From Vulcanimicrobiota bacterium (GTDB lineage Bacteria > Vulcanimicrobiota > Vulcanimicrobiia > Vulcanimicrobiales > Vulcanimicrobiaceae), in assembly GCA_019240755.1 (NCBI GenBank), contig JAFAXS010000072.1:1-42191 (forward strand): 42,191 bases of DNA. The letters are read 5' to 3'. Below, piece by piece: positions 1-42,191 of this stretch. The translations under genes and the position numbers were made by a program. The notes under the pieces are model-generated. The model made no database searches, was not told the DNA's origin, and saw only the letters and a list, made by a program, of their open reading frames with translations. The stretch's first letter is position 1. Every line of letters begins with the position of its first letter.

Positions 1-308
1 AGCGCGTCGCCGTCCTGAGCGAGCTGGAAATGGCTGTAGTCGGTGGAGTTGGGGCGCTGGATCTGCACCTCCCAGACCCCTTCCAAGCCCTTTCGGCTCC
101 CCGCAGAAGGGCTCGGGGCTGGGCTCGCGGGCGCTCCCAACGGCACGAGCGTGGCGTTGGGCAGCGGGGTGGCCGGAAATCCGAGCGGTGGCGGCGTGGG
201 AGGCGGGGTGGACTGCGCCGCGGGACTAACGCCACGGGCACTCGCCACCATAATAACCGCAAATAGCGTGGCGGCGCCGAACGGTACGAGCAACGAAAAC
301 GGTTTCAC
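1..308 (-). CDS. Exported proline-rich protein, N-terminal part (cut by window edge)
   Basis: The frame opens with GTG at 308-306, 6 nt past the stop of the beta-helix gene, and stays open to the edge (about 102 codons). A GGAAG lies about 9 nt upstream of the GTG. Residues 1-27 look like a signal peptide: a VKPFSLL n-region, then a hydrophobic core ending near SARG. A Pro/Ala-rich linker of about 45 residues follows (TPPPTPPPLG and similar), then the start of a domain beginning GVWEVQIQRPNSTDYSHF. The protein is therefore probably exported and tethered by a flexible linker. I do not recognise the domain. Same strand as the beta-helix gene and probably cotranscribed with it. Confidence 0.6.
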   Translation of the reverse strand, partial: MKPFSLLVPFGAATLFAVIMVASARGVSPAAQSTPPPTPPPLGFPATPLPNATLVPLGAPASPAPSPSAGSRKGLEGVWEVQIQRPNSTDYSHFQLAQDGDA

Positions 309-314
309 AGCTAA

Positions 315-2093
315 TTACTTCCCAACCGCCAGAAAGTGCCCCGCTTCTCCGGTGAGAGACGCTCTCTCACCCGGCGCGAGCGTAAAGCCGCCTTGAGTAA
401 GGCCTGTATCCACGCCGTCGATAAATACCTCGGCGCCGACGACGTAGAACGCGATGGGGCCGAACCAACCCTGCGGTGCATTGGGCCAAGGGTGTTTATT
501 CGTAAACGAACCGCTCGGCGGCGGCAACGTGTTTTGTAAAACCGTTCCTTGATCATTGTAACCGTCGCACTCCGTGACGCGCAAGTCGCTCCCCGGCGCC
601 GCGAAGAGAGGTCCGGTCTTGCAGCTGTTCAGGTTGCAGCCCCGCACTTGCATGTCAACGACGGCGCCGCTTACCGAGATTCCGTAGGGCTGGGGAGTGG
701 GCGGAGGCACCGGCGGTTGAGACGCATACCTAGGTATCGAGCCCGAGCAATCCGCGCCGATGACCAACACCCGTACCGCCGGGCCAGTTACCGCGATGCC
801 CCCGCTCGTCGCTTTGCTGGGGTCGCTGGCGTTGGAGCCGTACCGGCCACCCGCAATGACGATGTCCTGGCCACCGTTGATCTCCAGTCCCGCTCCCGTC
901 CAATCGTGGCTCATGCAGTTGTTGAAGAAGATATCGGAGATGATCCCGCCCTTCGTTGCGTCCACGAGCACGCCGGAATTGACCTTTACGGCGCCCGGTA
1001 TTCGGGCGAACACGCAGTTCGCGAAGGAGACCTGATATATGGCAGCGCCGGCTGGGGGCTGAATAAGCACGGCATTGACGCCGCTTTCGCAGTGCACGTT
1101 CGAAATGCACGCATGCGTGAGATTATTGCTGTCGCTTCCCGCGATCAACAGCCCGATGTCGAAATCGGAGAGCTGGGTGTCGGCGACGTAAACGCCGCCG
1201 CCCTTGGGCGCAACCAGGACTGCCGTGCAGCCCGTTGGCGCGTCGGGAGCGGGAGGATTGCCGTTGACGCCCTGGCGGAAGACGCACGAGGCCACATAGT
1301 TCTCAGATCCACCCATGACAACAGCCGTGGCATTGTTGGGCCCGCGCGCGTATTCAATCGTACAGTCTAGAAGGCCCGATTGAAGCGCCTTGTTACCCAG
1401 GTACATGGAGGTTGGGCAATCGGCGAAAAACACTCGCGAGCACGTGACGTTCTGGCTGGCCGCCACGCGAATTGCGGCGTTCCCAGCCGCGCCACCACCG
1501 CCGTATGAGATTTGAAGGTCGCGGAAACGAATGCCGCTTGAAATTGCGTTGATTGAAAACAAATCGGCTGTACCGGTCTGGAGCAGCTCCGTCTTGCTGC
1601 CGTAGCCTGCGATGATGAGGGAGGCGTCCGGGAACGGGTTTTGCGATGCGGACCCGTCCATGGTAATGGTCCCGCCAAACTTGAATAGGCCCGGTGGAAC
1701 GAGTACGAGCCCGCCCCCGGCTTGCGCTATGGCAAAGAGGGCGTTGTACAGTGTCGTAGTGTTATCGCTGTTGCTGGGCGACACTCCGAAGTCTAAGACG
1801 TTGTAAACGGCTCGGTTTCCGCTCCCTTGCCAAGTCGTCCAATGGCCCGAAGTCGGAGGCATGGAAAAGAAACTAATCGACCCGTCAGTGTTCTGGACCG
1901 TCGCATAGGAAGGCTGATTTTGATCTATGCTTTGCCAGTGCTGTGGCGCCGCTTCAACGTACGTCGCATTACGAACGTGCCAGAACGCGCCGTTGATCTC
2001 GTGGTCCTCGTGGTATGCAGAAAGTTCTTCGGTCGCATCGTAAATCACCGCTGGAAGGGATTTGGCAATCGTAATATTGGACGTGAAAGACAT
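315..2093 (-). CDS. Right-handed beta-helix protein (pectate-lyase-3-like fold)
   Basis: 592 aa. After about 100 N-terminal residues of unknown fold comes a VLDFGVSPSNSDNT segment, the usual entry to pectate-lyase-3/GH28-like parallel beta-helices (N-V-x-D-F-G-A-x-x-D). It is followed by GGGLVLVPPG and several irregular rungs rich in Asn, Gly and Val (for example IRFRDLQISYGG and GIIFNNC-type repeats) to about residue 480. The C-terminus (GLTQGGFTLAPGERASLTGE) looks like a small beta module. No signal peptide is visible, which is odd for this fold; it may be secreted by another route or be phage-tail-spike-like. A good ribosome site (AAGGAG, 7-8 nt spacing) supports the ATG at 2093. Substrate and catalysis cannot be assigned. 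Confidence 0.75.
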   Translation of the reverse strand: MSFTSNITIAKSLPAVIYDATEELSAYHEDHEINGAFWHVRNATYVEAAPQHWQSIDQNQPSYATVQNTDGSISFFSMPPTSGHWTTWQGSGNRAVYNVLDFGVSPSNSDNTTTLYNALFAIAQAGGGLVLVPPGLFKFGGTITMDGSASQNPFPDASLIIAGYGSKTELLQTGTADLFSINAISSGIRFRDLQISYGGGGAAGNAAIRVAASQNVTCSRVFFADCPTSMYLGNKALQSGLLDCTIEYARGPNNATAVVMGGSENYVASCVFRQGVNGNPPAPDAPTGCTAVLVAPKGGGVYVADTQLSDFDIGLLIAGSDSNNLTHACISNVHCESGVNAVLIQPPAGAAIYQVSFANCVFARIPGAVKVNSGVLVDATKGGIISDIFFNNCMSHDWTGAGLEINGGQDIVIAGGRYGSNASDPSKATSGGIAVTGPAVRVLVIGADCSGSIPRYASQPPVPPPTPQPYGISVSGAVVDMQVRGCNLNSCKTGPLFAAPGSDLRVTECDGYNDQGTVLQNTLPPPSGSFTNKHPWPNAPQGWFGPIAFYVVGAEVFIDGVDTGLTQGGFTLAPGERASLTGEAGHFLAVGK

Positions 2094-2162
2094 ATCACTG
2101 CTCCTTCTTTAATCGCCAAGATGTAAGACAATTTTTCGAGGTTGGATCATGATCACGTGTGT

Positions 2163-3194
2163 TTAAGGAAGGAGCGGCGGAAAGTAGGCCGAGCCGTCAG
2201 GATTCTCCAGTCCCTTTGTTATTTTTCTCGCCGACGGTATCAAAGAGCCTGGTCGGAATTCGACGATAGCCGGGCCCGGAGAGCCCGCCGAATCGGTAAC
2301 GTATAGCCAGCCCTTTTTATTTACGGTTACGGCGATCGGTGCATCGATACCCTGGCTTATCGTCTGGTACGGATGACGCTTGCCTTCCAGATATTTCGGC
2401 ACGGTGCTTTGAAGGTAGTTAGTAACGTATAGCGTGCCATTTGAGTCTATTGTGATTCCGGCCGCGGAACGGACGCCGTCAGTGATGGTCCGTGCCGGGA
2501 ATTTTGTTCCTGGAGCATAAACGACGATGTCGGATCCAGAGCTGCTGCTAGTCGGGTAGTTCGCGACGTAGATGTTTCCAGAGTGGTCAATCGCGACACC
2601 GGCTGGGTTTGTCACTCCCTTAGTAATAGCGATATGCGGTCGCGAGGAGCCAGCCTTGTACTCTGTGACAGTGCGCGAACCATCGTTCGTCACCCATAGG
2701 TTGCCCTGAGCGTCGATGGCGCAATAGTTCGGTATGTTCACGCCGGCGGTGATCATTCGCGACGGCTTATGTTCCCCGGGGGCGTAGACGGAAATCCAGC
2801 CCAAGCTATTACCTGGGCTATTTGTTACGTAGAGCGTGCCGTCGCCATTAATACAATCAGCAATTGGCTCAAAGAGCCCCTTCGTAATCGTTTGGATTGG
2901 GCTCGGATCCCGAGCGTGTGCGGGGTACACGGTCACCTCGCTATATCCGGGGTCGGTTTGGACAACGTAGAGCAGCGCAAGGGCGCGCTCGCGATTCCGC
3001 CAGCCGGAGGTGCGCCCTGGCGCTGTACGACCGTCCAAAATCTGCCCGTTCGCCCCAAAGGACAACTGTGGAGAGGGAGTTCTACTCGTTGTGTTGCCCG
3101 TTGTCGGCACCGCTCGCTGTGTGCTGCAGCCGCACAAGAACGAAGCCGCCATGGTGGTGCTAAGGGCAAAGTGACGGATACCGGGGGCTTTCAT
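2163..3194 (-). CDS. Secreted beta-propeller lipoprotein (SMP-30/NHL-like)
   Basis: 343 aa from ATG 3194. The frame is open further upstream, but the stretch before this Met is not protein-like, while the next residues form a lipoprotein signal (MKAPGIRHFALS, hydrophobic core, FLCGC with Cys23). The mature part carries propeller-blade repeats: an I-D-x-x-G-N/T-L-Y/W-V-T-N unit followed by a YAPG or YKAG turn, seen at least five times (NGDGTLYVTN, DAQGNLWVTN, DHSGNIYVAN, DSNGTLYVTN, NKKGWLYVTD). Such folds often bind sugars or metals or act as lactonases, but no catalytic residues can be assigned. It is related to the tandem pair at 21891-23966, and is probably on the cell surface or in the periplasm. 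Confidence 0.8.
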   Translation of the reverse strand: MKAPGIRHFALSTTMAASFLCGCSTQRAVPTTGNTTSRTPSPQLSFGANGQILDGRTAPGRTSGWRNRERALALLYVVQTDPGYSEVTVYPAHARDPSPIQTITKGLFEPIADCINGDGTLYVTNSPGNSLGWISVYAPGEHKPSRMITAGVNIPNYCAIDAQGNLWVTNDGSRTVTEYKAGSSRPHIAITKGVTNPAGVAIDHSGNIYVANYPTSSSSGSDIVVYAPGTKFPARTITDGVRSAAGITIDSNGTLYVTNYLQSTVPKYLEGKRHPYQTISQGIDAPIAVTVNKKGWLYVTDSAGSPGPAIVEFRPGSLIPSARKITKGLENPDGSAYFPPLLP

Positions 3195-3288
3195 GGTTTC
3201 TCTGTGGTCAGCACGTTTAGCGCCAGGGGATGTTCGGCGGAGCGGAGCGCCGCCCTGGCTAGTCGAAACTTCACCGACCCCCCAGAAC

Positions 3289-3306
3289 CGAGCGTACCCA
3301 CGCTCG
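3289..3306. promoter_or_regulatory. Inverted repeat over the rpmE -35 region
   Basis: CGAGCGT, a 4-nt spacer (ACCC), then ACGCTCG: a perfect 7-bp dyad. It ends 19 nt before the rpmE -10 box and covers where a -35 element would lie. Position suggests an operator, but no regulator is known; a Zur-type site would normally be AT-rich, so that identity is not supported. Confidence 0.35.
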
Positions 3307-3322
3307 TTGCGCTTGCCAGGGC

Positions 3323-3331
3323 TGATATAAT
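3323..3331 (+). promoter_or_regulatory. Extended -10 promoter of rpmE (TGATATAAT)
   Basis: A consensus TATAAT at 3326-3331 is preceded by TGA, giving a full extended -10 (TGn-TATAAT). No good -35 is present at 17 nt. The box ends 9 nt before the GTG at 3341, so transcription should begin at or within 2-3 nt of the start codon: a leaderless or nearly leaderless mRNA. Confidence 0.6.
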
Positions 3332-3340
3332 GCAAAGGCT

Positions 3341-3613
3341 GTGAAGAGCAAGATTCATCCCAAATGGTATCCCGAAGCGCGGGTGCATTGCGCCTGCGGC
3401 AACACGTTCGTCACCGGCTCGACGCTGCCGGAGATCGCCGTGGAGATCTGCGCGGCGTGCCATCCGCTGTTTACCGGCCAGCAGAAGCTGGTCGACACCG
3501 CAGGCCGCGTCGATAAGTTCAACCAGCGTTCGGCGGCGGCGCGCCGCAAACAAGAAGAGGCCGCTGCTCGGAAGGCGGCTCGCGAGGCAAAGAAAGCCGC
3601 CGCGGAGGCTTAG
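3341..3613 (+). CDS. rpmE: 50S ribosomal protein L31 (zinc-binding form)
   Basis: 90 aa from GTG. The N-terminus [10 protein letters not shown] is diagnostic for bacterial L31. Cys17, Cys19, Cys37 and Cys40 form the zinc-binding set of the C+ type. Residues 72-90 add a charged Ala/Lys/Glu/Arg tail beyond the usual ~70 residues. L31 bridges the ribosomal subunits and can act as a zinc store. An out-of-frame ATG at 3330 only opens a few codons and is not the start. No useful ribosome site precedes the GTG, in keeping with the predicted leaderless transcript. prfA follows after 2 nt, so rpmE-prfA-prmC are probably one operon. Confidence 0.95.
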
Positions 3614-3615
3614 GC

Positions 3616-4686
3616 ATGAACGCGCGCCTTGAAGCGATGGCGCGCCGATTCGACGAGATTGACGCACAGCTCGCCAATCCGTCCGACGTCTTCGATCAGG
3701 CGCGCTATACCGGGCTCGTAAAGGAACGCGCACAGCTCGAGGCGCCGGTTCAAACGTTTCGGCGGCTCAATGAAACCGCAGAAGAGATCGCCGCCAACGA
3801 AGCGCTCGCGCGCGACAGCGAGCCGGAGCTGCGCGATCTCGTCCGGGAAGAGAACGCGGCGCTGCGCGCGCGAGCGGAGTCGCTCCAAAGAGAGCTGACG
3901 GAGCTGATGATGCCCCGCGACCCGAACGACGAGAAAGACGTGTTCGTCGAAATTCGCGCGGGAGCGGGCGGCGACGAGGCGGCCATCTTTGCGGGCGACC
4001 TCGCGCGCATGTACATGCGTTTCGCGGAAATCGCCGGCATGAGGGTGGAGCTGGCCTCCGAGAGCCCGAGCGAGGCCGGCGGCTACAAAGAGATCGTTTT
4101 TGCCGTCAAAGGCAAAGAGCCGTACCGCTATCTGAAGCACGAGTCGGGCGTCCATCGCGTACAGCGCGTTCCCGCCACCGAGGCGCAGGGACGCATTCAC
4201 ACGAGTACCGCGACGGTCGCAGTGCTCCCGCAGGTGGACGACGACGTTGAAGTGGAGATCAAGCCGGCCGAACTGCAGATCGATACCTATAAGGCGTCGG
4301 GAGCGGGCGGCCAGTACGTCAACAAAACCGAATCGGCCGTACGGATCACGCACCTGCCGAGCGGCATCGTCGTCGCCTCGCAACAGGAACGATCGCAGCA
4401 ACAGAACCGGGAGAAGGCGATGCAGATGCTGCGGGCGACGATCTACGATCGGAAACGCCGCGAGCAAGAAGAAGAGGTGACGTCGCTGCGGCGAGCGCAA
4501 GTCGGCAGCGGGGATCGCTCCGAAAAAATTCGCACGTACAACTTTCCGCAAGACCGCGTGACCGACCACCGGATCAATCGGAGCTTCGGTAACATCCGCG
4601 GGGTCATGGACGGAAACTTGGGTCAGATTGCCGACGAGCTCATCGCCGACGAACGCGCGCGTTTGATGGCGGGCGAAGGGGCCTAG
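3616..4686 (+). CDS. prfA: Peptide chain release factor 1
   Basis: 356 aa, the usual length. RF1 reads UAA/UAG in the ribosomal A site and triggers hydrolysis of peptidyl-tRNA. The stop-codon-recognising tripeptide is PAT at residues 186-188 (RF1 type; RF2 would have SPF). The catalytic GGQ is at 231-233 in SGAGGQYVNKTESAVR; Gln233 is the residue methylated by PrmC. The N-terminal helical domain spans about 1-100. ATG 3616 is 2 nt after the rpmE stop. prmC follows directly, the common prfA-prmC pairing. Confidence 0.97.
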   Translation: MNARLEAMARRFDEIDAQLANPSDVFDQARYTGLVKERAQLEAPVQTFRRLNETAEEIAANEALARDSEPELRDLVREENAALRARAESLQRELTELMMPRDPNDEKDVFVEIRAGAGGDEAAIFAGDLARMYMRFAEIAGMRVELASESPSEAGGYKEIVFAVKGKEPYRYLKHESGVHRVQRVPATEAQGRIHTSTATVAVLPQVDDDVEVEIKPAELQIDTYKASGAGGQYVNKTESAVRITHLPSGIVVASQQERSQQQNREKAMQMLRATIYDRKRREQEEEVTSLRRAQVGSGDRSEKIRTYNFPQDRVTDHRINRSFGNIRGVMDGNLGQIADELIADERARLMAGEGA

Positions 4687-4688
4687 CG

Positions 4689-5507
4689 TTGGCCGAGGGC
4701 GTACGCGCGGCCGCCACCGTCGGCGAGGCGGCACGATATGGGTCGCTGCTACTGGCTCACGCGCTGCGCCGGCCGCGCGAATGGATCGTCGCGCATCCCG
4801 AAGAGCGCCTTTCCGAGGAACAACGCGCGATGTTCGCTGGGCTGTGCGAACGGCGCGGCGCCGGTGAGCCGATTGCATACATTCTCGGGAACGCGGGATT
4901 TTACGGTCGAGAGTTTTTCGTAAACGGCGACGTGTTGATTCCGCGGCCAGAGACGGAGCATCTGGTGGATGAGGCGATTGCGTTCGTCAAGCGCCGGCGC
5001 GGCGCGGTCAGCGTTCTCGACGTGGGAGCCGGCAGCGGCGCCATCGCGTGTTCGATCGCGGCCGAAACAGCTGCGGTCGTCGTCGGAACCGATATCTCGG
5101 AGACTGCGATCGCGGTGGCGCACCAGAACGCGCGACGATTGAACGTTGCAGACAGGTGCGCCTTCGTCCACGGCGATCTCGCGGAACCGGTGCACGGGCG
5201 GCGCTTCGGTGCGATCGTGGCAAACCTACCCTACGTTCCGCGCGGGGATCTCCCAGCTGCGCCGGATCCCCTCTCGTTCGAACCGCGCGTTGCGCTCGAC
5301 GGCGGCTCCGATGGGCTGGCGACATACGCCCGCCTCGTGCCGCAGTTGCCGCCGCTGCTCGAGTCCGGCGGATTGCTGTTGTTGGAGGCGGCGCCGCCGA
5401 CGATTGGGCGGCTTCAGAGAATGCTGCAATCCGCGTTCCCCCGTTACGCCATCGAGCAAAAGCACGACTATGCGGGGCTGCCACGCTACCTAAAAGCGGT
5501 GATCTAG
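4689..5507 (+). CDS. prmC: Release factor glutamine methyltransferase PrmC/HemK
   Basis: 272 aa, starting with TTG 2 nt after prfA. Methylates the Gln of the GGQ motif in release factors using S-adenosylmethionine. The N-terminal helical domain (about 1-85) includes GEPIAYILGNAGFYG and VLIPRPETEHLVD, both typical. The SAM site is DVGAGSGAIACSIA (about 101-114). The signature that binds the substrate glutamine is NLPY at 179-182 instead of the textbook NPPY; Asn and the following Pro-Tyr are kept, so activity is expected. Position behind its substrate gene prfA supports the call. Confidence 0.95.
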   Translation: MAEGVRAAATVGEAARYGSLLLAHALRRPREWIVAHPEERLSEEQRAMFAGLCERRGAGEPIAYILGNAGFYGREFFVNGDVLIPRPETEHLVDEAIAFVKRRRGAVSVLDVGAGSGAIACSIAAETAAVVVGTDISETAIAVAHQNARRLNVADRCAFVHGDLAEPVHGRRFGAIVANLPYVPRGDLPAAPDPLSFEPRVALDGGSDGLATYARLVPQLPPLLESGGLLLLEAAPPTIGRLQRMLQSAFPRYAIEQKHDYAGLPRYLKAVI

Positions 5508-5524
5508 GAATCAGCCAAGGGTAA

Positions 5525-7958
<2,434 letters not shown>

Positions 7959-7962
<4 letters not shown>

Positions 7963-8978
7963 GGCGCGCGCGCATCGGTCTCGATGCGCGCCTCACGCGT
8001 CAGCTCTCCGTGGGCATGCAAACCTATGCGCGGGAACTGGTGCGGCGGCTCCCGCACATCGCTCCGGAATACGACTACGTGACGTTCACGCAAGGGTCGA
8101 ACTTTGGTTGGGGCGAGCAGGTCGCCTTGCCCTGGAAGATGCGACGCGCGCGCCTCGATCTCGCGCACTTTCTGGCGCTCTACGCGCCGGTCGTGATCCC
8201 CGCGCGGTACGTCGTCACGATTCACGACCTGATCCACCTGCGGTTCCCGCAGTACTTCAAGGCGAAGGTCGGCCCGTATTATCGCACCGTGGTACGTTCG
8301 CTCTGTGCTCGTGCCGCGCGCATCATCACCGACGACGAGCGAACGACCGAAGACCTCGTGGCGCTGCTACACGTGGATGCGCGGAAGATCCGAGTCATCC
8401 CACTCGGCGTGGACGAGCGCTTTCTGCAGACCGTCGCGCCGCACGTCGCGGCGCGGCCGTTCCTCCTATACGCGGGGAATCATCGCCCCCACAAAGACCT
8501 TCGAACGCTCTTCGCGGCCTGGTCCGCTCTGCCCGAATCGCTCGAGGTAGACCTCTACCTGACTGGCACGGACGACTTCGGCGGTGAGCTGCAGCGGCGC
8601 TCCAGCGCGCGCCGGCGGATCGTAGCGCTCGGCGAACTGACCCCCTCGGAACTGGCGGGCTTATATGCAGGCGCCAAGGCCTTTGTGACCGCGGCATTGC
8701 GTGAAGGCTTCGGACTTCCAATGCTCGAGGCGATGGCTGCCGGCTGTCCGGTCGTGGCGTGCGCGTCGGCGATTCCGGGCGTGCTGGAGGACGCGGCGCT
8801 AACGTTCCCACCGCGGGATTCGGCTGCCTTGCGCGCGCAACTCCTCACGATGCTGACCGACGACGACTTGCGCCGCGCGATGATCCAGCGCGGGACGCAG
8901 ACCGCGCGTGCTCTCACCTGGGATCGCTGCGCGAGAGCGACGGCCGACGTGTACGCAGAGGTATTGCAGGCATCGTGA
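7959..8978 (+). CDS. Family 4 glycosyltransferase
   Basis: 339 aa from GTG 7959, which overlaps the previous stop as GTGA. The frame extends upstream, but only antisense-like residues lie there; the real N-terminus is RARIGLDARLTRQLSVGMQTY, typical of GT4. The acceptor-side Rossmann domain spans about 1-165 with VVTIHDLIHL; the donor-side domain starts near RPFLLYAGNHRPHKD. The E-x7-E nucleotide-sugar motif is Glu249...Glu257 in EGFGLPMLEAMAAG. Retaining glycosyl transfer to an envelope polysaccharide or lipid is likely; sugar unknown. Works beside the GT2 enzyme. Confidence 0.88.
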
Positions 8979-10462
8979 AGCGCACGTTGCTCGCGATCTT
9001 GTTGGCAACGACGCTGGGCGCGGCGCAGCGGCCAATTGCGATCGTCATTAACGGCGATACGCTAGCGTTGGAGCCGCCGCCGCAGTTCATTCACGGCGTG
9101 CTGTTCGTCCCCGTGCGCCGCACGATCGAGGCACTGGGCTTTACCTTTGCGCGCGAAGGGTCGCAGATCATCGTGCAGGTCGGCTCCAAGCAAGTCTCGC
9201 TGACGATGGGCAGCAACCTCGCAGAGGTTGACGGAAGCCGCGTCGCGCTCGAGTCGCCGCCCCTCGAAATCAAGGATGTCCTGTACGTGCCTGTGAGGTT
9301 CTTCACCGGCGCCCTGGGAGCTCAAGCGAGTTTCGACCGGCGCGCAAACGCATTGTCTATCGTCGCGCAGTTGGTAGGGCGCTCCAGCAACGGACTCGTG
9401 AACGTTCGAGGCGGCTACGAGCGCTTTGGAACTGTCGCCGCAGTGGACGTACTGTCGGATCCGCCCGCGCTCACGCTGTCCTCGAACGGTTCGATCAAGG
9501 TGATCCGCATTGCGCCCAATGCAGCGATCGACGTCACAGACGTGACCGTGAACGTTACGTCGCCGGGCGAGCTCGGCGACGTTCGGCCCGGGGACTTTGC
9601 GCGGGTGGAAATGCGCAAGGACGGCCGGGTGGAGCGGATCGTGGACGAGTACGGCTCGCGAAGTGGCCACATTGTCGCAATTGCAGCCGGCGAGTTCGTG
9701 CTCGGTGACGGACAGGTCATCGCGCCGGGGCGCACGGCCGAGATCGCGCTCAACGGCAAGGCGGCATCGCTCCAGGATCTGCGACCCGGCGATGGCGTCA
9801 CGATCCGGTACAACGTCGAGACGAGTGAGATTCGAGAGATTCTCGCGAGCCGCGCGGTGACGGGCGTCACTACGGGCGCGGCGGCGCCGATCACGATCGC
9901 AAGCGTCCAAACCGACGCCACTCATCCCCTGCACCCGGGTGAGACGATTCACGTGATCGTGCGAGGGACGCCCGCCGCTTCGGGGACGTTCGATATCGGC
10001 TCTGACGTTCCGAATCAAGCGATGCACGAGCAGTCCGCCGGTCTATATACCGGCGCTTACACGATACCGCGCGGAGCAAACTTCAGCGACGTTCCCCTGA
10101 TCGCGCGCCTGCAATCGGGAAGCGGCGCGGCCGATGCCGCCGCACCGCAGACCATCTCTGCGTCCAGCGTGGCGCCGGGAATCAGCGACTTTGCCCCGCA
10201 CGCCGGCGCGATCCTCAACACGAATCGTCCGGCGGTCTATGTCACCTTCGTTTCCGACGCCGTCCCGGTCCGTCCATCGAGCGTGCTGCTGTGGATCAAC
10301 GGCCGCGACGTGACATCGGAGTGCGTGCGCAGCGCCGGCTTCATTCAGTATCTGCCGGCCTACTCATATCCCGATGGTCCCATTCGCGTGACGGTGCGGG
10401 TCTCCGACGAAGCCGGCAACACGACGACTCGGTCGTGGGACTTCACTATCCGGACGCACTGA
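8975..10462 (+). CDS. Secreted protein with copper-amine-oxidase-N-like domain
   Basis: 495 aa from GTG 8975 (GTGA overlap with the GT4 stop). Signal peptide at about 1-20 (VKRTLLAILLATTLGAA). Residues about 25-130 match the two-copy Cu_amine_oxidN1 pattern (VINGDTLALEPPPQFIHGVLFVPVR ... VDGSRVALESPPLEIKDVLYVPVR, each followed by the G-A/F strand), a non-catalytic module often found on envelope proteins of bacteria. The middle (about 140-310) has beta-strand units of the GHIVAIAAGEFVLGDGQ kind. The C-terminus (about 400-495) looks like Ig-like domains (DEAGNTTTRSWDF). The linkage to two glycosyltransferases suggests a cell-surface or polysaccharide-binding role. No enzymatic residues seen. 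Confidence 0.8.
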   Translation: MKRTLLAILLATTLGAAQRPIAIVINGDTLALEPPPQFIHGVLFVPVRRTIEALGFTFAREGSQIIVQVGSKQVSLTMGSNLAEVDGSRVALESPPLEIKDVLYVPVRFFTGALGAQASFDRRANALSIVAQLVGRSSNGLVNVRGGYERFGTVAAVDVLSDPPALTLSSNGSIKVIRIAPNAAIDVTDVTVNVTSPGELGDVRPGDFARVEMRKDGRVERIVDEYGSRSGHIVAIAAGEFVLGDGQVIAPGRTAEIALNGKAASLQDLRPGDGVTIRYNVETSEIREILASRAVTGVTTGAAAPITIASVQTDATHPLHPGETIHVIVRGTPAASGTFDIGSDVPNQAMHEQSAGLYTGAYTIPRGANFSDVPLIARLQSGSGAADAAAPQTISASSVAPGISDFAPHAGAILNTNRPAVYVTFVSDAVPVRPSSVLLWINGRDVTSECVRSAGFIQYLPAYSYPDGPIRVTVRVSDEAGNTTTRSWDFTIRTH

Positions 10463-10812
10463 TGACGGAGTGCGTTTTTTGCCGGATCGCCAGCGGCGAC
10501 GTTCCCGCGAAGGAGGTGTATCGCGACGACGATGCGATCGCGATCGAAGACCTCAACCCGCAGGCGCCCGTGCATCTCTTGGTCATTTCCGTCAAGCACT
10601 ACCCTACCATCGGCGAGGCAACCGGGGGCGATTCGTCGGACGCAGCGATATCGGCCGCCCTAATTCGCATCGCGTCGCGCTTAGGCGAGGAACGGGGCGG
10701 ACGACGCGGCTATCGCTTGGTCATCAATACGGGCATCGACGGCGGGCAGACCGTCGGGCACGTTCACGTCCACGTTTTGGCGGGGCGAACGATGGGCTGG
10801 CCGCCCGGATAA
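10462..10812 (+). CDS. HIT family nucleotide hydrolase/transferase
   Basis: 116 aa. ATG 10462 shares one base with the preceding TGA. CVFCRIASGDVPAKEVY at the N-terminus and the histidine triad GHVHVHVL (His100, His102, His104) are diagnostic of the HINT/HIT branch, which hydrolyses nucleoside phosphoramidates or dinucleotides through a His nucleophile. Cys4 and Cys7 suggest a zinc site with downstream His residues, as in many bacterial HIT proteins. Cytoplasmic. Transcription probably continues from the upstream operon; rpsU after it has its own promoter. Confidence 0.93.
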   Translation: MTECVFCRIASGDVPAKEVYRDDDAIAIEDLNPQAPVHLLVISVKHYPTIGEATGGDSSDAAISAALIRIASRLGEERGGRRGYRLVINTGIDGGQTVGHVHVHVLAGRTMGWPPG

Positions 10813-10833
10813 ATGGTCGATTGTTCGGGCGAT

Positions 10834-10863
10834 TTGACGCTGCGGCGAGCGCCGTGTTAGGCT
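10834..10863 (+). promoter_or_regulatory. Promoter for rpsU-yqeY
   Basis: TTGACG (10834-10839), 18 nt, TAGGCT (10858-10863). The -35 matches 5 of 6 consensus bases; the -10 keeps the important T-A and last T. Predicted transcription start near 10870, giving a leader of about 25 nt with a full Shine-Dalgarno. Confidence 0.55.
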
Positions 10864-10881
10864 CATGCGAGATTTGCCGAA

Positions 10882-10889
10882 AGGAGGTG
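10882..10889 (+). promoter_or_regulatory. Strong ribosome binding site of rpsU
   Basis: AGGAGGTG is fully complementary to the 16S 3' end and lies 5 nt before ATG 10895. It fixes the start against the in-frame upstream ATG at 10865, which has no site. It is one of the strongest sites in the window. Confidence 0.85.
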
Positions 10890-10894
10890 GATAC

Positions 10895-11065
10895 ATGGAA
10901 GTACGCATCGCTCCGGGAGAGACGATCGAAAGCGCATTGCGCCGCTTCAAGAAAGCCACCCAAAAAGCCGGCATTCTCGCCGAGGCCCGCAAGCACGAGC
11001 ACTACGAAAAGCCGAGCGTTCGGCGCAAGAAGAAGTCTGCGGCGGCCCGCAAGCGCCGCGCCTAA
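10895..11065 (+). CDS. rpsU: 30S ribosomal protein S21
   Basis: 56 aa. [20 protein letters not shown] followed by [18 protein letters not shown] and a basic C-terminus ([13 protein letters not shown]) is the complete S21 pattern. S21 sits at the 30S platform near the anti-Shine-Dalgarno and promotes initiation. The start is set by the strong ribosome site. yqeY follows after 10 nt, the conserved rpsU-yqeY pair seen in many bacteria. Confidence 0.95.
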
Positions 11066-11075
11066 CGACGGCTAA

Positions 11076-11522
11076 ATGGCTAAGCTCCGCGATCAAATCG
11101 CGAGCGACCTCAAAGATGCAATGCGCGCTCGGGATCAGCTTCGCATGGACACGCTGCGCTCCGCCCTTTCGGGATTCACGTACAAGCGAACCGAGAGTGG
11201 CCAAGAGCTCACCGAGGCCGATGAGCTCGACGTCGTGCGGCGCCTCGCGCGGCAGCGTGGCGACGCCATCGCGGAGTTTGAACGCGCGGGGCGGACCGAG
11301 CTGGCGCAGAAGGAGCGAACCGAACGCGAAATTCTGCAGGCCTATTTACCCGCGCAGCGGTCTCCTGGGGAGGTTCGAGAGATCGTCCAGAGCGTGCTCG
11401 CGGAGCTTCCCCCCGAAAATCGCAACACCGGCGCCGTGATGAAAGTCGTAATGCCCCAGCTGCGCGGTCAGGCCGACGGAAATCTGGTTCGGCAGATCGT
11501 TGCGGAGGAGCTTGCCCTGTAA
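11076..11522 (+). CDS. yqeY: GatB/YqeY domain protein
   Basis: 148 aa, the family's normal length. MAKLRDQIASDLKDAMRARDQLRMDTLRSALS is the YqeY N-terminal helical bundle; the C-terminal part (ILQAYLPAQRSPGEVREIVQ ... MKVVMPQLRGQADGNLVRQIV) matches the tail domain shared with the tRNA-dependent amidotransferase subunit GatB, which contacts tRNA. A free-standing YqeY lacks the GatB kinase core, so a tRNA-binding or aminoacylation-associated role is inferred only. Probably cotranscribed with rpsU. Confidence 0.93.
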   Translation: MAKLRDQIASDLKDAMRARDQLRMDTLRSALSGFTYKRTESGQELTEADELDVVRRLARQRGDAIAEFERAGRTELAQKERTEREILQAYLPAQRSPGEVREIVQSVLAELPPENRNTGAVMKVVMPQLRGQADGNLVRQIVAEELAL

Positions 11523-11553
11523 CTCCGGACCGCCCAAGACGGTAGTTCCGAGC

Positions 11554-12846
11554 ATGAAGCGTTCGCTGCGCGTCTGCGTTTGGAGCCTGCTCGCGGGCGC
11601 CGCATTGGGCGCCGCCGGCCGTGCGGCGCCGCCGGGAGCCGTGGTCGTCGTTCCCATTCACGGGACGGTCGATTCGGGCATGTCGCACCTCGTAGACCGT
11701 TCGGTCCAGGAGGCGCAGGCCGATCGTGCCCGCGCGATCGTCCTGGAGGTCAATAGCCCGGGCGGCCTGGTGGACGCCGCGTTTGAAATTCGCGATGCGC
11801 TGTTTTCGGCGCACGTTCCCGTGATCGCGTACGTCGGAGCCCGCGCGTACTCGGCCGCCGCGCTCATTGCGCTCTCCGCCAACGAAATCATCGTCGGTCC
11901 CGGCGCTTCCATCGGCGCTGCGGAGCCGATCCCGGCGACAGAGAAGATGATCTCCGCGTTGCGGGGCGAGTTTGAATCTACCGCCGAGCGCAATCATCGT
12001 AACGCCGCGATCGCCGGCGCGATGGTCGACAAGTACGTAGACCTCCCTCAATACAAGCGCTCCGGCGCCATCCTCACGCTCGATACCAACGATGCGGTGA
12101 GAAGCGGTATCGCGCAGGCCCGGGCGGCGTCTTTTGACGACGCCCTGGCGAGCGCCGGTCTCGGCGCGGCGTCGCGCATCACGGAATCGTTGACCTGGGG
12201 AGAACAACTGGCTCGGTTTGCGACGGATCCGCGAGTCAGCGGCGTATTGCTCACGCTGGGTCTGCTGGGCTTGCTGATCGAGATGCAGACGTTGCACGGC
12301 ATCGCGGGCGCCGTCGGCGTCGGGGCGCTTGCGCTGTTTTTTGGAACGCACATTTACGCGGGCTTTTCGAACGGATTCGTGGCGGCGCTCGCCGTCGTGG
12401 GGCTGCTCGGAATACTCTGGGAACTGCATGTGGTTCCCGGTCACGGTCTGCCGGGAGTTCTTGGTGGAGTCGCCCTCCTGGTCGCCGTGCTTTTGGCCTT
12501 TGGGCTGCCGTTTTTCTTCGTTGGGATCGAGACGATTGCAACGGCGATCGTGTTGACCGTCATCGCGTTCACGTTGGTCGTGCGCGCAGTGCCCGAGAAC
12601 GCGTGGTCGCACCGGCTGGCGCTTGCCGCGGCGCAGGGTCCTGAATACGTCGCGAGCGCGGACCAGTCGACCCTGTATGGAAGAAGCGGCACCGCAATCA
12701 CGTACCTGCGCCCTGCCGGAATCGCGGCGATCGAGGGGCGCCGCGTCGACGTTTTGACCGAAGGGGAGTTCATTGCTCAGGGAACCCCGATCCGGGTGGT
12801 GCGAGTCGAAGGCGCGCGCGTCTTCGTCGAGCCCGTCACTGCATAG
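11554..12846 (+). CDS. NfeD-family membrane-bound serine protease (ClpP-like domain)
   Basis: 430 aa. The frame opens earlier, but ATG 11554 gives a good signal/anchor helix ([21 protein letters not shown]). Residues about 30-205 are a ClpP-class domain: [23 protein letters not shown], and the nucleophile region [15 protein letters not shown], with a candidate general-base Lys in ATEKM. Four to five membrane helices follow (about 225-345), then a C-terminal OB-fold NfeD domain ([32 protein letters not shown]). This is the long form of NfeD. It precedes floA by 8 nt: long NfeD proteases and stomatin/flotillin proteins are classic partners in membrane protein quality control. Confidence 0.92.
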
Positions 12847-12854
12847 GAGTACCA

Positions 12855-13862
12855 ATGGTAGCCGTCAGCGGCGCAATCATCATCCTTCTCGTCATCATCG
12901 CGTTTTTCGCGTTCCTCTACTACTTCCCGATCGGCTTATGGATCCGAACGATCGCTGCGGGCGTACCGCTGGGAATCATTTCGCTCGTGCGAATGCGCCT
13001 GATCGGCATTCCACCGGGAGTCATCGTCGACAACTACGTCCGCGCCCGCAAGGCCGGGCTCAACCTGACGGTGGATCAGATGCAATCGCACTACCTTGCC
13101 GGCGGTAACGTGGAGAACGTGACGCTCGCGATGATCGCCGCGCAGCGTGCACAGATCCCGTTGGAGTGGCAGCGCGCCGCCGCGATCGACCTGGCGGGGC
13201 GTAACGTGCTCGAAGCCCTCCAGACGTCGGTGAATCCGAAAGTCATCGAGACCCCGGTCTTTCAGGGCGTCGCACAAAACGGCATCCAGCTCAACGTCAA
13301 GGCTCGGATCACGGTGCGCAGCAACCTCGACCGGTACGTAGGCGGAGCGGGCGAGCCGACGATCATTGCCCGCGTCGGCGAAGGCGTCGTTTCAGCGGTG
13401 GGCGCCGCAATAGATCACAAAGAAGTGCTCGAATATCCGGATCGCATCAGCAAGACGGTGCTCGCGAAGGGGCTCGATGCCGGAACCGCCTTCGAAATCG
13501 TCTCGATCGATATCGCCGACGTGGACGTCGGCAAGAACATCGGCGCGGAGTTGCAGACGAGCCAGGCGGAGGCCGATCGCCGGATCGCCCAGGCCAAGGC
13601 GGCAGAGCGCCAGTACGCGGCACTCGCTGCCGAGCAGGAACAGAAGGCGCAGACGCAAGCGATGCGCGCGAAGGTCGTCGAGGCGGAGGCCACGATCCCG
13701 CAAGCGATTGCCGGGGCCTTTCGCAGCGGTAACCTCGGCATCATGGATTACTATCGTCTGAAGAACATTCAAGCGGACACGGACATGCGTTCATCGATCG
13801 GCGCTTCAACGGAAGGCCCCGGCGAAGCGCAACCTCCTCCGCTCGGACCAACGCCGAAATAG
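12855..13862 (+). CDS. floA: Flotillin-like protein FloA (YqfA)
   Basis: 335 aa. A single N-terminal hairpin/membrane helix (about 5-27) followed by [18 protein letters not shown], then the SPFH-type domain with the highly conserved [21 protein letters not shown] and [21 protein letters not shown] coiled coil rich in Ala, Glu and Gln lies at about 235-285 ([23 protein letters not shown]). FloA scaffolds functional membrane microdomains. Start supported by AGGAGT 5 nt upstream. Forms an operon with the NfeD protease and the small membrane protein downstream. Confidence 0.95.
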
Positions 13863-13864
13863 CA

Positions 13865-14212
13865 GTGCGCGACGTCGCGACGCTCGTATGGGTCGTCCTG
13901 ATCATCGTCGGCGTGGTCAGCAGCATGATTTCGAGCGTTCGCCGGCAGGTGCGAACGATGCCGCAGCGTGCTCGCCCCCGCTCGATGGCGCCTGGACAGG
14001 CCGGTCTGCAAGCGGTAGCGGTGCAGGCACCTCCGCGTGCCACGCCGCCGCGCCCCGCACCGACCCACGCGCAGAAGCCGCAGGTCCAAGCGCCGGAGGC
14101 GCACCGTCCACGAAGATTCTTCGGATCCAAGCGTGACGTTGTACGCGCGGTCATCGCCGCCGAAGTACTCGGCAAGCCTAAAGCGTTGCGCGGCGAAGAC
14201 CTCCCCGTTTGA
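13865..14212 (+). CDS. Small single-pass membrane protein, Pro-rich
   Basis: 115 aa from GTG 13865, 2 nt after floA. One membrane helix at about 5-20 (LVWVVLIIVGVVSSM), a basic turn (RRQVRTMPQRARPRS), a Pro/Ala/Gln linker of about 50 residues, and a conserved-looking C-terminus (DVVRAVIAAEVLGKPKALRG). The last part resembles the I-x-x-S-E-I-L-G-P-P-x-A-x-R tail found in small proteins of other bacteria, which I recall but cannot verify. Function unknown; tight linkage suggests an accessory of the NfeD-FloA pair. The PhoH gene overlaps its stop as TTGA. Confidence 0.8.
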   Translation: MRDVATLVWVVLIIVGVVSSMISSVRRQVRTMPQRARPRSMAPGQAGLQAVAVQAPPRATPPRPAPTHAQKPQVQAPEAHRPRRFFGSKRDVVRAVIAAEVLGKPKALRGEDLPV

Positions 14213-15159
14213 CCGATCAGCGATCCATTGACCTTCGTGCCCTGCCCGACCGCGTGCGGCTCTTCGGAGAGTTCGATCGTAATCTTTCGGCGATTGAGTC
14301 CTCGCTCGACGTGTCGGTGCAGGCCGATGGAGACCGGCTCCTCTTAGCCGGAGAGTCCGAGGCCGTCGAACGCGCTCAAGGCGTCGTGCAACGCGTCTTG
14401 GACGCCGCAGTCGACGGCGCTCACATCACGGCGGATGACGTTGCGCTGGCGCTTTTGGATGCGCGCGCGCAGCGCGCCGATCGGCCGCTGCCCGCGACGT
14501 TGTTGCGCACGCACCGCGGCCGTGAAGTGCGTCCGCGCACGGACGGTCAGCGCCGCTTCGTTGCGGCGATCGAGGCGTCCACGCTCACGCTAGGGATCGG
14601 CCCGGCAGGGACCGGCAAAACATATTTGGCGATCGTCATGGCGGTTCGCGCGCTCAAGCGGCGAGAGGTGAGCCGCCTCATTTTGTCGCGCCCGGCCGTC
14701 GAGGCCGGAGAGCGCTTAGGATTCCTTCCCGGCGACCTACGAGAAAAGTTCGATCCATATATGCGGCCGCTGTTCGATGCGCTGGCCGAGCTGCTCGACG
14801 ACGGCGCGGTCAACAAATACATGGAACGCGGCACGCTCGAAGTCGCGCCGCTGGCGTACATGCGCGGCCGCACGCTATCGGACGCGTTCGTCATCCTGGA
14901 TGAGGCGCAAAACGCGACCGACGATCAACTAAAGATGTTCTTGACGCGGCTCGGCAGCGGCTCCAAGATGGTAGTCACCGGCGACGTCACGCAGATCGAC
15001 CTGCCGGTGGGGCAGCGAAGCGGATTGCGGCGCGCCGCAGCGCGAATCGGGACCCTAGAAGAGATCAGCGTCGTCGAGCTGACCGACGCCGACATCGTTC
15101 GGCATCCCTTGGTCGCAAGGATCGTGCGAGCGTATGAACGAGACGCCGCGGAGCCGTGA
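14209..15159 (+). CDS. PhoH-family ATPase (YbeZ/PhoL type)
   Basis: 316 aa from TTG 14209 (TTGA overlap). A short N-terminal KH-like segment (about 10-75) is followed by the PhoH P-loop ATPase domain: Walker A GPAGTGKT at 131-138, RPAVEAGERLGFLPGD, Walker B VILDEAQNAT, and VVTGDVTQIDLP. PhoH/YbeZ acts with the endoribonuclease YbeY in rRNA maturation and ribosome quality control; ybeY follows with a 4-nt overlap, as in most genomes. The symbol phoH or ybeZ would both be used. Cytoplasmic. Confidence 0.94.
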   Translation: MTDQRSIDLRALPDRVRLFGEFDRNLSAIESSLDVSVQADGDRLLLAGESEAVERAQGVVQRVLDAAVDGAHITADDVALALLDARAQRADRPLPATLLRTHRGREVRPRTDGQRRFVAAIEASTLTLGIGPAGTGKTYLAIVMAVRALKRREVSRLILSRPAVEAGERLGFLPGDLREKFDPYMRPLFDALAELLDDGAVNKYMERGTLEVAPLAYMRGRTLSDAFVILDEAQNATDDQLKMFLTRLGSGSKMVVTGDVTQIDLPVGQRSGLRRAAARIGTLEEISVVELTDADIVRHPLVARIVRAYERDAAEP

Positions 15160-15623
15160 TCCACTATCGGAACGAGGTGCCGCGCAGCGGCGTGAACGGC
15201 CGCGCGCTCGTCGCAACGGCGCGCCGATTGCTGGCGGCCGCCAATCTCCCCGAGGGCGACCTATCGCTTAGCCTCGTAGACGATTCGCGCATTCGAGGCC
15301 TGAACCGCACGTATCGCGGCAAAGACCGCGCCACCGACGTGCTGAGCTTCCCCCTGGCGTCCGCGAGCAACGCCTCGCCCGAACCACTATTGGGCGACGT
15401 CGTGATTTCCGTCGAAACCGCGAGGCGGCAGGCAGAGGAGTACGACGCATCCCTGCAGTGCGAGATCTATCGCCTCCTGATTCACGGCTTGCTGCACCTC
15501 ATGGGACACGATCACGTCGCATCGACCGAACGCCGCGCCATGCGCCGGGAAGAGCGCCGTCTCGCCAAGGCAATCGGGCTTCCTTGGCCGTACGCTAACG
15601 ATGGAAATGCACCAACCGGCTGA
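15156..15623 (+). CDS. ybeY: Endoribonuclease YbeY (rRNA maturation factor)
   Basis: 155 aa from GTG 15156 (GTGA overlap). The zinc motif HGLLHLMGHDH gives ligands His110, His114 and His120, and the family signature GKDRATDVLSFPL with LLGDVVIS precedes it. YbeY processes the 16S rRNA 3' end and removes defective ribosomes. The following gene's ATG (15601) lies 23 nt before this stop, so the two are probably coupled. Confidence 0.95.
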   Translation: MIHYRNEVPRSGVNGRALVATARRLLAAANLPEGDLSLSLVDDSRIRGLNRTYRGKDRATDVLSFPLASASNASPEPLLGDVVISVETARRQAEEYDASLQCEIYRLLIHGLLHLMGHDHVASTERRAMRREERRLAKAIGLPWPYANDGNAPTG

Positions 15624-16386
15624 AGAGCGACCTCCGGCTACGCTGCGGACGGGTAAAACGCATTATCTGCCGATCGAACGCAGCCGCTTTTTGCGTTCGT
15701 TGCACCACGCCTTCGAAGGGATCATCTACGCAACGAGGACGCAGCCGAACATGCGCGTCCATTTCATCATTGCGGCGCTCGTGCTGCTTGCGACGCTCGT
15801 GTTACGCCTCGAGCGCTCGTACGTCGTGGCAACGCTGACGCTCGTGACGCTCGTGCTGAGCCTCGAGTTGGTGAACACCGCGATCGAATCGCTGGTGGAC
15901 CTCCTCACCGTGACGCATCATCCGCTGGCGAAGAATGCTAAAGACGCGGCCGCCGGTGCCGTTTTAATTGCCGCCGTCGGGGCCGTGCTGGCGGCGTACC
16001 TCATCTTCTATCAGGGAGTCATCAGCGGCGGCACGCGGGTCTTCGTCGCCGTGCAGTCCGTTCCGGCAAACCTCGCCTTGATCGTGCTCGCCGTGGTCGC
16101 GATCGCAACGATCTTCACCAAGGCCTGGGCCGGTCGAGGATCGGCCTTGCAAGGGGGCGCCGTCTCAGGACACGCCGCGCTTGCCTTCGCTGCCGCAACC
16201 ATGCTGGCGTTTTTCTATCAGAAACCGCTGGCGGCGCTCCTGGCGTATTTCGTCGCGTTTCTCGTTGCTCAGAGCCGGGTGGAGGCGCGGATTCACCGTC
16301 CCTTCGAGGTCTTCTGGGGAGCCATTCTTGGGACGCTTGCCGCGCTGGCCATCTACATGCTGGTGCGGCCGCACGTTATGCTATAA
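15601..16386 (+). CDS. Diacylglycerol/undecaprenol kinase fused to PAP2 phosphatase
   Basis: 261 aa. Residues about 28-135 are a DgkA-type integral membrane kinase with three helices and the catalytic set: ELVNTAIESLVDLLT (Glu, Asn, Glu) and HPLAKNAKDAAAGAVL (Lys, Asp). Residues about 150-261 are a PAP2-type domain with helices, a Lys/Arg region (TKAWAGRGS), SGHAALAF (the PSGH motif) and SRVEARIHRPFEV, where the usual Asp of H-x3-D is Glu. One chain therefore carries a lipid kinase and a probable lipid phosphate phosphatase, most likely acting on undecaprenol or diacylglycerol in the inner membrane. The PAP2 half may be weakened by the Asp-to-Glu change and the loose first motif. Confidence 0.85.
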   Translation: MEMHQPAEERPPATLRTGKTHYLPIERSRFLRSLHHAFEGIIYATRTQPNMRVHFIIAALVLLATLVLRLERSYVVATLTLVTLVLSLELVNTAIESLVDLLTVTHHPLAKNAKDAAAGAVLIAAVGAVLAAYLIFYQGVISGGTRVFVAVQSVPANLALIVLAVVAIATIFTKAWAGRGSALQGGAVSGHAALAFAAATMLAFFYQKPLAALLAYFVAFLVAQSRVEARIHRPFEVFWGAILGTLAALAIYMLVRPHVML

Positions 16387-16387
16387 T
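16379..16387 (+). promoter_or_regulatory. Extended -10 promoter of the CBS/DUF21 gene (TGCTATAAT)
   Basis: TATAAT at 16382-16387 preceded by TGC, a full extended -10; no good -35. It overlaps the last codons of the DgkA-PAP2 gene and ends 9 nt before the TTG at 16397, the same spacing as at rpmE, so a leaderless or nearly leaderless transcript is predicted. Confidence 0.5.
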
Positions 16388-16396
16388 GGCGCCGAC

Positions 16397-17731
16397 TTGA
16401 ACACCGACCCGGTCCGAAGTACCCCGGCCGTCCTCCCGTACCAGATCGTCGCGCTCGTCGCGCTCGTCGCGCTGGCGGCCTTCTTCGCGGCCTCCGAAGC
16501 GGCCCTCGTGTCGATCTCTCGCTTACGCGCGCGCGCCATCGCCGAGCGTCGAGTCCGCGGCGCCCACGATCTGGAACAGGTCGTCGAGGACAAGAACCGC
16601 TTCCTCACCGCAGTTTTAGTCGGCAACACGATCGTGCTGATGGTCGCCGACTCGCTCGCGACCTACGTGGCGATTTCGTGGGGCCTGCCTTCGGCAGCCG
16701 TGCTTTCGACGCTCGTGATGACCGTAGTCTTTTTACTTTTTGGCGAGATCGTTCCCAAGACGATCGCGACGGGCGACAGCGAACGATGGGCGCTTCGCCT
16801 CGCCGTTCCCATGCGGTACGCGGCGTACGTGCTGACTCCGATCGCCCATGGCTTTCAGTTCGCTACCGACATTTTGCTACGAGCGCTTCACGTCAAGCAT
16901 TCTCGCTCGGTATACGTGACCGAGGAAGATATTCGCGCATTGGTCAACGTCGGCGCCGAGCAACGCGTAATCGAAGAACAGGAACGCGAGCTGATCCATT
17001 CGGTGATGGAGTTCGGCGATACCATCGTGCGCGAAGTGATGAAGCCCAGGCCCGAAATGGTTGCCGTGTCCGCGGAAGATGTGCCCCGCCGCGTGCTCGA
17101 CGTCGTCATCGCGGAAGGCTACTCGAAGCTGCCCGTCTATCAGGAGTCAAAGGACGACATCGTCGGCGTCATTCACGACCGCGAGTTGCTTGTGGCGCTC
17201 GCCAACGGCTCGCTCGCGCACTCCAACGTTGGGGCGCTGATGCGTCCGGCGGTGCACGTTCCGGAGACGAAGAAGATCGCCGAACTTCTGCGCGAGATGC
17301 AGCGCGATAAGTTCTCGCTGGCGATCGTCGTGGACGAGTACGGGGGTACCGCGGGTCTCGTGACGATGGAGGACTTACTGGAAGAGATCGTCGGCGAAAT
17401 TCGCGACGAGCACGATACCGACGAGCAAGAGCCGATCGCTGTCGTTTCCGATGTCGAGGCGGTCGTCGAGGCCGGCACGAACATCGAGGACGTCAACGCG
17501 AAGCTCGGTACGACGTTGCCGACGGAAGATTTCGAGACGATTGGCGGTTATACCGTCGGCTTGTTCGGCCGTCTTCCGAACGAGGGCGAGGAAGTTGACG
17601 CGGACGACCACACGCGCCTGAAGGTCGATCGCACGCGAGGGCGCCGGATCTTGAGCGTGCGCATCTACACGAACGGCGCGCTGAATCAGCCACAGGAAGT
17701 AGAGGACACTGACACACCCGCGCGCCTATAA
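16397..17731 (+). CDS. CBS-domain transporter/CorC-HlyC family membrane protein (DUF21)
   Basis: 444 aa from TTG 16397; the in-frame sequence before it is the end of the DgkA-PAP2 gene read in another frame. Order: DUF21/CNNM membrane domain (about 10-190; FFAASEAALVSISRLRARAIAERR, then LFGEIVPKTIAT), a CBS pair (about 210-340; VMKPRPEMVAVS ... SKLPVYQESKDDIVGVIHDREL, and VVDEYGGTAGLVTMEDLLEEIVGEI), then the C-terminal CorC/HlyC domain (about 355-430; EDFETIGGYTVGLFGRLPNEGEEV). Members are implicated in Mg2+/Co2+ export or membrane ion homeostasis; hemolysin is a historical label. The recO frame overlaps its 3' end. Confidence 0.9.
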   Translation: MNTDPVRSTPAVLPYQIVALVALVALAAFFAASEAALVSISRLRARAIAERRVRGAHDLEQVVEDKNRFLTAVLVGNTIVLMVADSLATYVAISWGLPSAAVLSTLVMTVVFLLFGEIVPKTIATGDSERWALRLAVPMRYAAYVLTPIAHGFQFATDILLRALHVKHSRSVYVTEEDIRALVNVGAEQRVIEEQERELIHSVMEFGDTIVREVMKPRPEMVAVSAEDVPRRVLDVVIAEGYSKLPVYQESKDDIVGVIHDRELLVALANGSLAHSNVGALMRPAVHVPETKKIAELLREMQRDKFSLAIVVDEYGGTAGLVTMEDLLEEIVGEIRDEHDTDEQEPIAVVSDVEAVVEAGTNIEDVNAKLGTTLPTEDFETIGGYTVGLFGRLPNEGEEVDADDHTRLKVDRTRGRRILSVRIYTNGALNQPQEVEDTDTPARL

Positions 17732-18455
17732 GACGCGCGGCGTCGTCTTGCGGCGGCGCCAACTTGGCGAAGCCGACCGAATCGTCACGCTCTTCACGCG
17801 CGAGCACGGCAAGATCGAAGCGGTGGCCAAGGGGGTGCGGCGGCCGCGGAGTCACTTCGCGGGGCGGCTCGAGTTTGGCAATGAGTGCAACTTCGAGATG
17901 CATCGCGGTCGTTCGCTGGACGTGATCGTCTCGGCAGAGATTCTGCGGGCCTATTGGTCCCGCATCGTGCAGCCCGAGCGGTACGCGGCCGCGGGCGCGG
18001 TCGCGGAGCTCATTGACGCGTTCTGCGAACCGCAGTTGCCCATGCCCGAGGCGTACGACCTGACTATGGGAGCAATCGCGGCGGTCGCGACGGTGCCGCT
18101 TCCATCGGAGTTATTGCCGCGCTTTTCGCTGCGACTGCTCGACCTATTGGGCCTCGCTCCGCCGCTCGAATCGTGCGTCCGGTGCGGTCGAGCGCTGGCC
18201 AACGAGAGCGTCTGGCTCGACGCGCAGTCCGGTGGAGTGGTGCACGGCGGCTGCCGAGAACGATGGCGCGACTTGCGAGAACTGCAGTTGGCCGACTTGG
18301 AGAACCTTCGTGCGCTGGCGCGTCCAAAGGGTGCCCAGGCCACGGTGCGCGCGACGCCGCGAGCCGCCGTGGCGACGCAGGAACTGATCGCGCACCATCT
18401 GGGTCGCCGGCCGAAGGCATCCTTGGAGCTTCATGAGGAGAACGCGCAACCGTGA
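17709..18455 (+). CDS. recO: DNA repair protein RecO (probable CTG start)
   Basis: About 248 aa. RecO loads RecA onto SSB-coated single strands and anneals DNA. The conserved N-terminal OB-fold start, Y-K-T-R-G-V-V-L-R-R-R-Q-L-G-E-A-D-R-I-V, begins upstream of the first standard start (TTG 17748). After the in-frame stop at 17700-17702 the only plausible initiator is CTG 17709, preceded by AGAGGA. TTG 17748 would delete the first strand. The zinc region CVRCGRA ... HGGC keeps three Cys of the four usually found. It overlaps the CBS gene stop by 23 nt and its own stop overlaps ruvX (GTGA). Confidence 0.85.
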   Translation: MTHPRAYKTRGVVLRRRQLGEADRIVTLFTREHGKIEAVAKGVRRPRSHFAGRLEFGNECNFEMHRGRSLDVIVSAEILRAYWSRIVQPERYAAAGAVAELIDAFCEPQLPMPEAYDLTMGAIAAVATVPLPSELLPRFSLRLLDLLGLAPPLESCVRCGRALANESVWLDAQSGGVVHGGCRERWRDLRELQLADLENLRALARPKGAQATVRATPRAAVATQELIAHHLGRRPKASLELHEENAQP

Positions 18456-18868
18456 TCATGGCGCTCGACGTGGGCAGCAGACGCATTGGAGTCGCGATCG
18501 CGCAACGGGGCTCGCAACTCGCCATTCCCTTAGCCACGATCGAGCGTGGCAGCCGCCGCGACGACCTCGCGCAGATACAACGCTACCTAGACTCGTACGC
18601 GGTCGACGAGCTCGTCATCGGGGATCCACTGACGCTTGCCGGCGAGCGCGGCGTTGCCGCGCGCGCGATGGATTCCTTCGTAGAGGAGGTTCGGCGAATT
18701 TTCGGCGGAGCGATTCATCGCGTAGACGAGCGAATGACGACCGCGCAGGCGACCAAGACGCTCATCGCCGCGGACGTCTCACGCCGCAAGCGCCGGGGGA
18801 TCGTCGATCGGATGGCGGCCGCGCTCATCCTGGAGACGTTTCTTGCTACGCGGCGCAACGATACCTAA
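18452..18868 (+). CDS. ruvX: Holliday junction resolvase-like RuvX/YqgF
   Basis: 138 aa from GTG 18452 (GTGA overlap); an alternative ATG lies two codons later. The RNase-H-like core is seen in MALDVGSRRIGVAIA (first Asp), DELVIGDPLTLAGERG, HRVDERMTTAQA (Glu) and the late GIVDRMAAALIL (Asp). YqgF/RuvX is essential for rRNA 5' processing in E. coli and also proposed as a resolvase. ruvX-mltG linkage is common. The mltG ATG shares one base with its stop (TAATG). Confidence 0.94.
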   Translation: MIMALDVGSRRIGVAIAQRGSQLAIPLATIERGSRRDDLAQIQRYLDSYAVDELVIGDPLTLAGERGVAARAMDSFVEEVRRIFGGAIHRVDERMTTAQATKTLIAADVSRRKRRGIVDRMAAALILETFLATRRNDT

Positions 18869-19863
18869 TGAGGCCGGTCGGCGTTATCCGCGCCCTGTTC
18901 GTATTCAGCATCCTGGTTCTCGGAGGGTTAGTCTTGGCGTGTTGGTACGGGTTGTACGTGGATCGGTCGCACCCGCAGTCGAGCGTTGACATCGTTGTCC
19001 CGCGCGGCGCGACGTTCGCCGAAACCGCCGCGCAGCTCGCCTCCCGTGGAGTGATCGGCAACGTCGAAACCTTTCGGCTACTCGGGCGGCTGCGGGGGGA
19101 AGAGACTGCCGTCAGGGCCGGCGAGTACCGCTTTTCGCCGCATCAAACGCAGGCCCAAGTGCTTGCGTCGCTGATCACCGGCGGCGCACAGGTCGCGGCC
19201 TGGGTCACGATTCCCGAAGGATTCACCGCAGAGCAAATCGCGGCGCGGCTCCAAGAATCGGGTATAGGCCCCTCAGGACTCTTTCGCCGCTATTTTCTGT
19301 CGCAATCGATCGCCGTGGACGGCGCGCACACGAAAAACTTGGAGGGCTTTCTCTTTCCCAACACTTACTTGATACCGCTCGGGGCGACACCCGCGCAGGT
19401 CGCAACGACGTTCGTTGCGCAGTTCTTTCGAGAACTTCCGCGCGACGCCGCATCGCGCGCCCGCGCGCTCGGCGTCAACGTGCCTCAGGCGGTCACCGTC
19501 GCATCGCTGGTCGAGCGCGAGGCGCGCAGCGCGGGCGATCGTCCGCACATTGCGCGCGTGATTTATAACCGCCTGCGACTCGAGATGCCGCTCCAGGTCG
19601 ACGCCACGATCGAATACGCGCTGCCACGCCATAAGACCGAACTTAGCTTTGGTGACCTGAAGGTCGGCTCACCGTACAATACCTACCTGCACCCCGGCTT
19701 GCCGCCGACGCCCATCGCGAACCCGGGCGCCCCGTCGCTGGAGGCGGCGTTTTCCCCGTCCAGGGGCGACGATCTGTACTACGTCTACTGCGGCAACGGC
19801 CGTCATGTCTTCTCAAAGACGCTCGCTGAGCATCAGGCCAACGTGGCCCGGTGCCTGCATTAG
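18868..19863 (+). CDS. mltG: Endolytic murein transglycosylase MltG
   Basis: 331 aa. Short cytoplasmic N-terminus and one membrane helix (about 7-28; IRALFVFSILVLGGLVLACW), a LysM-like segment (DIVVPRGATFAETAAQLASRGVI), then the YceG catalytic domain. The general acid is Glu216 in ASLVEREA, matching Glu218 of E. coli. Other family blocks: EGFLFPNTYLIP, ARVIYNRLRLEMPLQVDATIEYAL and PYNTYLHPGLPPTPIANPG. MltG cuts nascent glycan strands and sets their length, at the periplasmic face of the inner membrane. Confidence 0.95.
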   Translation: MRPVGVIRALFVFSILVLGGLVLACWYGLYVDRSHPQSSVDIVVPRGATFAETAAQLASRGVIGNVETFRLLGRLRGEETAVRAGEYRFSPHQTQAQVLASLITGGAQVAAWVTIPEGFTAEQIAARLQESGIGPSGLFRRYFLSQSIAVDGAHTKNLEGFLFPNTYLIPLGATPAQVATTFVAQFFRELPRDAASRARALGVNVPQAVTVASLVEREARSAGDRPHIARVIYNRLRLEMPLQVDATIEYALPRHKTELSFGDLKVGSPYNTYLHPGLPPTPIANPGAPSLEAAFSPSRGDDLYYVYCGNGRHVFSKTLAEHQANVARCLH

Positions 19864-20135
19864 AGAAACGCGTGGAACTCAACGATACCCTGCGCTTCGA
19901 AGACGATAGCGGCGCGACCCTCGAGTTCGCCGTGGTCGGCATTCTGGAAGACGCGGAGGATGGGTGCTCGTATGCCGTCCTGGTGCGCGAGGCGACGGAC
20001 ACCAGCGAGGGTCAGTTCATCGTGACGGATCGTGACGGCAACCTGATAGAGGACGACGACCTCGTGCAAGAGGTTCTCGATGAGTTTTTCGACTTCGCGG
20101 AAGAGAGCGCGAAGCACAACGGCGATATGCGCTGA
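19851..20135 (+). CDS. DUF1292 protein (YrzB-like)
   Basis: 94 aa if the GTG at 19851 is used; GTG 19872, after the mltG stop, would remove seven residues and is equally possible. The DUF1292 pattern is RFEDDSGATLEFAVVGILEDAEDGCSYAVLVR, then an acidic C-terminus (EDDDLVQEVLDEFFDFAEES). Function unknown in general; in Firmicutes it sits beside ruvX and related genes, which fits here. No Cys cluster or enzyme motif. The next ATG shares a base with its stop. Confidence 0.82.
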   Translation: MPALEKRVELNDTLRFEDDSGATLEFAVVGILEDAEDGCSYAVLVREATDTSEGQFIVTDRDGNLIEDDDLVQEVLDEFFDFAEESAKHNGDMR

Positions 20136-21271
20136 TGCGGATACTCTTTCTTTCCGCGAACGTCGGGGCCGGTCACGTTTCCGCGGCCAAGGCGGTGGAG
20201 GCGGCGCTTCGGCAAATCGAGCCCGCCATGCAGGCGACCATCGTGGATTCCTACCGGTATGCCGCGCTAGTCGTCTCCAAGATCGTTGCCGACGGCTATT
20301 TGCGCATGGTCAAGAGCACGCCGCAGCTCTACCGTTACGTCTACGATCGTGCCGAGCGCGCGACGGAGGTCGGACGGTTTCGCACGTGGGCGCATCAGTT
20401 CACCGCGGGCAACCTTCGGCCGCTATTGCTGGAAGAGCGTCCGGACGTCATCGTCTGCACGCACGCGTTTCCTTGTGGGGCGATGGCCGAATACAAGCGG
20501 CTCTACGCGAACGCTCCCCCCGTCGTTGCAATCGTCACCGACTTCGCCGTTCACGGCTTCTGGATTCATGACAACATCGAACGGTATATCGTGGCTACGC
20601 CCGCGATGCGCGACGCGCTGCTGGCGCGCGGTCTCACCGAGCGGAGGATCAGCGTGAGCGGGATCCCGGTGCTGCCGGCATTTATCCCGACGGACGAGCC
20701 GAGGGCCACGCTTCGCGAGCGCCTGGACCTTCCAATCGATCGTTGCATCGCGCTGATCATGGGAGGAGGTCTCGGAATCGCACCCCTGGAGCGCATTCTC
20801 GGCGCGCTCGAGGCCATCGCGCTGCCCCTCGCGGCGGTCGTCGTCGCTGGACGCAATAGACGAGCGCAGGCGCGCCTGGCCGCAGCCGCGGAACGCGCCG
20901 CTTACCCCGTTCGCGCGCTACGCTTCGTCGACAACGTGTACGATTACATGCACGCCGCCGACGTGCTCGTCACCAAGCCCGGAGGTCTGACGACTGCGGA
21001 AGCGCTCGTCGCGCAGATCCCGCTCGTTCTCTGCAAGCCGCTTCCCGGCCAAGAGGAACGCAATGCGCGCGTGCTGGCCGAGGCGGGCGCTGCGATGCCG
21101 ACGCGACGCGTGCAGGAGCTCCCCGGCACGCTGGAGGCGCTGCTCGGAGACGAGCCGCACCGTGGAAGCCTGATACGGGCGGCGCAGCGATTAGCGCGTC
21201 CGCACGCGGCAGGTGAAGCCGCATCGCTAATTGCAGCCTTGGCCAGAGAACGAAAGGAGAGCTTCGCATGA
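20135..21271 (+). CDS. MGDG synthase-like glycosyltransferase (diacylglycerol glycosyltransferase)
   Basis: 378 aa. MRILFLSANVGAGHVSAAKAVEAAL is the lipid-binding start of the MGDG synthase/UgtP N-terminal domain (GxGHxxAA), and FVDNVYDYMHAADVLVTKPGGLTTAEALVAQIP is the donor-binding block of GT28 with the Gly-Gly-Leu-Thr loop. Probably transfers galactose or glucose from a UDP-sugar to diacylglycerol on the inner membrane, giving glycolipids. The sugar and the number of residues added cannot be read from the sequence. No membrane helix is needed; the fold is peripheral. Coupled to the DUF1292 and DoxX genes. Confidence 0.9.
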   Translation: MRILFLSANVGAGHVSAAKAVEAALRQIEPAMQATIVDSYRYAALVVSKIVADGYLRMVKSTPQLYRYVYDRAERATEVGRFRTWAHQFTAGNLRPLLLEERPDVIVCTHAFPCGAMAEYKRLYANAPPVVAIVTDFAVHGFWIHDNIERYIVATPAMRDALLARGLTERRISVSGIPVLPAFIPTDEPRATLRERLDLPIDRCIALIMGGGLGIAPLERILGALEAIALPLAAVVVAGRNRRAQARLAAAAERAAYPVRALRFVDNVYDYMHAADVLVTKPGGLTTAEALVAQIPLVLCKPLPGQEERNARVLAEAGAAMPTRRVQELPGTLEALLGDEPHRGSLIRAAQRLARPHAAGEAASLIAALARERKESFA

Positions 21272-21804
21272 ATCTACCAGCATCCCGCACGTACGCCGGT
21301 TGGCTCGCGATCCTGCGGATGCTCACCGGGGTCATCTGGTTGACGCATGGCATTCCGAAGTTTCTCAACAGCGATCAGTTCATGCCGCCGAACGGCTTCG
21401 TCGTCAATTATGTCCAGCAAGGCGTGGCGCGCACGACGGGTCCGTACCACGACTTCTTGATCAACGTCGTGCAACCGAACATCGGCGTCTTCGCCGAGCT
21501 CGTTCGCCTCGGCGAGGTCTGCGTCGGAATTTCTCTAGTGCTCGGACTGATAACGCGTCTCGGCGGACTGGTCGGCATCGTTCTGACGCTGAACTACATG
21601 GCCGCGCGCGGCGGGCTCGACACGTTCAACGCCTGGTCGAGCATTGACGCCTGCATGATGCTCCTATCCGCCGTCCATTTGGTGCTGCCGACCGGGCGCT
21701 TCTTGGGAATCGACGGCTTCTTCGCCCGCCGCCCCGCGCGACGGGCCGTAGTCGCGGAGGTCGTCCCGGAACGTCCCCTCGATCGGCCAACGGCTCCCCC
21801 CTAG
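21268..21804 (+). CDS. DoxX-family membrane protein
   Basis: 178 aa from ATG 21268 (ATGA overlap). Four membrane helices (about 12-30, 78-98, 100-118 and 124-142) with the DoxX features LRMLTGVIWLTHGIPKF, and VRLGEVCVGISLVLGLITRLGG. A basic, Pro-rich tail (RRPARRAVVAEVVPERPLDRP) is cytosolic. DoxX-type proteins are linked to quinone redox or oxidoreductase-associated complexes in some bacteria and are often of unknown function. End of the operon that starts with recO or upstream. Confidence 0.85.
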   Translation: MNLPASRTYAGWLAILRMLTGVIWLTHGIPKFLNSDQFMPPNGFVVNYVQQGVARTTGPYHDFLINVVQPNIGVFAELVRLGEVCVGISLVLGLITRLGGLVGIVLTLNYMAARGGLDTFNAWSSIDACMMLLSAVHLVLPTGRFLGIDGFFARRPARRAVVAEVVPERPLDRPTAPP

Positions 21805-21823
21805 CCCCGGGATAAGCGCCTGC

Positions 21824-21852
21824 TTGTAATGGCTGGGCGCGACTAGTATGAT
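21824..21852 (+). promoter_or_regulatory. Promoter for the first tandem propeller gene
   Basis: TTGTAA (21824-21829), 17 nt, TATGAT (21847-21852). Predicted start near 21859, leaving a 30-nt leader with AAAGGAG before ATG 21891. Good sigma-70-type match in a short non-coding gap after the DoxX gene. Confidence 0.6.
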
Positions 21853-21890
21853 TGTACTCCCATTTGGGCTACGAAAGGAGACATCGTACC

Positions 21891-22934
21891 ATGAAACACC
21901 TACGTTTCGCCGTCTGTGCCGTTGGCATGGGGGCGGCGCTCGGCGTCCTGGCAGCCTGCGCCGGCGGATCGCAATCCTCAGGGGCCGTCTCGTCGTCATT
22001 TGCGCCCCTCGGCGTCCATGGAGGCCTTCCCTTTGCGGGACGCGCGCCGAGTCCCAACTTCATTCCCGGCACACCGGTCCGTCATCGGTCCCACGGCAAA
22101 TCCTGGATGGCGCCGAGAGAGAAACCCGACAACCTGCTGTACATTGCAAATAGCTATGCTGCGACCGTTGACGTCTATTCGTGGCGTCTGCTCAAGCAGG
22201 TCGGATCGCTCACCGGATTCTCGACGCCCTACACCATGTGTGTTGATAAGGCGCAGGACGTCTACGTCGCCGATTTCGGCAACGGCAACATCGTCGAATA
22301 CGCGCATGGCGGAACCTCGCCGATCAAGACGCTGACGCAAACGTACGGTTCCGCGATCGGATGTTCGGTGGATCCTACCTCGGGCAATCTTGCCGTCTCG
22401 ATCTTCAACGGTAGCGGGACGGTTTTAATCTATCCAAATGGATCGGGTACGCCGACGGCATACACCGCAAACCTTACTTCCGTCTGGCCGCCGAGTTACG
22501 ACTCTAGCGGTAACCTCTTTGTCGAAGGTTACGACAACGTCAGCGGCGCCCCGGCACTCAACGAGTTGCCGGCGGGAAGCAGTACCTTCTCCAAGATTAC
22601 GCTTCCGTTCTCAATCGTATTCCCCGGCTGCGTCGCTTGGGACGGCAAATACGTCGCCGTCGGCGACCAAGGCGTCAATACCATCTACCAGATTACCGTT
22701 TCGGGTTCCACGGCGAGCCTGCAAGGTACCACGGTGCTCGGCGGAGCGACGGACGTCTTCCAGTTCTTCGTACCGAAGTTCGGTAACGGCCAGGTGAATC
22801 CACAGGGCAACCGCGTTGTGGGCGCCGACTTTGGCGCCAGCGCGGCGGATAAGTGGCTCTACCCTGTGGGCGGTGTGCCCACCAAGACGATCACCGGCTT
22901 TACGAATCCAGAAGGCGCGGTCGTCAGCAAGTAA
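21891..22934 (+). CDS. Beta-propeller lipoprotein, paralog 1
   Basis: 347 aa from ATG 21891 (AAAGGAG upstream); the frame opens earlier but without a ribosome site. Lipoprotein signal: MKHLRFAVCAVG, then VLAAC with Cys23. About 70 residues of linker are followed by six-bladed-propeller-like repeats; blades start with LLYIANSYAATVDVYSWRLLKQVGSL, CVDKAQDVYVADFGNGNIVEY, SVDPTSGNLAVSIF, and so on. Conserved Cys occurs before Val-Asp in several blades (MCVD, GCSVD, GCVAWD). Surface or periplasmic; ligand or enzyme activity unknown. The gene just downstream is a clear paralog. Confidence 0.85.
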   Translation: MKHLRFAVCAVGMGAALGVLAACAGGSQSSGAVSSSFAPLGVHGGLPFAGRAPSPNFIPGTPVRHRSHGKSWMAPREKPDNLLYIANSYAATVDVYSWRLLKQVGSLTGFSTPYTMCVDKAQDVYVADFGNGNIVEYAHGGTSPIKTLTQTYGSAIGCSVDPTSGNLAVSIFNGSGTVLIYPNGSGTPTAYTANLTSVWPPSYDSSGNLFVEGYDNVSGAPALNELPAGSSTFSKITLPFSIVFPGCVAWDGKYVAVGDQGVNTIYQITVSGSTASLQGTTVLGGATDVFQFFVPKFGNGQVNPQGNRVVGADFGASAADKWLYPVGGVPTKTITGFTNPEGAVVSK

Positions 22935-22946
22935 ACTGTACAAGTC

Positions 22947-22976
22947 GGAGAAGGGGCCGTGAGGTGCCCCTTCTCC
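22947..22976 (+). terminator. Strong hairpin between the propeller paralogs
   Basis: GGAGAAGGGGC, an 8-nt loop, GCCCCTTCTCC: a perfect 11-bp stem. No U-run follows (ACAACACC), so it is a hairpin terminator of reduced efficiency, a processing site or an mRNA stabiliser that could tune expression of the two genes. It also covers the alternative GTG (22959) of the second gene and argues for the ATG at 23001. Confidence 0.55.
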
Positions 22977-23000
22977 ACAACACCTAGAAGGCTTAAGATC

Positions 23001-23966
23001 ATGATCTTCCCTCGTTGGCTTTTCGTTTTTGCAGTTACGGCACCGCTCGTCTCTGCGAGCGGCTGCGAAGCGACGTCAACGCCGCAGTCGCCGGCGGTAC
23101 CGCCGCAGCCGTTCGCGCGGCACGCTGTTGTGAGCCCCAATGCCGCGCGAGGCGATTTACTCTACGTCTCCGCCGGGACGGCGGTGAACGTGTACTCGTG
23201 GCGCTCGTTCACGCAGGTCGCCACGCTGACGGGTTTTTCATCGGCCGACGGCATGTGCGTTGACGGCGCACAGAACGTGTGGATCGTTGACGGCCAGCTG
23301 CGGTACGCGTTCGAATACGCGCATGGCGGCAGTACGGCAATCAAATCGCTGGCCGTCCCGGGGGGCTGGCCGGACGCGTGTGCGGTCGACCCGACGACGG
23401 GGAATCTCGCCGTCGTCGTAGCCTATGCCCCCGGCAGCCGCTTTCACGACAAGAAGGGCGGAGTTGAAATCTATCCCGGCGCTTCCGCGCCGCCCACCGA
23501 ATACCAGGCGCGCGGCATATTCTTCTACGATCAGGCCGGATACGACGCGAGCGGCGACTTGTTCGTTAACGGCGTCCAAAGCGCCGGCAAGGTCACGAGG
23601 CTCGCCGAACTGCCTGCGGGATCCACTATCCTCGAGCCGATCAAGTTGAACGTGACGCTGCCCGTACCGAGTGGCGGCGTGCAATGGGACGGCAAGTATC
23701 TCGCGCTCGGCGATGGCGGGGGCACGATCTATCGGTTCGTCGTCTCGGGGCGAAACGCAACAAAGGTAGGCGCCACCATGCTTGCGCACGTCGCGCATCC
23801 GTTTGCGTTCTTCATCGCGAAGCTCGGGAATGCGAGGGTCGTCGTAGCCGCGGATCAGAACGATCTGGACGTTTCCGAATGGCGCTATCCCGCCGGCGGC
23901 CAGCCGCTCCGGTCTATTAGCATTAACTATCCGGGCGGCGTCGTCATCAGCCGGGGCAGAAAATAG
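23001..23966 (+). CDS. Beta-propeller lipoprotein, paralog 2
   Basis: 321 aa from ATG 23001 (GAAGG about 12 nt upstream). Signal: MIFPRWLFVFAVTAPLVS, then ASGC with Cys22. It shares with paralog 1 the order of blades (LLYVSAGTAVNVYSWRSFTQV, MCVDGAQNVWIVDG, ACAVDPTTGNLAVVV, QWDGKYLALGDGGGTIYRFVV) and the EYAHGG spacer, so the pair arose by duplication. It lacks some of the C-terminal residues of paralog 1. No active-site signature is visible. May be transcribed by read-through past the hairpin. Confidence 0.83.
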   Translation: MIFPRWLFVFAVTAPLVSASGCEATSTPQSPAVPPQPFARHAVVSPNAARGDLLYVSAGTAVNVYSWRSFTQVATLTGFSSADGMCVDGAQNVWIVDGQLRYAFEYAHGGSTAIKSLAVPGGWPDACAVDPTTGNLAVVVAYAPGSRFHDKKGGVEIYPGASAPPTEYQARGIFFYDQAGYDASGDLFVNGVQSAGKVTRLAELPAGSTILEPIKLNVTLPVPSGGVQWDGKYLALGDGGGTIYRFVVSGRNATKVGATMLAHVAHPFAFFIAKLGNARVVVAADQNDLDVSEWRYPAGGQPLRSISINYPGGVVISRGRK

Positions 23967-23979
23967 ACCTACACGGAGG

Positions 23980-24012
23980 GGCGCGGCGCCGCGGCCGTAA
24001 ATTAGCCGCGCC
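23980..24012 (+). terminator. GC-rich hairpin after propeller paralog 2
   Basis: GGCGCGGC, a 17-nt loop, GCCGCGCC: perfect 8-bp stem, 14 nt past the stop and 9 nt before tRNA-Ser. No U-run. Probable intrinsic-type terminator of the propeller unit; weak evidence. Confidence 0.4.
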
Positions 24013-24021
24013 GTTAAGCTA

Positions 24022-24111
24022 GGAGAGATGGCCGAGCGGCTGAAGGCGGCGGTTTGCTAAACCGTTATACGATGTAAAGTCGTATCGAGGGTTCGAATCC
24101 CTCTCTCTCCG
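24022..24111 (+). tRNA. tRNA-Ser(GCT)
   Basis: 90 nt, class II. Acceptor GGAGAGA pairs with TCTCTCC; discriminator G. Anticodon loop TTGCTAA gives GCT, reading AGC and AGU. The long variable arm (TATACGATGTAAAGTCGTAT) and T-loop TTCGAAT fit tRNA-Ser. No encoded CCA (next bases AATC). Confidence 0.95.
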
Positions 24112-24161
24112 AATCTCCTTGCCATGTGTGATGCGGCGCCTGTCGAAGCATGTCGAAACGC

Positions 24162-24235
24162 GCGGTCGTAGCTCAATTGGATAGAGCAACAGGCTACGAA
24201 CTTGTAGGTTGGGGGTTCGAGTCCCTCCGACCGCG
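24162..24235 (+). tRNA. tRNA-Arg(ACG)
   Basis: 74 nt. Acceptor GCGGTCG with CGACCGC; D-stem GCTC/GAGC; anticodon loop CTACGAA gives ACG, reading CGU and, after A34-to-inosine editing, CGC and CGA. T-loop TTCGAGT. Discriminator G and no encoded CCA. It is the substrate of TadA, encoded 3 kb downstream. The lipoprotein frame runs through this gene by chance. Confidence 0.95.
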
Positions 24236-24260
24236 ATTCTCTCTCGCCGCTTGTGCGCTA

Positions 24261-24866
24261 ATGTTTGCGCTGCTCGGCGGTTGCGCCGGCAGCCCGTCCG
24301 CCGGCAGTCGCCCTATCGCTGCGCTTCCTGAGGCCTCTGTAGTGCCATCTGCCGCCACGCAACTCTATCAGCCGCTCGCGATCGGCGACTCGTGGACGTA
24401 CGTTTGCGATTCAAAGTTCAAGATCGCCGATCGCGTGACCGGAACGTACGAGATAAACGGGCACCCGGTCTACGCGCTGTCGCTGCAGATTCCGAGTTCT
24501 CCGAAGAAGTCGGTTGAGGTCGTGGAGCTCTTGGCCAACGATTCGAAGGGGAATACCTGGATCCACGGCTATTTTATTCACGGCAAAGTCGTTCCCGTTC
24601 AGGATACCAAGATCGTCTCCGTGCATCCCATCCTGAATCAGCATTATGACTTCCCGTCGCCGAAGGGCCGCACGATCAGTCGGATCTTCGTCGGCTTCGA
24701 ATACACGCATCACACGAAGCTCGGAACGTTCCGAGTTGCGCCCTACTTCGAGAGCGGCGGGACCCACAACTATGGGTATAATCTGGGACGCGGCGTCATG
24801 GAGCAAGATCACGGACCAAATTACAAGTACGACTGTTTGATCGACAAGCTCGTCCTGCGGAAGTGA
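24261..24866 (+). CDS. Probable lipoprotein, unknown function, next to tRNA-Arg
   Basis: 201 aa from ATG 24261. The open frame reaches back through tRNA-Arg, but those residues (AQLDRATGYELVG) are the usual chance translation of a tRNA and are not protein. MFALLGGC gives a lipobox (LGGC) but only seven residues before Cys, with no basic n-region. The encoded residues just before the ATG (RFSLAACAL) would make a good signal, yet no start codon lies between the tRNA 3' end and 24261. The body starts LYQPLAIGDSWTYVCDSKF and looks beta-rich. Either the start is unusual or the 5' end was lost. Function unknown. Confidence 0.55.
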   Translation: MFALLGGCAGSPSAGSRPIAALPEASVVPSAATQLYQPLAIGDSWTYVCDSKFKIADRVTGTYEINGHPVYALSLQIPSSPKKSVEVVELLANDSKGNTWIHGYFIHGKVVPVQDTKIVSVHPILNQHYDFPSPKGRTISRIFVGFEYTHHTKLGTFRVAPYFESGGTHNYGYNLGRGVMEQDHGPNYKYDCLIDKLVLRK

Positions 24867-24877
24867 GGGTGCAGCCC

Positions 24878-24906
24878 TTGCTGCGGTTCGCGGGTCCTGC
24901 TATACT
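24878..24906 (+). promoter_or_regulatory. Promoter of tRNA-Met
   Basis: TTGCTG (24878-24883), 17 nt, TATACT (24901-24906), with an extended TGC just before the -10. Predicted start near 24913, about 17 nt upstream of the tRNA. Confidence 0.6.
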
Positions 24907-24929
24907 GCGGTGCGCAATGCGTCAGTCGC

Positions 24930-25001
24930 GGCTCGGTAGCTCAGTGGTAGAGCAGGGGACTCATAAGCCCTTGGTCGTAGGTTCGAGTCCTACCCGAGCC
25001 A
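24930..25001 (+). tRNA. tRNA-Met(CAT)
   Basis: 72 nt. Acceptor GGCTCGG with CCGAGCC; D-stem GCTC/GAGC; anticodon loop CTCATAA gives CAT; T-loop TTCGAGT; discriminator A; no full CCA. The paired first acceptor base and D-loop fit an elongator tRNA rather than initiator. Pair 31-39 of the anticodon stem is A-G, a mismatch (A-T is usual here). A tRNA-Ile with lysidine cannot be fully excluded by anticodon alone. Confidence 0.88.
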
Positions 25002-25024
25002 CAATGCAAGGTAGGTGGTAACCC

Positions 25025-25261
25025 ATGTCAACGATTCCGTGCGATTTTTGTCCGCATCCCGTCGACCGCGGGCAGATGGAAGAGATCGAAATCTCTCACT
25101 ACGTTCCCGATAGTTCGGGCGAGGATCTCGCCTATGCGCGGACATATTTCTTCGGACATCCCGACTGCGTGCGCAAGTTCTATCGTACGCTCGTGGATCA
25201 CAAGCTCGACTTGTTCAAGCACATACCCAGCGCCGGCTCACCGCCGGATGCCACGCGCTAG
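25025..25261 (+). CDS. Small protein with CxxC...HxxC zinc-knuckle-like pattern
   Basis: 78 aa. Cys6, Cys9, His45 and Cys48 form a CxxC-x35-HxxC set, likely zinc-binding. The middle is acidic with a beta-strand-like EEIEISHY. AAGGTAGGTGG lies upstream of ATG 25025. It sits between tRNA-Met and tRNA-Arg(CCG) and may be cotranscribed with the former. I do not recognise the family; not a known ribosomal or tRNA enzyme by its visible motifs. Confidence 0.65.
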   Translation: MSTIPCDFCPHPVDRGQMEEIEISHYVPDSSGEDLAYARTYFFGHPDCVRKFYRTLVDHKLDLFKHIPSAGSPPDATR

Positions 25262-25271
25262 CATCGTTCGC

Positions 25272-25345
25272 GCGCCCGTAGCGTAGCTGGATAACGCACA
25301 GCCCTCCGAAGGCTGGGATCGGGGGTTCGAATCCCTCCGGGCGCG
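25272..25345 (+). tRNA. tRNA-Arg(CCG)
   Basis: 74 nt. Acceptor GCGCCCG with CGGGCGC; anticodon stem CAGCC/GGCTG with loop CTCCGAA gives CCG, reading CGG. T-loop TTCGAAT; discriminator G; no encoded CCA. It ends exactly where the SDR gene's stop codon begins on the opposite strand. Confidence 0.95.
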
Positions 25346-26128
25346 TTACGCTCCTTGTCCCAGATTGAGCATCAATCCGCCGTCGATCACCATCGTGGCT
25401 CCCGTAACGTACGCGGCATCCTCCGAGGCCAAGTAGACCGCCATTCGCGCGATCTCCCACGGTTCGGCAGCGCGTTTCATCGGGATGCTCGCAACCTGTT
25501 CTGCCCGCTTTTGCGGATCGTCGATTGCCTCCTGATTCATGGGGGTGAGAACCATTCCAGGGGCGATGCAGTTCACGGTGATATTCTCCGTCGCCAGCTC
25601 GAGCGCCAGCGTCGTCGTTAGATTCGCAACGCCGCCTTTCGACGCGTCGTAATCGGCGGCGCCGGAGCGCGGAATCTCTTGATGGACGGAGCTGATGTTG
25701 ATGATGCGCCCGGCCCCGTTGCGGCGCTCTTTGCGCTCCCGCACGAACCTGCGGCAGCACAAGAACGGTCCGGTAAGATTGGTATCGATCGCGCGTTGCC
25801 AGGTTTCGATCGGCATCTCGTGCACGCGCTTGCCCGATGCATCGATCCCAGCATTGTTCACCAGTATCGTGGGCGTGCCCAACTCGTCGCTACACCTCGC
25901 AAAGAGCCGCTCGACGTCCTCCGCTTTTGAAACGTCGGCCTGAACGACAACCGCCCGCGCTCCGGCGGCCTCGACCTGATGGCGCGTAGACTCGGCGCCC
26001 GCGCGATCGTCCAGATAGTTGATCGCGACCGCCGCGCCCTCGCGCGCGAACTCCACGGCAGTCGCTTGGCCGATGCCGGAGTCCGAGCCGGTGACGATGG
26101 CAACTTGGCCGGCAAGAAGTTGGGACAC
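25346..26128 (-). CDS. SDR family NAD(P)-dependent oxidoreductase (glucose 1-dehydrogenase-like)
   Basis: 260 aa from GTG 26128, set by AGAGGAGG about 9 nt upstream; the frame continues further but only as non-coding sequence. Nucleotide site TGSDSGIG at 13-20, NNAG at 91-94, catalytic Ser147, Tyr160 and Lys164 (YDASK). The C-terminus GGLMLNLGQGA and the overall length resemble bacterial glucose 1-dehydrogenases, but the substrate is not certain. It lies 52 nt behind the GH130-like gene, on the same strand, so sugar metabolism is plausible. Cytoplasmic. Confidence 0.87.
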   Translation of the reverse strand: MSQLLAGQVAIVTGSDSGIGQATAVEFAREGAAVAINYLDDRAGAESTRHQVEAAGARAVVVQADVSKAEDVERLFARCSDELGTPTILVNNAGIDASGKRVHEMPIETWQRAIDTNLTGPFLCCRRFVRERKERRNGAGRIINISSVHQEIPRSGAADYDASKGGVANLTTTLALELATENITVNCIAPGMVLTPMNQEAIDDPQKRAEQVASIPMKRAAEPWEIARMAVYLASEDAAYVTGATMVIDGGLMLNLGQGA

Positions 26129-26180
26129 GTGAGCGACCTCCTCTGCGATAGCTTCATTATTCCCGCCGCGTGCGTGCAAA

Positions 26181-27059
26181 TCACGTGCGGTGGATCGTGG
26201 CCCGCCGCATATATTGATCCGCCACCGAGTAGTAAATGCGGACGAGGTCGCCTTCCGCGAGCGCCGACGCCGCGAAGGCGATATCGGTTTCGTCGCCTCG
26301 CGCGGCGGCTGGGACGATGATCGGAGCGTCGCACCGTTCCAAGACCGATGAATAGGTCGCATCGAAGCGAATCCAACCGACGCGCCACTTCGCGTCCCGG
26401 CTGGCGCCGTTGTAGAACATCGTGCGACTCTCTCCGAAGGCCAGGACGGGCCCCGGACTCAGGTGCCATGAATCCCACTTTTCGGGACGACATTCAAAAG
26501 GCGCAGCACCGACGTCCCAAGGGCCGCTCACGCAATCGGAACGCGCAAGCCCGATACGGGAAGCTTCGCCCGTCGAAAATTCGAACAATAGGCGCCAAAC
26601 ACCGTCGCCGGCGAAAGCGACTTCCGCCTCTTTCGGGTTGCGCGTCTGCGCGTTCGAGGCCAACGCGACGCCGCGCTTGCGCAAATGCGCCGCGTCCGGA
26701 CCGCTCGCCAACATGAGGCAGCCGCGGCGCCGTTCTTGATTCCATCCCGTGTAGTAGACGAACATCTCCCCCTCGGACCGGATGACGGTCGGATCCTCGC
26801 AACCGTCGCCGTCGTCACTAGAAGGTCCGGGTGCAATCGCCGGCGTTTGATCTAAGTAAAACTCGAGACCGTCGCGCGAAGCGCCGTGGTAGACGCGTGC
26901 GATCTTTTCGGCCGGATTTTCCGAGTACGGCACCGCCCGCAGCATGATGTGGAAATCATGTCTCTCGCGCCACACGAACGGGCTCAGCTGATAGTATGAC
27001 GCCGCAGGCTCGCGCGCATGCACGTGAATCGGCTCATCCGCGATCCTCTTGAACGGCAT
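26181..27059 (-). CDS. GH130-like glycosidase/phosphorylase (five-bladed beta-propeller)
   Basis: 292 aa. The N-terminal PFKRIADEPI and the propeller blades suit GH130 (beta-mannoside phosphorylase group): GCEDPTVI with the catalytic-type Asp, then VYYTGWNQERRRGCLMLASGPD, and SPGPVLAFGESRTMFYNGASRDAKWRVGW. GH43/GH130 distinctions cannot be settled without alignment, so the reaction is inferred. No signal peptide, so cytoplasmic. ATG 27059 is divergent from tadA with only a 35-nt gap, and TAGAAT lies just 4 nt before the ATG. It precedes the SDR gene in an apparent two-gene unit. Confidence 0.8.
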   Translation of the reverse strand: MPFKRIADEPIHVHAREPAASYYQLSPFVWRERHDFHIMLRAVPYSENPAEKIARVYHGASRDGLEFYLDQTPAIAPGPSSDDGDGCEDPTVIRSEGEMFVYYTGWNQERRRGCLMLASGPDAAHLRKRGVALASNAQTRNPKEAEVAFAGDGVWRLLFEFSTGEASRIGLARSDCVSGPWDVGAAPFECRPEKWDSWHLSPGPVLAFGESRTMFYNGASRDAKWRVGWIRFDATYSSVLERCDAPIIVPAAARGDETDIAFAASALAEGDLVRIYYSVADQYMRRATIHRT

Positions 27060-27094
27060 GCGGATTCTATTCCCAGACGGCGAACGGCTCAGGC

Positions 27095-27580
27095 ATGGAG
27101 CGCCATCTCGACGAGCGATACCTGCGGCGCGCTCTAGAACTCGCGGATGAGGCCGCTCGAGCAGGCGATGTGCCGATCGGAGCAGTCCTCGTCAGCGGCG
27201 ATCTCGTGATAGAGGCGAAAAACGAAAAGGAGGCCCGCCGCGACCCCACCGCGCACGCCGAAATGCTGCTCTTGCGCGAGGCAGCCGCGCGCCTGCGGGC
27301 ATGGCGCCTCTCCGATGCGACGGTCTACGTTACGAAGGAACCGTGCGTAATGTGCGCGGGCGCGCTGATCGCGGCGCGGGTCAAGCGCGTGGTTTATGGT
27401 GCGCGCGACCCGAAAGGCGGCGCGGACGGCAGCGCGTTCGACGTCTTGCGTTCTCCGAAGAGCAATCACCGCATCGAAGTTACGTCCGGCCCGCTCGAAG
27501 GCGAAGCAGCCGAACAGTTGCGGCGCTTTTTCCGCGCAAAGCGCGCCGACGAAGAGGAAACCATCCTACCCTCATCGTGA
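27095..27580 (+). CDS. tadA: tRNA-specific adenosine deaminase TadA
   Basis: 161 aa. Zinc deaminase motifs HAE at 54-56 (His and proton-shuttle Glu) and PCVMC at 83-87 (Cys84 and Cys87). Converts A34 to inosine in tRNA-Arg(ACG). The N-terminus VPIGAVLVSGDLVIEAKNEKE is typical. The substrate tRNA-Arg(ACG) is encoded 3 kb away. tRNA-Ser(CGA) starts 11 nt after the stop codon and may be cotranscribed. Cytoplasmic; expected to be essential. Confidence 0.95.
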   Translation: MERHLDERYLRRALELADEAARAGDVPIGAVLVSGDLVIEAKNEKEARRDPTAHAEMLLLREAAARLRAWRLSDATVYVTKEPCVMCAGALIAARVKRVVYGARDPKGGADGSAFDVLRSPKSNHRIEVTSGPLEGEAAEQLRRFFRAKRADEEETILPSS

Positions 27581-27591
27581 AAAGGGCCGGT

Positions 27592-27679
27592 GGAGAGGTG
27601 GTCGAGTGGTTGAAGGCACCCGCCTCGAAAGCGGGCGAACGTTAACAGCGTTCCGTGAGTTCGAATCTCACCCTCTCCG
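27592..27679 (+). tRNA. tRNA-Ser(CGA)
   Basis: 88 nt, class II. Acceptor GGAGAGG with CCTCTCC; anticodon stem CCCGC/GCGGG with loop CTCGAAA gives CGA, reading UCG. Long variable arm (GAACGTTAACAGCGTTC) and T-loop TTCGAAT. Discriminator G and no encoded CCA. Confidence 0.95.
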
Positions 27680-27707
27680 AAGTCTTACGCAAGGCTCTTC
27701 GCGGTTT

Positions 27708-29099
27708 TTAGGCGCGAGGTAAATGAACGATGAAACGCGATCCGTTCGGGCTCGTTTTGAGATCGATGCTTCCGTCCGCGCGCTCGACGGCGCGTTTGAC
27801 GATTGCCAAGCCGAGCCCGGATCCCGGAACGTCGCGCTGCGCCCCGCGATAGAAGCGATCGAAGACGCGTTTCGCGTCGGTCGAAGGAATGCCGGGCCCT
27901 TCGTCGGCGACCTCGATGACCGCGATCGAATCCTCCGAGCGAACGCGCACGGTGATCTCCCCGCGGCCGTACTTTACCGCGTTGTCGGCGAGATTGGTCA
28001 CGACGTAGCCGAACTCCGTAGGGTCGATCTTCGCGAGGATGCCGCCCTGCGTTGACACCTCGAAGCGGCGTTCCGGATGGGCGTCGGCGATCGGCGCGAC
28101 GAGATCGGCCACTAGCGTGCCGACGTCGATCGGCACCGCGGGCACGGCAAGTTGCGGACTCTCCCATCGCTCGAGCAAAATTAATTTGTCGATCAACGAC
28201 GCCATGATCTTGCTTTGATCGTTCATGGTGTCGAGGATGTGATCGCGATCGTCCGGGTTCTCGAATCCTCCGCGGCGGAGAATGGCGATGAAGCCTTGCA
28301 CGACCGTCAGGGGCGTGCGCAACTGATGGCCCGCATCCGCAATGAACTGCCGCATTCCGGCGTTTGCGCGGTCGCGCACGGCGAATGCGCGTTCCAGTTG
28401 ATCTATTGCTCCGTTGTAGGCCGCCGCCAGCGAGCCCAGCTCGTGATGGGTATCGACCGCGATCGTGTGTGGCGTCAGGTCACCGGAGGCAAAACGCTCG
28501 AGCGCCGCGGTGACGTCTTCGAGCGGACGTAATGCCTGTCGAGTCAATGCACGCGCGATGAGGAACCCCGAGGCGACCGCGATCGCGAGCGCGACCAGCA
28601 ACGGCAGAACGAACGACCGCGCCGCCGAGACCAGGGCCAAATCGTTGCTTCGCACGATCACGAAGACGTTGCCGACGCGCGCCCGCAGCGGTTGCAGCCC
28701 GAACGCCGTCGCGAGCCCGACAACGATACGCGCGAACGTTCCGGACGTCCGAGGATCGCCCGTGTTGTCGCCGCGGCCGCGAACCGTGACGAGCGGTTGT
28801 GGATCGGCGCGATGCCGTCGATAGACGGTTACGCGCGTCGTCGCATCCAAGAAAACGATCTCGCTTTGCGTCCCGAGCAGGAGCGACGCCGCGAAACGGC
28901 CGCCCGCGGCCGCGTTCGGCAACGAGGTTCTCGCCAGTGAGGTCTGCAGTTGCGTCAGGGTTCCAGTGAGCTCGTTCGAGACGCTCCGGATGTATGCGCC
29001 GAATGCAATGAGCGCGCCGGCGAGAATGACGATCGCCAGCACGAGTGAGATCTCCGCTGCGGCCAACGTTTGCAGGCGCCGTCCAAGCCGCGTGTTCAT
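27708..29099 (-). CDS. Sensor histidine kinase of a two-component system
   Basis: 463 aa. Two membrane helices (about 15-36 and 162-182) flank a periplasmic sensor of about 120 residues; a HAMP domain follows (about 184-236), then HisKA with His258 in FIADAGHQLRTPLTV, and HATPase_c with the N box (TNLADNAVKYG), G1 (DEGPGIP) and G2 (GSGLGLAI). Inner membrane. Its ATG overlaps the response regulator stop by 4 nt. The divergent efflux operon suggests it controls drug or envelope-stress efflux, but the signal is unknown. Confidence 0.92.
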   Translation of the reverse strand: MNTRLGRRLQTLAAAEISLVLAIVILAGALIAFGAYIRSVSNELTGTLTQLQTSLARTSLPNAAAGGRFAASLLLGTQSEIVFLDATTRVTVYRRHRADPQPLVTVRGRGDNTGDPRTSGTFARIVVGLATAFGLQPLRARVGNVFVIVRSNDLALVSAARSFVLPLLVALAIAVASGFLIARALTRQALRPLEDVTAALERFASGDLTPHTIAVDTHHELGSLAAAYNGAIDQLERAFAVRDRANAGMRQFIADAGHQLRTPLTVVQGFIAILRRGGFENPDDRDHILDTMNDQSKIMASLIDKLILLERWESPQLAVPAVPIDVGTLVADLVAPIADAHPERRFEVSTQGGILAKIDPTEFGYVVTNLADNAVKYGRGEITVRVRSEDSIAVIEVADEGPGIPSTDAKRVFDRFYRGAQRDVPGSGLGLAIVKRAVERADGSIDLKTSPNGSRFIVHLPRA

Positions 29100-29788
29100 G
29101 CCGGCGTCGCTTTCAGCGTGTAGCCGGCGCCGCGCAGGGTCTGGATCAACCGAACCGGTTCGCCGCTATCTACTTTGGCCCGCAAGAAAGAGACGTATGT
29201 TTCGACGGTATTCGGCACGACGTCGCGATCGATGCCCCAGACCAAATCGAGTAGGTCCGAGCGCGTCAACACCTGTTCGGCGCGCTCGGCGAAGACGCGC
29301 AGAAGGTCGAACTCCCGAGCGGAAAGTTCGATCGGGCGATTTCCGCGGTAGACGCTGCGCCGGTGCGTATCAATGCTCAGGTCGGCGTACGTCAGTGTCG
29401 CGCGCTCTTCCAGCTGCGGACGTCGCAAAAGCGTCCTGATTCGCGCGATCAGCTCCTCGAAGTCGAACGGCTTGCCGATGTAGTCGTCGGCGCCGGACGT
29501 GAGACCGGTGATGCGCTCCGCCACCTCAGTGCGCGCGGTGAGCATAACGATCGGCGCCTTCGTCAGACGGCGAATTTCCGGCAGCAGCGTGAAGCCGTCG
29601 TCGCCCGGTAACATGACGTCCAAAACGATGACGTCGGGAAGCCAGCTCTGCAGCAGCGACAGCGCGGCCGGCCCATCGGTGACGCTCCGAACCGCAAAGC
29701 CGGCTCGCCTGAGGCCGAATTCGAGGAGCTGGCGCAGGCCGTGCTCGTCGTCCACGACCAGCACGCCCGGACCGTCCTGGGGGCCCAT
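29096..29788 (-). CDS. OmpR-family response regulator
   Basis: 230 aa from ATG 29788 (the first Met of a true receiver sequence; about 61 residues of the open frame before it are not protein-like). Receiver domain about 8-120 with DD at 13-14, phosphoacceptor Asp57 in VIVLDVMLPGDDG, the Thr in MLTART and the Lys in GKPF. C-terminal winged helix of about 95 residues (IELSAREFDLLRVFAE ... DVVPNTVETYVSFLRAKVD ... IQTLRGAGYTL). Acts with the kinase immediately downstream; a 15-bp palindrome in the divergent spacer is a candidate target. Confidence 0.92.
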   Translation of the reverse strand: MGPQDGPGVLVVDDEHGLRQLLEFGLRRAGFAVRSVTDGPAALSLLQSWLPDVIVLDVMLPGDDGFTLLPEIRRLTKAPIVMLTARTEVAERITGLTSGADDYIGKPFDFEELIARIRTLLRRPQLEERATLTYADLSIDTHRRSVYRGNRPIELSAREFDLLRVFAERAEQVLTRSDLLDLVWGIDRDVVPNTVETYVSFLRAKVDSGEPVRLIQTLRGAGYTLKATPA

Positions 29789-29810
29789 TCTCAGTCTGAC
29801 TCCAGGACTA

Positions 29811-29825
29811 GAACGGCGGCCGTTC
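29811..29825. promoter_or_regulatory. Palindrome between two-component system and efflux operon
   Basis: GAACGGC, G, GCCGTTC: a perfect 7-bp dyad with 1-nt centre. It lies 2 nt upstream of the TACAAT -10 of the efflux operon, in the -35 spacer, and 22 nt before the response regulator start on the other strand. Position fits a regulator binding site acting on both promoters. OmpR-type regulators usually prefer direct repeats, so another repressor is also possible. Confidence 0.4.
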
Positions 29826-29827
29826 GG

Positions 29828-29833
29828 TACAAT
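29828..29833 (+). promoter_or_regulatory. -10 element of the RND efflux operon
   Basis: TACAAT, ending 11 nt before ATG 29845; transcription should begin about 4-5 nt before the start codon. No clear -35 is seen, as expected for an activated promoter. Confidence 0.4.
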
Positions 29834-29844
29834 CCTGGTAACCC

Positions 29845-31122
29845 ATGGGCCGCAAACCACACACCGGACAATTCTGCCGCACCGCTTTGGCACTCCTCGC
29901 GCTGGCGGGGTGCGCAAACCATCGGGCGGCGCCGGCGCCCCGCGCCCCGTACGTCCAAACGGCAGTGGCAACGTACGGCACGATTCAGCCCGCGGAGCGT
30001 CTCGCGGGCATCATCGCGCCCTATCAAAACGTCGCCGTTCAAAGCACTTTGGCCGAACCGGCCGACACCGTCGACGTCCGCGAAGGGGACAGCGTTCGCG
30101 CCGGTCAGCTGCTCGCGCAACTCGACACCGCCGATCTGCAGGCGCAGCTCCAGTCGTATCTCGCGACCGCCAACAGCAACGCCGCGAACACTACCCATAC
30201 GGTGTACCAAGGGTCCCTGACGATTGCGCAGGCATCCGACACGCTGCGCAGCGACCAGGCCGCCGTGCATCAGGCGCAGCAGACGTTGCAAAACGATCAA
30301 ACAAATTTGGCGCGCGACCAGAACCTGCTCGGCCAAGGCTACGTCTCGCAACAGGCCGTGGACGCCCAAGCCACGTTGGTCCGCAACGATCAACAGTCGC
30401 TCAACTCCGCCAACGCCAACTTCGCGGCGGCGCGCTCGGCGGTTGCGGCCAACGGGTCGCTTTCCGGCCAAGGACTGCAAGCGTCGGCGGTCCAGCAGTC
30501 GCACGCTCAAGAAGAAGTGGCTCTCGCGCAGGCGCAACAGGTCCGCGTACAGATCGGAAAGGCGGCAATCGTCTCGCCGATCGACGGCGTCGTCGTCAAC
30601 CGCAACTTGAACCCGGGAGAGTACCCGGGAAACCGCGAGATATTTACGTTACAGCAGATCGATCCCATCTACGCCGTGCTGCACGCTTCCAGCGAGCAAG
30701 TCGGGCGAATCGCGGGTGGCTCGAGCGCTACGATCTTTGCGCCCGATCTCGGCGGGACGCGCCGCTACACCGGCCGAGTGACGGGCGTGCTGAATCAGAT
30801 CAATCCCGGGTCGACGGACTTCCAGGTGAAGGTCCAGCTTTCGAATCCCGGTGGACGCTTGCGGCCCGGCATGGTCGTGCAGGGCAGCGTCGCGGCGATT
30901 GCGGTCCGTGGCGTGCGGGTGCCCGCGACGGCCTTTACCGACGATAACCACGATGCGATCATGACGGTGCAACCCGACGACAGCATCAAGACCGTTAGAG
31001 TCGCCGAGCTCGGCAGCGACGGCACGTCGTCGGTCGTAGACGGCATCGCCTCGGGCACGCGAATCGTCGCGAACGGTCAAACGAGCGTCGGCGACGGCGA
31101 GAAGGTATCGTTCCGGCAGTGA
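29845..31122 (+). CDS. RND efflux periplasmic adaptor (membrane fusion protein)
   Basis: 425 aa. Lipoprotein signal with LAGC (Cys23). Barrel-sandwich (lipoyl-like) halves at about 68-95 (VREGDSVRAGQLLAQLD) and 245-265 (IVSPIDGVVVNRNLNPGEYPG) flank an alpha-helical hairpin of about 140 residues (rich in Gln, Asn, Ala, with QAQQTLQNDQTNLARDQNLL), then beta-barrel and membrane-proximal domains (GRVTGVLNQINPGSTDFQVKV ... RLRPGMVVQGSV). It couples the inner-membrane RND pump to an outer-membrane channel. No outer-membrane factor gene is present nearby, so it must use one encoded elsewhere. The pump gene overlaps its stop as GTGA. Confidence 0.93.
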   Translation: MGRKPHTGQFCRTALALLALAGCANHRAAPAPRAPYVQTAVATYGTIQPAERLAGIIAPYQNVAVQSTLAEPADTVDVREGDSVRAGQLLAQLDTADLQAQLQSYLATANSNAANTTHTVYQGSLTIAQASDTLRSDQAAVHQAQQTLQNDQTNLARDQNLLGQGYVSQQAVDAQATLVRNDQQSLNSANANFAAARSAVAANGSLSGQGLQASAVQQSHAQEEVALAQAQQVRVQIGKAAIVSPIDGVVVNRNLNPGEYPGNREIFTLQQIDPIYAVLHASSEQVGRIAGGSSATIFAPDLGGTRRYTGRVTGVLNQINPGSTDFQVKVQLSNPGGRLRPGMVVQGSVAAIAVRGVRVPATAFTDDNHDAIMTVQPDDSIKTVRVAELGSDGTSSVVDGIASGTRIVANGQTSVGDGEKVSFRQ

Positions 31123-34100
31123 ACTTCAGCCTGACGCGGCTGTTCATCAAGCGGCCGACGCTGGTCTTCGTGATCATCGCGTTGATGACGTTTGCCGGCG
31201 TGCTGTCGCTCACCACGATCGTCAAGCAGCTCTACCCCGACGTCAGCCAGCCGACCGTCTCGATTTCGGTGGGCTACAGCGGCGCCTCCGTAACGGAGAT
31301 GCGCGACAACATCGTACAGCCGATCGAAGAGAACCTCGCAGGGACGCCGGACTTGCAGACGATGAACTCCGTCGTACAGCAAGGGTCGGCGCAGATCACA
31401 GCGATCTTCGACATCACGTCCGATACGGCAACGGATCTAGCGCTCACCAATAAGGCCATTCAGGCCGCCGAAAAATACCTTCCCTCGAATCTGAGCGCTC
31501 CGACCGTCAACCTGCGCGATCCGGCGGAGTCGGTCGTCGTGACGCTGGCGCTCTATTCGAACAAGCTCTCGCTCTCACGCCTGGCCCTCTACGCCACCAA
31601 CGTGATTGCGCCGCAAATGGAGCAAGTGCCCGACATTTCTTTCGTCAACGTCGGCGGCATCGTGACGCCGGCGTACGAGGTCGTGGTCGACCCGAATCGG
31701 CTCGCCGCCGCGAATTTGACGCTCAACGACGTGATCAACACGCTGCAAACGGACAATCAGCGCGTGCCGGGCGGCTTTGCGTACGAGCCCAACCGGCAGA
31801 CGACCATCGACATCCGCGGCGACATTCAGAGCCTCGAAACGGTGCGCAACCTCGCGATCATTCCGGTGGGCGGCGCAGCGGCCGGCACATCGCAGAACTC
31901 GGCAGGCGCGCAGGTGCAAAACTATAACGGCGGCACGGGCACGCTCGCGGGGGCTGTGAACCAGTGGACGGCGAGCAACGCCGTCGTCCGCGTCGGCGAC
32001 GTCGCCACCGTCACCGAGGGTTACGAGCCGCGCCTGCAATACGCCCACATCAGCGGCCGGACGGGACTCTTCATGCAGGTGCAAAAGGCCTCGTCCGGCA
32101 GCGAGGTCGACGCGTCCAATAACATCTTGGCGGCGCTGCCGCGGATCGAACGGCAGTTTCCGGAGATCAGCTTTCGCGTGATCAACGTTCAGTCGAAATT
32201 CACCGGACAGCAAATCTCGATCGTTACGCGGACACTGATGGAAGCGATCCTGCTGACCGCGATTGCGATGATCTTTTTCCTCCGTTCGTGGCGCAGCGCG
32301 ATCGTCGTCTGCATCTCAATCCCAACGTCGCTGGCGATTGCGATCACGGTCATGAAGCTGATGCACCTGACGCTCGACACGATCTCCCTGCTCGGCATGT
32401 CGCTCGTCATCGGCATACTCGTGGACGATTCGACCGTCGTCTTGGAGAACATCGAACGGCACTTCCGCGAGTTGCGCGAGAACGCCGAAGACGCCGCCGT
32501 TCGCGGACGAGAAGAGATCGGCGCCGCCGCGGTCGTCATCACGCTCGTGGATGTCGTCGTCTTCTTTCCGATCGCGTTCATCCAAGGCCAGGTCGGGCGC
32601 CAGATCGCCGAGTTCGCGATAGTTGTCGTGATCTCGACGCTCACGTCGTTGTTCGTGTCGTTCACGATTACGCCGACGCTGGCGGGCTTGTGGGCGCTGC
32701 GTTCGCGGTGGAAACCCTGGGCCGCCGTGGACTGGTTCGGACGCAGGTTCGACGACGCGCGCACGTTTTACACGCACCGAGCCCTGCCGTGGAGTCTCGA
32801 GCACGGACGGTTGGTGGCGCTCTTCTGCGCCGGGACGTTCGCCTTGGCGCTTGGGCTCGTGGGGTTGGGCGTGGTCGGCGAGGAGTTCATCCCACAGGTG
32901 GACCGTGGCGAGATCTACATCCAGCTGATGTATCCGATCGGCACCCCGATCGCGACGGTGCAGCGCGGCACCTTCGGGCTGGAGCGTAAGCTGCTCAGCA
33001 CGTCCGACGCATTCGCCAACACGGCGGTCGCGGGCGCCTATGCGGCGTCGTTCGGCGGTTTCGTGAGCCAGAGCAACGTTGGGCAGGTCCATTTTTGGCT
33101 GAAGGACGGTCGCGCGCATCCCACGAGCTACTGGGTGGACGAGTTCCGGCGCATTGCGCGCGTGAGCTTGCCGCCCGGAGTACAGGCCGTCGTAGTGCCC
33201 GCCACGTCGACGGGTGGCGGAAACTCGCAGCCGATCGACTTCCTCATCACCGACGTGACGGGCGGCGATCCTACGCCGTACGCGCAGAAGGTCGTGGCGC
33301 TGCTCCAAAAAATCCCCGGCGCCACCAGCGTCAACAGCACCGGCACGCAGCTGGGGCCCGAAATATCCGTTCAGTTCGACCGGAACAAGGCGCAAGCGCT
33401 CGGCGTCGATCTGGGTCAGGCGGCGCAGGCTGCGGGCGCGGCATTCGGCGGAAATGTCAGCACGCAGTTCGAGACGACCGCGGGCTTGGAACAGGTGCAA
33501 GTCATTTATCCGCAGTCGTATCAGACGAGCCTGGAGACGTTAAAGTCCATCGCGATCCGATCGTCTTACGGCAACATCGTGTACCTGGGCGACATCGCGA
33601 GCTTCGTTTCGACCCCGACGGCCCCGCTGATCACCCGCACCGACCGCAACAACGTCATCCACGTGAACGCGAACTACGCGCCAAGCTCGTCGCTCTCTGC
33701 TGTAGAGAGCCGTCTGATCAAGCGCCTTCCGACGTTACATCTACCGCCCAACATCGTGGCGCGCCCCGCGCCGCTCGGTCAACAAGACTTCATGCATCAG
33801 ACGCTCGTCGGCATGGGGCTCTCGATGATCGTCTCGATCATCTTGGTATATCTGCTGATGGTGGCGCTCTACAACAGCTACGTTTCGCCGTTCATCATCA
33901 TCTTCTCGGTGCCGGTCGCCGCGATCGGAGCGGTCGGAGCGCTGTTGCTCACGCATCGTACGCTGAACCTGTTTTCGCTCATAGGCACGATCCTCTTGAT
34001 CGGCATCGCGACGAAGAACGGTATTCTCTTGGTGGACTATGCAAACACGCTGCGCGCCCGCGGCCTCGACAAGCTCGCGGCGATCAAGGAGAGCGCGCAT

Positions 34101-34388
34101 ACGCGATTTCGGCCCATCATCATGACGAGTTTCTCGGTCATGGCCGGCAACGTGCCGCTCGCACTAGCCTTGGATCCCGGCGCGGCATCTCGCTCGAGCC
34201 TCGGCATCGTCGTGATCGGCGGCGTCTTGAGCTCGCTCGTACTGACGCTGCTGCTAATTCCGAACGTCTACATGTGGGTGGCGCCGCGCGATCACCCGGT
34301 CGGCGATCGGGACGGTCGCGGCCGTCGCTTTAGGACGCCAGTCGTTGGTCCGGCGGTTGCGGCGGAAACGCGATATTCGAAAACGTGA
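31119..34388 (+). CDS. RND efflux pump, AcrB/MexF family permease
   Basis: 1089 aa from GTG 31119 (GTGA overlap). Twelve membrane helices and two large periplasmic loops. Starts MNFSLTRLFIKRPTLVFVIIALM in the AcrB style. The proton-relay pair in helix 4 is Asp436-Asp437 (GILVDDSTVVLENIERHF), and Lys966 in helix 10 (LLIGIATKNGILLVDYA) is the AcrB Lys940 equivalent. Substrate range unknown; hydrophobe/amphiphile class likely from the family. The unusual Gly/Asn/Ala-rich inserts at about 265-295 (GAAAGTSQNSAGAQVQNYNGG) lie in the first periplasmic loop. Its last 59 nt overlap the convergent gene on the other strand. Confidence 0.94.
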   Translation: MNFSLTRLFIKRPTLVFVIIALMTFAGVLSLTTIVKQLYPDVSQPTVSISVGYSGASVTEMRDNIVQPIEENLAGTPDLQTMNSVVQQGSAQITAIFDITSDTATDLALTNKAIQAAEKYLPSNLSAPTVNLRDPAESVVVTLALYSNKLSLSRLALYATNVIAPQMEQVPDISFVNVGGIVTPAYEVVVDPNRLAAANLTLNDVINTLQTDNQRVPGGFAYEPNRQTTIDIRGDIQSLETVRNLAIIPVGGAAAGTSQNSAGAQVQNYNGGTGTLAGAVNQWTASNAVVRVGDVATVTEGYEPRLQYAHISGRTGLFMQVQKASSGSEVDASNNILAALPRIERQFPEISFRVINVQSKFTGQQISIVTRTLMEAILLTAIAMIFFLRSWRSAIVVCISIPTSLAIAITVMKLMHLTLDTISLLGMSLVIGILVDDSTVVLENIERHFRELRENAEDAAVRGREEIGAAAVVITLVDVVVFFPIAFIQGQVGRQIAEFAIVVVISTLTSLFVSFTITPTLAGLWALRSRWKPWAAVDWFGRRFDDARTFYTHRALPWSLEHGRLVALFCAGTFALALGLVGLGVVGEEFIPQVDRGEIYIQLMYPIGTPIATVQRGTFGLERKLLSTSDAFANTAVAGAYAASFGGFVSQSNVGQVHFWLKDGRAHPTSYWVDEFRRIARVSLPPGVQAVVVPATSTGGGNSQPIDFLITDVTGGDPTPYAQKVVALLQKIPGATSVNSTGTQLGPEISVQFDRNKAQALGVDLGQAAQAAGAAFGGNVSTQFETTAGLEQVQVIYPQSYQTSLETLKSIAIRSSYGNIVYLGDIASFVSTPTAPLITRTDRNNVIHVNANYAPSSSLSAVESRLIKRLPTLHLPPNIVARPAPLGQQDFMHQTLVGMGLSMIVSIILVYLLMVALYNSYVSPFIIIFSVPVAAIGAVGALLLTHRTLNLFSLIGTILLIGIATKNGILLVDYANTLRARGLDKLAAIKESAHTRFRPIIMTSFSVMAGNVPLALALDPGAASRSSLGIVVIGGVLSSLVLTLLLIPNVYMWVAPRDHPVGDRDGRGRRFRTPVVGPAVAAETRYSKT

Positions 34389-35043
34389 CGTCGGCAACCA
34401 CTTTGAAGGTCAAGAACGCAGCATGTTGCGTGGCGCTGAAACTTCCGTGGACGACGACCCAGTGGCCCTCGAGGACTGCATAGTCCAGCGAGATGACGTC
34501 GTCGCTGCCGACGCTCTTCATCACTATCTTCGAAGGCAGGCGCGATTTCGGATCCTCGACGACCTCGGCGGGAAAGAAGCCTTGCGTGACGCGCGGCGTC
34601 GGATCGATCAAGAGATGCAGCGCGTTTTGCGAAGAGTCCGACGCGTACCGGGCCGCCCAGTAACTATTATAGGCGACGACCTCGTTCACGCTTGGGTCCT
34701 CGGACGGAATGGATAGTGTGAGGGGCGTGCCGCGCGTCAGCGTGATGTCAACGCGCTTCAGGTTCGCGAAGTAGCTGAACTGAAAGGCCGATAATGGGTC
34801 GAAATAGGCGATCACGGGGAATGCCTGGCCCACGCGTTCACCTCCGTTGGGCAGGTCGCGCATGACGGCCACGTTGTCGGCAACGCGAACGGCCACGGAG
34901 CGATCGATGTCTTGCGTGCGTCCCAGCGTCGCGGCGCTCACGTGCGTTCGCTCGGTGTAGGTCATATAGAGAGGAGGGTTGGCGGAATAGTATGCCGTCG
35001 TGCGATTGATCAGCAACGCCAAGGCAAGATCGGGGGTTAGCAT
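34330..35043 (-). CDS. Hypothetical beta-rich protein convergent with the RND gene
   Basis: 237 aa if ATG 35043 is used. The frame can be extended to ATG 35148, but that would overlap the 5' end of the M20 gene. The sequence has Y-x-x-Y-T-E-R-T-H-V near the N-terminus (PPLYMTYTERTHVSA) and a beta-strand-rich body (LKRVDITLTRGTPLTLSIPS, KIVMKSVGSDDVISLDYAVLEGHWVV), vaguely like LolA/outer-membrane-lipoprotein-sorting folds, which I cannot verify. No signal peptide at this start. Its 3' end overlaps the RND gene tail to tail. Function unknown. Confidence 0.6.
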   Translation of the reverse strand: MLTPDLALALLINRTTAYYSANPPLYMTYTERTHVSAATLGRTQDIDRSVAVRVADNVAVMRDLPNGGERVGQAFPVIAYFDPLSAFQFSYFANLKRVDITLTRGTPLTLSIPSEDPSVNEVVAYNSYWAARYASDSSQNALHLLIDPTPRVTQGFFPAEVVEDPKSRLPSKIVMKSVGSDDVISLDYAVLEGHWVVVHGSFSATQHAAFLTFKVVADVTFSNIAFPPQPPDQRLAS

Positions 35044-35107
35044 CGAGTCGTTGGAATCTGCGTTCGGCGCAGGGAACGAAAGTACCGGTTCCTTAACGTC
35101 AGCGCAG

Positions 35108-36277
35108 ATGGCAGCCCAAATCGAGCGAGCGCTCGAGGACCGGATCATCGAACTGCGGCGCGAGATTCATCGGCATCCCGAACTTGGCTTCGAGGAGCAT
35201 GAGACCGCGGCGCTGGTCGAGCGGGAGCTCGACGCGCTGAGCGTCGAGCACAGGCGCTGTGCCGGCACCGGCGTCGTTGCAACGATTCACGGTGCGAATC
35301 CCGGGCGCAACGTCGCGTTGCGCGCCGACATGGATGCCCTGCCTGTTGCGGAACGCACCGGCTTGTCCTTTGCGTCTGCCGTTGAAGGAAAGATGCACGC
35401 GTGCGGCCACGACGCGCACACGGCGATGCTGCTGGGAGCCGCGCACGTCCTCACCCGTCGCAGAACGGAGTTCGCAGGAACGGTGGTGCTCATCTTTCAG
35501 CCGGCGGAAGAAGGGCCGGGAGGCGCGCTCCCCATGCTGCAAGCCGGCGTGCTCGACCGTCCGAAAGCCGACGCCGTTGCCATGCTCCACGTCGATTCTC
35601 GTCTAGACGTGGGAACGGTGGGGATCACTGCAGGCGGCGTCAGCGCCTCGACCGACGAGCTCCGCTTGACCGTGCGCGGACGGGGCGGCCACGGGGCGTA
35701 TCCCCACACCGCGGTCGATGCGATGCCGGCCGCCGCGGCGCTCGTGCTCGCCCTGCAAAACATCGTTGCTCGTGAGACCGACCCCCTCGCGAGCGCCGTC
35801 GTGACGATCGGCACGATCGCCGGAGGATATCGCAACAACGTGATCGCGGATTGCGTCACCCTCTCCGGAACGCTGCGCGCGCACGATGAGACGGTCCGCG
35901 AGGAGCTGGCGCGCCGCGTCGCGCGCATCGGATCGGGAATTGCGGCGGCCTACGGCGTGGAGATCGAGCTCGAGCTCGTACCGGGCTATCCACCGGTCAT
36001 CAACGACGAACCGCTCACGCGCGGCTTCGCTGCCTACCTGCGCCTCGAAGGCGGGCTGCGCGTCGAAGAGCCGCCTCCCACGATGGGCGGCGAAGATTTT
36101 GCATACTTCGCGCAACACGTGCCCGGCGTACTGATTCGCTTAGGCGTGCGCAGCGAGGCCGCGCAATCGTTTCACCCGGGACACAGCCCGCTATTCCGAA
36201 TTGACGAGGCGGCTCTCAAGTATGGCACGCAGACGCTCGTTCTGTTCGCGCTCGCAGTCACGCAGGACGCGATTTGA
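35108..36277 (+). CDS. M20-family amidohydrolase (N-acyl-amino-acid hydrolase type)
   Basis: 389 aa from ATG 35108; the earlier open frame is antisense to the neighbouring gene. Starts with LRREIHRHPELGFEEHETAA. Metal ligands: Cys99 and His101 (HACGHDAHTAM) with the Glu pair in PAEEGPGG; also GGHGAYPHTAVDA in the lid domain, MGGEDFAYF and HPGHSPLF near the C-terminus. This is the amidohydrolase/hippuricase subgroup acting on N-acyl amino acids, amino-acyl conjugates or indole-conjugates; substrate unknown. Cytoplasmic. Confidence 0.92.
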   Translation: MAAQIERALEDRIIELRREIHRHPELGFEEHETAALVERELDALSVEHRRCAGTGVVATIHGANPGRNVALRADMDALPVAERTGLSFASAVEGKMHACGHDAHTAMLLGAAHVLTRRRTEFAGTVVLIFQPAEEGPGGALPMLQAGVLDRPKADAVAMLHVDSRLDVGTVGITAGGVSASTDELRLTVRGRGGHGAYPHTAVDAMPAAAALVLALQNIVARETDPLASAVVTIGTIAGGYRNNVIADCVTLSGTLRAHDETVREELARRVARIGSGIAAAYGVEIELELVPGYPPVINDEPLTRGFAAYLRLEGGLRVEEPPPTMGGEDFAYFAQHVPGVLIRLGVRSEAAQSFHPGHSPLFRIDEAALKYGTQTLVLFALAVTQDAI

Positions 36278-36323
36278 GTAAAGAGGAGCAGTTCGCACCT
36301 GCCGCAGAAACGTAACGAGCGTT

Positions 36324-36824
36324 ATGGCCATCGCCGACGACGTATTTGTCCCCGGGCCCGCATCGCATCGCGCCAGGCTCGATCTGAGCTGCTCCGCGCA
36401 AGAAGCGTTTTCGCTGCTCTGTTCGGTCGAGAAGTGGCCGGTCTGGCTTTCCATGCTCCGCAGTACGCGCCGAACGACGAACGACGGCGACCTGCGCATC
36501 GGCAGCGAGGTCGTTATCCGTTCGTCACTCCCCGGCGAAGAAGAGCAGATGTACGAAGTGGACGCGCTGATCCCCAACTACCGCCTCTCCCTGGTGGGGG
36601 CGTACTCCGTCCGCCGCCGGTTGGATTTTCGCATCGAGCAGAAGGGCTCGAGCGCGCGGCTGCACGTGCACATCTCCTACCCCGCCTACCACGGCAAAGT
36701 CGGAAAGATGCTGGATCGCTGGCAACGGGGCCGCCGCCTCTCGAGCGCGCTCGATGACTCGCTGGTTCACTTCAAGGGCCTGGTCGAATACCGGCGCGAT
36801 GCGCCCGTGCTCGCCGACTTCTAG
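36324..36824 (+). CDS. SRPBCC (START-like) domain protein
   Basis: 166 aa. Begins with RARLDLSCSAQEAFSLLCSVEKWPVWLSMLRSTRR, the usual helix-grip start of polyketide-cyclase/coenzyme-Q-binding SRPBCC proteins, followed by alternating beta strands (GEEEQMYEVDALIPNYRLSLVGAY, RRRLDFRIEQKG) and a C-terminal helix (GKMLDRWQRGRRLSSALDDSLVHFKGLVEY). It likely binds a small hydrophobic ligand; identity unknown. The CIRCE element and fmdB-type gene start just after its stop. Confidence 0.85.
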   Translation: MAIADDVFVPGPASHRARLDLSCSAQEAFSLLCSVEKWPVWLSMLRSTRRTTNDGDLRIGSEVVIRSSLPGEEEQMYEVDALIPNYRLSLVGAYSVRRRLDFRIEQKGSSARLHVHISYPAYHGKVGKMLDRWQRGRRLSSALDDSLVHFKGLVEYRRDAPVLADF

Positions 36825-36828
36825 AAGA

Positions 36829-36855
36829 CTAGCACTCGTTGACCGAGAGTGCTAG
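36829..36855. promoter_or_regulatory. CIRCE element (HrcA operator)
   Basis: CTAGCACTC, 9 nt, GAGTGCTAG: a perfect 9-bp inverted repeat with 9-nt spacing. The CIRCE consensus is TTAGCACTC-N9-GAGTGCTAA, so 16 of 18 arm positions match, and the two differences are complementary. HrcA binds this to repress heat-shock genes (groE, dnaK). Here the -35 box of the fmdB-type promoter lies inside the spacer. Confidence 0.92.
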
Positions 36856-36867
36856 CACCGCTATACT
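36839..36867 (+). promoter_or_regulatory. Sigma-70 promoter of the FmdB-type gene
   Basis: TTGACC (36839-36844), exactly 17 nt, TATACT (36862-36867). The -10 ends 6 nt before ATG 36874, so the transcript should begin at about the A of the ATG (leaderless). The -35 lies within the CIRCE spacer, so HrcA binding would block RNA polymerase. Confidence 0.85.
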
Positions 36868-36873
36868 GTAGGC

Positions 36874-37191
36874 ATGCCGCTCTACGACTACGCGTGCACG
36901 CGTTGTGGGCGCACCCACGAGGTGCGCCATGGGTTCGACGAGACCTATGATGCGCCGTGCGAGGCCTGCGGCGCCCCCGTACGCCGAGTCTTTAACGCCG
37001 CGCCGGTGGTGTTCAAGGGCTCGGGCTTCTACGTAACCGATTCCCGCCGCTCGGGGAAGGCGGCCGGCGAGAAGCCGAAGACCGAGACCGGGGCAAAGGC
37101 CGAGGAATCAAAGCCGGCCGACGCGGCCAAGCCGCCCGAGAAGAGCGCCAAGACCTCCGGCCCCGCGAAGCCCTCGGAATCGGCGGCCTAG
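36874..37191 (+). CDS. FmdB-family zinc ribbon protein under CIRCE control
   Basis: 105 aa. N-terminal zinc ribbon: Cys8-x2-Cys11 (ACTRCG) and Cys29-x2-Cys32 (CEACG), in the FmdB pattern MPLYDYACxxCGxxxE. Residues about 45-55 (VVFKGSGFYVTDS) complete the conserved part. The remaining about 50 residues are a Lys/Ala/Glu/Pro-rich tail of low complexity. FmdB proteins are called putative regulators, but their partner is unknown. The CIRCE promoter suggests heat-shock or proteotoxic-stress induction. No Shine-Dalgarno upstream. The stop overlaps the aroA stop on the other strand within a CTAG. Confidence 0.88.
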   Translation: MPLYDYACTRCGRTHEVRHGFDETYDAPCEACGAPVRRVFNAAPVVFKGSGFYVTDSRRSGKAAGEKPKTETGAKAEESKPADAAKPPEKSAKTSGPAKPSESAA

Positions 37192-38465
37192 CCCCTCCCG
37201 CGCCGCCGCCAGGCCTCCAGAAAGCCCGGGAAGCTCACCTCAATCGAGTCGGCGCTGTCCACTGACAGCGGCCCAGCCCCGCCCGCCAGCACTGCGGCCG
37301 CCATCGCGATCCGGTGATCGCCTTCGGCGCTGACCGCGCCACCGCGCGATTGGGGCGCGCCCCCCGAGATGACCAGGCGGGGGCCCTCGTTCGCGCACTC
37401 GATCCCGACGCTTTCGCAGAGCCGGCCGATTGCCGCTAGACGGTCGGATTCTTTGGTTCGTAGGTCGCTGGCCCCGTCGACCGTCGTGACACCCTCGGCG
37501 AACGCTGCGGCCACCGCGAGCAGCGGGATCTCGTCGATTGCGCGCAGCGCCATGCCTGCGTCGATCCGGCAGCCCCGCAACGAACGGTGCTCCGCCGCGA
37601 TGTCGGCGACCGGCTCGCCCGACCACGCGCGGGGCCGGCGCAGCTCGATGGCAGCCCCCATCTCGCGCAGCGCCTCGAGCAGGCCGATGCGCGTCGGATT
37701 CACTCCGACGTTGCGAAGCACCACCGAGCTTCCCGGCGTGACGACGGCCGCGGTAATGAAGAAGGCGGCCGACGAAAAGTCGCCTGGAACGTCAATCTGG
37801 CCGCCGTCGAGCGGGCGCGCGCCGAGCCGAGCCGTCGTGCCGCCCCACTCGATCTCGCCGCCCAAGTGGCCGATCATCCTCTCCGTATGGTCGCGCGAAC
37901 CGCGATCCCCATCGATCTGCACGGCGACGCCGCCGAAGAGTGCGGCGAAGAGCAGCGCCGACTTCACCTGTGCGGACGGTCGCAACAAGATGAAGTGCCG
38001 AGTTTCAATTTGCGGCGTCCCCCGAATTTCGAGGGGTAAGCGGCCCTGCGTGGTTTCGATCCGTGCGCCGAAGGCGCGAAGTTGCGCGGCGACGGGTTCC
38101 ATCGGCCTCCGCCGCAGGGAGGCGTCTCCGTCGAAACGTGCGGCGAGGTTTGCTCCCGCGCAGACGCCGAGCAGCATCCTCGCGGTCGAGCCCGAGTTCA
38201 TGCAGTCCAATGCCGTTCGCGGCGACCGCAACGCCGCCCGCGCCACGGTCACGGCGCGTGCGTCGCTGCTGATGACGGCGCCCAGCGCGCCCAACGCATC
38301 ACGCGTCGCGCGAACGTCTCGGCCCGCATTGAGACCGCTGATCCGCAATGAGGTCACCGCCGCCGCCCCGGCGATCAATGCCCGGTGAGAGATAGACTTG
38401 TCGCCGGGAACCTCCAGCTCGCCGCGCACCGGCCCCGAATCGAAGGTGACGTGCTCGCCCGCCAT
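37188..38465 (-). CDS. aroA: 3-phosphoshikimate 1-carboxyvinyltransferase (EPSP synthase)
   Basis: 425 aa from ATG 38465 (AAAGGTG upstream); the frame continues upstream through the HU gene as antisense. Joins shikimate-3-phosphate and phosphoenolpyruvate in aromatic amino-acid synthesis. Visible blocks: LEVPGDKSISHRALIAGA (Lys and substrate loop), NSGSTARMLLGVCAG, GDASLRRRPMEPV, GDFSSAAFFITAA, DEIPLLAVAAAFAEG, DLRTKESDRLAA and GDHRIAMAAAV. Class I/II cannot be settled by eye. Cytoplasmic. Divergent from the HU gene. Confidence 0.96.
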   Translation of the reverse strand: MAGEHVTFDSGPVRGELEVPGDKSISHRALIAGAAAVTSLRISGLNAGRDVRATRDALGALGAVISSDARAVTVARAALRSPRTALDCMNSGSTARMLLGVCAGANLAARFDGDASLRRRPMEPVAAQLRAFGARIETTQGRLPLEIRGTPQIETRHFILLRPSAQVKSALLFAALFGGVAVQIDGDRGSRDHTERMIGHLGGEIEWGGTTARLGARPLDGGQIDVPGDFSSAAFFITAAVVTPGSSVVLRNVGVNPTRIGLLEALREMGAAIELRRPRAWSGEPVADIAAEHRSLRGCRIDAGMALRAIDEIPLLAVAAAFAEGVTTVDGASDLRTKESDRLAAIGRLCESVGIECANEGPRLVISGGAPQSRGGAVSAEGDHRIAMAAAVLAGGAGPLSVDSADSIEVSFPGFLEAWRRRGRG

Positions 38466-38568
38466 ACGGTTTGCACCTTTGGTGACAAGGAGTCTTTCAT
38501 CATCTCGTAGCAAGCTGCGCGAGACGATTTGATACGTTCGGAGACTGCTTTTCACACGAAAGGAACGG

Positions 38569-38946
38569 ATGAATAAGCTAGATTTAGTGCGCTCAGCGGT
38601 CGAGCGTCTGGAGCTATCACGCAGGGATGCTGTCGCGGTCATTGACGGTGTGTTCGACGACATAACTTCTGCTGTCGTTGCCGGTGAGGCCGTTAAGATT
38701 CCCGGCTTCGGTCAATTTAAGGTGCGCGATCGCGCCGCGCGGATGGCGCGCAATCCTGCGACCGGTGAACAGGTCAAAGTTCCCGCGAAGCGAGTCTTCA
38801 AATTTCTTCCCGCAAAGGCGCTCAAAGAGGCGGTAATGTCGAAACGTGGTAGCCGAGGCGGCGCGCGCAAGAAAGGCGCGGCCAAGGCGGGGAGCCGCAA
38901 GCCGGCAACTGCTGCGCGAAAGAACGGCAGTCGCAAGAAGCGCTAA
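38569..38946 (+). CDS. HU family DNA-binding protein with basic tail
   Basis: 125 aa. Residues 1-90 are a complete HU/IHF fold: MNKLDLVRSAVERLELSRRDAVAVIDGVFDDI, VKIPGFGQFKVRDRAARMARNPATGE and VPAKRVFKFLPAKALKEAV. Residues about 91-125 add an Arg/Lys/Ala/Gly-rich tail (KRGSRGGARKKGAAK...) like mycobacterial HupB or histone H1, which increases DNA condensation. HU itself bends and compacts DNA. AAAGGA about 5 nt upstream supports ATG 38569. Nucleoid. Confidence 0.93.
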   Translation: MNKLDLVRSAVERLELSRRDAVAVIDGVFDDITSAVVAGEAVKIPGFGQFKVRDRAARMARNPATGEQVKVPAKRVFKFLPAKALKEAVMSKRGSRGGARKKGAAKAGSRKPATAARKNGSRKKR

Positions 38947-38978
38947 AGCACTACTGGGTTTAGTAACGAGGAGCTCCC

Positions 38979-40568
38979 ATGCGATATTTGCGCGCAACTC
39001 TAGCAATTTTGTTTTCCGCGACGTTCGTAGCCGGCTGCAGCGGCGGGGCGAACGCGCCGTCGACGCCCGCGGGTTCGTCAATCCCGACCGTTGGTTCTCG
39101 CGGGGGCGCGATGCAAGCCTCGCGGCTCTTCCACTTTCGGCATACTCCGGCGTATCCGCCGAAGCCGCGCCATCGCGTGACGAGCGCGGACCGCGCGCGC
39201 GCTCTTGCCGCCGGCTGGGTTCCCGTCACGGCAAAGGCGCCCTGGACCAACGGCGCCGGTACGGAGATCTTGATGACCGACGGCACGGTGCTCGTGTCCG
39301 ACTACTGCACTCCCGACTGGTACAGTCTGAAGCCGGATAAGACCGGTAGCTACATCAACGGAACGTGGACGAAGGCTGCCTCGATGCCGTCGAACTACGG
39401 TCCGCTGTATTTCGGCTCCGCGGTTCTGCCCGACGGTAAGCTGATCGTCAACGGCGGCGAGTACAATTTCTGCAACCAAGACGAGACGAACCTCGGAGCG
39501 ATCTACGATCCCGTCGCAAACTCGTGGAAGGCCGTAACCGGCCCTAGTGGCTGGAGCGAGATTGGCGATGCATCGAGCGTGGTACTGCCCGACGGCACCT
39601 ACATGCTCGGCAACTGCTGCGGTTCGAATCAAGCATTGCTCGACGAGTCGAAGATGACGTGGACCGTTGTTGGAACGGGCAAGAACGACACCAACAGTGA
39701 AGAAGGCTGGACCCTCCTGCGCGACGGCAACGTCCTGACGTCCGACGTGTTCGGGGCTCCAAACTCAGAGATCTACAACCGGAAGACGATGAGCTGGTCG
39801 ACCGCCGGCAACCTGCCCAACAATCTGACGGCGGGCTTTGAAATCGGCCCGCAAACGATGCTTCCGAGCAATCGGATCTGGGTAGCCGGCGCCAACCAAT
39901 ACACGGCCGTCTACGACGTTCATTCCAGGACCTGGAAGTCGGGGCCGAACTTCCCGATCATCAACGGTCAACAGGAAGATGCGGCCGACGCACCCTCGAC
40001 ATTGCTGACCAACGGCAAGGTGATGATCGCGGTAAGCCCGGGGCTCTATAGCCCGCCGGCGGCGATCCTGCTCTACGACGGACGACGCCTGAAGCAGCTG
40101 CCGGCGTTCCCCAACGCGCCCAACGATTCGAGCTACAACGTAAGGCTGCTGATGCTTCCGACGGGGCAGGTGCTCGAGGGCGACGGATCGAGCGACGTCG
40201 AGGTATATACCGGCAGCGGCCACGTGCGTGGCATCACCGCGCCGACGATCTCGTCGGTTCCCACGACGCTGACGCACGGGAATACCTACAAGATCGCGGG
40301 CCATTACTTCAACGGATTCTCTCAGACGAACTTCTACGGCGACGACGTGCAGCAAGCGACGAACTATCCGCTCGTGGAGATTACTAATGGCAGCACGGGT
40401 CACGTGTTCTTCGCGCGCACGCACGACCACAGCTTCATGGGCATTGCTTCTTCCCGGAGAGTCTCTACGATGTTCGACGTCCCGAGCACCATCGAAACGG
40501 GCCCGAGCACGCTACGTGTAATCGCGAACGGCGTCCACTCTGCACCGGTCAGCGTAACGATCAACTAG
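38979..40568 (+). CDS. Kelch-type beta-propeller lipoprotein (galactose-oxidase-like fold)
   Basis: 529 aa. Lipoprotein signal MRYLRATLAILFSATF with VAGC (Cys20); GAGGAG 6 nt upstream of the ATG. After a linker of about 70 residues, six kelch-like blades: LPDGKLIVNGGEYNF, LPDGTYMLGNCCGS, LRDGNVLTSDVFG, LPSNRIWVAGANQY, LLTNGKVMIAVSPG, and LLMLPTGQVLEGDGS. The last 100 residues form a C-terminal beta domain with FARTHDHSFMG. Copper-radical oxidase ligands cannot be assigned, so a non-enzymatic or sugar-binding role is equally likely. Ends at a strong terminator. Confidence 0.86.
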   Translation: MRYLRATLAILFSATFVAGCSGGANAPSTPAGSSIPTVGSRGGAMQASRLFHFRHTPAYPPKPRHRVTSADRARALAAGWVPVTAKAPWTNGAGTEILMTDGTVLVSDYCTPDWYSLKPDKTGSYINGTWTKAASMPSNYGPLYFGSAVLPDGKLIVNGGEYNFCNQDETNLGAIYDPVANSWKAVTGPSGWSEIGDASSVVLPDGTYMLGNCCGSNQALLDESKMTWTVVGTGKNDTNSEEGWTLLRDGNVLTSDVFGAPNSEIYNRKTMSWSTAGNLPNNLTAGFEIGPQTMLPSNRIWVAGANQYTAVYDVHSRTWKSGPNFPIINGQQEDAADAPSTLLTNGKVMIAVSPGLYSPPAAILLYDGRRLKQLPAFPNAPNDSSYNVRLLMLPTGQVLEGDGSSDVEVYTGSGHVRGITAPTISSVPTTLTHGNTYKIAGHYFNGFSQTNFYGDDVQQATNYPLVEITNGSTGHVFFARTHDHSFMGIASSRRVSTMFDVPSTIETGPSTLRVIANGVHSAPVSVTIN

Positions 40569-40595
40569 CACTAAATTCTCGAGGGAAAATGAAGG

Positions 40596-40623
40596 GCCCG
40601 GCAGTAAAACGCCGGGCTTTTTG
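40596..40623 (+). terminator. Rho-independent terminator after the kelch gene
   Basis: GCCCGGC, an 8-nt loop, GCCGGGC, then TTTTTG. Perfect 7-bp GC stem with a five-T run, 27 nt past the stop codon. Clear intrinsic terminator. Confidence 0.92.
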
Positions 40624-40802
40624 TTCACCGCGGCGCAGCGAGCAACCAAGGCGCGCGTTCTCTGCTACTAGGGCATGGTGGCGCACGTCAGAAACCCGAA
40701 TAAGAATTGTATGAGGACGTTTCGCTCCGCGTTACGCTGTTCATATCGTCGGGAATACGGGTTCGAGTACTCGACTGAACAACTCGAAAGGAACCCGGAG
40801 CA
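40624..40802. other. Non-coding interval before the small exported protein
   Basis: 179 nt without a supported gene. It holds no promoter I would trust (TTGTAT and CATATC occur with poor spacing) and ends in a hairpin-forming leader. It is lower in GC than its neighbours. Confidence 0.5.
40762..40788 (+). promoter_or_regulatory. Hairpin in the leader of the small exported protein
   Basis: TTCGAGT (40762-40768), 13 nt, ACTCGAA (40782-40788). The 3' arm runs into AAAGGA, a likely ribosome site for ATG 40803, so folding could limit initiation. A 10-bp palindrome CGAGTACTCG (40764-40773) offers a competing pairing. Possible but unproven regulation. Confidence 0.35.
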
Positions 40803-41150
40803 ATGTTAAAACGACTCTATCGCGCCCTTCCCGCAACGCTGCTGCTCGCAACGCTTGCAGTGCCTTTAAGTGCAGTCGCCGCGCCGCCGTCTCCTCACAT
40901 GCGCGTTGAGAATCAGCGTGACAGGATCACGCGGGGCTATCAGAACGGCGGCATCAGCCAGAAACAGCACACGCAGGACATAGCAAGGTTGCAGGCGATT
41001 CGACAGCAGATGAAAGCCCAGCGCGAGCGCAACGGCGGTCACCTAACCCCGCAACAGCGTGAACATGCGTACCAGAGGTTGAACCACCTCGGCGAGCACA
41101 TTTACGACCAACGCCACGATCAACGTCAGGACCGGCAGCCGCCAAGGTAA
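40803..41150 (+). CDS. Small exported helical protein
   Basis: 115 aa. Signal peptide MLKRLYRALPATLLLATLAVPLSAVAA (about 27 residues). The mature part is highly charged and Gln/Arg-rich, with a two-part helical pattern: NQRDRITRGYQNGGISQKQHTQDIARLQAIRQ and RNGGHLTPQQREHAYQRLNHLGEHIYDQ. Similar repeats occur in unnamed exported proteins of other bacteria (recalled, not verified). Periplasmic or secreted. AAAGGA is 10 nt upstream; GGAG lies closer. No partner is obvious. Confidence 0.75.
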   Translation: MLKRLYRALPATLLLATLAVPLSAVAAPPSPHMRVENQRDRITRGYQNGGISQKQHTQDIARLQAIRQQMKAQRERNGGHLTPQQREHAYQRLNHLGEHIYDQRHDQRQDRQPPR

Positions 41151-41181
41151 CGAGCCCAGAACCGCGCCCAAGAAACCGATT

Positions 41182-41211
41182 AATAGGGTCCCGCAATAAC
41201 GAGGCCCTATT
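41182..41211 (+). terminator. Weak hairpin after the small exported protein
   Basis: AATAGGG, 16 nt, CCCTATT, then no T-run; a second small hairpin (CTCGG, CTAA, CCGAG) follows at 41215-41228. Possible termination or processing site. Confidence 0.3.
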
Positions 41212-41294
41212 CGTCTCGGCTAACCGAGCGGCAGTAGGCATCGCTCAAAAGAATCGAAGGGCTGGTTGATTAGCCGCCGAAGCGCGTTACTTGA

Positions 41295-41906
41295 GTGCTA
41301 TTGCAGTCGTTAAACGCTCTCGTTCCAATCGCTACCCTTGTCGTTATCACTGCAGCGGCCTTTGCAGCCGTCGTACAGCTGCGGCACCTGAGAGCAAGCA
41401 ATCAACTCAGCGGGTTGCTCACAATTCTCCACTACTCCCAGGATCCAGAGGAACAGAAGCTGCGGGATTACGTCCTAAACGATTTGCAGACGCGCCTACA
41501 AGATGCCGACTTTCGCAGGAGCCTGACGCAGCGTCCGGTCGACCCCCGCGTGCATATGGAACTAAAGGTCTGCGATTTCTTCGAACAGATCGGCAATTAT
41601 GTGAAGCGTGGGCTGATCGACGAGAGCTCATATCTGGACACCGCCTGCGATTTCGTCGATACGATGTGGACGAAATTGGAACCGGTGATTGCGATAATGC
41701 GCCGGAGCAGGGATGAGACCTTATACGATAATTTTGAATATCTGGAGGCCCGGGCTCGCCTTTGGATTGCGCGCCATTCGCGTGGAAACTATCCGAGAAA
41801 TACGCCGCGCATCGCCGTTCGAGACAATTGGCTCGCGGCGGACAGCACGGAGTCACGCAGTGCGGAAGAGCCGGAAACTCTGCCGGCGAGAACGCCGTCT
41901 ACATAG
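41295..41906 (+). CDS. DUF4760-like single-pass membrane protein
   Basis: 203 aa from GTG 41295 (TTG 41301 also possible). One N-terminal membrane helix (about 6-27; LNALVPIATLVVITAAAFAAVVQL), then a cytosolic helical domain (RASNQLSGLLTILHYSQDPEEQKLRDYVLNDL ... FFEQIGNYVKRGLIDESSYLDT), the DUF4760 pattern. Function unknown. Base composition is lower in GC than the rest of the window, and the gene sits next to the tRNA-like fragment, so it may be accessory or transferred. Confidence 0.72.
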   Translation: MLLQSLNALVPIATLVVITAAAFAAVVQLRHLRASNQLSGLLTILHYSQDPEEQKLRDYVLNDLQTRLQDADFRRSLTQRPVDPRVHMELKVCDFFEQIGNYVKRGLIDESSYLDTACDFVDTMWTKLEPVIAIMRRSRDETLYDNFEYLEARARLWIARHSRGNYPRNTPRIAVRDNWLAADSTESRSAEEPETLPARTPST

Positions 41907-42069
41907 GCTGCGTAGCTCTTGCCGTGCTCAAATCATGGTGGGGAAGGTGGGAGTCGAATCGCTCAAGCCTCATATCGGCCCATGTCGTCTCCTCGTTGTA
42001 GGTGCTGTTCTTTCGCATTGCCGCTACGCTGCATGTCGTCCTAGCACGACGCATGTCATCTCATCGCGT
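41907..42069. other. Non-coding interval with an orphan tRNA fragment
   Basis: About 160 nt with no supported gene. The only recognisable element is the tRNA 3'-end-like sequence (41936-41959). The open frames here are short and not protein-like. Confidence 0.5.
41936..41959 (-). repeat. Orphan tRNA 3'-end fragment, candidate attachment site
   Basis: Read on the minus strand: TTCGACT (T-loop, 41958-41952), CCCAC (T-stem 3' half), CTTCCCC (acceptor 3' half), A (discriminator), CCA (41938-41936). The 5' half of the T-stem that should pair with CCCAC is absent (AGCGA occurs instead), and no GGGGAAG acceptor partner is in the window. It is therefore a broken 3' end, as left by integrases that target tRNA/tmRNA genes. 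The other tRNAs here encode no CCA. Confidence 0.5.
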
Positions 42070-42191
42070 CTATTGTCGTGAGCCATTTGTGGGCCATTCG
42101 CGTCCCAAGGCGGCAGCATCGTCCGTCGCTAAAGCTGCACGATAAGTAGAGCGAACGCCAACTGCCTTAACAAAGGGGCGGCGAGGGGACT
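42070..42191 (-). CDS. Possible C-terminus of a recombinase/integrase (cut by window edge)
   Basis: A frame open to the right edge ends at TAG 42072-42070, about 39 codons. The last residues (ALATDDAAALGREWPTNGSRQ, minus the final two) loosely resemble the Asp-Ala-x-Leu-Gly/Trp-Pro-Thr-Asn-Gly tails of tyrosine recombinases, which I recall but cannot check. The distance of about 110 nt to the tRNA fragment fits int next to att. Forty open codons can occur by chance, so this is weak. Confidence 0.25.
   Translation of the reverse strand, partial: SPRRPFVKAVGVRSTYRAALATDDAAALGREWPTNGSRQ

Follow-up and report, generated by a model that had tools for sequence, protein, structure and literature searches.

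The window analyzed here, a stretch of 42,191 nucleotides from a 2.59-Mb draft genome assembled into 174 contigs (G000), carries a gene of the FmdB family on its forward strand (fmdB, 36874-37191), in a locus flanked by an M20 peptidase cluster on one side and by aroA on the other. The 105-residue product scores 54.8 bits against TIGR02605 (cut-off 31.3) and 45.6 bits against the Pfam family Zn_ribbon_8 (PF09723; cut-off 34.4), and it shares with the members of these families an N-terminal MPLYDY, two CxxC pairs, the FKGSGFYVTD motif and a low-complexity tail, here rich in Lys, Glu, Ala and Pro. The initial annotation had called this tail basic as well as of low complexity; the latter holds, whereas the basic character is only mild (11 K+R vs 8 D+E past residue 52, with a computed pI of 9.4). 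No solved structure is similar to the protein by sequence. The family takes its name from a formamidase regulator, and no formamidase is found among the neighbours identified at this locus. To our knowledge, functional data are almost lacking for the zinc ribbons of this family, small proteins of wide distribution. The next gene downstream, aroA, is convergent to fmdB. On the other side, a gene of the same strand (36324-36824), which we take to be SRPBCC-like, is the same-strand neighbour of fmdB in 85 loci of the family; it has no match in Pfam, and its NCBIfam score for TA_Rv0910_toxin lies far below the cut-off (28.2 bits vs 100).

Five nucleotides beyond the stop codon of this upstream gene begins a CIRCE inverted repeat (36829-36855, forward strand), the predicted operator of HrcA, composed of a left arm CTAGCACTC, a spacer GTTGACCGA and a right arm GAGTGCTAG. 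As first described for this stretch, the element is a perfect 9-bp dyad with a spacer of exactly 9 nt, and 16 of its 18 arm bases agree with the CIRCE consensus TTAGCACTC-N9-GAGTGCTAA, the outermost base of each arm being the only mismatch. It is the sole CIRCE match in the window at up to three mismatches, for a chance expectation of 0 in 100 dinucleotide-preserving shuffles. The promoter elements also lie where they had been placed by the earlier reading: a -35 box TTGACC (36839-36844, forward strand) falls within the CIRCE spacer, and a -10 box TATACT (36862-36867, forward strand), separated from it by 17 nt, begins 6 nt beyond the right arm and ends 6 nt 5' of the fmdB ATG at 36874, so that the operator overlaps or adjoins the promoter. 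This pair of boxes is the only promoter-like site between 36200 and 37300 (expected 0.0, s.d. 0.2). Since aroA is convergent, fmdB is the sole downstream target of the element, and the initial claim of a single FmdB-family target agrees with both this arrangement and the family scores.

A functional operator is supported by its conservation: the comparison of orthologues, one of the two refuting conditions named in the initial annotation, came out in favor of that annotation. The upstream regions of 89 fmdB orthologues from the home family were read directly, scoring as positive those in which a TTG resembling a -35 box is accompanied by 11 or more matches among 16 arm positions, with a C/G exchange allowed. 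Under this rule, a CIRCE-like dyad surrounds the -35 box in 63 of the 89 orthologues, distributed over 26 genera, as opposed to 8 of 17,800 shuffled upstream regions and 1 of 1,218 other 300-nt segments from the same loci. The bases conserved at these 63 sites are the CIRCE arms and the -35 and -10 boxes: TTGA is invariant throughout, TATACT is identical in all 16 sites of genus g1, and most arm columns hold 1.3-2.0 bits, compared with 0.01-0.23 over the 15 bases that precede the left arm, although these arm values are biased by the selection of sites on their arms and the shuffle test is the fair measure. A truncated locus (L104) shows the right half of the site, pattern searches reveal the site in two family members outside the 89 (G033 and G034), and in a sister family (f2) each of the four genomes matched carries a TTAGCAGTCGTTGAC-type site before fmdB. 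In a pattern scan of 149 genomes of the phylum, taken to be Candidatus Eremiobacterota from the named records of close relatives of the fmdB locus, 60 genomes match, all of them from the home family and one (G071) at a place other than fmdB; the reversed control pattern has no matches in the same genomes. A composite pattern of operator, TATACT and ATG matches 21 of 99 genomes and was dropped as a measure, because it undercounts: spacing and -10 sequence vary between genera.

The same comparison delimits the distribution of the operator. The 26 loci that were read from further families of the phylum keep fmdB and have no CIRCE site. Conservation of the order M20 peptidase, upstream gene, fmdB extends to the level of the class and includes families that have no site, and the upstream gene and fmdB are still adjacent in family f3 of the class. 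Within the home family, the site is absent from genera g32, g35 and some others that retain hrcA, indicating that CIRCE control of fmdB is not essential. The simplest reading of these sequence comparisons places the origin of the operator in the ancestor of the order, with several losses thereafter, for instance in g32 and g35.

The conserved sites also bear on how the fmdB message may begin. In the window, the start codon (36874-36876, forward strand), lying 6 nt after the -10 box and preceded by no Shine-Dalgarno (SD) motif, coincides with the predicted transcription start. The spacing between -10 box and ATG was rejected as significant by itself, given that 1.33 such hexamers are expected in the window at one mismatch; the leaderless layout is instead put forward because it is conserved among orthologues. 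In 45 of the 63 conserved sites the -10 box ends 6-10 nt before the start codon, which is ATG in all 45 cases, with an SD-like motif in only 3. In the remaining 18 the gap widens to 31-60 nt, and every one of these genes starts with TTG or GTG and has an SD-like motif. Leaderless mRNAs are known to favour AUG, and this division of start codons and SD motifs by leader length matches what leaderless translation predicts. The claim of a leaderless transcript made in the initial annotation thus gains support from a strict division among orthologues, the transcript start itself being a prediction, and we infer that the fmdB mRNA of the window is leaderless and starts at or next to the ATG. The family appears to offer a natural comparison: a single operator would govern a leaderless mRNA with an ATG start in some genera, and in others an mRNA that has a leader, an SD motif and a TTG or GTG start.

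Many of the fmdB sites depart from the consensus at one position, with GCAGTC in place of GCACTC in one or both arms. The arm combinations at this variable position are G/C in 23 sites, G/G in 22, C/G in 8 and C/C in 7, a distribution from which no strict covariation of the two arms is claimed. Such departures might suggest that a repressor other than HrcA, with a site resembling CIRCE, operates at the dyad, particularly as many orthologues carry GCAGTC/GACTGC and not GCACTC/GAGTGC, the base is changed in both arms in 23 of the 67 scored fmdB sites, and, taken as a group, the fmdB sites are distinct from those of groES. We consider this improbable. In the genus to which the window belongs the fmdB sites either follow the canonical form or are changed in a single arm, and the same exchange occurs in operators of other genes: 11 of 21 operators of hrcA itself hold a GCAGTC/GACTGC half-site in at least one arm, and so does an hsp20 operator (L197). 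The presence of the exchange in these operators argues that the HrcA of this family tolerates the variant, making a separate repressor unnecessary, and a single regulator can plausibly read both forms of the half-site.

Two further explanations dispense with an active operator. The gene might be expressed mainly by read-through from the unit formed by the M20 peptidase and the upstream gene, leaving the CIRCE promoter minor or vestigial; the conserved gene order, even where CIRCE is missing, and the 5-nt distance from the upstream stop codon to CIRCE are in keeping with such an arrangement, and a scan for terminators between the upstream gene and fmdB found none. Promoter and operator are nonetheless conserved over 26 genera, which is unlikely if they were unused, and with a 49-nt gap and no SD motif fmdB would probably be poorly translated from an mRNA of this kind. 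We therefore regard read-through as the main source of expression as no better a prospect than a separate repressor, although possible read-through from the upstream gene could blunt regulation. The position of the repeat directly after a stop codon could also be that expected of a terminator of the upstream gene, or the repeat could be a chance palindrome. No T run follows the dyad, however, the bases conserved among orthologues are those of the CIRCE arms and the -35 and -10 boxes, and the shuffle tests exclude chance, so that this last explanation is very nearly negligible.

The genome of the window holds three CIRCE sites at up to three mismatches: in addition to that before fmdB, a search for other sites yielded two, one before hsp20 and one before groES, and none was found at the dnaK-grpE-dnaJ cluster with the same threshold. 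That cluster (L100, contig C30) has the order dnaK-grpE-dnaJ and no hrcA; the genus mates keep hrcA elsewhere, with a second dnaJ. The result for hrcA in this assembly counts against HrcA control: neither Pfam PF01628 nor the HrcA of a genus mate as query retrieved a convincing candidate. On the other hand, hrcA occurs in 91 of the 99 genomes from the family and is preceded by a CIRCE site at the hrcA loci examined. Two genus mates show the order hrcA, dnaJ paralogue and RsmE-like gene, the gene names being our own reading of the sequences, and a search for rsmE in the draft genome, run with no positive control, did not find it either. Because rsmE is also missing and hrcA is so frequent in the family, the hrcA block likely falls in a gap of the assembly. 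The absence of hrcA, the other refuting condition of the initial annotation, was hence set aside as a refutation of HrcA control.

Other CIRCE-like elements were noticed along the way. In four loci of genus mates (L051, L057, L201 and L203), dyads such as TTAGCACTCACTACCTAAGAGCGCTAA lie some 100-145 nt before a gene that we take to be MraZ-like from its sequence, with no family search behind the name; these dyads may represent terminators, or else a link between the cell-division cluster and HrcA. In six loci of relatives (L058, L061, L063, L191, L193 and L205), a degenerate CIRCE stands just before the start of a second small gene (M[ED]FVVRARLG...), which we presume to be Hsp20-like.

Taken together, these observations favor, with a probability that we put at roughly 85%, a reading in which HrcA acts on the CIRCE element as its operator, the element covers the -35 region of a sigma-70-type promoter, and this promoter serves fmdB alone, producing a leaderless transcript. 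In the unstressed cell, HrcA, held in its active state by GroEL, would occupy the dyad and keep RNA polymerase from the -35 box. Upon stress, misfolded protein would occupy GroEL, HrcA would become inactive, and the induction of fmdB would accompany that of groESL, hsp20 and hrcA. Such a scheme follows the accepted model, in which repression by HrcA depends on GroELS and is relieved by non-native proteins (PMC3842655). The dyad, its overlap with the promoter, its conservation and the CIRCE targets of the family are observed; binding of HrcA, heat induction, the transcription start and a stress role of FmdB are the predicted parts of this scheme, which would make fmdB a new and lineage-specific HrcA target.

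The initial annotation had also attributed to FmdB a probable role in heat shock or protein folding. The prediction of heat-shock control by HrcA is well supported; for the folding part there is only a suggestive hint. It comes from a genome from another class of the phylum (G103), in which fmdB, a CIRCE-like dyad (TTAGCAATC-N9-AATTGCTAA, with 3 mismatches), groES and groEL follow one another on the same strand (L241, 2135-4740), an adjacency in a single genome that provides a lead. Two contexts within Eremiobacterota, the CIRCE promoter conserved in one order and the proximity to groESL in a single genome from another class, hint that FmdB zinc ribbons could be a general and overlooked part of the bacterial response to protein damage, perhaps by assisting, as proteins that bear zinc, the GroEL or DnaK machinery or ribosomes under stress; this is a generalization that we deem rather unlikely at present. 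Within narrower bounds, a conserved predicted HrcA operator constitutes a direct clue to the participation of FmdB in the class I heat-shock response of at least one bacterial order, and the conserved switch is predicted to tie a widespread zinc-ribbon protein to the response to protein damage.

The control of heat-shock genes by CIRCE and HrcA is textbook knowledge, and what is new here is fmdB as a predicted target and the depth of its conservation. Literature searches retrieved no paper joining CIRCE and FmdB, or HrcA, CIRCE and "zinc ribbon", and nothing on point for heat shock in Eremiobacterota. Regulation beyond the chaperone genes nonetheless has antecedents. In Geobacter sulfurreducens, rpoH is a non-canonical target of HrcA (PMC545781), those of Lactobacillus plantarum include an integrase and a gene with no known function (PMC3842655), and the 49 deregulated genes reported in Helicobacter pylori reveal effects of HrcA outside the chaperones (PMC6843607). 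G. sulfurreducens and L. plantarum thus provide a precedent for HrcA sites or effects beyond groE and dnaK, as proposed here for fmdB. With the class I regulon itself (groESL and hrcA-grpE-dnaK-dnaJ), the fmdB site shares the 9-N9-9 operator consensus (PMC3842655, PMC545781), the overlap with the promoter and the fact that the genomes concerned also hold groES, hsp20 and hrcA sites. It departs from that regulon in the GCAGTC half-sites of many orthologues, in a dnaK-grpE-dnaJ cluster that in the genome of the window lacks CIRCE at up to three mismatches, and in its target, a zinc-ribbon protein that is not a known chaperone.
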